Positions 1 to 64,000 of a DNA stretch of 64,000 nt are shown here, in pieces. The notes beneath the pieces were generated by a model. It ran no database searches and was not told the origin of the DNA. It saw only the letters and a program-made list of their open reading frames with translations. This DNA is from Chaetoceros tenuissimus (lineage: Eukaryota; Bacillariophyta; Thalassiosirophyceae; Chaetocerotales; Chaetocerotaceae), in assembly GCA_021927905.1 (NCBI GenBank), contig BLLK01000064.1, forward strand, positions 1 to 64,000, written 5' to 3'. Within the stretch, counting starts at the first letter, position 1, and the number at the start of each line of letters is the position of its first letter. The position numbers were made by a program, and so were the translations under genes.

Positions 1-1090
1 CAGATATTCCGTCAGACGTACCGTCTGATCAACCATCTTCACTTCCGTCATCGATGCCATCAGATATTCCGTCAGACGTACCATCTGATCAACCATCCTC
101 ACTTCCGTCATCCATGCCATCAGATATTCCGTCAGACGTACCATCTGATCAACCATCTTCACTTCCGTCATCGATGCCATCAGATATTCCGTCAGACGTA
201 CCATCTGATCAACCATCTTCACTTCCGTCATCGATGCCATCAGATATTCCGTCAGACGTACCATCTGATCAACCATCTTCACTTCCGTCATCGATACCAT
301 CAGATATTCCGTCAGACGTACCATCTGATCAACCATCTTCACTTCCGTCATCGATGCCATCAGATATTCCGTCAGACGTACCATCTGATCAACCATCTTT
401 GCTTCCGTCATCGATGCCATCAGATATTCCGTCAGACGTACCATCTGATCAACCAAGTTCACTTCCGTCATCGATGCCATCAGATATTCCGTCAGACGTA
501 CCATCTGATCAACCAAGTTCACTTCCGTCATCGATGCCATCAGATATTCCGTCAGACGTACCATCAGATCAACCAAGTTCTGTTCCGTCATCGATGCCAT
601 CAGATATTCCGTCAGACGTACCATCAGATCAACCAAGTTCTGTTCCGTCATCGATGCCATCAGATATTCCGTCAGACGTACCATCTGATCAACCAAGTTC
701 TGCTCCGTCATCGATGCCATCAGATATTCCGTCAGACGTACCATCTGATCAACCAAGTTCTGTTCCGTCATCGATGCCATCAGATATTCCGTCAGACGTA
801 CCATCTGATCAACCAAGTTCTGTTCCGTCATCGATGCCATCAGATATTCCGTCAGACGTACCATCTGATCAACCAAGTTCTGTTCCGTCATCGATGCCAT
901 CAGATATTCCGTCAGACGTACCATCTGATCAACCATCTTCACTTCCGTCATCGATGCCATCAGATATTCCGTCAGACGTACCATCTGATCAACCAAGTTC
1001 TGTTCCGTCATCGATGCCATCAGATATTCCGTCAGACGTACCATCTGATCAACCAAGTTCTGTTCCGTCATCGATGCCATCAGATATTCC
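1..1090 (+). repeat. 60-bp coding minisatellite, 18 units
   Basis: The unit is exactly 60 bp and in register with base 1. Copies differ at few sites, mainly the codons for SS-L, SS-V or LL, so the array looks young or homogenised. Each unit codes 20 residues of PSD/PSS stalk. Confidence 0.95.
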
Positions 1091-3717
1091 TTCAATTTCC
1101 ACAGCTCCTTCCGTACATCCTTCAAGCTTGCCAAGTTTATTACCATCTCCACAACCATCATCATTACCAACTGTTTCTTTTTTACCAACTTTAACAGTAT
1201 TGGTTAATACTGAGTTAAGCCTTACTCTGATTGGTGTGTCTGAATTGACTATTGAATTAGAAGAAAAAATTGTAGAGGGTGTGAAACAATCATTTGGAAA
1301 TGCTGATGTAAATGTTACTGTTTCTGTCGTTCCAACTGGAACCAGATTACTTCTACTCTCAGATTCCAGAAATCTACAGGGTGATAGTTTGTTGCTTGCA
1401 GTTGAAATCGTGGGGAAAATTGCGGAAGAGGATGTTTCCAGTCCACAAAAACTTATTCAAATTTCAGACTCTGTCGAAAATGAAGCTAATAAACTTGAAA
1501 ATGTTTCAATTTCTGCAGATGTAGGTGTAGCACCAACAGCAAGACCTTCTTCTCTCCCCTCCTTGGAACCAAGCGAGGTACCATCATCTAAACCATCATT
1601 GATGCCATCAGATATTCCATCTGAAGTACCGTCTCAAACACCGTCAACGAATCCTAGTAGTAATCCATCATTGTCTATGATACCATCATATGTGCCGTCT
1701 TCGGAGCCATCTTCTTCTCCAACAGCAAGTGATCACCCATCAAACATTCCATCGGATACTCCTTCAGATAAACCATCTGATGTACCTTCAGACCAGCCAA
1801 GTTTGCTTCCGTCATCTATGCCGAGCAACCTTCCATCAGATATTCCATCTGATGTACCTTCAGACCAGCCAAGTTTGCTTCCGTCATCGATGCCTTCAGA
1901 CATTCCATCGGATATTCCTTCTGATATTCCATCGGATGTTCCATCTGACCAGCCAAGTTTGCTTCCGTCATCGATGCCTTCAGACATTCCATCGGATATT
2001 CCATCTGACCAGCCAAGTTTGCTTCCGTCATCGATGCCTTCAGACATTCCATCGGATATTCCATCAGATATTCCATCTGATTTAACTTCAGACCAGCCAA
2101 GTTTGCTTCCGTCATCGATGCCTTCAGACATTCCATCGGATATTCCATCAGATATTCCATCTGATGTACCTTCAGACCAGCCAAGTTTGCTTCCGTCATC
2201 GATGCCTTCAGACATTCCATCGGATATTCCATCGGATGTTCCATCTGACCAGCCAAGTTTGCTTCCGTCATCGATGCCTTCAGATATTCCGTCGGATGTT
2301 CCATCAGATATTCCATCGGATGTTCCATCTGACCAGCCAAGTTTGCTTCCGTCATCGATGCCTTCAGATATTCCGTCGGATAATTCATCGGATATTCCAT
2401 CTGACCAGCCAAGTTTGCTTCCGTCATCGATGCCTTCAGATATTCCGTCAGATATTCCATCGGATATTCCATCTGACCAGCCAAGTTTGCTTCCGTCATC
2501 GATGCCTTCAGATATTCCGTCGGATATTCCATCAGATATTCCATCGGATATTCCATCTGACCAGCCAAGTTTGCTTCCGTCATCGATGCCTTCAGATGTT
2601 CCGTCGGATATTCCATCAGATATTCCATCGGATGTACCTTCTGACCAGCCAAGTTTGCTTCCGTCATCGATGCCTTCAGATATTCCGTCGGATATTCCAT
2701 CAGATATTCCATCGGATGTTCCATCTGACCAGCCAAGTTTGCTTCCGTCATCGATGCCTTCAGATATTCCGTCGGATATTCCATCAGATATTCCATCGGA
2801 TGTTCCATCTGACCAGCCAAGTTTGCTTCCGTCATCGATGCCTTCAGATATTCCGTCCGGATATTCCATCTGACCAGCCAAGTTTGCTTCCGTCATCGAT
2901 GCCTTCAGATATTCCGTCAGATATTCCATCGGATATTCCATCTGACCAGCCAAGTTTGCTTCCGTCATCGATGCCTTCAGATATTCCGTCGGATATTCCA
3001 TCAGATATTCCATCGGATATTCCATCTGACCAGCCAAGTTTGCTTCCGTCATCGATGCCTTCAGATATTCCGTCGGATATTCCATCAGATATTCCATCTG
3101 ACCAGCCAAGTTTGCTTCCGTCATCGATGCCTTCAGATATTCCGTCGGATGTTCCATCTGACCAGCCAAGTTTGCTTCCATCAAGTTTCCCCTCTTTCGA
3201 GCCTTCGTTGTTACCTTCCTCTGAACCTTCTGTTCTTCCATCTTTACTGCCATCTTCTGAACCTTCTTTCCTCCCTAGTTGCTCGCAAATGCCATCTGCA
3301 CAGCCAACAAAATCTGGAAAGGCAGTTAAGAGTTTGAAGTCAAGCAAAAGTACACAGATTAATTGTGGTTCAATGGCACCTTCTGTTTCTTCATCCCCTA
3401 CTGTAGGTAAGAAGACGAAAGCTCCAAAAGTTACGAAAGCTCCGAAAGCTGAGAAGAAAGCAAAGCAAATGAAAAAAGTGTTTAAATCACGTACCCGTAC
3501 GATCGATTTCACAAAGACAAAGGCACCAAAAGAAACCAAAGCTCCAAAATTGAGAAATATTGTTGGGCGGACTAAAGCTCCTACCATAATTAAGAGCTCC
3601 GTTGGAACTAATGTTCCTGTTATTCCGTTAGATGAGTCCAAAGAAAGCAAAGATACTGCTGTGTCCATTTTTGGAAGATTGACAGCGAGATTTAGGAATC
3701 ATTTCCTCAGAGATTGA
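1..3717 (+). CDS. PSD-repeat surface/cell-wall protein with C-terminal lysine clusters (5' partial)
   Basis: The frame is open from base 3, so the 5' end lies outside the window. The protein has four parts. First come 18 exact 60-bp units (bases 1-1080) coding a 20-residue PSD/PSS repeat. Next is a non-repeat domain of about 115 residues (about 1177-1530). A second, less regular PSD array follows (about 1590-3180). The tail (3280-3717) is basic and rich in Ser/Lys, with TKAP repeats. In the tail, lysines recur every third residue: KSGKAVKSLKSSK at 3310-3348, eight lysines at 3409-3474 and four at 3520-3549. An extra C near 2857 shifts the frame, so the first frame stops at 2873, while the PSD reading continues in the next frame to the stop at 3717. 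Without that base the CDS is 1238 codons. The lysine pattern resembles silica-targeting pentalysine clusters of silaffins. A role in the cell wall is inference. Confidence 0.75.
1590..3180 (+). repeat. Second PSD coding array, variable unit
   Basis: The base unit is 12 bp (PSDI or PSDV). These units are grouped into longer blocks that all carry the same PSDQPSLLPSSMPSD segment with near-identical DNA. Block length varies from two to four PSD units, as expected from slippage and unequal exchange. Confidence 0.9.
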
Positions 3718-4220
3718 AATGTTTCTTAAGAAAAACAAAGTATTCACGGAGAGTTTAGAATCATTATATGTTCATTCTTCAAAATAAAATAAAAGTGTGT
3801 TGAATTTATGGTTTTTGTCTAGAAAAGGGGCGGTTATTCAACCAGTATACCGTTAATACGTCATTCGGATTCTCTTGTGTCTGTTTTTGTAGAAATAAAT
3901 TCAAAGCTACTCATCTCATGCATGACAGATCAACATATTTGAAACTTGTGCTTCTTTTCAATATCTTTATCTACCTCATTCATGACCAGAAATAACACAA
4001 CAATCAAGAAGAATACACTATGATTTAAAAAAAATTGTCTCGTCACGAACAACTCATGTAAAACTAATTTAGTTTTTATTTCTCAAGTCGTGCTTTCGGG
4101 ATTTTTTGGCGATTGATCCACCAACAACCTTTTCTCGGTTTCATGCGATGTTTTGTGTGTTTCCAATTTGGAGGAGACATAATCAAGTATTCATCGCTTT
4201 CAATAAAAGTCTAGAATAGG
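3718..4220. other. Intergenic, AT-rich
   Basis: Holds the 3' flank of the PSD gene and the promoter of the next gene. I see no gene, RNA or repeat in it. Confidence 0.6.
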
Positions 4221-6674
4221 ATGAGACTCAATTCATCTATATGCAGCATCGCTCTGCTTCTTACGGCAAAAGGCATTCAAGCAGAGTCAATCACAACTAC
4301 TGATGAATCCCGGGCAGCTTATGATTGTGAATTAAAGGTTAGTCAAGTACATCAAGTGTTTTTGTCTCTTCTTCCATCGCAGTTTCATCTAATTGTGAAA
4401 TCTACGTTTCATAGGCGAGTGTCAAATGTATCATTATTGATGATAGAGCTGAATTAGCATCTTTCAAAGGAATGGATTGTGATGTGTTTTCAAACGAGTA
4501 CAGAATAATTAAAGGAGATGACGATCTTTACAAAAATGGCAAAGTCAATCCACAAGGTCTGCCTTTTGTAAAGACTTCATGGATCTATAATTTGTGTAAT
4601 GGAGGAGATGAGGATGTACAATTTCAAGATTGGCTTGATACACATGGTGTCTTCTTTGCAAATAAAAAGACACTAGTCTACGATGAGAACAGCAATGAGT
4701 TTGGCAAAGGTGTTTTGAAAGCTGGATATTGTCAATCTGCAACTTATGACTCAGATTTGAATTCATTTAAACGTAAACATCGAACAGATGTTATTCTAAA
4801 AGCAAGATTGAATAGAAATAGGCAACTCAAATGTGATGCTAGAGCCTCAAAAAAGATTAGATTTCGTTATTCAGATGACTGTAAAGTTGAGGTGAGTAGA
4901 ATGCATGTCTTTCTTTGTCAGATCGCTGAAAATGTTAAAGATTCCACATGCTGACCTTGTGCAATATAAAGGCAAATACTGAATGTACTTTGCGTGGTAC
5001 AGATATTCCTTGCAACGAAAACATTGAATACAGAAGATATGGAAAATGTTCAGAAATCCCAGTCACATACAAATATGAAGTATGCAATGAAGAAAGTATT
5101 GCCATCACACCAGACAAAAAGAAGTCAAAGGCAAAACTTGACAAAGTTAATAAAGGAAAAGTGAATGCACCAATTGCAGCTGGACAGTGTTGGTCAAAGT
5201 TTGTAGATGATACCATCAATGACTGTGACAAAACTCCAATTCGTATTCGTAAGTGGCACACTTTCATCAATACTATCTTCACTCATTCACTCCTCACTAA
5301 AGATGTCGTCTCTAATGGCTTTAAATTTCTATAGAAATGAAATTTGATAGATTGAATGATCCTGAATGCTTCGCAAAGAATGTATCGTTCGTACAAGTTG
5401 CAAATCAGGCACCGTCTGCAGCACCATCTTCAAAACCAACTTTCAGTAGACATCCTTCAGCTGCTCCAACAATTTCTCATGCACCTACTTTGAGCCAACA
5501 TCCAACCGTTAGCCCTACTGCAAGTCCATCAAAACGACCAACTGCAATTCCATCAAAGTCACCATCTTCAAAACCAACTTCTTTGCCTTCTTCCAACCCT
5601 ACAAAATCTCAACATCCTTCTCAGTCACCTTCCAAATCAAGTGCACCAAGTTCTAGTCCAAGTGTAAGCCAGAAGCCTTCTCCGTCTCCAACAAAATTAC
5701 CAAGCTCTATGCCATCCAATAGTCTCGCTCCCTCTGCAGGACCATCAATTTCTCATGCTCCAAGTAATAGTATGGCACCATCTGAAAATCCATCTACTTG
5801 TGTAGACGATCCCACTTATTCCTTTAACGCTGATGGATTCAGTGGAGATTGTAATTCCTTCACTAACACAAATCTATGCGATACCTTTGATAAACCACAA
5901 TTCTATGTCAACGGAAAAGGTCCAAAGGAAGCATGTTGCATCTGTGAAGGTGGAAATCACATTGAAGCTCCTTCAGAAATGCCTTCTTCGTGTGAAGATT
6001 TACCTGGCTGGACAACAAACTTAATTGGATGTGACCAAGCAAGCGGATTCTGTAATAGTACCATCACTGACGCAAATTATGGTGCGACCTTTGGAGAAGC
6101 TTGCTGTGCATGTGGAGGAGGAAAACATGTGTTTTTTGCTCCATCTCCAGTTCCTTCTTCCATACCATCCTCTACACCTACTGACTGCGTAGACGACGTC
6201 AACTGGGAATCTTCAGGAATTGCCAACATCAAATGTACAGATATTGAAACTGATAATTCATTGGAATCTCTTTGCACAGATATTTCTTTTTCCAATACAG
6301 CTTTCAACGGAAAAACAGTTCGTGACGCTTGCTGCATATGTGGAGGAACTATCAATAGTTCTGTGAGTCCAACAAGCACACCTTCCACCATTCCATCAGC
6401 ATCCCCATCTACCTGTGAAAGTGTTCCAGGTTGGAAATTCGGCAAACTTGGTTGTGAAATTTTTGATAGTGCTCCAACTTTGTGTACTTCATCATCTGCA
6501 GTAGATGATGTATATGGTTACAAAGCAGAAGTTGCCTGTTGTGCTTGTGGAGGGGGGAAGTCATTTGCATTCTCTCCTTCCCAAGTTCCATCATCCATGC
6601 CGAGCAAGAGTAATGCACCATCCGAGAACCCTTCAAAAGCACCATCCAAGAGTCCTTCAAATCCTCCTGCTTAG
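4221..6674 (+). CDS. Secreted protein with PSS stalk and four 'CCxCGG' cysteine modules
   Basis: Four exons: 4221-4337, 4415-4891, 4972-5248, 5335-6674; phases agree at each junction and the product is 736 residues. It starts with a clear signal peptide (MRLNSSICSIALLLTAKGIQA). Two cysteine-bearing regions with no family I recognise are coded by exons 2 and 3. A Pro/Ser stalk follows (about 5400-5795). The C-terminus has four modules starting CVDD, CEDLPGW, CVDDVNW and CESVPGW and ending CCxC(E/G)GG, separated by short PS linkers. Such modules are common in diatom secreted proteins and probably form disulphide-bonded domains. Function is unknown; a wall or extracellular-matrix place is likely from the architecture. 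Confidence 0.85.
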
Positions 6675-6875
6675 AGTCTCGTAATTTAGGAATAAAGTTA
6701 GTTAAATATTTTTGTCGAAAACGTATTGCCTGGTCTTTCACTAGACTTTCTCTCAAAATATAAATTTCAGACTACGTACGACAATATTAATATTGATTGA
6801 ATATGTCAAGCGAAAACACTTTTTTGGACAGTAATCGATTAGAAGAGAGAATCATCGTAGAATCCAAAAGGTCTC

Positions 6876-9803
6876 ATGCCTTCTTTCCCTTCATCCAGCA
6901 CCAAAGATGGAAATCAAGAAACATTGCTCCAAGCAATTAATAGTTTAGTCGACTATGCATACATTGATTGTGACAAAAACTCAAGGGTTTTAGTCGAAAC
7001 CGATTTTGAAATCATTAGATCAACTCTTGCTGAGATTGAGGACAAATTAAAACATGCCAAGTCGAGTAAAAGTATCAATGATTCAACACCCGCACCTTCT
7101 AGTACTTCCAGAAGTCTTCAACAAGAATCGAATGACAAGACTAGGACTAAAAACGTTCAAGATGTCGACAAAGATGAGAAAGATTTGCAACAACAAAAAA
7201 GTGAATCTGTAAATGACAAAATAATTCGGACAAAGAAAAGACGGAAGCTATCCTTTCCACTTCTTTCTCCAATGGTTTCTGTGGAAGAAGACGAGGTAGG
7301 TTCAGCAAACAAGATGATTTTGTGTTTTTACAATTAACCAATTTTCATTCGTATTGAAATCTTTTTTCAAAAATAGATCACTACAGAGTTGCCGAGTACA
7401 AGAAGAGGGAGTTTCGATCCCTTTTCATTTGCAAGAAGGAAGTCGTCTTCTATTCATCCAGGTCCCACTCGTATGAGTATGCATAACAAAAGTCATATTC
7501 CAATGAATAAGTCACCGGATGATGATGTACTGAGGGTGAGAAATAATTGTATAGTATTTACATACGAGACCTAATATTATGTGCCTCTAACGATTAATAC
7601 AGATGGCCAGAGACGCATTCAACATCATTGACGAAAATGGGGATGGTTTCCTACAGAAAGAAGAGGTAGTAAAGGCAATCAAAATGATGGAAAGTAATGG
7701 AATGCATATTACAGCAGTAGGAAATGATCCTGGAGAAGTTGCTGAAAACATGATGCGAGAGGTTGACATTGACGGAAATGGTTTGATTGACCTCGACGAA
7801 TTTGTGGATATGATGAAGAACAACGTTGCGAGTAATAAGTCAAAGTCATTCCTTTCTTACAATCATCGAATGTCACAGTTGGCAAGAAATGTACTGTTGG
7901 CTCATCAAAAGAAGATGGAGAATAGTGTGCTTGGGAATGATCTATGGATGATTCATCCTTTGAGTAACTTTCATGTCTCATGGGATATAATCATGTCCTT
8001 ACTGATTGTCTTGACTGTATTCACAATGCCTCTCTCCATAGGATGGGATGAAATCAATAGAAACCTTTTTGTCATGAATTTGATTGTAGACTTTCTATTT
8101 CTAAGTGACATTGTGAAGAACTTTTGCACCGGGATAATCGACGAAAACGATTCAATTATTATGGATAGAAAAATTGTTGGTCAAAAGTATTTGATGGGCT
8201 TTTTTTTGACTGATTTTTGTAGCAGTATACCACTTGATTTGATCTTTCGATTGGTGGGTAACATCTACGTTTATACTCTCTTTGAATATACCTCGAGATT
8301 TACTACTGACACTAATTTTTAAATAGGCTGGAGCTGACGATTTCGTATCATCCGGCACCGCTGTATCAGGTACAAAAAATTCTCTGCGAATGTTGAGGTT
8401 ACTTAGAATGACAAAGTTATTACGTCTTTTTCGAGTCAGTAGGCTTGCCAATCACGTCAAGAATTTCTTCATTTGGTTTGAAGAAACACTGAATATTCAT
8501 ATATCTGATGGATTCACAAAACTTGTTAGGCTTGCAGTAGGAGCTGTTGTCTTGGGACATTGGATTGGATGTTTGAACTTTATGCTTGTTAGACTGTATG
8601 ATTTTCCTCCTGATAGCTGGGTTGTGTACGCAGGTCTGGAGGATGAAAGCCCTCTGACTCAATGGAGTTGGTCTTTTTTCAAAGCTCTGGCTCAAATGAT
8701 TATGATTGGCTTTGAGACTCCACCGTAAGTAAATTGATACAGGTTCACTTTATCTTGAAATACTGCCTCCTCATGCTAACTTTTATCATACATAGATTTA
8801 CAAATGCTTCTTGCGACACAATGTCTCAATGGTGCGGCATTGAACACTGGATTACACTTTGCTGTCTTTATATTGGAGCAGTATTTTATTCTCTTTTGAT
8901 TTCGTCAATTTCATCTATTCTACAAACTGCAAACCTTGCCAGCCGTCAATTCGAAGAAAAACTAATGCAAATTGATGACTATATGAGAAGTAAAAAGCTT
9001 CCAGCGTCAATGAGGGAGAAAGTCAAGGACTGCTTCCATCTTCAACATTCAAATGGAAAGATGTACGACGAAAATGAAATTTTGGATATGCTTTCACCAG
9101 TTTTAAGACGAGAGGTAAAGTTATTCACTGGAAGAGACTTGACTATGAAAGTTCCTCTACTTTCATCTGTCCCGAACAAATATTTTGCAGAAGAAATGGT
9201 TGCGGCATTGGAACCAATGATTTCTTTCCAAAACGAGATTATTCTACGTGAGAATACAACAGGTGGTGAGATGTATTTCATCAGTAGTGGTGTTGTTGAG
9301 ATTTTTCTAGCAGGATCAAATAGTTCATCTTATGTTGCAATAGGGGATGGATGTGTAAGTTGTACTTTGACTTTACTTGGATTCCATTTCAACACTACTA
9401 AATTATTGTTTGTTAGTATTTTGGGGAGGTTTCGCTACTGTTAAACATTAGAAGAACTGCTTCCGCAAGGACAAAGACGCAATGTATGCTTTTCAAAATT
9501 ACAAAGAATCTACTCATGTCCATTCTCAAGGATTTTCCTGATACTTTGAAGCATATGATTCAGGTCGCTGAGAGTCGACAAAAAAGATTAAAGCACTACA
9601 CAAACCCTTCGACGTATCCATTGGCTAAAGAAGATGAAGTAGATCTTGAAGATTCCAAAACAATTCTTTTCGGGGCGGACTCTGAAAAGGTTGTCTCTCA
9701 GAAGGAAGAAGAGAATTTTTCTAGACGAAAAGCAACTGGTGACATTCGAAGAGGAGCAGCTCTCCTGAGAGCTAGAAGAGGAATGAAAGTCGGACGAGAA
9801 TAA
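6876..9803 (+). CDS. EF-hand cyclic-nucleotide-gated cation channel
   Basis: Six exons: 6876-7295, 7377-7535, 7603-8253, 8327-8724, 8796-9354, 9417-9803 (857 residues), all in phase. After a Ser-rich N-terminus come two EF-hands (loops DENGDGFLQKEE and DIDGNGLIDLDE, about residues 200-275). Six transmembrane segments of the EAG/CNG/HCN type follow. S4 is arginine-rich (SLRMLRLLRMTKLLRLFRV). The pore segment reads MIMIGFETPP and is completed across the exon 4/5 junction. A C-linker and a cyclic-nucleotide-binding domain with YFGEVSLL and RTA lie near the end. The filter resembles the GETPP of animal CNG channels, not GYGD of potassium channels, so a non-selective or Ca-passing cation channel in a membrane is the best call. 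An upstream ATG at 6803 is in another frame; it would join only through an implausibly short 28-nt intron. Confidence 0.9.
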
Positions 9804-9824
9804 ACTATTTGGATCCAACTCTAT
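9727..9824 (+). repeat. Direct repeat copy 1 (channel gene tail)
   Basis: The last codons of the channel gene plus its stop and about 20 bp of flank. A near-identical copy sits about 600 bp downstream. Confidence 0.85.
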
Positions 9825-9937
9825 AGTTACATGTATAAATTGGTGAAAAAATAACCGAAAATACTTTCTTCTCTTCTTAGACACTAGTATTTGTCTTTCA
9901 TGATCCGCCTGCCAGTTTTCTCTTCCGAGCCTCAATT

Positions 9938-10300
9938 TCAATTCTTGCTTTGAAACCTTATCCTTTGTAGCTTGATTCCAGTAAGTGCTTTTCTGATCTT
10001 TTCCCTCGTAGCTCGAGGTCGTGTTGTTCCGGTACGTGCTTTGCTCATCTTATCCCTCGTAGCTTGAGATTGCTGTCTTCCAGTAAGTGTATTGGTGATA
10101 CTATATGTCTGCCATGATTTGGGCAATTTGCAGCACCTAGAAAAGTTTATTCTCCGCAGGTTGCTCCATTAGACTTCAAGTTTCTTTCTCTCAGTAGAAG
10201 ACTTTGTGGATTTTCTCTTCCTTGATTTCTTCTTCAAATCATGTTTTGTTTGTTTGCCTCTGGTAGCACGGTTTCTTGTTATGGAGGTCCGGTTCGTTTA
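9938..10300 (-). pseudogene. NUMOD3-like relic
   Basis: On the minus strand, 10126-9938 codes 62 residues with two successive 18-residue units, QATRDKMSKARTG and RATREKIRKALTG. These fit the NUMOD3 motif found next to homing-type nucleases. Farther upstream (about 10290-10160) another piece reads RATRGKQTKHDLKKK before a stop. No nuclease domain is visible. The stretch lies between the two direct-repeat copies of the channel gene tail, so it may be an inserted and decayed element. It could also be chance similarity of a basic repeat. Confidence 0.35.
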
Positions 10301-10321
10301 AGAGGGGATACAAGATGCAAA

Positions 10322-10424
10322 TGAAAAGCCAACTGGTGACAATCGAAGAGGAGCAGCTCTTCTAAGAGCTAGAAGAGGAATGAAAGTCGGACGAGAATAA
10401 ACTACTTGGATCCAACTCTATTGG
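10322..10424 (+). repeat. Direct repeat copy 2 (channel gene tail)
   Basis: Matches 9727-9824 with few changes and ends at the same GGATCCAACTCTAT. Two leucine codons differ only at third positions, so the peptide GAALLRARRGMKVGRE plus stop is kept. One inserted base sits near the start. It touches the 3' end of the F-box gene. Confidence 0.85.
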
Positions 10425-10429
10425 TGCAA

Positions 10430-12244
10430 TTATTTCTTTTTACCAAATCGTTTCTTTTGGGCACTATTATTTTCCAAAGATCTTCTGTTGCGTACGCTGA
10501 AATCATATTCATTCACCTTTCCCGATGCATCGCATTGATTACAAGGAGCAGTAGTCCATACAATATCCATGATACCTTGATCTAACTCGACAATGGCAAA
10601 TTTTAATGCGTAACACGAGTGAATACCGTGCCACCATTTTTCCAATGCACGAAGTTCTTCGTCTGTTAATATTTCAACAACAACTTTATTTTCTCGATCA
10701 AGTTGAGCGTTCAGCTTAGCTCTAGATTCCTCTGGGGACAAAATATCATGATCCTGTCTTTGGCGTTCTTGTACTTGTTCTTGACGGGCTAGTCTTTGTT
10801 CATTAATTCTCATCATTGCTAAACGTTGCAACTGGATTTCAGATTCTGGCAATCCTAAAGCACGCATTTGAGAAATCTCTGCTTGATCTGGGGTCCTCGA
10901 GTTACCTTGTTGCAGTGGAACTCTTTCTCCTGCAATCATTCTCTCCCTTGGAGGTGTAGTGAAGGTATTTGAAGGTGTCTGAAGACGTCGGGCCGTCGGA
11001 GAGGAAAAGCCAACAGGTAAAGTAGATCTAGAATGAGCATCTTGAGATTCATATGATGTATCCTCACAATGTGAGACAGTATCCATAAGATTAATATTTT
11101 CACCACATAAAAAAGCTTTGAGATGAGGAGGGACAAGAGGCAATCGATGACCATCACATAAACACGAGCTTGTGTCAGGCGCAGGAGGCTTCCCTCCATC
11201 CCCATTCTTGATATATTTCCTCCACCTATGACACCATGTTTTCGGTATCACATTGTAAACTCCCACTTTGAGAGGACAAATATTTCCATTTCGCATTTTT
11301 GGAAAACTTCGAGCAACCGATATATCTTCATGAAATACCAAGCTCTCTTTTGGTACACCAGTCCTTCGACTGTAGAAACCTCTGACAAGTGGACAACTCA
11401 AAGGCAATTTCCTTTCTTCAGCTTCTCTCTGCTTTTGAATCTGTCTATTTTTCTTCTCAGTCTCTGCTTCCATGGCGCACTGCACACATTCTCCATCCAG
11501 GTGACTTAGCTGTGCCCCATTGGGATATAACTTTTTGAGAATCTTCCATGCCTGTTTATCCAAGAGACGTCGGGCTTTGGAACCTCTAGCATTTCCATGT
11601 GTACTATTAGCAGATGCAGCATTTGACCCACAGTACTGTAACCTTCCATGCTCACAAATAATATCATGATTCGGGTTGTCAGACGGTGCAGGTGTATTAT
11701 TCAATTTGGCTGACAATTGTTTATGTTTCCGTTGTTGCTTTTTCGTCTGCTTCTTTTTTGGCTTATGTCTACGTTTCTTCTTATCATCTTGATTATCCAT
11801 AGTCTCCGATTGAGCTTCTAATTTCTTTTGCTCGCGATGCTTTCGTTCTTCTGCTTGTACATCCAACCATTTTAAGGCAGCTCGACACCATGACTTTGAA
11901 ACATAGTAGCAGTTGTCACATTTCGATTTAGCAGGTTCAGGTCTGGAGAGTATCCTCGCCACAACGAGCATTTCCATATTTCTCAGCACTTCAAAGGATG
12001 TCCATATTTTAGGAGTATTATTTTCATTCGAGTGCGAAAGCTCGCCTCCTACTATAGGCGAATCAAATCCCTGTGAAAGTTCTTGAGGATAGATGACGTT
12101 GGCAAAGGTGTCAATGATGGAGTGGATCAACTTTGGATCATTGAAGGTAGAACATGTTCTGTGAAGTTTTGAGAGATCATCAGCTCGAAGAAAGGTGAAT
12201 ATTTGAACATAAAGCTCAGGAGGAACATTTAATAGCAGTGACAT
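10430..12244 (-). CDS. F-box protein with DUSP-like segment
   Basis: Single exon, 604 residues. Residues 1-45 (LLNVPPELYVQIFTFLRADDLSKLHRTC) fit an F-box, which would bind SKP1 in an SCF ubiquitin ligase. A Lys-rich, probably nuclear-targeting stretch lies around 140-180. The middle has ICEHGRL, then RLLDKQAWKILKKLYPNG, then CVQC, and later VGVYNVIPKTWCHRWRKYI followed by CLCDGHRL. This order resembles the DUSP repeats of USP48-type deubiquitinases, but no protease Cys or His box is seen. A substrate-receptor role is inference. The C-terminus is Gln/Arg-rich and partly coiled-coil-like. Confidence 0.7.
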   Translation of the reverse strand: MSLLLNVPPELYVQIFTFLRADDLSKLHRTCSTFNDPKLIHSIIDTFANVIYPQELSQGFDSPIVGGELSHSNENNTPKIWTSFEVLRNMEMLVVARILSRPEPAKSKCDNCYYVSKSWCRAALKWLDVQAEERKHREQKKLEAQSETMDNQDDKKKRRHKPKKKQTKKQQRKHKQLSAKLNNTPAPSDNPNHDIICEHGRLQYCGSNAASANSTHGNARGSKARRLLDKQAWKILKKLYPNGAQLSHLDGECVQCAMEAETEKKNRQIQKQREAEERKLPLSCPLVRGFYSRRTGVPKESLVFHEDISVARSFPKMRNGNICPLKVGVYNVIPKTWCHRWRKYIKNGDGGKPPAPDTSSCLCDGHRLPLVPPHLKAFLCGENINLMDTVSHCEDTSYESQDAHSRSTLPVGFSSPTARRLQTPSNTFTTPPRERMIAGERVPLQQGNSRTPDQAEISQMRALGLPESEIQLQRLAMMRINEQRLARQEQVQERQRQDHDILSPEESRAKLNAQLDRENKVVVEILTDEELRALEKWWHGIHSCYALKFAIVELDQGIMDIVWTTAPCNQCDASGKVNEYDFSVRNRRSLENNSAQKKRFGKKK

Positions 12245-12714
12245 GATGATACAAGAAGTGTAAACATATGATATGTTTTGATGACGTATGAGATGACCTA
12301 GCCAAGATTTCTTTTTTTATGATTCTTCCGATATGAACGCTTTTTTTGACTCCTCTTTTCAGCCAACTTCACCTGGCAGTCAATTGATATGTTATAGCTT
12401 CTATCAAATGTGTAGTAGGAGACTATCAATCAAATTCAAGATAAGATACCTATCAAACATTGATTGCATCTTTCATCTTTTTTTTGAAAGAAGAGGAACA
12501 GAATGTTGTTCTTTCCCTACTTGGCAAGGATACGAAATTCCAATTCACACGTTTGAATGTCAAAACGACGAAAATCTGTACTTTCCTGACTTTTTAGCTT
12601 TGGCGATTATTTGGGTTTAGAAATGTGAGTTCGGTCCAAAAAACGTTCATCAATTCTTTTGTTTGGACCATTCACCGTTATCTTCCTCGCATAATAAACA
12701 ATCTACAACATACA
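12245..12714. other. Divergent intergenic region
   Basis: Lies between the minus-strand F-box gene and the plus-strand secreted protein, so it should hold both promoters. No conserved element is evident to me. Confidence 0.5.
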
Positions 12715-13347
12715 ATGAAGCTTCAAACTAGTTTTCTACTACTCGCGAGTGCTCTCGTATTCTCATCGACTAAAGCTGAGCACGAGTGTAAAACTTTCCA
12801 GAACGGAGTTGCAAAGGACGATGGCACAACTACTCTTCAGTCCTGGTGCGATACTCAACAGACACCATGTTGTCAAGGACCAGGGGCTTGTGAGAATTGG
12901 AGTCCAAATGCTGAATACGAAGTGTGCGAGGGAGCTTGTAATGGGGTGTGGTCATGCAGAGGAATTGCAACCTATGCACCTGCAACAGCTACCGTTTCAT
13001 TGAAAAATGGATCATGCACCTCCCCGGTTACAGCATGTACCAACATGGCTCAAACTGCAACCAGTCTAAAGTCCTTGACCATTGGAGTGAATGCATGCAC
13101 AAGTGATTCTTTGTCACCATGCAATGGGTTTGCATATGCTGCCCAAGATTTGGACACCATGGAAGTAGGAGACAACTCATGCTCCGGAGAGAGAGCGTGC
13201 TCTTTGGCAATGTATGACAGTGAAACTCTTACTGAGATTAAGATTCCTGCGAGTGAATGTGCATCTGATATGTCATGTACTCTTTGTAAATCTCACACTA
13301 CACAAGTACAGTTGCCACATCTCACCCAATCTACTTGTTCCATTTAA
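12715..13347 (+). CDS. Small secreted cysteine-repeat protein
   Basis: Single exon, 210 residues. I chose the ATG at 12715 because it gives a signal peptide (MKLQTSFLLLASALVFSSTKA); the frame is open farther upstream without one. Mature parts include SWCDTQQTPCC, CEGACNGVWSCRGIA and a series of segments of the form (V/I)G-x-x-(S/A)C-x-x-x-x-x-C. The same family forms the head of the giant lectin gene (exon 2, 44281-43550), where SFCSRENCC and CTDSCNGDRACQGIA align with the segments here. The domain seems able to stand alone or be fused to lectin modules. Function unknown; extracellular. Confidence 0.8.
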   Translation: MKLQTSFLLLASALVFSSTKAEHECKTFQNGVAKDDGTTTLQSWCDTQQTPCCQGPGACENWSPNAEYEVCEGACNGVWSCRGIATYAPATATVSLKNGSCTSPVTACTNMAQTATSLKSLTIGVNACTSDSLSPCNGFAYAAQDLDTMEVGDNSCSGERACSLAMYDSETLTEIKIPASECASDMSCTLCKSHTTQVQLPHLTQSTCSI

Positions 13348-13903
13348 ATCAGAAAGATGAGATGACAATGACAAGATTTTCTATTTGTTCTAATTCCTTC
13401 TTTAGATTGTTTTAAAAATATTAATGTATCCAATTATAATTATTGCAATGTTTAGCTTTAGGATTAAAAATACGAAAGATTGAAGCACCTTAGATTAATG
13501 AATTAATATGTGAAGTCAGACGAACCCTTGCGTGATTTATCTAAAACTTTTGTAAAGGAGGATGGAATGGTGGATTTTGAGACGAATCCAAAAGTAGATA
13601 GACATTGCTATGTTATGCATATAATATAAAAGTTCCTCCCCGGGCTGTGATGCTTCGATTCACTGCTGGAATGAAATTCTAGATCCTTTTTATTTCCAAA
13701 ATTGAAAAATCTTCCTATTTTTAGGTACGTACGTACGTACGTACGTACATGATTGGCTTACCGACGCTTGATGGTCCGTGGTGTATTCTTTCATTTCACT
13801 AATGCTACTTCCATACTAGGCTATCGCAGTGCTAGTTTCTCAGATAATCACATACCCAACTAAGTAAAGGAGTACTCGACAAGGTCAAAGAGTTCACGAA
13901 ACC
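13348..13903. other. Intergenic with (GTAC)n tract
   Basis: No gene seen. It carries the tract described separately at 13725-13748. Confidence 0.6.
13725..13748. repeat. (GTAC)6 self-complementary microsatellite
   Basis: Six tandem GTAC units; the whole tract is its own reverse complement and could form a hairpin or cruciform. It lies about 155 bp upstream of the start codon at 13904. Confidence 0.9.
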
Positions 13904-15114
13904 ATGGACGATGCTTCCAATAGATCTGATCTCGATCCAAAGACTTTGAACGAAAAGATAGATTCTGCACTGCATGAATTCACTTCATCACATTTAAAGA
14001 AAGATATTAGAATCAAGAGGATTCAATTGTGTCAAGAGAATGGGAGTCATATTGAACTGGAAAAGACATATCAGAATTTCATGAATCAATGTACGAATCA
14101 CAAGATATCGTTCCAGAATGGAGATGATCCCATATTTTTACAAGTGGAACAAAGGAAACAAGATACGTGGTCGATTTCTTCCACGGTACAATTTTCATTT
14201 GGATATTCTACTTGGAAAGGACGTGTCATGAATTTGAATTCGTTCTTGATTCAAAAAGAGGTCGAACAAGATTTGCAGTATTGTATTATAGATGGTTTGA
14301 AAAAGATTGCTCAAGCGCTGCTTTGTGCTAGAATTGTATTTCAGGTAGGAGTAGATGCAGTACAATTTGCAATTGGAATGGCAGCCAAGAATTTCTGTGT
14401 ACTAATCTTTCATCATTATAGTCTACAAATAAAGGTGAATTAGACTTTTGGATAAACGAGATACAAGCAGAAGATTTACCAGATTGGCTGACACTCGAAA
14501 TGAATCAAGATGCTATGCAAAGATTTACAAATTCAAATATAGATGAAGCACTATCTATACCTCAGGACGATGTGAAAACAATACAAATGATTTTGAAACA
14601 AAGGAATGTAATATTATCCAAAAGCAACGATACTCAAGCAACGTTGTATCTTGCTGGACAGACCGATGCAGATTCCATCTTTGATTTAGTCAATGGTCTC
14701 GCAATTTATGAAAAAGCTCAGGATGAAGTAGCAGTCACATCTGAAATATATCAACGAGATGGATGTCTAGTGAATCATGCTATCTTTCATTGTGTACTAG
14801 TCAAGATTCATAAAGATGACAAGAAAGTCGTTGTAGGCATGGGATTCTTTTACTTTGGTTACGATATTGAAAATGGAGGGAGATATCTATATTTGGAAGA
14901 TTTGTTTATTAAAGAAGAATATCGAGGTAAAGGATATGGAAAAGCAGTCATGACTTGCTTGGCAGAAATAGCAATCAAATGCAACTGTTCGAGGTTTGTC
15001 TGGCAGGCTTTGGACTGGAATACACCCGCTTTGAAATTTTATGAAAAGATTGGAGCAAAGATATGCAAAGGGCTTCGTACTGTTCGACTCAATGAATCTG
15101 ATATTTCTTCGTAG
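13904..15114 (+). CDS. Tandem GNAT-family N-acetyltransferase
   Basis: Exons 13904-14344 and 14422-15114 join in phase (377 residues). The C-terminal half is a good GNAT domain. It starts TLYLAGQTDADSIFDLVNGLA, has LYLEDLFIKEEYRGKGYGKAV (the acetyl-CoA loop RGKGYG), and ends FVWQALDWNTPALKFYEKIGA. This is closest to diamine (SAT1-like) acetyltransferases. The N-terminal half has the matching pieces FSFGYSTWKGR, LNSFLI, IAQALLCARIVFQ and EDLPDWLTLEM, but its loop position reads QKEVEQDL. I therefore read it as a second, degenerate GNAT that probably cannot bind acetyl-CoA. Substrate is not clear; polyamine is a guess from the C-terminal similarity. Confidence 0.8.
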
Positions 15115-15677
15115 AGTCTTTATTTTAATGGAACTGCGTATATAGAAAACTGAATGCATCTTATTTTCCTTCTAGAAGATCGGAAACGAGTTAACAACTG
15201 GCGAGATCGAAATCACGGACTAACGAAAGCATGAAGAAGAGACAGCAGGCTGGTATATGATTAAGTTATTAAAATTAAACTCTTTTACCACGTTCTTTTT
15301 CTGTTCAGCTTTCTTTCCGACTTATAGAATCTAGCCAATTTTCCATAAAATATTTGTCATGATCCATCATGTGGTAATGTTATTGATGATATGGAACGAT
15401 GAAACTGATCTGTATTTTAGTATTGCCAGTCAAAATTATAATGATTAATTATCATCCTCACCCTCTAGTCTGCTTGGCCAAGGCTGTAGCCAAACTGAAG
15501 CCTTTTAGTAGTTACCTTTAAAGGGAATTTGCAATTTGTGAATATTTGTAAAGCAGTTATATTGCGAAATAACGGTAGTTTGAGGACACTGGCAGATGCA
15601 GAATATCACACAGCAAAAGCAAAAAGCAAAATTCAAAAAAACCTCTTTCTACAATCAAAGAGCGACCGTTGCCCGAG
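15115..15677. other. Intergenic
   Basis: Terminator region of the GNAT gene and promoter of the LRR gene. No gene or repeat seen. Confidence 0.5.
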
Positions 15678-16502
15678 ATGAGGATTCAGACAGAAGAATG
15701 GACGGAGATTATGAGGGAGGGACCAGGAGTCCGAATGTACAAAGGCAAGAAAACTCTCTTTTACAACGGAGAGATACTTTGGGAATACAGTGATGATTGG
15801 GAAACATTTGGACCTCTTGTCTATGATTATGAAGAGAGAGACACTTGGCAAGTCATCGTTGTACTGCCAGGAGTCGAAATGATTCCTGGGTTTACTTTCT
15901 ATCGATGTAGAAATATCAAGAAGGTCATCATGGCTGATACAGTCAAGGGAATTCAAAGAGATGTTTTTTATGATTGTTGGAGTCTCGTATTTGTCAAACT
16001 ATCGACAGATCTCGAATTCATTGGAGTACAGGCATTCATTTTCTGCTCTTCTCTAACTTCGATCTTCATTCCGCCATCGTGTAGAGAGATTGGCTTTCAG
16101 GCATTTCGTCTTTGTAAAAAATTGATTATCATTCATGTTCCTCATCAAACTCAACTTGATAGAAATTTGATTTCCGAGACGGCGATGGAAGTTTCTCCAT
16201 TTACTGCTGATGACGTGAGGCGTTATCAGAACAATAAAGAAGTAGTGGATCAATGGATCAAAGACATCAATATTGGAGAAGATGACGAATATGTACTTCA
16301 TCGTGCTTGTTCATCTTTCAACCCGCTAGAAGAAATCATCTACGCAATCGTGAGACAGCATGGTCTGAGCTGGTTCCAAAAGAAAAACAGGATTGGAATC
16401 ACGCCGTCGCAATACCTTGACGCAAACCCATTTTCTAAAGTCAAGGAGCAAAAGATTGTCAATCGTTATGTTCTTGAAATGATGGGCGAAGTAGGAGTGT
16501 AA
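15678..16502 (+). CDS. BspA-type leucine-rich-repeat protein
   Basis: 274 residues from the ATG at 15678; the frame is open upstream, but only through a TTG. It begins MRIQTEEWTEIM and contains YKGKKTLFYNGE. Several LRR_5 units follow, such as EMIPGFTFYRCRNIKKVIM, GIQRDVFYDCWSLVFVKL and REIGFQAFRLCKKLIIIHV. The conserved C-terminal part has LHRACSSFNP and GITPSQYLDANPF. This layout is that of a large LRR family I recall from Chaetoceros. There is no signal peptide or membrane segment. A protein-binding role is likely; the partner is unknown. Confidence 0.8.
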   Translation: MRIQTEEWTEIMREGPGVRMYKGKKTLFYNGEILWEYSDDWETFGPLVYDYEERDTWQVIVVLPGVEMIPGFTFYRCRNIKKVIMADTVKGIQRDVFYDCWSLVFVKLSTDLEFIGVQAFIFCSSLTSIFIPPSCREIGFQAFRLCKKLIIIHVPHQTQLDRNLISETAMEVSPFTADDVRRYQNNKEVVDQWIKDINIGEDDEYVLHRACSSFNPLEEIIYAIVRQHGLSWFQKKNRIGITPSQYLDANPFSKVKEQKIVNRYVLEMMGEVGV

Positions 16503-17151
16503 ATCTCATTTCATTTTTGTACAACTTATATAAATCCAAGCGACAAGAGTGCAAAGAGATTCACAATGAAAATCCAGGATGTTATGGTCACGCTTGAGGT
16601 TGCATTTGTATTATCTATGAATCTATGAGTGCAAAAGGTAACATAGCCTTGTCCAACTCCACGTATAATTTCTGCATTTTTCATAGTAACAACCACCGTA
16701 GATAGTATTAAATCGTTTCCAATATACATAGCATTTTCAGATTAAGAATATAATTTGAAAATCATTTTGAAAATAAGTTTTAAAAATTACAAGATTTTGT
16801 ACGCAACAAACATTAGAAAAAAGAAAGATATAATTTTCGAATGAAATTCAAAAAAGTGAGCAGAAGAACTAATAAACAAAACTTATTACTCCCCCGACCA
16901 AAACAGGTTTTAGAGACTCAACTAAAATTCTGAATGACATAGCTAAAAACCAATACTACAATTGCCCCTTTTGAAGTCACACGGTATCAAACACTGTACC
17001 TTCCAAGACAAACACGGCAAGTGTGACGATCAGTGTTTTGGCGATAAAAAACACAAAAGAAAATAGATTTGCTAGTGAACCACATTGAAGCGTCACGCAT
17101 ACAATATCTATTTCCACCCGCAAAACATCCCGCTGCTCGCTAAACAATAGT
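16503..17151. other. Intergenic, AT-rich
   Basis: Between the LRR and MAP kinase genes. No supportable gene; short frames here lack recognisable features. Confidence 0.5.
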
Positions 17152-18863
17152 ATGTTGAAAGCTTCCACAGATACCAATAGAAACATTATAAGCAGCAAGT
17201 CACAAGCAGCAAAAGAAAAGAAAGTAAATTCAAAATTCGCAACCAAATTCAATTTGTGGAAAAGCTCTGTCAAGAAGAAAGCATCGATTGAAAAACAAAT
17301 CAAGAAAGAAACCATGTCTGCGCCAATGTATCCAAACTCTGATAATAGAGCCATTCGCAGGGCAAGACCAATCCCTGAATCAAGTAATTATGCAAGAACT
17401 AGAATGCCGTCCAAGAACATGAAGCCTGAAGCTAGAGTAGTTCAGTACAGCGAAGACATGTTGAATGGCTTTCAAAAAATGAAACCTGCAGCTGCTGATG
17501 ATCACACTGCTGAAACTTCTTCTCAGACTCTCTCCACAAGACCAACCTCAACCTTTGATGATACCACCAGTACCTTTTCAGAACAAAGCATGGATGCTAA
17601 CTACGCTCACCATAGCTTCAAGGTTGACAAACATACATTCACTGTAGATAGAAGATATTCTTATCTTCGCACCATTGGATCCGGAGCATATGGAGTCGTC
17701 ATCTCAGCTGAAGATCATGATGCACAGAGTAAAGTGGCGATTAAAATGGTGCCTAAAGCATTCCATGATGAGATTGACGCAAAGCGTATCCTAAGAGAGA
17801 TCAAACTTCTCAAACACTTTAACCATCGCAACATCATTAGTATTCAAGATATGATGCCACCTCTTGCTAGACAAGTGGAAGATTTTAGAGATGTATACAT
17901 TGTTACAGACTTGATGGAGACGGATTTGCATAGAATCATTTACTCCAAGCAGAATTTATCCATGGATCATGTACAGTACTTTTTGTATCAGATTCTATGT
18001 GCTGTCAAGTATATGCATTCTGCAAATGTCTTGCATCGTGACTTGAAGCCATCGAATCTATTGGTGAATTCCAATTGTGATCTCAAGGTGTGTGATTTTG
18101 GTCTAGCACGTGGAGTCACTGCCACTCATGATGAGGATGTCAACAATCGAAGATCTTCTTTGCTCTTGACTGAATACGTTGTGACAAGATGGTACAGAGC
18201 TCCTGAGATTATGCTTGCTTGTCATGAATATTCCAAGCCTATTGACATGTGGTCAGTAGGATGTATCTTTGCAGAATTATTGGGAAGAAAGCCATTTCTC
18301 TCTGGTGATGATTACATTGAGCAGGTAAGTACAAGAGTGGCACATAGAATTACTACTAGACTAAACATCTTGCTTCCATGTTTTGAAATATATACTCACT
18401 CCACATTCCTTTTTCTCTACAACAGTTGACTCTCATTACAGAAAAGCTAGGAAAAATCTCTGAACGTGACATGGACTTTGTCACATCCTCCAAAGCCAAA
18501 AACTTTTTAAGAAAGCTTCCAGACAAACCAGTGATTCCTCTCGCTCATCAATTCCCAAAGGCATCCAAATTAGCCATTGATCTCCTCGAAAGAATGTTAC
18601 AAATTCATCCTCGCAAACGCATCAATGTCGAAGATGCATTGAAGCATCCATTCTTTGCTCCATACCACAATGAAGAAGATGAACCAACAGCACCTACTCC
18701 ATTCGACTTTAGTTTTGAAGATGAGAAATTGCACAGAGTCCGTCTTCAAGAGTTAATTTGGCAAGAGGTTGGTGATTTCCGTCCAACTTGTCTTCCTGTT
18801 CCTGGCAAGAATAGAACCTTTTCTTCCAGATCTATGCATGCTCATAGATTGTATCATGCTTAG
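17152..18863 (+). CDS. MAP kinase (ERK-type, TEY)
   Basis: Exons 17152-18324 and 18426-18863 join in phase (536 residues). About 160 residues of Ser/Thr/Lys-rich N-terminus precede the kinase. The kinase shows the glycine loop GSGAYGVV, VAIK, the catalytic loop HRDLKPSNLL, DFG, and the activation lip TEY (residues 340-342) before VVTRWYRAPE. TEY marks it as an ERK-type MAPK that an upstream MAPKK would phosphorylate on Thr and Tyr. The lip carries an extra Ser/Arg-rich insert between DFG and TEY. A downstream ATG at 17314 would shorten the N-terminus; I kept the first ATG. Confidence 0.92.
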
Positions 18864-19193
18864 AAGAAACATGAACTCCAACCTCCAGATCCAAACAACT
18901 TATAAAGAAAGAAGTAATGAAGTAACGAGAATGAAATTGTTCCAGTCATCATGGTCAGGTTTGACTTGGTACTTGGAACCCAACGGAAATAAGAAAGAGA
19001 CAATCAATTTTGGGTTTGTGTTTCGGTCCAAATGAAACTGGATAACCACAAGGACATGAACACATTGATCCAATATTCACTGCCAATCGTAAAGATATGT
19101 AAATAAAAACAAAACAAAACAACAACTACTTCTTTTTCCTACACACATATATACTTTATCTTTATCCAATAACTGTCCATTCCATCAGTGAAT

Positions 19194-20057
19194 CTACAAA
19201 AGTCTCGGATCATCCTCATCATGTTCAATCGAAGTATCAGGAGTCGCATTCGGCGCACCATCAAATCCAATAACTTTTCCAACAATTTCTTCCTCATTGG
19301 TATTCTCCCCACAGAGCAGGGTACCACACATGGGCTCTAATGCTCCACAAAAGAGTCCCATAAACCCTCCACTCTTTTTCTTTTGTACTTTCTTCTTGAC
19401 TACAGGTGCAGGTGTAGATTCAGTCGGTGTGAATACAAATTCCTCCCCAGATCCATTTTTATTCTTGCGTCGTCTCCATCCAAAGAATGATTTACGGGAA
19501 GAAGTTGAAAAGAATGATCTTCTCGAGGAGGTAGAATTGACACTTCTCCCTGATAAACTTTTGGACCGTTTAAAAGATTTGACTTTTTTCAACATGTTAC
19601 TTCCTGCATCTTTGAGAGATTTGATACTTTTCGATGATCTCTGAGAAGAGACGGATGCACCACTGGAAATGATTTGAATATTTCCTCTAGTGCGTGATTT
19701 CGATCGTCCTCTTCCTGTCGATCGTATGGAACTGATGCTACGTGCGAGACGAGTGAGGGATTTGTTCCGGGTGAGTTTTCTTCCTCGAGTGGATTCGTTG
19801 CCTGATTTAAGTTTCGAGGTAGTGATGACGCTACTGGATGTGTCGAGTGAGGTATCTGCTGCGTTATTATTGTTGAGGCGTTTCTTGACGGCACGACGAG
19901 CTTCTTGTCGGGTACTGTGACGCGGTTTGGTGACTGTGGGTGGTGCTTTGAAGCGGATGATGTGATGCGATTCTACATGGGAGTAGGGACTCTCTTGTGT
20001 CAGTGCACGAGGCTTGTCGGCTGGTGTGAAGGGAGCCCTGCTGATCTTTGTACTCAT
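19194..20057 (-). CDS. Basic Ser/Arg/Lys-rich protein of unknown function
   Basis: Single exon, 287 residues, no signal peptide. The middle is dense in Ser, Arg and Lys (RGRSKSRTR, SSKSIKSLKDAG, SFKRSKSLSGR). A short hydrophobic Cys-bearing patch, GGFMGLFCGALEPMCGTLLCG, follows a KKKVQKKK stretch, and the C-terminus is acidic. The patch could be a membrane-association or palmitoylation site next to a basic cluster. No family recognised. Confidence 0.6.
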   Translation of the reverse strand: MSTKISRAPFTPADKPRALTQESPYSHVESHHIIRFKAPPTVTKPRHSTRQEARRAVKKRLNNNNAADTSLDTSSSVITTSKLKSGNESTRGRKLTRNKSLTRLARSISSIRSTGRGRSKSRTRGNIQIISSGASVSSQRSSKSIKSLKDAGSNMLKKVKSFKRSKSLSGRSVNSTSSRRSFFSTSSRKSFFGWRRRKNKNGSGEEFVFTPTESTPAPVVKKKVQKKKSGGFMGLFCGALEPMCGTLLCGENTNEEEIVGKVIGFDGAPNATPDTSIEHDEDDPRLL

Positions 20058-20784
20058 GTTGAAAATAGATGGCTTGGTTGACTGCTTCGTTTCAAGCAGT
20101 TATTGTGAGTAATGAGATTGTATGTAATAGATTCTGTAAAATGTATCTCTCTTTTCACCAGCAGCATAAGATGTGTGTAAAAGGGCGGTCACAAGACTCG
20201 GTTCAAATTTTTTAGAACAGGAATCGTGAGTACAATTTAGTATCAGAATCCATGTCATATGAAGTAGTCGTGAGTCAGTGACGTATTTAAGATTTAAGTG
20301 TTCAGAACGGATGCAATACCATATTCGCTTTGCAGTTTGCAGTTTGCCACACCGCCACACCACAGATCTCATAAGTAATGTTCTTATTTTGAAAGGCGAT
20401 ACTTAGATGTATTATTATTCGTAAGAATTTTACATGGAAGATATCCTTCAACTTCAAAATTCTATGTGCAAGATAGAGTCACTTGGACTGACTTATTCTC
20501 TGTTATAAATATAGGTATATTTACGGGAATGTTTGATAAGTGAAGAAGAGCATACTTCAAGAAATATATTTTGCTCAGTTTTTGAATTAGTTATCATGTA
20601 TAATTATTCAATTATAGACAATATACTTCCTCCAACGAATATAGTGGCTAATGTTTGCACATTTCTCTACTACTGAATGGAAGGAATGAAATATAGAACA
20701 TGTATAGAGATAGAGTACTGGGAGAACGACAGCTAAACATGCAAATATAAATTTCTCAAAGCATACTAGTCTTCTCGATACCAC
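20058..20784. other. Intergenic, AT-rich
   Basis: About 0.7 kb between the promoter side of the basic protein and the 3' end of the secreted protein. I see no gene. Confidence 0.5.
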
Positions 20785-23090
20785 TTATGGATAGGTGTAA
20801 GTGTAACCAGGAGGAGTATTATTACCAACTTTGGCATTCCTTTGTTTTGGGGACAAAGCACTGCCATCTTTTCCTGCGGATCCAGACCAACGCCAATTGG
20901 TGAATGGCCAACAGTCTTGATTTGGAGTTTTACATATTACAGTTGTTGGTCCAACTGAAGCTTTGTAAAATCCCCCACCACAGGTCATACCTTCGCAATC
21001 TGGTCCAATCCACGCTTTTCCATAACATTGGCCTGGAGTAAGTTTCACCCAGCCGTCATCATCTACTGCTGTATCCTCTACAGCCTTTAGTGCCCATTCG
21101 TCATTTTCAGACTCGTTGCAGCAACGAGCAGTACTGTAGAACCATGATCCTAGATTTCGAATGTCTTGAGAGGGGATTGACAGTGATCTAGTTGTATCTG
21201 CTTCGCAAAGATTTGAATCTTGCTGTGAATACATTCCATCAGTGCACTGGCTTTGTGGAACACAAAGACAAGATTGCCAATCATAAGATTCTCCCTCTGG
21301 ACAGCTATTACCGAGGTTAGAACAAGATTCGCAATCAGAACAGCACTGGTTTCCGCAGCCTAGACTAGAACTACATGAGGCACAGCAATTCTCAAAAATA
21401 TCCGGATTTCCGTCGCAGTATACTGCTTTACGGTATTCGAACTTTGTATCAACAGTGTTTCTACAAAGCCAATCACATTCCTGTTCTTTTGCGCCATTCA
21501 CTTGCCAGAATTTATAACCTATAGTGTCTGTACAAGTTGTTGTTGGAGCTGAAGTTGGTGCACGTGTCGGAGCAGGTGTGGGTCCAATTGGTGAAACGGT
21601 TGGAGTTGGAGAAGGTTTAATCGACTCAGTTGGATTTCCTGATGGACTGCGAGATGGCTCCTTTGACGGAATTTGAGATGGCTGGTCCGATGGTATACTT
21701 GAAGGACTGCGAGAAGGCTCTTTGGACGGAAGTTGAGAAGGCTGATCAGATGGTACCATAGACGGAACTTGAGATGGTTCGTCTGAAGGTACCGCCGATG
21801 GACTGTCGGAAGGCACATCTGACGGAACCATTGAAGGACTATCGGATGGAACAAGAGAAGGAAGCATAGATGGGCTGTCCGATGGAATTTTAGATGGAGA
21901 CTCAGATGGGGAGACGGATGGAACCATAGATGGTGCATCTGAAGGACTGCTTGTAGGCTAGATACAGAAGAAAAAATACAAATTAGATGATGCATGCACT
22001 ATCTTCTCTACTAATAACTGATCTGATAACTCACCCTCAACGTCGGGAAAGGAGATGGCATAGGAGAAGGTGGTCTTGATGGTGCAGGAAAAGGCTGAGT
22101 AGGAGTTGGTCCTGAAGTTGGCATGGTTGAAGGCATTGGTGTTGGACCACCATTGTTGCATTGGCTACCACATCCACCTCCATACGTTATATCAATGTCT
22201 GCAACATATGAACTCGATGCTCCTACGCCTCCTATTGGCACTGGGAGTCTAAGTGGCATTACGGTTGATATTTTTTCTACAAACCACTGTATCTTTTCTA
22301 AGATTCCACGTTCGGAAGTGATGGGCTCAAGAGTAATGGTTAGAGTGTCATTTTCAAGCAACTCAATGCATTCTTCAACTAAATGAATAACTTTTCCCGA
22401 TGCTTTCAGAAAAATAGAGTAACTTGAAGTGCCAAAAGTGAATGTGAGAACGTTGCCAAGGAGTTCGATTGGAACATTCTCTTCGATTATATAAAGCAAG
22501 GTATTAGGAGAGCAATCGTCACTATTTACAATAGGATCGCACTGTCCACAAGAAGCTTTCACATTTTCGTCGCAATATTCAGGGTTTTCTAAGAACCACT
22601 CGCAACCTTCCGAAACGCATTCTCCGAATGGGTCAGCAACACACAATGGTGAGGACTCAATGCTGCCAAAGCATTCGCTACATGTACCAGCACAATTAAT
22701 GGCAGTTTGACCTTCTAAGCAATAACGAGCACAGCGTTTTGCAGTTTTTGCGGGATCACTACTTTGTGTAATCCAACTGCAATCATATGTCTGGCCTGAG
22801 ATTTCCCCAATAAAAGTGTAATTAGGAGTATCAGATCTAGGGCATGAATTCAGCGTGACCTCCTTGCAGGTTGCAGGGCAACTATTGAACACTGCCAAAT
22901 CATCCAGACAGTATTTTGCTGGCCGAGTCCCTGGCTTCTTTTTCATCCAGCCGCAGAAATTATCATTCACAATACCATTGAGTCGAATATGTTTGAAATT
23001 TGATTGATCAACACAAACCTGGGAAGCTGTGGATGGAATTTGAGTAATAGTTGTCAAAGCGAGAGCAAGAGTAGACTTGGATACGAACAT
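20785..23090 (-). CDS. Secreted modular Cys-rich protein with PS stalk
   Basis: Two exons on the minus strand, 23090-22035 and 21957-20785, joined in phase (742 residues). It begins with a signal peptide (MFVSKSTLALALTTITQIPSTAS). Three Cys modules follow (CVDQSNFKH, YDCSWITQSS and CVADPFGECVSEGCEWF). Next is a beta-rich region without cysteines (about residues 195-300), then a Pro-rich segment interrupted by the intron and a PSD/PSM stalk. The C-terminal half is Cys-rich (CTDTIGYKFWQVNG, CGNQCCSDCESCSNLG, CCNESENDEW). Likely extracellular or wall-bound. Function unknown. Confidence 0.85.
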
Positions 23091-23674
23091 GGCTGGATTT
23101 CATTTAGAATCTAAGATATCACTGAGTCAATTATTAATGTGTATTCTCTCTATTTATGTTGCTATGGTTTGTATCCCCTTCTCGTTTTTCATAAAGCAGA
23201 CGAGAAGAGTTGTCAGCGATGAGAACCGAATACTTTTTATCCAAAGAGCTTTTCCAATCTTAAAGGCTGTTTTCACCATATTTTAGGTCTACTTTAGGCT
23301 GGATTCTGCTCAGTCGTAATCCTTATCAGTCTACTTTTCACTCTTCTACTTCTAATGAAACAGATGAGCTCTTGCTAGGTTATACCACGCCAGATGGCGA
23401 ACCCTTTTTATAAATAATTCAACAATTCACTTTTCTCCAAAAAGCTTTTTGTCATCACTTTAGACTTAAATCTGCTCAGTCGTGATATTTTGGATCTAGT
23501 TTAGTCATACGTTCGTACTGTATCTTCAAGTTGAACAGTTGAACTGATAACTGATTACTCGTAGTACTTACATCGAGCATCATCGCAATACGTAGATGAG
23601 AAAGGAGAAAGGATCACAGATTCACCTCATCACTGTTGTGTGTACTCTACAAATTATGCAAATCACAATATCCA
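23091..23674. other. Divergent intergenic region
   Basis: Holds the promoters of two divergent genes. Two pieces, around 23285-23305 and 23456-23480, repeat the phrase TTTAG-x-CT..AGGCTGGATTCTGCTCAGTCGT in degenerate form; otherwise nothing is seen. Confidence 0.5.
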
Positions 23675-24310
23675 ATGAAAGCAACAACGATTGAAGTATG
23701 TCAAGGACCCGATTGCAAAGGAATAGGAGGAGGAGCAGCTCTACTTGAAATTGAAGAACTCGTACAAAATATACCATCACATTCTATAACTGTACAACCA
23801 GGTGGATGCCGGAACTTTTGTTCCATGGGACCCAATGTACACTTACTAGAGAGAAAGTGTATACAAGAATCTTTTCATCAAGTCAAGAATGTAGACATGT
23901 GTAGAGATATCGTGAATATGATGGATGGTTGTAAAGACTCATCATGTAGCAGTCCTACAAAGAATATACTCCTTCAAAGAGCCAACAAGAAACGATGGGA
24001 AATGCTCAAACAAATTTCATTGATACTTTCCAAATGCTATAAAGAGATTTCGCAAATGGAAGATGAAAAGGATCGAAAAAGTAAATTGTGCAAAAAGAGA
24101 AAACAGGATTGTCATGAATTGATTATGAATATATATCAAGTGGAAATTTCAGCTTCTTCACGGGATAGTATTGTTGTAGATGTTGCCAAACGACGATTCG
24201 AGAGGTTGAATGCTTTGATGGACTTGAAATTTAATGCTTTGATGAATAGGGATGAATCTGAGGATGAGGATGATGATTCATCTTCCGATGAAAGTGAAAG
24301 TTGTGAGTAG
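23675..24310 (+). CDS. [2Fe-2S] thioredoxin-like ferredoxin protein
   Basis: 211 residues from the ATG at 23675. The frame extends upstream only to a TTG, so I took the first ATG. The N-terminal domain has VCQGPDCKGIGGGAALL followed by GCRNFCSMGPNV. These two cysteine pairs (Cx4-5C and Cx3C) fit the thioredoxin-like 2Fe-2S fold. The middle is Lys-rich and helical with more cysteines, and the C-terminus is strongly acidic (DESEDEDDDSSSDESESCE). No transit peptide is evident. Electron-transfer or cluster-carrier role by family; partner unknown. Confidence 0.75.
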   Translation: MKATTIEVCQGPDCKGIGGGAALLEIEELVQNIPSHSITVQPGGCRNFCSMGPNVHLLERKCIQESFHQVKNVDMCRDIVNMMDGCKDSSCSSPTKNILLQRANKKRWEMLKQISLILSKCYKEISQMEDEKDRKSKLCKKRKQDCHELIMNIYQVEISASSRDSIVVDVAKRRFERLNALMDLKFNALMNRDESEDEDDDSSSDESESCE

Positions 24311-24723
24311 AAAGTAGATGGTGAAAAAGAGTGTATTGGAAAGTATTCCTAAATCCAAAAAGATTATAGAACATTGACTTTTACAATTCATCAACTATTG
24401 CAAGAGATGCCCGTATCATGTCCACTTGTAATGAAGCTATGGAGAAACTACAATCGCTTTTCAAGGCTAAAGAAACGAACTACGCGATTCATTCTCGAAA
24501 GATGAAAGCCCAGAATGAAAATTGTAAACGAAGTAGCGAGGCAGGAGCAGGAGGTGAATTCCTAACCGTGTTCTTAAAAAAAAGAAGAACCAGTTCTTCT
24601 TAGAATGGTGCAGTTTCACGTTTATGTTTCCAGCACTATCACAAGTTGTTATCGCAATATAATATAATATATTATTATAGCATTACATATTACCACAACG
24701 CAAATATTCCTATGGCATATTTC
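24311..24723. other. Convergent intergenic region
   Basis: Between converging genes. A 61-codon frame at 24418-24603 (+) starts MSTCNEAMEKLQ; nothing supports it beyond being open, so I do not call it a gene. A short AT-only stretch lies near 24657-24678. Confidence 0.4.
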
Positions 24724-25872
24724 CTATAGTCTAATCTCCCTTGGAGAACACAAGTCAATGGTCGATTGTGATTCTATGGATTGATTATCATCAAGACCAT
24801 AGTTGGAATTCCTGGTTCCTTTTGTAGGTGTCGGTGATAGAAATGTCAAATCAATAGCTGATGAAGATTGATTGCCGTCATGTTGTCTCAGTGGAGTTGT
24901 AACACATACATCCATGGCATCTCCAGTAGTTGCATTGTAATGTATTTCTTCGTCACTACTGTCCAACAATTCAATGACATCATTTGTGTTCTTGCTTACT
25001 CGTTCTACATCATGATTCTGTTTTACTCCTACGTTACTACTTTTCTCTTGTCCATGCAGTGAAAGTCTATGAAAGTCATCATCAATATCAGAATCTAAAA
25101 AGTCCATATCATGCTGTCCAAACCATGGGTCATGACCATCCTCTTCACAATCTGATTCTTGTTGTAACAATGATGTCTTGGAGTCATCATCACAGTCCAA
25201 GCTCTCACTTTCGTCATTTTCTTGCTCCAGTCCTTCCGCAACACCTTGGCTGGAACCATATCTAATATTAAATGGCATGTCTTCTACATGATCGACTAAA
25301 GCAATGTTCATTTGCTTTGGCAAAGAAGTACACCAATCCCGATTGACACAATCATCATCGTCATCACTATCCAAATCACTCACTTCATTCTGTTCCTCAA
25401 ACAACTGTTCAAACTCATCTTTACAATTCTCATCAAAAAAGTAAATATTCAAATCTTCCTTTTGAAATTCGTAACTCTCACATAATAAAATCATTAATAG
25501 TCTCAATTTGGCAATGTAACCCGTGACCCGTCCCAACATCCCTGCAATCGCCATACCAGATCCCATATTCGAATGCCGATTGCCTAAACCATTGCGAAAG
25601 ATTTTACTTCTCTTGGGATTCTGCCAAGCCCATTCAAATCTCAATCCGAGTGGTTCATTTTTGAATCCTTCGATTATAGCTATAAATTTCCACGGTTGGA
25701 ATTTGGATGTATATTTTGCTCCTCCCTTTATGAGTCCATTGTGTTGTTTGATTCTTCGTGCGGGGTTGACTGTGTAGCCTATATATGTTTTAGAAGGGTT
25801 GGAGAGTGACTGGAGGAGATAGCAGTGATGAATTGGTTCCGGTTGTTTTGAATTTTTAGATCTTCTTGGCAT
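24724..25872 (-). CDS. SLX1: SLX1-like GIY-YIG structure-specific endonuclease
   Basis: Single exon, 382 residues. The N-terminus carries the SLX1-type GIY-YIG nuclease: CYLLQSL, TYIGYTVNPARRIKQHNG, KGGAKYTS, PWKFIAIIEGF and LRFEWAWQNP. The Tyr, Arg and Glu expected for catalysis are present. SLX1 with its scaffold SLX4 cuts branched DNA such as Holliday junctions in the nucleus. The usual C-terminal Cys/His RING is not visible. The C-terminal 200 residues are instead acidic and Ser/Asp-rich (DSDDDDD, DLLDSSDEE-like). This half has motifs of the sort that bind SUMO (IDLTFLS, VIELLDSSDEE), which is inference. Confidence 0.85.
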   Translation of the reverse strand: MPRRSKNSKQPEPIHHCYLLQSLSNPSKTYIGYTVNPARRIKQHNGLIKGGAKYTSKFQPWKFIAIIEGFKNEPLGLRFEWAWQNPKRSKIFRNGLGNRHSNMGSGMAIAGMLGRVTGYIAKLRLLMILLCESYEFQKEDLNIYFFDENCKDEFEQLFEEQNEVSDLDSDDDDDCVNRDWCTSLPKQMNIALVDHVEDMPFNIRYGSSQGVAEGLEQENDESESLDCDDDSKTSLLQQESDCEEDGHDPWFGQHDMDFLDSDIDDDFHRLSLHGQEKSSNVGVKQNHDVERVSKNTNDVIELLDSSDEEIHYNATTGDAMDVCVTTPLRQHDGNQSSSAIDLTFLSPTPTKGTRNSNYGLDDNQSIESQSTIDLCSPREIRL

Positions 25873-26351
25873 CTTTATTCTATTGAATTACTCTTAGGAG
25901 TGAGCTAGCTGGCTATTGATGATGTGTTTTTTAATAACTCTTCTTTTTTTATTTTTGAATTCTGAAATGGATCCAGCACTTGACCTATTAGATGAACTTT
26001 AGCGCCTAATAGGATATCTGATAGCAGAACAACTCAAGTAGAACCTTATTTCATTACGAGTAGATCATTAGCTATTGGTCAGATTCAGATGGGAAGATTG
26101 AGAGTTGAGTGTTGAGAGGGAAGAAGAGGTGAAGAATCGGCAAATAACGGCTTTTTGACAACTTGCCACCGATAAATGGCCTGAAGCGTCAAGTTCATAC
26201 TTCTGTTTTCTGTTTGTTTTCGAGTTCTATTTCGAGGGCAAAGATGAGAAGCTCGAGAAGATTTCAAAGGATGGATGAGAAGAGTTATCATATCTACTCG
26301 TAAACTCAATTTACATAATGATACAATCCATATACTAATCCATTCCGTCAA
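25873..26351. other. Divergent intergenic region
   Basis: Between SLX1 (-) and the plastid membrane protein (+). No gene supported. Confidence 0.5.
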
Positions 26352-26390
26352 ATGATTACTTCACCACTTACTTCAACATCAAGAACAAAC

Positions 26391-27382
26391 ATGAGACTCA
26401 CTTTGTCATTGAAAACAGCGTCTATGCTTTTCCTAACTTCAAATTGTGTGGATGCTTTTGCGTCCAGACATTTCTCTAGACGAGAGATACGCCAAAAAAC
26501 TTTACATAATCCATACTCCCCAAAGAATTTTGATCAAGCACTCAAGTTTTAAGCAGAGGAAACTATAATGATCAAATCTCCTCCAAATATCAATACAATC
26601 ATTACAAATCAACCCAAAATGGACTTTGTTGCACCCAGTCTCTATGCTATCTTTACATATATGTTGATTTGCACCATTCATCACTTTCATAGTTCCATCA
26701 ATCTACAAACATTTGGATCCAAATCTCTTGCTTTAGTTACTGGAGCACTGATATGGGACAATGGAGTCATTTCATGGGGAAGCTTTTCTTTCGGGATATT
26801 ACCTCCAATCCTGCCAAATATAGATTATTGAAGTTACTTTCTTATCCACGATTTGCTCTTCATGCTATTGGTGTTCCGATGCAATATGTTACTGTTGCGG
26901 AAATGGGAAAAGCTGCAGGAATTGGTTTTCTACATCAAGTTTGGTACAAAGTGGAATTGCTGTGGTTGCTTTTGTGACAGTAAGTAATTGTATTCAAATG
27001 AAAGCTTTACTTTGAATGTATTTGGGAATGGAACTAACGAGAAGAATTCCACATACAGGCTTCACTAGTTACTTGGAAAAACTTTATTGAAAGCAATGAA
27101 ATCACCTTGAAAACTTTTGACAACTCACCCTTTGATTTAATCATGTTTACGAAGAAGGAGCCAATGTCTGCATTTGTCGTTTCTGCAATTATACTATCAT
27201 TCTTCACTCTGTTTGTTGGTATCATTGGTGGAAGTACAAATCCAATCATTGCGAGATGGTTGATTTGTGCCGCGGCTAGTGCAATCGTTGGTAGTGCTTT
27301 TCAAGGACCAACTTGTAATTTAGGTGAAGTTGGAATGCAATACAGTCTTTTCCAAGCGGCTCAGATAGTATATGCAGTTTGA
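26391..27382 (+). CDS. Plastid-targeted multi-TM protein, frame broken as given
   Basis: The start MRLTLSLKTASMLFLTSNCVDAFASRHF is a signal peptide plus an AF-type plastid site. Later segments are hydrophobic (LYAIFTYMLICTI, LALVTGALIWDNGVI, IAVVAFVTASLV, AFVVSAIILSFFTLFVGIIGGS, RWLICAAASAIVG), so five or six membrane spans are likely. An intron at 26980-27058 fits in phase. The reading is interrupted by an in-frame TAA at 26550-26552. It also needs one extra base in a G run near 26797 and one in a T run near 26925; with both bases the frame runs through the splice to 27382 (305 codons). A weak alternative intron (about 26547-26639) would skip the TAA. Recent pseudogene or base-calling errors are both possible. 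Family unknown. An ATG at 26352 is also in frame. Confidence 0.55.
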
Positions 27383-27451
27383 CTTACAATATATAAATGA
27401 CATTTTACAAACTTTTTATCATTTATATGCATAAGTGAAAACTCATGTTTA

Positions 27452-29361
27452 TTAAATAGCTTCGCAACCTTTTTGACCATCTTGTTCTCCATCGCGTGTA
27501 TCATTATGCATAGGTTCGCATCCCCCATCGACTCCCTGTACTGGTACTGGGACCTCAACCTTCTTTCCTCTTCGCTTCTCCTGTGCAGCGTCATTTCTCA
27601 ATTCATGGATTCTTTGGAAGTATCCATCTCCAATCTTTTCTCCAGTCACGTACTTTCCAGTAAAGCAACTTGTATCAAATTCTAAAAGATGGAGTTGTTA
27701 GATTTGAGACTTGCCTAACGAGGTAACAAAGTATACAGTACATTTAGAAAACTTACCTTCCACAGCAATTTCGGGCGTTGCACATTCCCTGACAGCATCT
27801 TCAAGATCCGAAGTGTCTTGATACTCAATCCAATCACATCCAAGTTGCTTTGCGATTTCTTCCTCATTTCTTTCATATGCAACCAATTCATTTCTTGTTG
27901 GAATATCAATACCGTAAATATTTGGATAACGAATAGCTGGAGCAGCACTTGCAAAGTATACCTTGCGTGCACCAGCTTCCCTTGCCATATCAATAATTTC
28001 ACGAGCAGTGGTTCCACGAACAACAGAATCATCTACCAAGAGTACATTTCTTCCAGCAAACTCACTCTTGATAGTGTTCAACTTAAGACGAACACTCTTT
28101 TTTCTAGTCTCTTGTCCAGGCATAATGAACGTTCTTGCAATATATCTATTTTTGATAAATCCCTCTCTGAACGGTCTTCCAAGAAAGTATGCTGCCTGCA
28201 AAGCACTTGTTCGCGAGGTATCAGGAATAGGAATAACAACATCAATATCGTGTTCAGGGTGCTTTTTCATAATCTTTCCAGCTAGCTTTTCTCCCATGAT
28301 CAAACGAGATTCGTAAACGGAAATTCCATCCATGATGGAATCTGGACGAGCGAAATAAACATGCTCAAAAATACAAGGTGCAAGTTTTGGAGAGCTATGA
28401 CATTGCCTTGTATGGCAATTTCCCTTCAAGTCGATAAAGATTGCTTCACCAGGTTTGATATCACGAACAAGCTCAAATCCAAGTGTATCGATAGCAACAG
28501 ACTCACTTGCCATTACGTAATCAAGTGATCCACTAGCCTTTGCCATCTTTGCTGGAGTTTTTGGAACAGAGGAAGGTGCAGCACTTGACTTTGCTGGACG
28601 TGATCCAAAAACAATAGGACGAATTCCATGTGGATCACGGAATCCTACGAGACCAATTCCATTGATGAGATACATTCCTGCATATCCTCCTTTGCACTTT
28701 GTCATAACTTGTTCCATTGCTGTAAAAATTTTGTCCACCATGTCGATATCTGTTCCATCAGTTGTACCCATTCCCTCCGCAAAGGTGTTGAGGAGAAGTT
28801 CCGAATCAGAGTCTGTATTGACATGTCTCTGTGTTTTTCGTCAAGAATATAAAGTATGAATATCACTTTTCAATATGTACATAAGTCTAGCCTTAAAGTT
28901 TTCCAAGAATAAAGACTCACCTGTTTGGCGCGAAGTTCCTTTGCCAACTCATCAGTATTGGTAAGATTTCCATTATGAGCTACGCAAATACCATATGGGT
29001 AGTTAGTATAAAAAGGCTGAGCCTCTGCACAACTCGAACTACCAGCCGTAGGATAACGTACGTGTCCCAATCCTACATTTCCCTTGAGTTCAATCATATG
29101 ATGCGTCTGGAACACATCCTTCACGAGTCCATTATCTTTTCTAAGGTGCAGGCGTCCCTGTTCAGAAGTAACGATACCAGCTGCATCTTGACCACGATGT
29201 TGGAGGACGGTAAGTCCATCAAAGATCATTTGATTGACCTAATCATGACGAGAAAGATAAAATGTCAGAATCTCTGCAATTGCATGAAAGTGTGTCAAAA
29301 GATATGAAAAACTTACATATTGATCTTCGTTAGCGAGAAGTAACCCCAGAATTCCGCACAT
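27452..29361 (-). CDS. purF: Amidophosphoribosyltransferase
   Basis: Four exons on the minus strand: 29361-29317, 29238-28921, 28828-27757, 27681-27452 (554 residues, phases agree). It makes 5-phosphoribosylamine from PRPP and glutamine, the first step of purine synthesis. The N-terminus is [15 protein letters not shown], so Cys2 becomes the N-terminal nucleophile after Met removal and there is no propeptide or transit peptide. Other marks are [42 protein letters not shown] and DPHGIRP. The PRPP loop is [17 protein letters not shown]. The first exon is only 15 codons. The C-terminus ([17 protein letters not shown]) ends in a polar tail. Its neighbour purU also serves purine/one-carbon metabolism. 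Confidence 0.95.
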
Positions 29362-29768
29362 TTTTATATTTTAAAGATATGCGTTGAAAATGAAGAAAGA
29401 TTAAGCTATGGTCTGCAAGGAATGATGAAGAGGCAATAGATGCACTGTATTCGTATGAGGTGCTTTGGATCCAAGAATTTTGGCAGATCGAAATTTCGTT
29501 GGTTGTGGGAGTACCACGAAGTCTGAACGGATGAGGGTCAGCAGGGGTCAGAATAATGAAGATCAGTTCACTATCCCTATCGTATAGTCGGGAGATGAAT
29601 GATCTATCTACGTAGCCACGTACACAGAGCTGATTTTTTCAATCTTTCATCATATTTTCAATTTTATTTATTAATTTTTTATTTATTTTCAGTAGCTGCA
29701 TTTTATTCATAGCATGCATAGAATAGCTTTTATATTTAGTTTCTTAGCCCCTTGATAACTTCGATTAC
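29362..29768. other. Intergenic between purF and purU
   Basis: About 0.4 kb upstream of purF and downstream of purU, both minus strand. Nothing notable apart from AT-rich sequence near 29640-29700. Confidence 0.5.
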
Positions 29769-30796
29769 TTAGTCAAATACTACGCATTTGTTATTGTAGA
29801 CAATAATTCTATCTTCCAAATGTGCCTTGACAGCGGTAACCAAAACATTCTTCTCCAATAGTCTTCCCTTACGGATAAGATCGTTTACAGCGTCTCTATG
29901 AGAAATACGAGTAATGTCTTGTTCAATGATTGGTCCCTCGTCAAGATCTGCAGTTGCATAATGTGCTGTAGCTCCAATCAACTTTACACCTCTATTTTTG
30001 GATGATATGTAAATATGAGTAATTGACACAACAATGTGTACAAATGGTGTCATAGACGCATATCAATATTTACTCACCTATCATGAGCTCTGTGGTAAGG
30101 TCTTCCTCCAATGAAAGCAGGCAAGAAACTATGATGAATGTTAATCACCTTGTGATCAAAGACTCTGCAAAAGTTATCTGAAATAATTTGCATATAACGA
30201 GCAAGAATCACCAAATCAACATTATGTACATCTTTCAACAATTTCAATTCTTCCTCTTCTACCTTTGCCTTTGTAGCTTTGGTGACTTTGAATACATGAT
30301 ATGGAATATCAAATGTTTCAGCAACCGAACGAAGATCTTCATGGTTGGAAATCATGGCTACAATCTCACAATCCAATTCACCAGCACGATGTCTCAAGAG
30401 TAATTCCCAGAGACAGTGATCATATTTGCTCACCATGATTGCAATTTTCTTTTTGGTATCATTCCAGTTGAGTGAATACGTCATGCTGAATCTATCACAT
30501 ACTTCCTTGACTCCGTGTGTGATTGCTGTTCTATCTGTGTGCATGGTGGAGTAGTCAAATGCAATTCTTTGGAAGAAAAGATTAGCAGCTGTATCTGTGG
30601 ATTGTTCCGCGTTGATGATACCACATCCGTGACCGTAGAGAAGTTGAGAGAATGCTGCAACGATACCTTTCTTATCTGGTCCGTGGATTCTTAAAATGGC
30701 AACTTTTGCTTCAGATGCTGGTTCCTCTTCTGGATCCTTTGCAGGAGCTGTCTTTGCAGGGGTAGTTTTGGTACGCTTAGCTTCAGGTTCAGACAT
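29769..30796 (-). CDS. purU: Formyltetrahydrofolate deformylase
   Basis: Exons 30796-30078 and 29991-29769 (313 residues, in phase). The enzyme hydrolyses 10-formyl-THF to THF and formate. An Ala/Thr/Lys/Pro-rich head precedes an ACT domain ([20 protein letters not shown]). The formyltransferase-like catalytic domain has [49 protein letters not shown] and [22 protein letters not shown]. Asn, His and Asp expected at the active site are all present. No clear organelle presequence is seen. It lies just upstream of purF on the same strand and diverges from the PPK2 gene. Confidence 0.94.
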
Positions 30797-31196
30797 GTTG
30801 ATTACTATTACTATTTACTTTATGGAAGCTTTCTTGGAAAGAAAAGTGTAAAGAACAAAAGATTCATTGGATCGGAGGAACGCGGAACAGTGGAAGCAAA
30901 ATTGCATCTTCAACAAAAAGACGAAGACAGACAAACGCACTTAGTTGTAATTTCTAGCCACCAGTAATATCATATTTGCTAGCTATATAACAATGACTGC
31001 TTGGTGTCACGTACAAGCAGAGAACACAAGAAGATCGTCTTTCGTCTTGGGAACCCGAACCCCTCTGAAAGGTGAGTGTAAGTTGAGTTAGTTCTATTGA
31101 TGATGCCTCTGCCATAAATTGATTGTCTTGCATTGATACACAGTGGAAGGAATGCAGACTACCATCTAGACCGTCTACATCTTTATATATTAAACG
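30797..31196. other. Bidirectional promoter region purU / PPK2
   Basis: A 400-bp gap between two divergent start codons, so both promoters must lie here. No named motif is supported. Confidence 0.5.
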
Positions 31197-33659
31197 ATGG
31201 AAAAGGATAGGCTCATTGAGCGAAGTGTCACGGAAAGACACATCAATTCTTCTACGAATCCTCGTCCCTATGGATCCATCAGTGATGAGGAAGATCCAAG
31301 CGCCAATACAAATGAATCTGCTCAAAGCAGTAGTCCAGTTCTAGATTATTCGTTTCTCTCCCGTCCTCCTTTCTATCCCAGAGATAGTCAAAGTCCAGGG
31401 ACCAATGTAACAAATGTGACGATTGACGACTTGTACAGAAATGATTACTCCAATAGATACCTAGTGCATGATTTGTTCCACAGAAAAGAAGCTGTACTAG
31501 AGAAAGAACAGCACCCTAAAACTATTCCTCACAAACCTCCATACAGAAGAGGAAAGCGTCATCGTAAAGCAAACTTTCGAAGATTGAATAATTTCAGACA
31601 TTGGTGGAAGTCTGCTCGTCTTTTGGTTCGTCTAGCAGGATGGGCTTGCTTTGCTTTTTTATATTATAATTGGGATAAACTGTTACCAAAGCTTGAAGCT
31701 AATACGGCAAAGAGTATTAAAAATGCGACAAAAGCCATGAAAGCTATGGGAAGAGGAGGCATGAATCGGCCATTTCTCAAGGGAGTGCAGCCATTTACCA
31801 GAACCATTCGTCTTTACATGGCTGTGAATCGTGGTGTGGAAGCAACTCCTGATAATCGTTTCTATGAAGTACTCATGGCCGAGGCTTGGGCTTTCATGGG
31901 TAATAGAAGTTTGCGTTGGTGGGCGAGACATGTTACTGATTGGAGTTGTAAATATGCAATCTTTCCATTTGCCATGACTATGATTGGTCCAGAAAATAAT
32001 GGATTGAAATGGCAAATCCTCATCATTTTTATGGGTTTTATTCGTGCCATTTTGCCATTTTCAAGTTCTTTTGTTGGAAGTCGTATCGGTCGACAGACTA
32101 CTTATGCTGCTTGGAATAGAATGAACTTTAGATGGAAGACAGTGCAATCTGTACAAGATTTTGTTGTCACTTCTGGAGCGTATACGGATACAGCAGAAGA
32201 TAAAGATTTGCTAGAATGTTGCAAAAATATTGCTACTGCTATTGGTCATGGGTTGGATAATGAAAAAGTCCGTAGCGATTTGGCGGAGATTGGCTTCAAA
32301 CTTTTCGGTACAGGATACGGTGGTTATTCTTTGTATAGAAAGCGTGAAAGTCAATCTGTTCTCTTTTTGCATTGTACTCCCTATGGACCAAGTATTTGTG
32401 ATGAATTACCGAGATATATTATTCTTGAACGAAAGAGAGTGGATGATATCATGTCCTACGATTCCAAAGGCTTTTGTACATCTGCTAGAATGGAGATTGA
32501 TGCAGCCGTGAAAGGGTTTACCTATAGCGGAGCCTTTTTCAATTTCCAAGAGTGGGCTGCTTTGAAATTCAGATATGATAGAGAAAAGGTGAATTATGAT
32601 ACAGCTTGCAAATTCATGGGATATAAATCCAATTCTGTATTTGCACTAGCCCAATTTACACCACCTACAGACCTTGCGAGTCTCAAGGGTTTCATCCGAA
32701 CAGGACGTTTCCCAAAGAAGAAGAAAAGAGATAATAGAAGATGGGCACAAGTCATGGGCCAAATGAATCATTTGACAAGAAAGCTTGTAGCTATGGATAG
32801 GGAAGGAGTTGCACCTCGTGGTGTTATCATTTACTTTGAAGGTTTGGATTGCGCTGGAAAGTCATCGACTGGAGGTTTGATCATGCGTGCTTTAGAAGAA
32901 GCTGGTTATGATATGAGTTCTGTCCAGTACAACAAACCTCCTACAGAAGAAGAAAAAAAGAAGCCTTGGATGTGGAGATTCAAACAGCCAGCAACTGCGA
33001 TCGAGGGCAAACCAAAAAAGAGTGCATTGGTTTGGGATCGCGGGCCGGCTGGAGATTTTGTCTATGGTGGTTTCAACAACTTACCTCCCGAAATGAAACA
33101 GAAACGATACATTGACTTCCATGAGTTCGAAGAAGATTGCTTGAACAATGGAATTCTTTTCTGCAAACTTCTCTTTGTTACATCTCGAGATGCTATTTCG
33201 AAATGCCTTGGAAAACGTCTGGCACATAAGGAGTTTGCAAGAGACCTTCACTCATGGTTGGACGCAAACAGTGTCTATCATAATAGAGAAGGTCTAGCTG
33301 AAATTGAACATCACATTGATCCTACCGATTTTGTCGCTCTGAATAAGTATGATACAAATCTCAAAATCTTTTACGACTTTGTTCTTCATACGGATCATGT
33401 AGGAAGACTCCATGAAGATACCCACGCCTATGCATGTGATTACTTACCTTGGCTCGTAATCAATACAAGTGAGAGGCACCTAGCTAGAATGCAAATCATG
33501 AGGTCATTTGAAAAGCAGTTAGATCTCTATGCAAGTAGTGCATTGGTTTGGGATCGCGGGCCGGCTGGAGATTTTGTCTATGGTGGTTTCAACAACTTAC
33601 CTCCCGAAATGAAACAGAAACGATACATTGACTTCCAGAGTTCGAAGAAGATTGCTTGA
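31197..33659 (+). CDS. PPK2-family polyphosphate kinase (frame interrupted by internal duplication)
   Basis: 820 residues as the frame stands. A Pro/Ser-rich head is followed by a basic stretch and a membrane span (LLVRLAGWACFAFLYYNW). A long region of unknown fold follows. The PPK2 kinase domain begins near residue 540, with Walker A FEGLDCAGKSST, the lid ALVWDRGPAGDFVYGG and later RLAHKEF. PPK2 enzymes transfer phosphate between polyphosphate and nucleotides. At 33537 the reading runs into a second copy of part of its own kinase domain, then shifts frame and stops at 33659. The natural C-terminus lies beyond, at 34029-34306. The membrane span suggests an organelle or vacuole membrane place, which is inference. 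Confidence 0.85.
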   Translation: MEKDRLIERSVTERHINSSTNPRPYGSISDEEDPSANTNESAQSSSPVLDYSFLSRPPFYPRDSQSPGTNVTNVTIDDLYRNDYSNRYLVHDLFHRKEAVLEKEQHPKTIPHKPPYRRGKRHRKANFRRLNNFRHWWKSARLLVRLAGWACFAFLYYNWDKLLPKLEANTAKSIKNATKAMKAMGRGGMNRPFLKGVQPFTRTIRLYMAVNRGVEATPDNRFYEVLMAEAWAFMGNRSLRWWARHVTDWSCKYAIFPFAMTMIGPENNGLKWQILIIFMGFIRAILPFSSSFVGSRIGRQTTYAAWNRMNFRWKTVQSVQDFVVTSGAYTDTAEDKDLLECCKNIATAIGHGLDNEKVRSDLAEIGFKLFGTGYGGYSLYRKRESQSVLFLHCTPYGPSICDELPRYIILERKRVDDIMSYDSKGFCTSARMEIDAAVKGFTYSGAFFNFQEWAALKFRYDREKVNYDTACKFMGYKSNSVFALAQFTPPTDLASLKGFIRTGRFPKKKKRDNRRWAQVMGQMNHLTRKLVAMDREGVAPRGVIIYFEGLDCAGKSSTGGLIMRALEEAGYDMSSVQYNKPPTEEEKKKPWMWRFKQPATAIEGKPKKSALVWDRGPAGDFVYGGFNNLPPEMKQKRYIDFHEFEEDCLNNGILFCKLLFVTSRDAISKCLGKRLAHKEFARDLHSWLDANSVYHNREGLAEIEHHIDPTDFVALNKYDTNLKIFYDFVLHTDHVGRLHEDTHAYACDYLPWLVINTSERHLARMQIMRSFEKQLDLYASSALVWDRGPAGDFVYGGFNNLPPEMKQKRYIDFQSSKKIA

Positions 33660-34028
33660 ACAATGGAATTCTTTTCTGCAAACTTCTCTTTGAATCTCGA
33701 GATGCCTATCTGGCACATAAGGAGTTTGCAAGAGACCTTCACTCATGGTTGGACGCAAACAGTGTCTATCATAATAGAGAAGGTCTAGCTGAAATTGAAC
33801 ATCACATTGATCCTACCGATTTTGTCGCTCTGAATAAGTATGATACAAATCTCAAAATCTTTTACGACTTTGTTCTTCATACGGATCATGTAGGAAGACT
33901 CCATGAAGATACCCACGCCTATGCATGTGATTACTTACCTTGGCTCGTAATCAATACAAGTGAGAGGCACCTAGCTAGAATGCAAATCATGAGGTCATTT
34001 GAAAAGCAGTTAGATCTCTATGCAAGTA
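33021..34028 (+). repeat. Tandem duplication inside PPK2 gene (516-bp offset)
   Basis: Bases 33021-33536 and 33537-34028 are tandem copies. The first hundred bases (AGTGCATTGGTTTGGG onward) are identical. The second copy lacks a T at about 33638 and has short losses around 33692-33709, for a net loss of 24 bp. Both copies end GCAAGTAGT. Confidence 0.93.
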
Positions 34029-34306
34029 GTATTCAGAAAAGAGCAAAGGTTCCAGAGATTCTACGTCCTGGAAGCCTATCCGCAATCAAGGAGGATGAAG
34101 ATTTTGAGCAGTTGTTGGACGAGCATAGAAGAAATCCACGCAAATATTCCTTGACTGAGAACAATGGTCGACTTGGATGCTGTAAGAGAGTCATCATTGT
34201 TTGTTTCGTTATGATTCTAATCATTATATCATACTTTCATCAGACTTGGAAAGTAGATTTCTGGGGTGGAGATGAAGATGCTGATGCTGGAGGTGGAGGT
34301 GATTAG
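33656..34306 (+). other. PPK2 3' end: second kinase copy plus C-terminal tail
   Basis: Continues the PPK2 kinase domain in another frame (NNGILFCKLLFESRD through DLYASS). It then adds a unique tail: an acidic region, a membrane span (VIIVCFVMILIIISYF) and an acidic/Gly end, with the stop at 34306. There is no ATG that fits at its head, so it is the detached 3' part of the same gene. Confidence 0.8.
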
Positions 34307-34418
34307 TAAAAGAGTAATGCATGGTGATTCAATGTTTGAAATATATGTCCATGTTGACCAATGAAATCAGAGGATCATAGTAGAAAGATTCATATAATTT
34401 CTAGTTAGATTAGATTTT

Positions 34419-35199
34419 CTATTGTTCGGCCCAGTCCTTGGCCCAACTTGGAAAAGGAGACTGTAATTGATAGTCCAAAAATAATTCCTGATTTGTCTCT
34501 ATGTCTTTCTCTGCATAAAGCACTGCACCTGCAAGCTTTGTTTGATTCGCAGTATGTTGCTTTTCTGAAAAATGAGTAATGCTACCTTCATTTGGATCCA
34601 AGTACCAAGCACTACCATCCGTTCGAACATGCGTTGGAATCTGATGTAAATTTTCATCTTCCATATCCTCTTCCAAGATATCATCCCAAAGAAACGATAA
34701 TATCCTTACATTTGCAGATTGATCCAACTGCTTCGAGGGATGATTGACAAGATGCCCTGATGCATATTCAATAGAATCAAGAGATTCGTCATGATTTCCA
34801 TCACTGTTTATTTGATCGACATCACCAATAATATATCCACCTACATCTTGAAGATTCATGACATATGCATTCTCTTCCAGTTCAAAATCATGACTGTCCT
34901 TTGCTAAATAGACAGGAGTAGAATGTTCATTTGCAATCCCGGAGATGAAAGAATCTGGGAGAGGCGGAGTATATTCTCCAGGGTAGAAGCAGAGAGCCTC
35001 GTGTTTCTTCACGGGAGTTGCAGTATATACACTATACACCATTGCCTGCATTTGGAATTGTACTTTTATCTATTCGAACTCGTGATTTATCAGTCTTTTT
35101 TAAAAGTTTCTTTGCATCTGAGAGTATTTGTTGTCTCTCGTGTTGGGAAAGGATTTTTTGTTGCTTTGTCGACCCAAAGATTCGCTTTAAGAAACTCAT
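34419..35199 (-). CDS. SET-domain protein, frame broken by a 7-bp duplication
   Basis: From the ATG at 35199 the reading is MSFLKRIFGSTKQQ..., reaching IPNAGNGVY, a typical SET-domain opening. A 7-bp tandem duplication (TATACAC twice on the plus strand, 35026-35039) then breaks the frame. Counting one copy only, the CDS is exactly 258 codons and reads GVYTATPVKKHEALCFYPGEYTPP. Later parts fit SET: SGHLVNHPSK and ELFLDYQL. The frame below 35051 is open as given. SET proteins methylate lysines on histones or other proteins. The protein is short and the target unknown. Real allele, pseudogene or assembly slip cannot be told apart here. Confidence 0.65.
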
Positions 35200-35889
35200 G
35201 TATCAAGAATCAGCCCGTAGGTCCGGTCCTACTTCCCCAAGACGCTTTTCATTCAATTCAACTGATCTCTCAGCCGCACTCCCCGCACCTTTTTCTATAG
35301 GTTTGTCTAGTCTTGAGATTCCAGTTGAAGATGGGTGTACTTTAGTAATGGATCTAGTTTGATTCACATTGAATCTAGTGGACCCTTCACAAAAAAAACA
35401 ACAAAAACTTCTTGAGAAAAGGAAGGAAAATGTGAGGAAAAAATGCGAATTTCAATATAGCTAGGTTCATGCCAAATAGAAATGAGGATGCGAACCCAAA
35501 TCCCAATACGACATAGACAAGTAAGAATTTCAATTTCGGGACTATGAATGATGAATAAGTTAGGAATGTACTCACTATCAGTAGAATAACTATGAAATCG
35601 TATTTAGAATGACTATTAAAATTTTTTCTCATAAGACAAAATCCAATCTGCTGAAGAAGAAAAATCACACTATATTTCATGACTAAATGTAGCAAAAGTT
35701 TTTTTCATTCTTTCATTTTACTCGTGGAGGTATGTCACTAGACTACTGTAATTCTTTAGAAAAAATTTGTACGGTTTGAAATTCCTAAAGAGTAATGTTC
35801 ATGTATGGTACTGTGTCAAATGTAAACTATTTAATATTTTGAATACAAAAATTTTACTACATAGATTACTTATTGACCCTAACTGTCTT
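35200..35889. other. Intergenic with a dispersed repeat
   Basis: No gene. The stretch 35426-35490 (GAGGAAAAAATGCGAATTTC onward) matches 47365-47425 closely. Confidence 0.5.
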
Positions 35890-38800
35890 TTAGCAAACAC
35901 CACAGGTGACAGGGCACATATTTACAACTTCTTCACGAGGACAATACTTGAACTTTCTCTTGGCTCTTCTCTTTTTATTTTTGAGAATCCATTTACAGCT
36001 ACCAGTGTTTCCATTGTCAATGGTGAATGTACCACTCATGTCATCAACGCAAGGCTCTTCAATAAAAGGGGATTTAGTTGGTGCTTGAGAAGGGGATTTA
36101 GTTGGAGCCAAAGTCGGGGACTTTGTTGGAGACTTGGTGGGAGATGTTGTGATTGAGAAGCAGCGTTTCCACCTAGGATCGAACTTCGTCCCACTTGGGC
36201 AAATACAATCCAACTTATCATCAGAATGAATAAATGTATTCTCGCACTTGCATTGTGCTACAGTTTGCGAAATAACTTCACACTTTCCTCGACCACTACA
36301 AGAAACTCCATCGCATGGGCTTCGTGAAGCCTCTATTACAACTGGTACTGAAGGCTCCAAAGATGGAAAATCTGATGGAATATCCGACGGAACATCTGAA
36401 GGCATCGATGACGGAAGCAAACTTGGCTGGTCAGAAGGTACATCCGATGGAATATCTGATGGAATATCCGACGGAACATTTGAAGGCATCGATGACGGAA
36501 GCAAACTTGGCTGGTCAGAAGGTACATCCGATGGAATATCTGATGGAATATCCGACGGAACATCTGAAGGCATCGATGACGGGAGCAAACTTGGCTGAAG
36601 GCATCGATGAAGGTACATCCGATGGAATATCTGATGGAATATCCGACGGAACATCTGAAGGCATCGATGACGGAAGCAAACTTGGCTGGTCAGAAGGTGT
36701 ATCCGATGGAATATCTGATGGAATATCCGACGGAACATCTGAAGGCATCGATGACGGAAGCAAACTTGGCTGGTCAGAAGGTACATCCGATGGAATATCT
36801 GATGGAATATCCGACGGAACATCTGAAGGCATCGATGACGGAAGCAAACTTGGCTGGTCAGAAGGTGTATCCGATGGAATATCTGATGGAATATCCGACG
36901 GAATATCTGAAGGCATCGATGACGGGAGCAAACTTGGCTGGTCAGAAGGTACATCCGATGGAATATCTGATGGAATATCCGATGGAACATCTGAAGGCAT
37001 CGATGACGGGAGCAAACTTGGCTGGTCAGAAGGTACGTCCGATGGAATATCTGATGGAATATCCGACGGAACATCTGAAGGCATCGATGACGGGAGCAAA
37101 CTTGGCTGGTCAGGAAGGTATATCCGATGGAATATACATCCGATGGAATATCCGACGGAACATCTGAAGGCATCGATGACGGAGCAAACTTGGCTGGTCT
37201 GAAGGTGTATCCGATGGAATATCTGATGGAATATCCGACGGAATATCTGAAGGCATCGATGACGGAAGCAAACTTGGCTGGTCAGAAGGTACATCCGATG
37301 GAATATCTGATGGAATATCCGACGGAACATCTGAAGGCATCGATGACGGAAGCAAACTTTGGCTGGTCAGAAGTGTATCCGATGGAATATCTGATGGAAT
37401 ATCCGACGGAATATCTGAAGGCATCGATGACGGGAGCAAACTTGGCTGGTCAGAAGGTGTATCCGATGGAATATCTGATGGAATATCCGACGGAACATCT
37501 GAAGGCATCGATGACGGAAGCAAACTTGGCTGGTCTGAAGGTACATCCGATGGAATATCTGATGGAATATCCGACGGAACATCTGAAGGCATCGATGACG
37601 GAAGCAAACTTGGCTGGTCAGAAGGTACATCCGATGGAATATCTGATGGAATATCCGACGGAACATCTGAAGGCATCGATGACGGAAGCAAACTTGGCTG
37701 GTCAGAAGGTGTATCCGATGGAATATCTGATGGAATATCCGACGGAATATCTGAAGGCATCGATGACGGGAGCAAACTTGGCTGGTCAGAAGGTGTATCC
37801 GATGGAATATCTGATGGAATATCCGACGGAACATCTGAAGGCATCGATGACGGAAGCAAACTTGGCTGGTCTGAAGGTGTATCCGATGGAATATCTGATG
37901 GAATATCCGACGGAACATCTGAAGGCATCGATGACGGAAGCAAACTTGGCTGGTCAGAAGGTACATCCGATGGAATATCTGATGGAATATCCGACGGAAC
38001 ATCTGAAGGCATCGATGACGGAAGCAAACTTGGCTGGTCAGAAGGTGTATCCGATGGAATATCTGATGGAATATCCGACGGAATATCTGAAGGCATCGAT
38101 GACGGGAGCAAACTTGGCTGGTCTGAAGGTACATCCGACGGAATATCTGATGGAATATCCGATGGAATGTCTGAAGGCATCGATGACGGAAGCAAACTTG
38201 GCTGGTCTGAAGGTGTATCCGATGGAATTGAAGAAGGAAGTGAGCTTGGCTGAACTGAAGGGGATTGACTCGGCTGTAGAATTGATGATGATAAAAAGTA
38301 ATATGCGTTAGAATGATGACATGCAAATTAGAAATTGAAAATTTATTGTAATCATCAAATCATTATCCCACTTCTGAACTTACATTTTCGGTGTCAGGAC
38401 AGACTGTAGACATTAGAAATAGATGTCAAGTTAGAACAACTGTCTCATAGCAAAATTAATCATTTAAAAAGCAACAATCATTTCAATCAAGATCTGTAAT
38501 ACTTACCCACATAAGTCAAACAAGTCATTCCAGTGATGGGAGTTGCGGAGTGATAAATTGCATTTCGGGTTTCGGTACAAGGTGAATCATTCCAAAATCC
38601 AGTTGACGGAAAATTGAAATCTATACAATCCTCATTGCCATTGGAATCATTTGGCTGACCAGTGCCCCAGTTGGTATATGTTACGGACCCTCCCTCAAGA
38701 AAGACCCAATCACCTTCGGATGCGGAATCACTTCCTCCTACCCACACTTGATCAGAACTATTCAATTCAGTCAATCTATCATTTTGCTCAGGACAACGTA

Positions 38801-41800
38801 TTGACACTAAGTTTGCTCCATTAGAAGTAGCTTCATCTTGACTAGACTGCCATGTGAGTAAGTTTGTCTGTAGACAGATGTAACCTGCAGGGTCTAGAAC
38901 GGACGGCTATTGAGTAGAATTGGAAAACAGAGTTAGAAGTGGAAACAAAAAGAAGTTGGTTTGATCAGTAGCATTACACTTACGTTTGATGATGGGAGAT
39001 CGCTTGGCTGCAAAGACGGAAGTAAGCTTGGCTGACTGGAAGGTACTAGACTTGGCTGCATAGACGGAAGTAAGCTTGGCTGACTGGAAGGTGCTAGACT
39101 TGGTTGCATAGATGGGATGCTACTTGGGGTAGTACTCGGCATCAAGGACGGAACCTGACTTGGTTCGGTCGACGGAATGCCACTTGGTTCAGAAGAAGGT
39201 GAGCTGGATGGTGTCAATGAAGGTGTATCCGATGGAATCGAAGAAGGAAGTGAGCTTGGCTGATCTGAAGGGGATTGACTCGGCTGTAGAATTGATGATG
39301 ATAAAAAGTAATATGCGTTAGAATTATCAAATGCACATCAGAAATTGAAAAGTTATTGCAATCATCAATTCATTGTCCCACTTCTGAACTTACATTTTCG
39401 GTATCAGGACAGACTATAGATATTAGAAAAAGAAATACAGTTAGAACAACTGTCTCATTGCAAAACAAAATAAAAAAGCAACAAACAATCATTTCAATCA
39501 AGATCTGTAATACTTACCCACATAAGTCAAACAAGTCATTCCAGTGATGGGAGTTGCGGAATAATAAATTGCTTTTCGACTACTGCTGCAATTTGAATCG
39601 TTCCATAACCCAGCAGACCCTAGATTCATATCTACACAATCCTCATTGCCGTTGAAGTTATTTGGCTCATTATTACCCCAGCTGGTATATGTTACAGACC
39701 CTCCACCATCAGCAAACACATAATCACCTTCGGATGCAGAATCGCTTATTCCTATCCATACAGGATCACTCGTCAAATCGGTCAATCTATCATTCTGCTC
39801 AGGACAACGTATTGACACTAAGTTTGCTCCTTTAGAAGTAGCTTCATCTTGACTAGACTGCCATGAGGTTTGGCTTGTCTGTAGACAGATGTAACCTGCA
39901 GGGTCCAGGACCGAAGGCTATTGAATGTATTGTGAGAAAGATTTAATTAGAAGTGGAAACAAAAAGAAGTTGGTTTGATCAGTAGCATTCCACTTACGAT
40001 TGACGATGGGAGATCGCTCGGCTGCACAGACGGATGCTCGCTTGGTTGCATAGACGGGATGCTACTTGGGGTAGTACTCGGACTCAAGGACGGGATTGAG
40101 CTTGGCTGAACTGAAGGGGATTGACTCGGCTGTAAAATAGTTGATCAAAGCAGTAACAATTAGATTCACCACATGCAAATTAGAAATTGAAAATTTATTG
40201 TAATCATCAAATCATTATCCCACTTCTGAACTTACATTTTCGGTGTCAGGACAGACTGTAGACATTAGAAATAGAAGTCAAGTTAGAACAACTGTCTCAT
40301 AGCAAAATTAATCATTTAAAAAGCAACAATCATTTCAATCAAGATCTGTAATACTTACCCACATAAGTCAAACAAGTCATTCCAGTGATGGGAGTTGCGG
40401 AGTGATAAATTGCATTTCGGGTTTCGGTACAAGGTGAATCATTCCAAAATCCAGTTGACGGAAAATTGAAATCTATACAATCCTCATTGCCATTGGAATC
40501 ATTTGGCTGACCAGTGCCCCAGTTGGTATATGTTACGGACCCTCCCTCAAGAAAGACCCAATCGCCTTCGGATGCAGAATCACTTCCTCCTACCCACACT
40601 TGATCAGAACTATTCAATTCAGTCAATCTATCATTCTGCTCAGGACAACGTATTGACACTAAGTTTGCTCCATTAGAAGTAGCTTCATCTTGACTAGACT
40701 GCCATGTGAGTAAGTTTGTCTGTAGACAGATGTAACCTGCAGGGTCTAGAACGGACGGCTATTGAGTAGAATTGGAAAACAGAGTTAGAAGTGGAAACAA
40801 AAAGAAGTTGGTTTGATCAGTAGCATTACACTTACGTTTGATGATGGGAGATCGCTTGGCTGCAAAGACGGAAGTAAGCTTGGCTGACTGGAAGGTACTA
40901 GACTTGGCTGCATAGACGGAAGTAAGCTTGGCTGACTGGAAGGTGCTAGACTTGGTTGCATAGACGGAAGTAGGCTCGGTTGATTTGAAGGTACTAGACT
41001 TGGTTGCATAGACGGAAGTAAGCTTGGTTCAGAAGAAGGTGAGCTGGATGGTGTCAATGAAGGTGTATCCGATGGAATCGAAGAAGGAAGTGAGCTTGGC
41101 TGAACTGAAGGGGATTGACTCGGCTGTAGAATTGATGATGATAAAAAGTAATATGCGTTAGAATGATGACATGCAAATTAGAAATTGAAAATTTATTGCA
41201 ATCATCAATTCATTGTCCCACTTCTGAACTTACATTTTCGGTATCAGGACAGACTGTAGACGTTAGAAATAGAAGCCAAGTTAGAACAACTGTCTCATAG
41301 CAAAATAAATCATATAAAAAGCAACAATCATTTCAATCAAGATCTGTAATACTTACCCACATAAGTCAAACAAGTCATTCCAGTGATGGGAGTTGCGGAG
41401 TGATAAATTGCATTTCGGGTTTCGGTACAAGGTGAATCATTCCAAAATCCAGTTGACGGAAAATTCAAATCTATACAATCCTCATTGCCATTGGAGTTAT
41501 TTGGCTGACCAGTGCCCCAGTTGGTATATGTTACGGACCCTCCCTCAAGAAAGACCCAATCGCCTTCAGACGCGGAATCACTTCCTCCTACCCACACCTG
41601 ATCAGAACTATTCAATTCAGTCAATCTATTATTTTGCTCAGGACAGCGTATTGACACTAAGTTTGCTCCATTTGCTGTAGCTGCATCTTGACTAGACTGC
41701 CATGTGAGTAAGTTTGTCTGTAGACAGATGTAACCTGCAGGGTCCAGGACCGAAGGCTATTGAGTAGAATTGGAAAACAGAGTTAGAAGTGGAAACAAGA

Positions 41801-44792
41801 AGAAGTTGGTTTGATCAGTAGCATTACACTTACGTTTGATGATGGGAGATCGCTTGGCTGCACAGACGGAAGTAAGCTCGGTTGATTTGAAGGTGCTATA
41901 CTTGGTTGCATCGACGGAAGTAAGCTTGGCTGACTGGAAGGTACTAGACTTGGTTGCATAGACGGAAGTAGGCTCGGTTGATTTGAAGGTACTAGACTTG
42001 GTTGCATAGACGGAAGTAAGCTTGGTTCAGAAGAAGGTGAGCTGGATGGTGTCAATGAAGGTGTATCCGATGGAATCGAAGAAGGAAGTGAGCTTGGCTG
42101 ATCTGAAGGGGATTGACTCGGCTGTAGAATTGATGATGATAAAAAGTAATATGCGTTAGAATGATGACATGCAAATTAGAAATTGAAAAGTTATTGCAAT
42201 CATCAATTCATTGTCCCACTTCTGAACTTACATTTTCGGTATCAGGACAGACTGTAGACGTTAGAAATAGAAGCCAAGTTAGAACAACTGTCTCATAGCA
42301 AAATAAATCATATAAAAAGCAACAATCATTTCAATCAAGATCTGAAATACTCACCCACATAGACCATACAAGTCATTCCAGTGATAAGAACAGCCGAATG
42401 ATAAATTGCCTTTCGGGTTTCGGTACAAGGTGAATCATTCCAAATTCCAGTTGACGGATAATTCAAATCTATACAATCCTCATTGCCATTGGAGTTATTT
42501 GGCTGACCAGTGCCCCAGTTGGTATATGTTACAGACCCTCCCTCAAGAAAGACCCAATCGCCTTCAGACTCGGAATCACTTCCTCCTACCCACACCTGAT
42601 CAGAACTATTCAATTCAGTCAATCTATTATTTTGCTCAGGACAGCGTATTGACACTAAGTTTGCTCCATTTGCTGTAGCTGCATCTTGACTAGACTGCCA
42701 TGTGAGTAAGTTTGTCTGTAGACAGATGTAACCTGCAGGGTCCAGGACCGAAGGCTATTGAGTAGAATTGGAAAACAGAGTTAGAAGTGGAAACAAAAAG
42801 AAGTTGGTTTGATCAGTAGCATTACACTTACGTTTGATGATGGGAGATCGCTTGGCTGCACAGACGGAAGCTCGCTTGGTTGCATAGACGGGATGCTACT
42901 TGGGGTAGTACTCGGACTCAAGGACGGGATTGAGCTTGGCTGAACTGAAGGGGATTGACTCGGCTGTAAAATAGTTGATCAAAGCAGTAACAGTTAGAAT
43001 AATCACGTGCAAATTGGAAAATATATGTTTGTCAAAATCTTCAAAACATTTTCACACTTACATTTTCGGTGTCAGGACAGTCTGGAAATATGAAAAAAGA
43101 AGAAAAAGGTCATGTCAGATTATATTCGCAATGTAAAATATTGTGCAAGAAATTAATCAAGATCTGAAATACTCACCCACATAGACCATACAAGTCATTC
43201 CAGTGATAAGAACAGCCGAATGATAAATTGCCTTTCGGGTTTCGGTACAAGGTGAATCATTCCAAATTCCAGTTGACGGATAATTCAAATCTATACAATC
43301 CTCATTGCCATTGGAGTTATTTGGCTGACCAGTGCCCCAGTTGGTATATGTTACAGACCCTCCCTCAAGAAAGACCCAATCGCCTTCAGACTCGGAATCA
43401 CTTCCTCCTACCCACACCTGATCAGAACTATTCAATTCAGTCAATCTATTATTTTGCTCAGGACAGCGTATTGACACTAAGTTTGCTCCATTTGCTGTAG
43501 CTGCATCTTGACTAGACTGCCATGTGAGTAAGTTTGTCTGTTGACAGATGAAACCTGGACTATAGCATGCATAATCAACACTTGTGCTTGTACTATCACC
43601 ATCTGCAGAACAACAACTACTGGTTGCTTGAAAAATATCTGTAAAATCTGCATTTCTTCCACAATGTTTGCAAATGCTATCAGCACCATTGCATTCATTA
43701 TCTGGTACCACGACGCCAGTAGTAGTGGATGTTATCCATACAAGTGCATAGCAAGCATTGGAAGACTGACAACTGTTATTTCCAATACTAATACTGAAGT
43801 CTCCTGATCCATTGTTTCCACCTGCAAAAGAACAGCTAAATCCAGATAAGCAGCTATTGTCTCCAATACTCACAGTATAGGTACCAGCACTAGCACTATC
43901 TCCAATGGAACCACAACCATTGTCAAGACAACTTCCAGCTCCAATCGATACATTCACGGTGCCAGTGTTGCTGTTCACTATATTTTTACATGTATACGCT
44001 TCCGACGAAGATGAGCATGAACCAGCCCCAATCGAAACAGATCCACCTGAAGCTTTTTCAGCAATACCTTGGCACGCTCTGTCCCCATTGCAACTATCTG
44101 TGCAGAGACTGTACGAGACACTTAAACTCCAGAAACTTTCACATTGATACGATCCACTCCCACCGCAGCAATTTTCTCTACTGCAAAAAGATGAGAGGGA
44201 TTCGCCATTACCATTCACTTTCCAACTACCTCCAGAATACTGAACGGTTGCGCAAGTACTCAAGAAACGGACCTGAGTGGACTAATTGAAACGGAAGAAG
44301 TGGTTAGTGTGGACTAGGTAGATAGAAATAAGTGAGAAGGATTGGTTTTGTGTTTGATATGTCGGACGCCGGACGCACAGAAAGGACCCTCTGTATAGTG
44401 CTCAGAACCAGTAATTGTACCATTGAAACAGCATACACAGTGGTAGATGTTGTCATAAAGGCTCAGAACCAGTTTATTCTTCTATTGAACAAATATAAAC
44501 AGTAGGTAGGGGTTCTTATCAAAGGCTCAAAACCAGTTTATTCTTCTATTGAACCAACATAAACAGTAGGTAGGGGTTCTTATCAAAGGCTCAGAACCAG
44601 TTTATTCTTCTATTGAACCAAACATAAACAGTAGGTAGGGGTTCTGTCTCATGCGGACCACTTTTTGGCAGTTTTTGGACTCACCTTTGAGACAACGATT
44701 GGAGAAGAAACATCATCATCAGATGCTATGGTACGAGTCGCTTTGACTCCTGAAGCAATCAATGCTACAAAAACAATCTTAATGAACTTCAT
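35890..44792 (-). CDS. Giant secreted multi-lectin protein with PSD stalk
   Basis: I model 19 exons on the minus strand: 44792-44685, 44281-43177, 43081-43062, 42963-42832, 42754-42355, 42251-42232, 42121-41834, 41756-41357, 41253-41234, 41123-40836, 40758-40359, 40255-40236, 40129-39998, 39917-39518, 39413-39394, 39283-38984, 38906-38507, 38403-38384, 38273-35890. The first 18 sum to exactly 1491 codons with all phases agreeing. Exon 1 codes a signal peptide (MKFIKIVFVALIASGVKA). Exon 2 has a cysteine-repeat head (SIGAGSC, SIGDNSC) and the first C-type lectin domain. Five more lectin exons follow, each 400 nt, with WVGGSD, a QPN or EPN sugar motif and WND. Each is followed by a 20-nt exon and a PS stalk exon. 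The last exon is a long PSD array with several indels, then an EGF-like module and a final Cys module. Carbohydrate binding at the cell surface is the likely role. Confidence 0.8.
36360..38240 (-). repeat. PSD coding array in last exon of lectin gene
   Basis: Units of about 84 bp code PSDQPSLLPSSMPSD plus three PSD(I/V) units, and copies are nearly identical. Small indels occur near 36595, 37112-37140, 37182 and 37355-37370 and throw the reading into other frames; the pair near 37360 compensates. The units closely resemble the second array of the gene at the window's start, but on the opposite strand. Confidence 0.9.
38384..43555 (-). repeat. Tandem exon-triplet cassette, six lectin copies
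   Basis: A cassette of lectin exon (400 nt), 20-nt exon and PS stalk exon repeats with introns included. Lectin exon ends lie at 43177, 42355, 41357, 40359, 39518 and 38507. Two successive spacings are exactly 998 bp. Stalk exons come in long (288-300 nt) and short (132 nt) forms. Confidence 0.93.
44400..44648. repeat. Minisatellite in intron 1 of lectin gene
   Basis: Four units of about 61-64 bp, each starting GGCTCAGAACCAG. The first is divergent and the last three are nearly identical. It lies wholly within the 403-bp first intron (44282-44684). Confidence 0.9.
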
Positions 44793-45191
44793 TGTGACAG
44801 GACCTTGTTGTATACTATAAATAAATGAACATTTGTTAGTGATTTCAAAATAGAAAATATAGTTTCTTGTAGTACATTCTTTTCATACTGATGTGCGATG
44901 ATATGACCTCCTAAAGCAAACATATGTTCATCCATTCTCTCTATGTTCTTTGAATGAATAATGAATACGATGTATTTTCAATCATTATTGCATGCATCAT
45001 ATCAAAGTAGCTGTGCTAGCCATATTGTATGACGGTATAGATCGTATCAGTTCAAAGCAGATGATTGTATGTGAAACTCACTTTTCTCTATTAGTTTGTT
45101 GACTGATGTTTGTGTAATCAAAAGTGATTTTGGAAAAATTATGGAAAATAACATTGCTGGAATGTTTTTGGTTGGCAGTTGGAAGAAAAAA

Positions 45192-45434
45192 TTCACTTCC
45201 GTTCCATAGAAAAATTTATATTTGGAACAAGAATTGGTTCGAGGGGGCTTAGATGATAAATCTTGAATGGTTTCACAAGATCAAGAACAAGCTAAATTGC
45301 GTAATGGAACGAACACTTTCTTGCCGTTCCATTGGAAAAATTCAAATCCAAGAATATTTCAGAAAAAATAGTTGGAGGGCTTAGATAATTGTTCTGGAAT
45401 GAGTTTTACAAGATCTAAGAACAAACCAAAATAA
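45192..45434. repeat. Diverged tandem duplication, about 120 bp unit
   Basis: Two copies share GTTCCAT.GAAAAATT, GGGCTTAGAT, GAAT.....TTTCACAAGATC-type and AAGAACAA...AAAT..GTAATGGAACG segments in the same order. The divergence suggests an old event. Not coding. Confidence 0.65.
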
Positions 45435-47364
45435 GTAATAGAACGCAAGATTCAAGTCCCAGAGCACTGAAAGAGGCTACAAGAGAAGATTTTTTCTCAT
45501 TGTGTTTGGTTGGGAAGGAAACCCTAAAGAAACCTAATTAAGCAGAACATTGTCATTCTTATTAATTTGTACGTACGATTTTGTCGTATTACAGGAAATG
45601 ACTTTATATTATCTATCAATTGAAAGATGAATGTCTCACCGAGATTTCGGAGAATCTCTTGATACGACTCACTAGACTTTTCCGAAGACAACTAAACTAT
45701 TTTGATTGTCTTTTGAGTTGACCTTACATTACTACTTCACAGGTTTTTGCATATTTACATTTGGTGAACAAAATCATATGGAGCTGCAGTAATACTGATA
45801 TAAGTTTGAAATATCATGCCCTGGGAAATGCAAGATGTTTCGCTTGTAAATTGTCGAGGAACAGAAAGAGTACGTACGTACGAAGGAAAGAAAGAATCAT
45901 TCAAATCAGAAAATGGCCATGTATGAGTATTATGTTGTTCAACCGAGTATTGAAAAATAGAAACACTTGTTTAATCAAAAATCAGAAAATTACTTCGGTC
46001 AGCTGGTTGAGACTAGATAGAAATATTCAAGGCAACAATATTTTTGAGTCGTTGATATTATTATAACTCCAAGCCTAAATATTACAGAATTGGATTTTTA
46101 GAAGTTATAGTTTGTACAACTAGCTACTAGTGTACCTATCTTCTTGTTCTTACAGCTACTAGGTATTGCTTATTGTTTATTACTACTACAAAGATTCTCG
46201 GCTCTTCTTCCTCTTGCTTTTGAGAACAACAAGATATTTTAGTAAATTTAGACTCTGCGTTTCTTTCTTCAAGGTTACATGATATACGAAGGTGTACAAT
46301 TCTCTTGAACTGCTCGTGACGTACATCTAATAGCTACTTCCTCGTCTTCTCCCATTGTTTTGTAGTAGTCTACATTTCATTTTTCTTTTTCTCGAATCTT
46401 TTTACAATTTAAATTGTTTATCTCGTAGACACAAGAAGCAGCCACAAGACTGAAAGAAGCAAACAGTCCGGTCCCTACCATTGCCCATTGCTTGTTCTCT
46501 TTCTTCCTATCATCCTTTCTACTATAACCAAAAAAACTAGCCCTAGCCATGCACAGAATCAAGATGATTGCAACAAGTTTCCGTATCTAATTTGTACCAT
46601 GCTCACTCTAGACCGACGATAAAATTAAAAAGCAAGGAACAAGGATATCATATTTCCCAGTTTCCATAATAGAGAGTACAGTATTACAACCAGCCACTGA
46701 GACTAGACTTTGTTACATCTTCTTCTGTCTTGTTCAACTCCAAAGGCTCATCACTACTCAAGAATTCTACAAGCTGCCTGTTACATTTCCCAAAAATCTC
46801 TATGAATACCGTGTCCATTTCTCTCATTGGCCTTTGAGTATGCTATTCGCTATTCGCTCAAACTCTAAAAAGTTGAATCACCCAGTCGTCATGGAGAAGG
46901 AAAGCGATTCATTATTTTCTACGGTTGTAGAATTCTCATGTACACAAGTTTGGTTTAAGACGTCTTTTTAGACGGTGCATCTCAATACACATCATGTTTT
47001 AATTCAAATCATTCAATAACACTGGAATAAATTTCAAATCATGTTTCAAGGAACTACCTCGTCACGTTTCTTGTGTGTATGGATGGTTTGGTTACTATAT
47101 GATGAGGGATGAGGAAATCATGCTCAGTGTCACTACTAGCAACAGCCACACTGCTTCATGCTATAAGAGCTTTGGAGTTCTTCAGTTGGTAAATCTTCGA
47201 TTGTTCTGTTTTGATCGGGATGAAGATACAAACTAACTATCAGTTCTAAAAGGTACTGCGTAGATTTTGGATATCATTTCATCCTGTCATGTCGTTTGCT
47301 GAAGTTTTGCTGAGCAATCTCCATGCAATCACACGAACGTACAAAAAAGGAAAGAGAAAGGAAA

Positions 47365-47425
47365 AAGGAGGAAAAAATGCAGTTTCAATACAATATAGCT
47401 AGTGTTCATGCCAGATAGAGAGATG
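47365..47425. repeat. Dispersed short repeat, copy 2
   Basis: Shares AGGAAAAAATGC, TTTCAATA, ATATAGCTAG, GTTCATGCCA and ATAGA with 35426-35490, in the same order and orientation. Confidence 0.7.
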
Positions 47426-47588
47426 GCAGCAAACTTACTCCAAACGTTTGTCCGATCCACCCATCTTCAACATGAAACATGAAATAGGAAAAGAAAATCT
47501 GTATTGAATGAGGTTCATTAGATTGCTCGGTCTTCATATTCACAACAGTGTACCACTCTACCTACTTTCTATAAACACTTGTTATAAA

Positions 47589-48371
47589 ATGATAAAGTCC
47601 ATAGTACTCGGAATTATACTCGCAAGTATTCTTACTCTTCAGACTTTTGCATTTACTCCATTGCATGTTATACACCAAAGTAGAAATTTGAGTCATGATA
47701 CATGTTTAACTTATTTCCAATCGAAATCTACTTTTTTGGAATCTTTCAATGAAAATCAAGAATCAGAATTGATACAGCTTACACACAAAGATATAGAATG
47801 GATACTATCACCACCACCCGAAATGCCAATGATGGACAAACTCAAAATCAAAGCGGGTGCAAAAGCATTACATGCAGAACTTGTTCTAAAGGATCAACCA
47901 ATACCACCTGTCCTATGTCCAATTGGAGGTAAAGCTGAATTGGAATGTTTTAAAGATGGAAAAAAGATTGCAAAATTTGGGTTTACGACGAATCGAGGAC
48001 CTTCTGCTCCTCCCATTGATGAAACGATCGAAGAATATTTTGGAGTGAGTAAATCTATTGATGGGAAGGGGATTGGAGCCATTATTTACATGTTTGTAGA
48101 GCCTGAATTTAGAGGTAGGGGGATAGGGACTCTTGCGTTAGAAGCTATTGCTGCGGTTCAAATTGTTCAGGGATGTGATTTTACTGTATTGGTTGCAGAT
48201 GATGATGGGAGTGGAAAATTGATCAAATGGTATGAGGATTATGGTTATAAGCAAGCGCCAAGGCTTCAAAATTTATTTGGTTCACCTGATGCTGAATTTG
48301 GAATTACCATGATTCGGCCTACATCTGTGAGAAGTGACATATTTGCAGATTGTCAAATCAAGTGGTGGTAG
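47589..48371 (+). CDS. Plastid-targeted GNAT acetyltransferase
   Basis: 260 residues from the ATG at 47589. This start puts the hydrophobic MIKSIVLGIILASILTLQT directly before FAFTPL, a diatom plastid-type AF site. The in-frame ATG at 47508 would bury the signal, so I rejected it. The GNAT domain has IGAIIYMFVEPEFRGRGIGTLAL with the acetyl-CoA loop RGRGIG, and ends in a WYEDYGYKQ segment. Substrate unknown. Location in the plastid is inferred from the presequence. Confidence 0.8.
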   Translation: MIKSIVLGIILASILTLQTFAFTPLHVIHQSRNLSHDTCLTYFQSKSTFLESFNENQESELIQLTHKDIEWILSPPPEMPMMDKLKIKAGAKALHAELVLKDQPIPPVLCPIGGKAELECFKDGKKIAKFGFTTNRGPSAPPIDETIEEYFGVSKSIDGKGIGAIIYMFVEPEFRGRGIGTLALEAIAAVQIVQGCDFTVLVADDDGSGKLIKWYEDYGYKQAPRLQNLFGSPDAEFGITMIRPTSVRSDIFADCQIKWW

Positions 48372-48409
48372 TAAAAAATTACTAAGCCATTGCTATAATT
48401 CTTTTTAGC

Positions 48410-50278
48410 TTATGCATACTGGGAATATATTGGTTCATGATATTCGCCACTTGCTCCTTTACGTCTTTGAAGAATAGATATACTATTTTGATATCGTTTC
48501 TGAGGTTCAAGGAATGAAATCTCTGTAAATTCTCCCTGCGGTAATCCTGTTTGTTCCTCAGGACCACGATTTCTCACTGCTTCCAGCCAATCCCTCGTTC
48601 CTTGATTTGTCAAGGTGGAATGACAAACAAGAAACCCACCAGGTCTGATTGCTTTCCATGCTCCTTTTGCAAAATCTTTCATTCTTGATCCTACTCCAAA
48701 ATCACACCAGAGCATGTCAATGGATTCGGGTTCAAATTGCATGTCATAGGCATCGCCCTTGATGAATTCCAAATAATCTGATAATCCAAGAGTTTTCGCA
48801 ACTGCTCCAGCTCCACTTGCAGTTTCCTTTTGATGAAGACAATTGTCAATGCATAATAGGGATGACTTTTTGGAGTAGTAGTCTTCCAACACACCCTCTG
48901 GTGTCCATTGAATATTCAACATTGTATTCTTTCCCTGTTGCGTCAATTCCGATATATTTTTCATGTCATCATCGTTATCCTTGAGAGCTTGTAATAGAAA
49001 CAATGTTGTATATCCAGCTCCAATTTCGACAATGGTTCGTACTTTATTGAATCTCACCAATGAATACAAAAGAGCACCAGCATTCTCAACACCCATGGCT
49101 GGATTGTACAAACTTTGTACATGATTCATAAAAGTTGGATTGAAGATTGGACTTTTGGGCATGAATGTATCTCGAACATATTCATCATTTTTCCAAAGTA
49201 GATCAAGTTTTTCTTCTTCGCTAATTCCTTCTCTAGCTTTGGTAAAAAGAACATCGGATCGAATCACATATTTGGGTCTATTTCCATGTGGAACAGGACT
49301 TCCTTCATGAAGTGGCCAATATTCACGCGCATAATTGACGGCATCCTCACCTACTGCTTGAGGAAATAATAATATCGATCCTTGTTTTGGTTTGACAGAT
49401 GCAAGTACTTGATCTTCCGCAATATATTCCGAATCCACTTGTGCAACAGGTGTATAAAATTTCGTATGACCACCTGCAAAGTCATCATTCAAATACATTA
49501 ATACCGTCAATCTTGATACTGTATCCTCTTGATATTGCAAATCACTCGCTGTATTTTTTTCCGACGCATCCCAAATTAAAGTCGAACCATCTTGTGATAA
49601 ACTAGACGGTGGAAATCCTGCATCAATATGAGGAGCAAATTTTTCTTGTCCACCCTGATCATATCGATATATCCTCCATCGTCTATTCAATCCTACAACT
49701 TCATATTCTACATTATCATTACTAGAACCAGGAAACGATTTGGCCATGGTATTGACTACATTCATATCGACATGTTGAAATATTTGCTGTCCAATTGTAT
49801 CCGCTGCCTCGTTTGTGACTAGAATTTGCATCGCTGAATGATTATTTTTTCCAGCGTTGAATTTACCAAATCCTGATGCTTCACAGGCAGAAATGATTTC
49901 TTCACATGCTTTGGTGGAAAGTGCATTTTCAACTACGAATGCACCGGGTACGAGTGCTTCCAGTCCTTTTCGTACGCTTTGACTATTGTCATCAGTGGTG
50001 TCTGAGAAAGATGAAGCAATAGATGGAAATGTAGCATATGTAGGTACTGCATGTTTGGTCAAGAATCCATCTTCTTCATTTTCAAGTTTAATTCGTTTCA
50101 ATGTTCCGCCTAACGCATCGCATGTCACTTCTTGTGTTGGAGTGGCGTAGAGGTCGAAAGGTGACGTCAAAGAATGGATCGAAAAGTGATTCTTTCTGAC
50201 AGAGGAGTGCTTCACTGTAAATGCTTCTGCGACAGCTATGAGTAGAAAGAGAGAAATATTTAGGGACGTGAATTTCAT
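48410..50278 (-). CDS. 2OG-Fe(II) oxygenase fused to a SAM methyltransferase
   Basis: Single exon, 622 residues. The N-terminus (MKFTSLNISLFLLIAVAEAFTV) is a signal peptide with an AF-type plastid site. Residues about 110-345 form a prolyl-hydroxylase-like 2OG oxygenase. Its iron ligands are likely H217 and D219 (APHIDAG) and H324 (PLHEGSP), with R340 placed to hold 2-oxoglutarate. Supporting pieces are VLMYLNDDFAGGHTKFY and GSILLFPQ. Residues about 385-600 form a class I methyltransferase: IVEIGAGYTTLFLL (motif I), LLCIDNCLHQK, FIKGDAYDM, DMLWCDFG and GGFLVCHSTL. Both halves keep their key residues, so both may be active, probably on the same product. The substrate is unknown. Confidence 0.85.
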   Translation of the reverse strand: MKFTSLNISLFLLIAVAEAFTVKHSSVRKNHFSIHSLTSPFDLYATPTQEVTCDALGGTLKRIKLENEEDGFLTKHAVPTYATFPSIASSFSDTTDDNSQSVRKGLEALVPGAFVVENALSTKACEEIISACEASGFGKFNAGKNNHSAMQILVTNEAADTIGQQIFQHVDMNVVNTMAKSFPGSSNDNVEYEVVGLNRRWRIYRYDQGGQEKFAPHIDAGFPPSSLSQDGSTLIWDASEKNTASDLQYQEDTVSRLTVLMYLNDDFAGGHTKFYTPVAQVDSEYIAEDQVLASVKPKQGSILLFPQAVGEDAVNYAREYWPLHEGSPVPHGNRPKYVIRSDVLFTKAREGISEEEKLDLLWKNDEYVRDTFMPKSPIFNPTFMNHVQSLYNPAMGVENAGALLYSLVRFNKVRTIVEIGAGYTTLFLLQALKDNDDDMKNISELTQQGKNTMLNIQWTPEGVLEDYYSKKSSLLCIDNCLHQKETASGAGAVAKTLGLSDYLEFIKGDAYDMQFEPESIDMLWCDFGVGSRMKDFAKGAWKAIRPGGFLVCHSTLTNQGTRDWLEAVRNRGPEEQTGLPQGEFTEISFLEPQKRYQNSISILQRRKGASGEYHEPIYSQYA

Positions 50279-50655
50279 TTTTATACCATAGGGTGTATCT
50301 AAGTTTTCACTTTTGGTATGGTAAGTATCTTGAACTTTTTAATTGAAATTGATAATGAAAGTTGTTGTGCATTCTTCCATCATCTCTCTCTCGGCGGACT
50401 CATCTTTTCCCTCAAACGTCATTGTCAATATTAGCTAAATCGCTCAAAGACTTCCCAATGACATCGCCTACATTTGAAATAATAAAGCACAGCAAGCCGC
50501 CATAGCAAAAAGCTCATTGGCCAAAACTATAAATAGACATTTTTCAATAGAAAGATATATGAAAAACAGTAAAGCAGTGTCGAGTTTTTGAATCTTTGAA
50601 AAAGTCATTTTCATTATTAGCTAGCTGTGAAATATATAGCATAAAAAAGCTGAAG
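50279..50655. other. Divergent intergenic region
   Basis: Promoters of two divergent genes; no gene or named element seen. Confidence 0.5.
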
Positions 50656-52257
50656 ATGGGCTCTTGCTATAGTAAGGATTGTACTTCTACAAGAAGCGAG
50701 TCTACTTTAAAAAATCAAGGAGAAAAGAAAGTTAGGCCGACTAAAGAAGACGCTACTGCTGATGCTAACATTAGTAGAGCTGCTCATGAAACGATTCCAT
50801 TTCCAAAGAATGGCATCAAACTGTCCTATCTTTTGAATGAATTCATTGATGAATGCGGAGGAAGAGAAGCTTTAGAAGGCCTAACGACCACCGATGTTTG
50901 TAATCAATTTGTGATGCCCGCCACTAAAGACTACGAGTTATCCTACTGTGATATGATTCTTGAGAAGGCAAAATCAAAACGCAAACTCAAAAGAGTTGTC
51001 AAGACCGCCACTGTATTCATTTCTCATGCATGGAAATACAAATTTCTCAATGTCTTAGATGCTCTTGAAGATCATTTCAAAGATGAACCCGATAAAATTG
51101 TTTGGTTTGACCTAGTATCCAATAATCAGCACAAAGGTCCAGAACTGCCATATGAATGGTGGGCTACAACTTTCAAAGATGCTATCGAACAACTCGGCCA
51201 TACAGTGATGGTAATGGCTCCTTGGAATGATCCTATTCCTTATAAACGAGCATGGTGTATTTTTGAAGCTTATTGTACATCTGTCACAGGAGCAACGTTT
51301 GAGATTGCAATGAGTAATAATGAGCATAAAGCGTTTATTGAAGAATGCATGAGTGGTCCAACAGATGTTATCAACAAGATGTTGAGCATTGTGAATGCGG
51401 AAAAGAGTGAAGCTTGGAATCCTAGCGATAAAGAGCGTATTCATTCAGTGATAAGAAATGAAGTTGGGTTTGCAGAGATTAATTCAATGGTATTTGAGCA
51501 GTTGCGTGATTGGGTATTGGTTGTTGCACTGAAGGAGTTAGAAAGAGTTGAGATCGATACCAAAGATAAGGCAGACTTGATGTATTTGGTAGGAACGCTA
51601 TTTAAAGATCAAGGTAGACATGACGAGGCAGAGCCATTGTACAAGGAATGCCTAGCAAACCGTGAGGAGATACAAGGACAAGATCATCCAGATACTTTGG
51701 AATCAATACACAATCTTGCTTACTTGTATACAAATCAAAGAAAATTTGATGTTGCAGAGTCATTGTATATGGAATGTCTAGCTAAACAGAAGACAATACT
51801 AGGATCGGATCATCCCTCTACTTTGCATTCAATGAACAACCTTGCAGAATTATATCATAGTCAAGGTAAATACGACGAGGCAGAGCCATTGTACAAGGAA
51901 TGCATAGCTAAGCGTGAGACGATACTAGGACCAGATCATCCACAAACTTCGATATCAATGAATAATCTGGTTGAATTGTATAAAAGTCAAGGTAAATATG
52001 ATGAGACAGAATCATTGATGAAGCAATGTCTAGTTAAGCGTGAGATGATACTTGGATCAGACCATCCTGATACTTTGACATCAATGAATGAGTTAGCTGG
52101 ATTTTATTTTAGTCAAGGTAAATACGGCGAGGCAGTGCACTTATTGAAGCAATGTCTAGCAAAATGTGAGAGTTCTCTTGGACTTCAACATCCCCATAGT
52201 ATCACCCTGAGGAGAAATCTGGAATTCCTGCAGAGTTCTTTTCGCTCCATGTCTTGA
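50656..52257 (+). CDS. Lipid-anchored TIR-like/TPR protein
   Basis: 533 residues from the ATG at 50656; the frame is open upstream but only to a TTG. The start MGSCYSKDC fits N-myristoylation of Gly2 with palmitoylation at nearby Cys, so membrane attachment is likely. A TIR-like domain (about residues 118-215) has VFISHAWKYKF, WFDLV, DAIEQLGHTVMVMAPW and RAWCIFEAYC; E204 lies where TIR NADases keep their catalytic Glu. About five kinesin-light-chain-type TPR units follow (residues about 305-510), each with a phrase like QGKYDEAEPLYKECLA and LGxDHPxTL. TIR-TPR proteins resemble innate-immune and cell-death sensors. That role here is inference. Confidence 0.85.
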   Translation: MGSCYSKDCTSTRSESTLKNQGEKKVRPTKEDATADANISRAAHETIPFPKNGIKLSYLLNEFIDECGGREALEGLTTTDVCNQFVMPATKDYELSYCDMILEKAKSKRKLKRVVKTATVFISHAWKYKFLNVLDALEDHFKDEPDKIVWFDLVSNNQHKGPELPYEWWATTFKDAIEQLGHTVMVMAPWNDPIPYKRAWCIFEAYCTSVTGATFEIAMSNNEHKAFIEECMSGPTDVINKMLSIVNAEKSEAWNPSDKERIHSVIRNEVGFAEINSMVFEQLRDWVLVVALKELERVEIDTKDKADLMYLVGTLFKDQGRHDEAEPLYKECLANREEIQGQDHPDTLESIHNLAYLYTNQRKFDVAESLYMECLAKQKTILGSDHPSTLHSMNNLAELYHSQGKYDEAEPLYKECIAKRETILGPDHPQTSISMNNLVELYKSQGKYDETESLMKQCLVKREMILGSDHPDTLTSMNELAGFYFSQGKYGEAVHLLKQCLAKCESSLGLQHPHSITLRRNLEFLQSSFRSMS

Positions 52258-52365
52258 GTTTGAGAGGATGTCTTTATGAATATTCATGACTGTAATAGTT
52301 ATTAAAGAAATATATTCTACGAAATAAAAATGTGTAAGTTTATAATGCACTCCTGCATGACTATC

Positions 52366-52473
52366 TTTGAAAATGCAAAGGCATATGACATGTCCTTTGC
52401 ATATATTATCGGTACACTTACTGTAGGGTATCAACTGGTGTCCGGAATAGCTATTGCATTTGGACTACATATT
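52366..52473 (+). pseudogene. Fragment of GlmS-like membrane gene
   Basis: TTGAAAATGCAAAGGCATAT and the next 85 bases match 57288-57390 closely, covering the membrane span coded as AKAYVMSFVYVIGTVTAG. The copy is followed by unrelated sequence and stops. Confidence 0.85.
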
Positions 52474-53599
52474 TTGACTTTGACTCTTAGTATGAGCAAA
52501 GGTGTTGCAAACTCGAGAAGGATCTATATTCGGATGTGACTTTGACTCTTGACCAAAGGTGTTTAAATCCGCTCTCACTCGCTTCATTCAAAGATCCCTT
52601 GATTCCATTTATACTTTCTTTTGGTTCGAGTGAACAAATCGATTTTTCTCAGCAGCTAAGTGGCTCAAAAAGTTCACATCATTCTCATAGAATCATTCAA
52701 TAATCTTGAATGCCATTCATCATCATCATCGAAGTTATTTCCACTTTCAAAAGCAACATCTTTTGCATTCGAGGTATCTTCTTGTTCTTCACATTTACTT
52801 TCAAATGTATTGATGGAGGTAATCTGTTCGAGAGATGGTTGGCTGTTATTCTTCTTTTATTGACTCGTCACTTACTTTTCACTTTCGAAATATGGAGGGT
52901 GTTCTTTCATTCATAGATGAACTTCGCTCATGAATTTGAGAAGATTAGCAGTGGCATTCGAAGTAGATTCTCTAATATGGAAATATATTTGGAAGAGAGT
53001 GACTCATAGACATGATATAGCACGGTCATGCGATGTTTCATCATTCGATCTACGTTATTTTGACAGTTGAATCCATTTGATGATTGCTATCCTTTGACCC
53101 AAATACATTGTACATTTGTCCTCGTACCGTACATGCTGGAGTTCTTCTGTACAATCTCTCATCAATCGCTCACGTGATAAACATGATTGAATGTATCAAG
53201 AGAAGCATGGATACAGTGATGAGTTCATATTGGTGCTTCTCTTATCTGAATAGACCTATCCTTCCTCTTGACCCGCAATTTATTCGGATAGCTTTGATTG
53301 CTACGATCTCTTGCTTCTGCGGAAACTGAAAGGCGATACATGTACTCGAACTCCTGCAATACTCATATTTGTCTATGTGAGTCTCATCATGATGTAGAAA
53401 TTCAAGCAAATCATTTAGCTTTGGATGTGAATAGGTCTACTAGCTATGATCCCATATCGCTTATTCTTCCACTTTTAAATATTGCTGTGTAATGATTCTC
53501 CGCAATTCTATATTTCCAATGTGACATCACTAGAGGTTGAAAAACCCTATTGAGAACAAAAATACTATTGGTGTGCCTCAAAATCAAATTTCCTTCTCT

Positions 53600-53712
53600 A
53601 AGCCATGTAATCTCAGCCATGTAAAAGCTAGCAACATATCCCCATTCACGATTGCTTCTACCTGTATAGGTCTAGTGATTCATACATCTCTCTCCTTGAG
53701 TTATAAAGCCTT
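53600..53712 (-). pseudogene. Fragment of two-TM protein gene
   Basis: Plus-strand sequence GATTGCTTCTACCTGTATAG to CTTTCCAG corresponds to 59308-59378, the 3' coding part of the minus-strand gene at 60063-59257. Several base changes and short indels; decayed. Confidence 0.65.
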
Positions 53713-54249
53713 TCCAGTATGTTACTCTTAAGTCAACTCACAGCGGTCGATTTACCTCTATCTACTCAAACCAAGATCTTTTTGCGACGAAACGTCATTG
53801 TTAAAACAAAGGCTAACATAGCGAAAAATCTTCAGTTGACGGGTCTGATTGAGAGTAATTTAGCTAAAAATCAAAAGAGTTTAATGCCTGGGTTGAAGTC
53901 AAACAAGAAAAGTTCATAAAAAGATTCGGAACTTTGATTCTTTCTAGAAATTTAGCACCATGACCCTTTTTGATGTCCGTTTTTACTCTACAGAAATGAA
54001 TGAAAGTTGCAAATTGAAAATAGGTTCGCTCTGTTGATGGCAAATACCCAATCCATAGGTTCAAAGCTTGTATTAGTTTGAAGAAATCTTCGATTGCATC
54101 TGCATCTGCATTCATTTGTATTTGCTTCCCTGTCGTTTGCCAACCGTAAGTTCTTCCTGTCATCTTCATCTTGTATTATGCAGAGAAAATCTTTTGCTTA
54201 TTTGCTATGACCACATAGCTCGCGACATTTAAAAGATATCTTCTGACAC

Positions 54250-57200
54250 ATGCACCTTTCTTTGCCATCTTTTCGTTTCATGGCCAAACGACATTACTGC
54301 AATATTCAAGCCCTTATTTTTTTCAGTATCCTAGTAAACATGAAGATCTCAATGAAGTGTGACGAGGTTTTCATCCGAGCTAGAGTAGCAACGAAGCTAA
54401 TCTTATCTTATCTAGGTGCTCTTGGGTGCTACATGGCTTTTGGATTCCTGCATGAACTCATTCATTGGATTGTCGTACCACATTCTCTTCGTCCTACTAT
54501 GGATATTCAGATCCTAAAGGATATGGCTATTGGAAGATCACTATCTCTTGAGTTGAGTGATGACTTGAAAATCTCTGCAGTGGAGAAGATTGTTCGTCAT
54601 ACAGGATGGATCTCTTCTGTAGGGTTTGCTCTAGCAATGTACACAATCAAATCACGTCAAGAGAAGGATGGTGTCAGTAGTAACCTTTCACATTGGTGTG
54701 CTATTGCTTCGTACCTCACAGCTTTTGATGCTATCTGCACAGACCTCTTTCATCTACCACAATTCATTCATGTAGCTTCAGATACTACCAATCCAGTTAC
54801 TTTCTTTTGTGGAAACTTTGGTGTAATCCTCCTACATGGTTGTTGGATGGACGAAACTTCTGGGAGAACTCGAGGCAAATCTGTGCTGGATATTTTGGAA
54901 AAAATGATTGAAATCACCATGATGAGAGGTGCTCAGTCTGGTGGAGTTGTTACTTATTCTAGCCACAGTCAGGATCCAAAGAATGATTCTTTGCAAATGG
55001 TACCAGCGAGAACTAGAGTTGTCAAAACTAAAAGAGGAACTTTGAGTAAAATGTTGAGATCAAGTATTGAAAGCAAGATTGTGAAAAAGTCTCTCTTTTC
55101 GTTTGGAAATCCTGGAAGTGTGGGTAATGCCGAGGATCGGGTTCAATTCTTTGCTGGTCATACACGCTTTGCAACGACAAGTAAAGCTACATTTGATGGA
55201 ACGGTAAGTGCAATCTCAGAAATGTCTAAATGATCTAGGAAGCAACGTACTTACCAACACTTGTCCTTTTTCCACATCTCAGCATCCACATCAATGGACA
55301 TGTCAAGAGTACAGTGTGTATGATATGGAGAGCACAAACCAGATTGCGACACCTCGTAGGATGGTTGTTGAAAACTATGTCACGCATAACGGTGACTTCG
55401 AGTATTTTCGGATTAATGGAAAATGTGTCGAAACTAGTACTGTACAAGCTTGGTTAGAGATAGTTACAGAAGAGCCTATGAAAACTCCTGTAGATAGTGC
55501 AGCCATCGCTGGTATGATTGACATTATCAGATCAAAAGGTTGCTTTGCTTTGAGCGTGAGATACGCAGTCTGTTTGGGATTACCAACAAGTGATATTAGC
55601 GACAACGTCACTGCGTTTCCAAATAGTAAAGACTACGAATCCATGGGAGAAATCTTTGAGAAAGCTTTGTACAATCTTCAGTCCCAAACCCATGCAAGCG
55701 CAAGTCTGGGTGATATCGCATCTGATATTGAAATGCGCGAAATCCTTGCAAAGCAAACATGCATCCTAATGGAACAGAATGATCATGTACTCAAGCCTTT
55801 CAGTAGATTTCTCCAAACAAGCGGAGAGGCAAGTTCGACTCCATATTATTTTGCTAAGACTGTTGTTGCTGCTTTCTTTGACAATGACTTATTCCACTCA
55901 GTCAAGACATTTCTACAAGCTTCTCTTGGTTCCTTTGGTTTGAGTGTATCATCAAATCTAGATTCGCACCGTCAAGTATGTTTAGCTTCACGAGGTCAAA
56001 CAATTTCTGTTGCATTTTACCCAAGTAAGAATTTGATTTGTTTCGGAAGTGAACAGGCAGCTGTTAAGGTAGGTTTGAATATCGACCAACCATTAGAGCG
56101 TGAGCATAAACATAGCACAAATGCTACACGAGACATTTCAAATCATCCACTTGGCAAAGAGGCACTTGATATTGGGGACCATATGCTTCAAGAAAAAGAT
56201 GTGCTCCGTCTAGACTTGGATGATGTCGAGGGCGAGATTTGCTTGTTGGATTGGGGGAGGAAAAAGTACTCACAGCCGGCACTATCTGCTCCAAATGGAG
56301 GCATTATTTCATCAACTCTGATGAGAGGTTCTATTGATGTCTTTCTTCTAAGTGAGAGCGGGAAATCACAACCAACTCATCTTCATCGGAGATTGACTAG
56401 GCTAAATGATAACGCGCTCATCACCAAGATCCCTGAAGATATCGAGGATCCTATCCTCAAGGATATTACAGACATTCCTCGTATTTGTTACTCTATTCAA
56501 GCCGGATGGAGAGGCGAAGACGGCCATGTCATGCTAAATAATAATAGACTTACTGCGTGGAATCTCGCAAACTCTCTCAAACAGATGCTTCATAGAAAGT
56601 CAGAACTACCTCCTAGCAAGAAAGTTGATATTCTTTTGACTGGGTGCGAAGTAAGTTTGTGGCTTGCAGAACAATTTGGGAGTGATCTTCAAAAGGCATT
56701 TCCAAATCTAAACATTAGTACCATCAGCAGCAACAAGCTTCTTGGAGTATTTGGACAACACGAAGCAGGTCAAATTCCAGCAGTTGGTTTCGGATTCGAG
56801 GAAAACCTCAAAGATGCCATAATCATTATTGTCAGTCATAGTGGAGGTACCTTTTCTCCGCTCGGGTTTGCTTCCATAGCACAAGGCAGTTCGGATAATA
56901 TCTTTCTCGTCGCTTCAGAATGGGACACACAGATCCATAAACAACTACTACAAATGGGCAAGGGAGATGGCTTCAAATCAAAGCTATTTACGACCAGAGT
57001 TGGTGTTCGTGCAGCTGAACCATGTAGTTTATCTGTTGCAGCTACACATCAACTCCTTACAAGCATTTTCATTCACATCACTCTCATAATTCTTTCTGAC
57101 AATTTGTTCAAGTATGTCACTGGTGCAGTGATTACTGAAAATGATCTGAAAGTCCTTGAGCGTCTAAATCGAGACAACATCAAGGCAATGGAGGATATTA

Positions 57201-59087
57201 CTGGAGTGAGCTGTTATGGAGACCAGCTCGTAGATTCCAAAGCAAGCGAGCTCCGCAAAGCTGGTGATGTGTGGTCAGAGCATATCCTTGAAAATGCAAA
57301 GGCATATGTCATGTCTTTTGTCTATGTTATCGGTACAGTAACTGCAGGATATCCACTGGTGTCTGGAATAGCTATTGCATCTGGACTTGGCTCTGATAGT
57401 CGTTTTCTTTATCTGACTCGATTCCTTGATGCACTCATTTACTTTTTCCTTCCGCAAATCAACATCCTTCTCCTCCGTTTCCTACAAGGTAGAGCAATGC
57501 GTCATCGCATGGTTGGACGTACTGTTGTCATTGCAGATATACCATGGGTAGCTCAATGTGCTGAAGCTTTTCTAAGTAAGATATTTGCCTGTTCATACTC
57601 TATTGCAGGCTTAAATGTCTACAGCGGCAATCCTGCAGATCATTTAGTTCATCGCATGACACACCGTGTTGTGCGAGGATCTCTTTTGATATGCGGAAGA
57701 CCTGATGGTCGGCTAAATTCACTCGCAGCTACAGAAAGTTCTATCTGTCTTTCTGTGAACCAGGCAAGCTCCATCCAGAGTATTGGTTCCACATGCGAGT
57801 CAATCACTATTGGGCATAATCCATCGAAGCTACCACTGACTGCGAAAGGCATTTTCCTCAATAGACATCGTCCGCTTTTTCTTTGTGAAAAGCTTCTACA
57901 GGAAAGAGACAATGGCAAAGAGAACTCGTATTCAAGTGGGGCTCTGCTTGGACTTTACAAAGCCATCGAGACTGAGCTTTCTAGCACATCTGATGAGTTT
58001 CATAACATTGATGTCAAACATGTGATTGACTCGGAAATCAAATCAAAAACTTTGAAAAACAAATTTCGCCAGTTGTTTGATTCACTTGACCAAGACAAAA
58101 ATGGTACTCTCGAATTGCATGAATTTATTCAAGGAATGCGTATTTTGGCCTCCGACAAAAGCGAAGAAGAGCTTGAGAACCTCTTTCATCTTTAGTAAGT
58201 TCAGCTTTCTCATTGTATTAGCCTCATCCCATTATTCTTTCTAACAATTCAATATCCTCATTTAATTTTGCAGCACTGGAAATGATGAAATTTTGCAATA
58301 CGATGAATTCTTCAATCTCATAACTATGAACCGATTTAAGCTAGATGAGACCGCTGCAGTTTCACATGATGAAGATGGAAAAGTTCAAGTCGTAGCTAGT
58401 GATGAAAGCTACTTTGGAGAAAGCTTAAAGGCGGATTCAGGTCCATTTCTCACTGACCAATTGATGAATCTATCAGAGAGTGAGAAAACACATTCGATCC
58501 GCGACTGGAAAGCTGGCGCTATGCAGAGTCAAAGCTTTGCTCAATACTTGTATGAATCTCGCATTGCAAGCCTTCAAAGATTTGTAGCCATGTGTGTCAT
58601 GTTCCACCAAATGGGGGATCGAGTTGAAAAGTTCTTTTCTAACAACACATTTGGTCTACTCGGATATCGCAAAGATAGAACTCATAGTATCATGCGAATT
58701 GCAACAACTGCTTCCCCCATCAGCGGTGCTGAAATTAGAGACCGAAAGAGAGAACTGCTACTCAAACAAAAGCTTCATCGCTCCATTGAGGTAATTTCAA
58801 ATGCATGGATTCATTATTCCATGAAAACTGGTAGGATCGAAGAAGATGCAAAGCGATTAATCACTTCTCGAAGATCCTTACTCGTCAGCACTAACTCCCG
58901 CAAATCTCTGCGCAGTAGTACCCGCTCTCTTTCTTCAAACTCTGTACACAATAATACGGATACTTCTTCTCAAAGATCCTTTATTGATAAGATACTTGCA
59001 AAGAAGATGACTGTAAAAGAGATACGCGAAGAAAGAGAGAAAGGCACAACTCCTCCTATCGAAGAGGAGGTGAAGAAGAATTCGTAG
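54250..59087 (+). CDS. Membrane GlmS-like protein: HExxH segment, class II GATase, SIS domains, EF-hand
   Basis: Exons 54250-55203, 55283-58194, 58274-59087 (1559 residues, in phase). The N-terminus has three membrane spans; the first carries HELIH (residues 68-72, an HExxH motif). Next comes a class II glutamine amidotransferase with C187-G-N-F-G, MMRGAQSGGVV, GHTRFAT, the in-phase splice to HPHQW, and THNGDF. Sugar-isomerase-like regions follow (ILLTGCEVSLWLAEQFG with IIIIVSHSGGT; later RTVVIADIPWVAQCAEAFLSKIFACSYSIAG). Between them lie further membrane spans (about 57060-57110, 57310-57390, 57430-57480). One good EF-hand (DQDKNGTLELHE, about residue 1250) and one poor one are near the end, then a basic tail. 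Similar large proteins exist in fungi as I recall. A Ca-sensing membrane relative of glucosamine-6-phosphate synthase is the best description; the reaction is unproven. Confidence 0.8.
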
Positions 59088-59256
59088 AAGAGCCTATATG
59101 ACTGGTACTATTTTGAGGGAAGGCAATGTATAATAAGTCTTGTCGTTGTGATTAAGAAAGTAAGGGGTAAAATATCATCAATATCATTTCATGAATCTTC
59201 TTCTATTCTTACATTTCTCAAAACTACGACCAAGTTCACATAGTCTATTTCATGTA

Positions 59257-60063
59257 TCAAAAGTTATTTTCCTTGAGCCAAGTCACCATAACAGCCAAAG
59301 CCTCTCCATTGATGATTCCTTCTACAGGTCTAGTGATGCATTTATCTTTTGTCTTGAGTTGTAGAGTCTTTCCAATCCTTTCATAAAAGTCAAGTCCACA
59401 ACCTCCAAATATTTTTCGATAGCTCTCCTTCATCAAAAAGTCATGTTTGCATGAAATAATATCGGCAAATGTAATTTTCATAATAGCTACATTCTTTTTA
59501 CGGAATATTAAATCGGCACGATTTTGATTTGTTTCAATGTGTACACCATCTGTAGTAACTGCAATATGTCGAATTAGTTCCAACTTTGAATTATATCTCG
59601 CACGTCGTATCACAGACACGGCAAGAACGACCAGACAGATATCGAAACACTTTGTATAAATCAAGTAGCCGGGTATAGGATTCCCATATCGAATAAGCTT
59701 GGTATATATTGCATAAATGGAATACACATTGCCGATGATAATAAGAGCAGTCCCAATTTTCAACCCCTTTTGAATTCTAATGAGCATGTCTGCATAAAAG
59801 TTTTCTAATCTTTCATAGTCCGTGTCAAATACAGCAATTACATTGTCTTGACTTTGAAAGTGACAGTCATTCCATCGTAAAGATGCAAAAGTGGCTCGAA
59901 GATGCGAAGGGAAAAGATTTAGATTTCTTTCCGAGATTGAAAATGAGCCGACATGCTGTTGAGAAGGATCTACAAATATTGGCTCTTCTTCATCAGTCCT
60001 TCTTGGTTCTTCTACAGAGTTCAGCAGCGGTTCATTCATTTCATGGATCAGGCTCTCTGACAT
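59257..60063 (-). CDS. Two-TM protein of unknown function
   Basis: Single exon, 268 residues. The first 90 residues are soluble. Two membrane spans lie at about 105-125 (IGTALIIIGNVYSIYAIY) and about 135-155 (YTKCFDICLVVLAVSVI). A soluble C-terminal part with a beta-rich, PH-like look follows (ELIRHIAVTTDGVHIETN, KKNVAIMKITFADIISC, LQLKTKDKC). No family recognised. A decayed copy of its 3' part lies at 53600-53712, so this gene and its neighbour were once duplicated together. Confidence 0.7.
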   Translation of the reverse strand: MSESLIHEMNEPLLNSVEEPRRTDEEEPIFVDPSQQHVGSFSISERNLNLFPSHLRATFASLRWNDCHFQSQDNVIAVFDTDYERLENFYADMLIRIQKGLKIGTALIIIGNVYSIYAIYTKLIRYGNPIPGYLIYTKCFDICLVVLAVSVIRRARYNSKLELIRHIAVTTDGVHIETNQNRADLIFRKKNVAIMKITFADIISCKHDFLMKESYRKIFGGCGLDFYERIGKTLQLKTKDKCITRPVEGIINGEALAVMVTWLKENNF

Positions 60064-60448
60064 TATAGAATCTACCGTAGAGTAGAGTAATGATTATATT
60101 TTGAATGGCTGTGATGTTGATTGTTCTCTTCTGTTCTCATAATAGGTACATACAACGAGTATCTTTTTTCTGTTCTTTTTTTCCATGTTTGATACGTACG
60201 TCATTGTTGAAAACAAAATTACGTACGTAGCTAAAATAGGTCGAAATTGACATGGGCTCAGAACCATTGAAAAAGACAACACATTTTCATTTATTTCTAC
60301 TTCGTACACTTTACACTTCACACTCGTAAGTAATCACGTTGTAGATTCGAGTACTGCCATTATCTCTTATTTCAGCATCTCTAACTACATCAAGCTGCAT
60401 TAGCTACTTCTCAAAAATAGAGCCGAAGCGATCTAGGCGAAAGAGAGA
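60064..60448. other. Divergent intergenic region
   Basis: Promoters of two divergent genes. Contains two ACGTACGT palindromes near 60195 and 60222; nothing else seen. Confidence 0.5.
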
Positions 60449-62239
60449 ATGACCAATTCAAAATCTACAAAACGAAAAATGTCTCTAGAAAATCAGGAGA
60501 TTCCAAATCAAAGCGAAGAAGGGAGATGTACATTCTACAACGCAAAGAAGAAACGACACTGTCGTCAATTACTTTCTCCGCATATACCATATCCATTCTC
60601 ACTCGAGCCAGATTTTAAACCTCTTTATTGCGGCAATCATGGAAGTATGTACTCTACCCTCATGAAAGATCGCAAACGGACCAAGTTTCAACATGATGCA
60701 CAATCGAAAACAAATGATGTGTCTTCCAATTCAAGGAAAAAGGGAAAGAGAATTCCATGCCCTGTTGATCCTAGTCATTATATTTATGAATCAAATGTAG
60801 ATGCTCATGTCAAGAAATGTCCAATGGCTGTCAAAGCTAATGAAGAAAAGAGTAGAGGTTACTATACTGAAAATATAAATGCTGGGGGTTGTGGACATTT
60901 TCTATTTGAATTTGGTAAAGAACCTTTCATGAAAAAGGAAAGTGTAAAGCGAAGTGTAGATGCAAAAGATTTGGTGCTGAGAATACTTGGAGCGTATGTA
61001 AAGACATTTATGAAGGATCGGGTTGAGGAATTTGATAATGATGATGCATTAATCTCATCATTGACTTTTGAAGATATGTACAATGCTATAGAATGCCATG
61101 ATCTATACCAAGAGGAAGAAGAAGGTATGAATTCCATGGTTTCCAAGCATAGAGTGAAAATTGGAGGTCCTAAGCATATGAGACAAATTGGAAGTATTGT
61201 TGGACACGTCCGAAGGAATAATTTGCTAGATTCATCCATTGTTTTGGAGATGGGAGCAGGAAGAGCAACCACAGGATTTGCTGTAGCTGGTGTTTGTGCA
61301 TCAACAAAGACGTTTCACCCGTCAAAATTTTTAATCAATGATACTTTGGATCGATCTGGTATGGTGAAATTAGTTGTCGTGGAGAAAGGTGGATCTAGAT
61401 CGAAAGCAGATGCTGCTTTCCGACGTATACAAGAAGATGCAGCTCGTGCCAAGAATTCTGATGCAGACAGTGATGTTGCAAAAATTGATGGTCCTTCCTC
61501 ATCACCGCTTCAAGATTATTTTCAGCCAGAGTATGTAGACTTTCATCGCATCAAATGTGATCTTGCACATGTAAGTATACCAAATGCGATGAAAGAAGTA
61601 GAGAAAAAGTCCAATTCTATTCCTCTCTGCCAAGAAGTTTCGAAATCTACTATGGATCAAGATAGAAATATTCTTTTGATTGCAAAACATTTATGTGGAG
61701 CTGGAACAGACCTTGCTTTGAAGTCTGCAGAACCCATTCGAGATCAAGTGAAGGGGTTTGTATTAGCTACCTGCTGTCATGGGATCTGTGTTTGGAATCT
61801 GTACGTAGGTCGAGACTTTCTAGGAAATATCATGTGTGTAAAGGATAATGATGTCTTTGGAGAATCAGAATTCAACTATCTGAGAAAATGGGCCACAGGA
61901 ACAGTTATCGGGGATCCTAACAAGACCTCCTCTTCTGGTGCGGATGAAGTGATGCAAGAGTCAAGTGAAGAGGAGACGAAAGATCAAGAACACAAAATCC
62001 TATTGGATGATGACACTAACTTTCAAATAGGTGTATCTCAAATTGCAAAACAATTGAATTTAAAGTGCGGCCCAGAAGGACTCGGAAGAGCTTGTCAGCG
62101 ATTAATAGACTTTGGACGAACTCAATATATGCAAAAAAGTCTCATGACTACACAAGGAAGCACAAAGCTATTTCATTATGTTGATAAATCAGTAACTCCA
62201 CAAAATGCCATGCTATTGGGAATAAATTCAAATTTTTAA
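60449..62239 (+). CDS. TRM13: tRNA 2'-O-methyltransferase TRM13
   Basis: Single exon, 596 residues. TRM13 methylates the ribose of position 4 in some tRNAs. The N-terminus has a CCCH-type zinc finger (CTFYNAKKKRHCRQLL...YCGNH), then a U11-48K-type CHHC finger (RIPCPVDPSHYIYESNVDAHVKKCP). The methyltransferase domain has VLEMGAGRATTGFAVA (SAM motif I), IAKHLCGAGTDLAL, ATCCHGICVWNLYVG and the closing GRACQRLIDFGRTQYMQ. All are in the family order. An insert of Ser/Asp/Lys-rich residues lies before DYFQPEYVDFHRIKCDLAHV. Nuclear or cytosolic. It converges on the EF-hand gene with only 72 bp between stops. Confidence 0.93.
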   Translation: MTNSKSTKRKMSLENQEIPNQSEEGRCTFYNAKKKRHCRQLLSPHIPYPFSLEPDFKPLYCGNHGSMYSTLMKDRKRTKFQHDAQSKTNDVSSNSRKKGKRIPCPVDPSHYIYESNVDAHVKKCPMAVKANEEKSRGYYTENINAGGCGHFLFEFGKEPFMKKESVKRSVDAKDLVLRILGAYVKTFMKDRVEEFDNDDALISSLTFEDMYNAIECHDLYQEEEEGMNSMVSKHRVKIGGPKHMRQIGSIVGHVRRNNLLDSSIVLEMGAGRATTGFAVAGVCASTKTFHPSKFLINDTLDRSGMVKLVVVEKGGSRSKADAAFRRIQEDAARAKNSDADSDVAKIDGPSSSPLQDYFQPEYVDFHRIKCDLAHVSIPNAMKEVEKKSNSIPLCQEVSKSTMDQDRNILLIAKHLCGAGTDLALKSAEPIRDQVKGFVLATCCHGICVWNLYVGRDFLGNIMCVKDNDVFGESEFNYLRKWATGTVIGDPNKTSSSGADEVMQESSEEETKDQEHKILLDDDTNFQIGVSQIAKQLNLKCGPEGLGRACQRLIDFGRTQYMQKSLMTTQGSTKLFHYVDKSVTPQNAMLLGINSNF

Positions 62240-62311
62240 TTATTCTTAAAAACTGATAACCTTTTCAAAACAAACTTCACTATTGCACACAGTAAAAAAA
62301 GACATACATAT

Positions 62312-63967
62312 CTATTTTCTTGCGCAACAAAACCAATAAACACGTGGGACATCATATTCTTCATCAGCATCCTTGGAGATCTCAGCGAAACTAATACCAT
62401 CATGGAAAGGACCATAGAAGCTTGCAAACTCACTCATATCCGGATCATAGTAGTATCTAGCACATGCTGTACCAAACTCCTTCAAGTCCAATGATCCATC
62501 ACCATTGATATCACAAGTCTCGAATGCACTCTTGCCTTCTTCTTCTGTCACACCAAGAGGCTCAATCCAGCACCAAAACTCCTTCCAGCTTATTACACCA
62601 TCGCCATTGGCATCAACTACTTCCATGAGTTTCTTGTTGAACTCTGCACTGATCTCGACTACGGTATCAGGGTTGCTGTTGACAAAGTCTGCCATATGTT
62701 GGATCCAAGCTTCCTTAGTTACATCTTCACCAAAGTATGCTTGATGAGCGGATCTCCAAGCTTGTTCTAGGTCTGCAGTGTATTCAATGCCAGCGTTTTC
62801 TGCAGCCTTACGTCCCCAAGCCACAAAGTCTTGCTCTTCAACTTTGCCAACACCCCTGAAGTCCTTCATATTGAAGACACGGCTCCACTTCTTGCGCATG
62901 AAAGGTGTCACAGCAGCATTATAAGCACCATAGAAGCTTGCAAACTCACTCATATCCGGATCATAGTAGTATCTAGCACATGCTGTACCAAACTCCTTCA
63001 AGTCCAATGATCCATCACCATTGATATCACAAGTCTCGAATGCACTCTTGCCTTCTTCTTCTGTCACACCAAGAGGCTCAATCCAGCACCAAAACTCCTT
63101 CCAGCTTATTACACCATCGCCATTGGTATCAACTACTTCCATGAGTTTCTTGTTGAACTCTGCACTGATCTCGACTACGGTATCAGGGTTGCTGTTGACA
63201 AAGTCTGCCATATGTTGGATCCAAGCTTCCTTAGTTACATCTTCACCAAAGTATGCTTGATGAGCGGATCTCCAAGCTTGTTCTAGGTCTGCAGTGTATT
63301 CAATGCCAGCGTTTTCTGCAGCCTTACGTCCCCAAGCCACAAAGTCTTGCTCTTCAACTTTGCCAACACCCCTGAAGTCCTTCATATTGAAGACACGGCT
63401 CCACTTCTTGCGCATGAAAGGTGTCACAGCAGCATTATAAGCACCATAGAAGCTTGCAAACTCACTCATATCCGGATCATAGTAGTATCTAGCACATGCT
63501 GTACCAAACTCCTTCAAGTCCAATGATCCATCACCATTGATATCACAAGTCTCGAATGCACTCTTGCCTTCTTCTTCTGTCACACCAAGAGGCTCAATCC
63601 AGCACCAAAACTCCTTCCAGCTTATTACACCATCGCCATTGGCATCAACTACTTCCATGAGTTTCTTGTTGAACTCTGCACTGATCTCGACTACAGTGTC
63701 AGGGTTGCTGTTGACAAAGTCCGCCATATGTTGGATCCAAGCTTCCTTAGTTACATCTTCACCAAAGTATGCTTGATGAGCGGATCTCCAAGCTTGTTCT
63801 AGGTCTGCAGTGTTTTCAATGCCAGCGTTTTCTGCAGCCTTACGTCCCCAAGCCACAAAGTCTTGCTCTTCTACTTTGCCAACACCTCTGAAGTCCTTCA
63901 TATCGAAGACACGGCTCCACTTCTTGCGCATGAAGTCTGTTACATTGTCTTTTTTGAAAGAAAACAT
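62312..63967 (-). CDS. Three-unit EF-hand (photoprotein/sarcoplasmic-type) calcium-binding protein
   Basis: Single exon, 551 residues, complete (ATG at 63967, stop at 62312). It consists of three nearly identical units of 172 residues. Each unit starts MRKKWSRVF(D/N)MKDFRGVGKVEEQDF, which is a degenerate EF-hand. A second degenerate hand (YFGEDVTKEAWIQHM) follows, then two canonical loops, VD(A/T)NGDGVISWKEF and CDINGDGSLDLKEF. This four-hand plan is that of sarcoplasmic calcium-binding proteins, photoproteins and coelenterazine-binding proteins. No signal peptide. Calcium buffering or ligand binding is likely; luminescence is not claimed. Confidence 0.9.
   Translation of the reverse strand: MFSFKKDNVTDFMRKKWSRVFDMKDFRGVGKVEEQDFVAWGRKAAENAGIENTADLEQAWRSAHQAYFGEDVTKEAWIQHMADFVNSNPDTVVEISAEFNKKLMEVVDANGDGVISWKEFWCWIEPLGVTEEEGKSAFETCDINGDGSLDLKEFGTACARYYYDPDMSEFASFYGAYNAAVTPFMRKKWSRVFNMKDFRGVGKVEEQDFVAWGRKAAENAGIEYTADLEQAWRSAHQAYFGEDVTKEAWIQHMADFVNSNPDTVVEISAEFNKKLMEVVDTNGDGVISWKEFWCWIEPLGVTEEEGKSAFETCDINGDGSLDLKEFGTACARYYYDPDMSEFASFYGAYNAAVTPFMRKKWSRVFNMKDFRGVGKVEEQDFVAWGRKAAENAGIEYTADLEQAWRSAHQAYFGEDVTKEAWIQHMADFVNSNPDTVVEISAEFNKKLMEVVDANGDGVISWKEFWCWIEPLGVTEEEGKSAFETCDINGDGSLDLKEFGTACARYYYDPDMSEFASFYGPFHDGISFAEISKDADEEYDVPRVYWFCCARK
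62390..63935 (-). repeat. 516-bp coding tandem repeat, three units
   Basis: The same DNA recurs at a spacing of exactly 516 bp (for example AATCCAGCACCAAAACTCC at about 62562, 63078 and 63594), with only a few base changes between units. This suggests very recent duplication or gene conversion. Confidence 0.95.
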
Positions 63968-64000
63968 GATACTTTTATACTATGCTTTGCTTTTCACTCT

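Follow-up and report, generated by a model that had tools for sequence, protein, structure and literature searches.

A strict i+3 lysine register in the tail of a PSD-repeat gene from the diatom Chaetoceros tenuissimus

Introduction

The proteins closest to the one described here are the silaffins of diatoms (Sil1p of Cylindrotheca fusiformis and tpSil of Thalassiosira pseudonana) and other silica-associated proteins with lysine motifs. A pentalysine cluster is worded as five non-consecutive lysines within 12–14 residues (PMC5501833), and in tpSil3 lysine clusters plus phosphoserines are described as crucial (PMC4557024). The sequences RRIL and RRNL are missing from mature silaffin peptides, and RXL is perhaps a general processing-recognition motif of silica-associated precursors (PMC4557024), a general role that still awaits proof (PMC5647440). 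In T. pseudonana, the silaffin-like or KXXK proteins have a signal peptide, many of them with pentalysine clusters and a protease motif, and XPT/SX tetrapeptide repeats are present in 14 members, the overlap of these repeats with the pentalysine clusters being unstated in the available text (PMC5501833). Because of these 14 proteins, lysine motifs and Ser/Thr-Pro repeats in one protein are already a known kind of combination. Expression that depends on silicon or on the cell cycle counts as a further mark of the silaffin-like class. Lysine-enriched regions are also found in other frustule proteins: a 187-aa fragment of CinW2 was not mislocalised when two lysine-enriched regions were deleted or changed to arginine, and the same paper reports that lysine-enriched regions appear to influence targeting (PMC9650480).

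In C. tenuissimus, cryo-electron tomography of growing setae found no silica deposition vesicle; extracellular silicification of the setae beneath an organic coat was deduced, and the chemistry of the scaffold was asked for (PMC8324917). A silaffin isolated from Chaetoceros gracilis appears as an entry in the reference list of PMC4557024, and in the available text of the open-licence papers that we searched, no protein sequence of the kind described below is named for Chaetoceros.

Here we describe a C. tenuissimus gene with a lysine-rich tail in which lysine recurs at every third residue. A sequence-only reading of this DNA had suggested a silica-anchored wall protein with a protruding acidic stalk, and we compare the gene with its relatives in the genome and with published silica-associated proteins.

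Results

The window (the whole stretch of DNA analysed, 64 kb) spans positions 1 to 64,000 of contig C50, and the genome that we searched comprises 68 contigs and 41,027,912 bases. Base 1 of the window is base 1 of the contig, so the 5' end of the tail gene lies off the contig; we did not find its true 5' end among the genome's contigs. The features of the remaining part of the gene are listed in Table 1. The stalk is made of 60-bp (20-aa) units, SDIPSDVPSDQPSSLPSSMP and variants of it, and consists of 29% S, 22% P and 13% D. Its acidic character, already pointed out in the sequence-only reading, is clear from the count of 142 D+E against 10 K+R in 956 aa; by our reading, the SDIPSDVPSDQPSSLPSSMP unit has zero serines at S-x-x-D/E, which lends no support to the phosphorylation of the stalk that the sequence-only reading had thought probable.

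Table 1. Features of the lysine-tail gene, in positions of the window
Feature	Position	Strand	Details
Ser/Pro/Asp stalk	3..2870	+	frame 3, 956 aa including the middle domain; 5' end open
Globular middle domain	1164..1550	+	about 129 aa, between two stalk arrays
Two RXL motifs in the domain loop	1344..1376	+	RLL 1344-1352, RNL 1368-1376
Extra C	2857..2858	+	CCGTCCGG for CCGTCGG; breaks the stalk frame
Last PSD repeats and Ser/Glu/Pro linker	2858..3309	+	in the tail frame (ORF 2164..3717, frame 1)
Lysine cluster 1, KSGKAVKSLKSSK	3310..3348	+	five i+3 lysines; codons 3310, 3319, 3328, 3337, 3346
Lysine cluster 2, KKTKAPKVTKAPKAEKKAKQMK	3409..3474	+	eight i+3 lysines and off-register ones; register codons from 3409, every 9 bases, to 3472
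Lysine cluster 3, KAPKETKAPK	3520..3549	+	four i+3 lysines; codons 3520, 3529, 3538, 3547
Protein end	3550..3717	+	stop codon 3715-3717; terminus ...FLRD (C11 sister ...LLRDV)

The stalk frame and the tail frame are one base apart owing to the extra C, after which frame 3 reaches a stop codon at 2871-2873. Frame 1 holds about 108 codons of PSD repeat, then the Ser/Glu/Pro linker and then the tail. The lysine tail had been placed at the end of a PSD-repeat protein, and this stands for the roughly 108 PSD codons in the tail's own frame and falls for the whole stalk, which is out of frame as assembled. The extra C is either a mistake of the assembly or a genuine lesion. The published C. tenuissimus assembly was built from Nanopore and Illumina reads (PMC8613185), and from this origin assembly errors inside repeat arrays are plausible.

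When 700 bases of the window's PSD stretch were searched against the genome, we found at least 162 matches, some of them overlapping, over many contigs. These matches lie on C44, C11, C46, C34, C4, C7, C18, C54 and others, with identities up to 98%, a pattern that suggests ongoing homogenisation of PSD arrays. Contig C4 ends within a repeat array, with 98.9% identity between its last 1,566 bases and C11:47299-48876. The high identity between PSD arrays on different contigs would explain why contigs end inside arrays (the start of C50, the end of C4). The window itself holds another PSD-repeat gene on the minus strand (35890-38359), which has several frame changes inside its array and ends in EGF-like (by our reading) and Cys-rich modules with TKSP repeats.

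The tail has 135 aa, of which 26 are lysines, and its charge is opposite to that of the stalk (34 K+R against 8 D+E). The runs of five, eight and four lysines at strict i+3 spacing that the sequence-only reading had noticed are confirmed (Table 1). Counting K-K pairs by distance gives 16 at i+3, as against 3 at each of the steps 1, 2, 4, 5 and 7; the 13 pairs at step 6 arise because of the step-3 register. In 200,000 shuffles of the tail with composition kept, 16 i+3 pairs were reached in 0, a run of 8 in 12, and 17 lysines in runs of at least 4 in 0. Scanning all six frames of the window, we found just two i+3 lysine runs of at least 5, both of them in the tail. Eight such runs were found in 236,767 bases (open frames of at least 100 residues, noise frames included, amounting to 94,347 residues), a sample that was partly picked by similarity and is no unbiased background for i+3 runs; seven of the eight are in lysine/PSD-type proteins and one is in an ORF at C50:72756.

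The middle domain belongs to a family with at least 15 loci in the genome at E ≤ 0.001 (the window's included) and 24 matches up to E 1. In Pfam, the window's domain had no match over the cut-off (the best was DUF6414, with 17.4 bits against 25), and the PT repeat in the domain's flanks scored 22.8 bits against a cut-off of 26.2. PDB sequences gave no convincing relative of the domain (best E 0.32), and AlphaFold2, run on it as a single sequence, returned a mean pLDDT of 40, too low for the model to be used. We had taken its RXL loop to correspond to the cleavage loop of SEA domains; a SEA-like order of strands and helices is unsupported by the Pfam or PDB searches and is not claimed here.

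The RXL protease motif of silaffin-like proteins is present in the window's domain as RLL and RNL, and RNL is the family's conserved column pair. In an alignment of 12 rows, which are 12 of the 15 loci at E ≤ 0.001 (C18, C48:14675 and C41, which is partial, were left out), the mean column identity is 45%, and the R and the L of R-x-L are present in at least 90% of rows. R-x-L is also present in 18 of 18 hand-cut domain loops, a set that includes Cys-bearing versions, contains the near-identical C11/C44 pair and leaves out C41 and C5; RRNL and RRIL are among these loops. R-x-L being a short motif, its conservation by column carries more weight than its bare presence. Cys-bearing versions of the domain, with Cys pairs ahead of the RXL loop, were seen at C11:48114-48620, C48:13091-13579 and C4:29457-29963, and C48 has two Cys-bearing domains downstream of a lysine-rich start.

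Two genes found through the middle domain, and not through their lysines, have starts that resemble signal peptides, according to a plain check of hydropathy and of small residues at the cleavage site rather than to SignalP. The C14 gene (C14:475875-476729, minus strand) is one open frame of 279 aa from Met, in which a signal-peptide-like start is followed by PS repeats, the middle domain and, at the very end, KAMKASKVPKTNKVSKMPKAS; this C-terminal tail has seven lysines at i+3. In the C48 gene (C48:14519-15886, minus strand), a signal-peptide-like start is followed by i+3 runs of 5 and 6 lysines with KSPK and KAPK wording, then by the domain in its Cys version and by a PS stalk; past an apparent exon end (PSG) come a further domain and a PSD array. 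A check of the 5' end for a signal peptide had been proposed with the sequence-only reading, and at the family level it is answered in part by C14 and C48, the start of the window's own gene lying off the contig. Secretion of the window gene's product would be in keeping with these starts.

Contigs C11 and C44, which are about 98% identical here, have a signal-peptide-like start and a KSP/KAP-rich lysine block, in which the longest strict i+3 run is 4 in the two pieces measured. This start is linked to PSD repeats via apparent phase-1 introns, in repeated exon-intron units. Small repeat exons (PSG|D) precede the long array at C11:50100-51120 (two exons) and C44:1152600-1153870 (three exons), and in such a predicted layout the stalk can grow in length by whole exons. 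On C44, the array after the lysine-rich secreted start leads to Cys-rich modules, and we found no lysine tail downstream of that start in the stretch fetched. Among the 26 loci scanned with flanks of up to 1.5 kb, which are overlapping sets of 12, 13 and 1 and so represent fewer distinct genes, i+3 runs of at least 5 occur in two distinct genes only, and most visible family members are without one. In viral contigs, 39 stretches matched the pattern of the tail and 0 were confirmed as relatives.

These starts also bear on the idea that the tail belongs to an intracellular, nucleic-acid-binding protein like histone H1. The KAPK and KKAK wording of the tail presumably resembles that of linker-histone tails, which is what speaks for such a protein; however, the tail follows PSD/PT repeats (the Pfam PT repeat being below cut-off), and the relatives with similar clusters have signal-peptide-like starts. 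We consider a histone-like protein highly improbable.

The sole other close copy of the tail that we found in the genome is on C11, on the minus strand in a frame that ends at 46704, with KSGKSRKNLKGSK and KRTKAPKVSKAPKAEKKAKNMK in matching places. Over 92 aligned codons, the window and C11 tails differ with dS 0.41 and dN 0.12 (dN/dS 0.29). Because a dS of 0.41 stands against a heterozygosity of 1.56% in C. tenuissimus (PMC8613185), we infer that the two tails are paralogues, not alleles. We found that 16 of the 17 register lysines are shared with C11 (5 of 5 in cluster 1, 8 of 8 in cluster 2 and 3 of 4 in cluster 3), two of them via a synonymous change, as compared to 18 of the 28 remaining in-cluster residues (Fisher p 0.03) and 2 of the 4 off-register lysines within the stretch of tail that was compared. 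This conservation agrees in direction with selection on the register, in a test of modest size that rests on one pair of tails, paralogues in the same genome.

In the C11 sister, domain, stalk and tail are in one 996-codon frame, of which the first hundred or so codons are garbled, and the domain in this frame is of the Cys-bearing type, different from the window's domain. The C11 frames are garbled at about C11:49327-49691, and C11:50069-69767 matches C44 in three blocks (98.1, 99.1 and 98.6%); C11 may be an assembly chimera. A single gene uniting the secreted start on C11 with the sister tail is not claimed here, given the garbled frames between them and the Cys-rich modules on C44.

The same observations weigh on the explanation that the register is a by-product of an expanded 9-bp DNA repeat and that the gene is broken, its tail decaying or untranslated. 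Inside cluster 2, a degenerate 9-bp tandem repeat (3415-3450) has four copies with 74% matches, the stalk frame breaks at the extra C, and longer arrays of this gene family abound in the genome, all of which would fit a repeat origin. In contrast, clusters 1 and 3 are outside the 9-bp array, the register is kept at a synonymous divergence as high as that of the pair and with dN/dS well below 1, the C11 sister has its Cys-type domain, stalk and tail in one frame (start garbled), and the C14 gene carries a separate seven-lysine register. We therefore regard a repeat by-product as improbable.

Just past the tail gene, window 3824-5091 matches C11:45195-46466, and about 1.1 kb of this (3900-4999) is without mismatch and has 7 gap columns. 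The mismatch-free part extends into the next gene, and its edges with diverged sequence are sharp; it is either a recent gene conversion or an assembly copy. That next gene (4221-6674) has a signal-peptide-like start, a PS/PT-rich stretch and Cys-rich modules of the CVDDPTYS...CCICEGG type, and encodes a second stalk protein, probably a secreted one.

Elsewhere in the window, an ORF within 31194-34306, which we take to resemble polyphosphate kinase 2, contains part of its C-terminal half (SALVWDRGPAGDFVYGGFNN...) more than once, and its end turns up again in a second ORF; this is either a partial tandem duplication or an assembly error. At 62312-63979 on the minus strand, an ORF has three near-identical tandem units of about 180 residues (FMRKKWSRVF...ASFYGAYN), which by our reading are EF-hand-like.

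The clusters had been called silaffin-like pentalysine clusters. Clusters 1 and 2 fit the wording of five lysines in 12–14 residues, and cluster 3 does not. KXXK with X = S/G occurs in cluster 1 only, as KSGK and KSSK with five residues (AVKSL) between them, and each KXXK of clusters 2 and 3 has some other residue at one or both X positions. Next to the clustered lysines there are four serines in cluster 1 and none in cluster 2. In the eight published lysine-enriched regions that we measured, the longest i+3 runs are 2, 2, 2, 2, 3, 2, 4 and 6 (PMC9650480); strict i+3 spacing does not define a pentalysine cluster.

This wording is relevant to a further alternative, in which the polycationic tail would fasten the protein to acidic polysaccharide or to sister PSD stalks, the protein working as an electrostatic cross-linker with a basic tail and an acidic stalk in mucilage or an organic coat, with no direct contact to silica. 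The opposite charges of stalk and tail would suit such a cross-linker, as would the spacers of cluster 2, which are mainly Ala, Pro, Thr and Val and not Ser/Gly, and another diatom cell-wall protein, AC3362, which emerged from a search for candidate adhesion proteins, is reported to have a Pro/Lys-rich region. On the other hand, cluster 1 (KSGK..KSSK) is near the Ser/Gly KXXK wording of silaffins, and the RXL loop argues for a place among the silica-associated proteins. An anchor of this kind is possible and, in our view, rather unlikely.

Discussion

On balance, we lean towards a large, secreted, silaffin-like wall protein that is built of repeats and has this tail at its C-terminal end, and the original interpretation of a silica-anchored wall protein with an acidic stalk is partly supported. 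Such a protein would enter the secretory path through a signal peptide and might be cut at the RXL motifs that lie in its middle-domain loop or loops. Its polycationic tail would attach it to silica or to a silica-forming organic matrix, and the long acidic Ser/Pro/Asp stalk would serve as a spacer or matrix filler.

The strict step of three may also find a reason in the shape of the chain. Prolines disfavour a long alpha helix, and a polyproline-II chain has three residues per turn. With prolines between them, the register lysines would all point to the same face of an extended polyproline-II-like chain, which would account for the strict step, for which mere lysine richness gives no reason. 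Silicate, phosphate or polyanions could bind along this cationic face, or lysine-modifying enzymes could use it as a track. Silica targeting by the tail is predicted as likely and no firmer than that, because known lysine-enriched regions need no i+3 step and the CinW2 fragment kept its location.

For the setae of C. tenuissimus, a more far-reaching proposal would be that proteins with an RXL domain, a PSD stalk and i+3 lysines form the secreted scaffold or coat for vesicle-free silica, with the register as a polyproline-II strip for templating. We give this proposal a slim chance. If the scaffold reading were true, the register would follow a targeting grammar of its own, different from that of the serine-lysine clusters in vesicle-borne silaffins. 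Whether for valves or for setae, a gene family with export-signal-like starts, RXL and silaffin-type lysine clusters offers concrete candidates, and the natural pair of tails, in which the register is kept and the spacers have changed, could separate spacing from mere lysine content in silica targeting.

The combination of lysines and repeats being already known, what appears to be new here is the RXL-bearing domain family together with the long strict i+3 register, neither of which we found in the available text of the open-licence literature. Compared with the silaffins Sil1p and tpSil, the likeness consists of the KXXK-register lysines, RXL, and the RRIL and RRNL of the family. In contrast to silaffins, the C. 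tenuissimus protein combines a conserved globular domain with a long, acidic PSD stalk, and its tail has a longer strict i+3 run (8), with mainly Ala/Pro/Thr/Val in cluster 2 in place of Ser/Gly. We do not file it as a silaffin proper, a name that goes with isolation from biosilica, lysines that are methylated or alkylated with polyamines, phosphorylated serines and precipitation of silica in vitro.

With the silaffin-like or KXXK proteins of T. pseudonana, the gene shares pentalysine clusters and the protease motif, and signal-peptide-like starts are seen in its relatives. The KXXK screen in that species used X = Ser or Gly, and the available text on the set makes no mention of an RXL-bearing middle domain or of a 20-aa PSD unit (PMC5501833). 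The cingulins, Tp5357 and Tp12162 are frustule proteins that likewise have lysine-enriched regions; that of Tp5357 contains an i+3 run of 6, RXL is present in both Tp5357 and Tp12162, and a PSD stalk is not described for any of them in the text available (PMC9650480). The cingulins differ from the window protein in that they carry Trp/Tyr-rich regions (PMC4557024).
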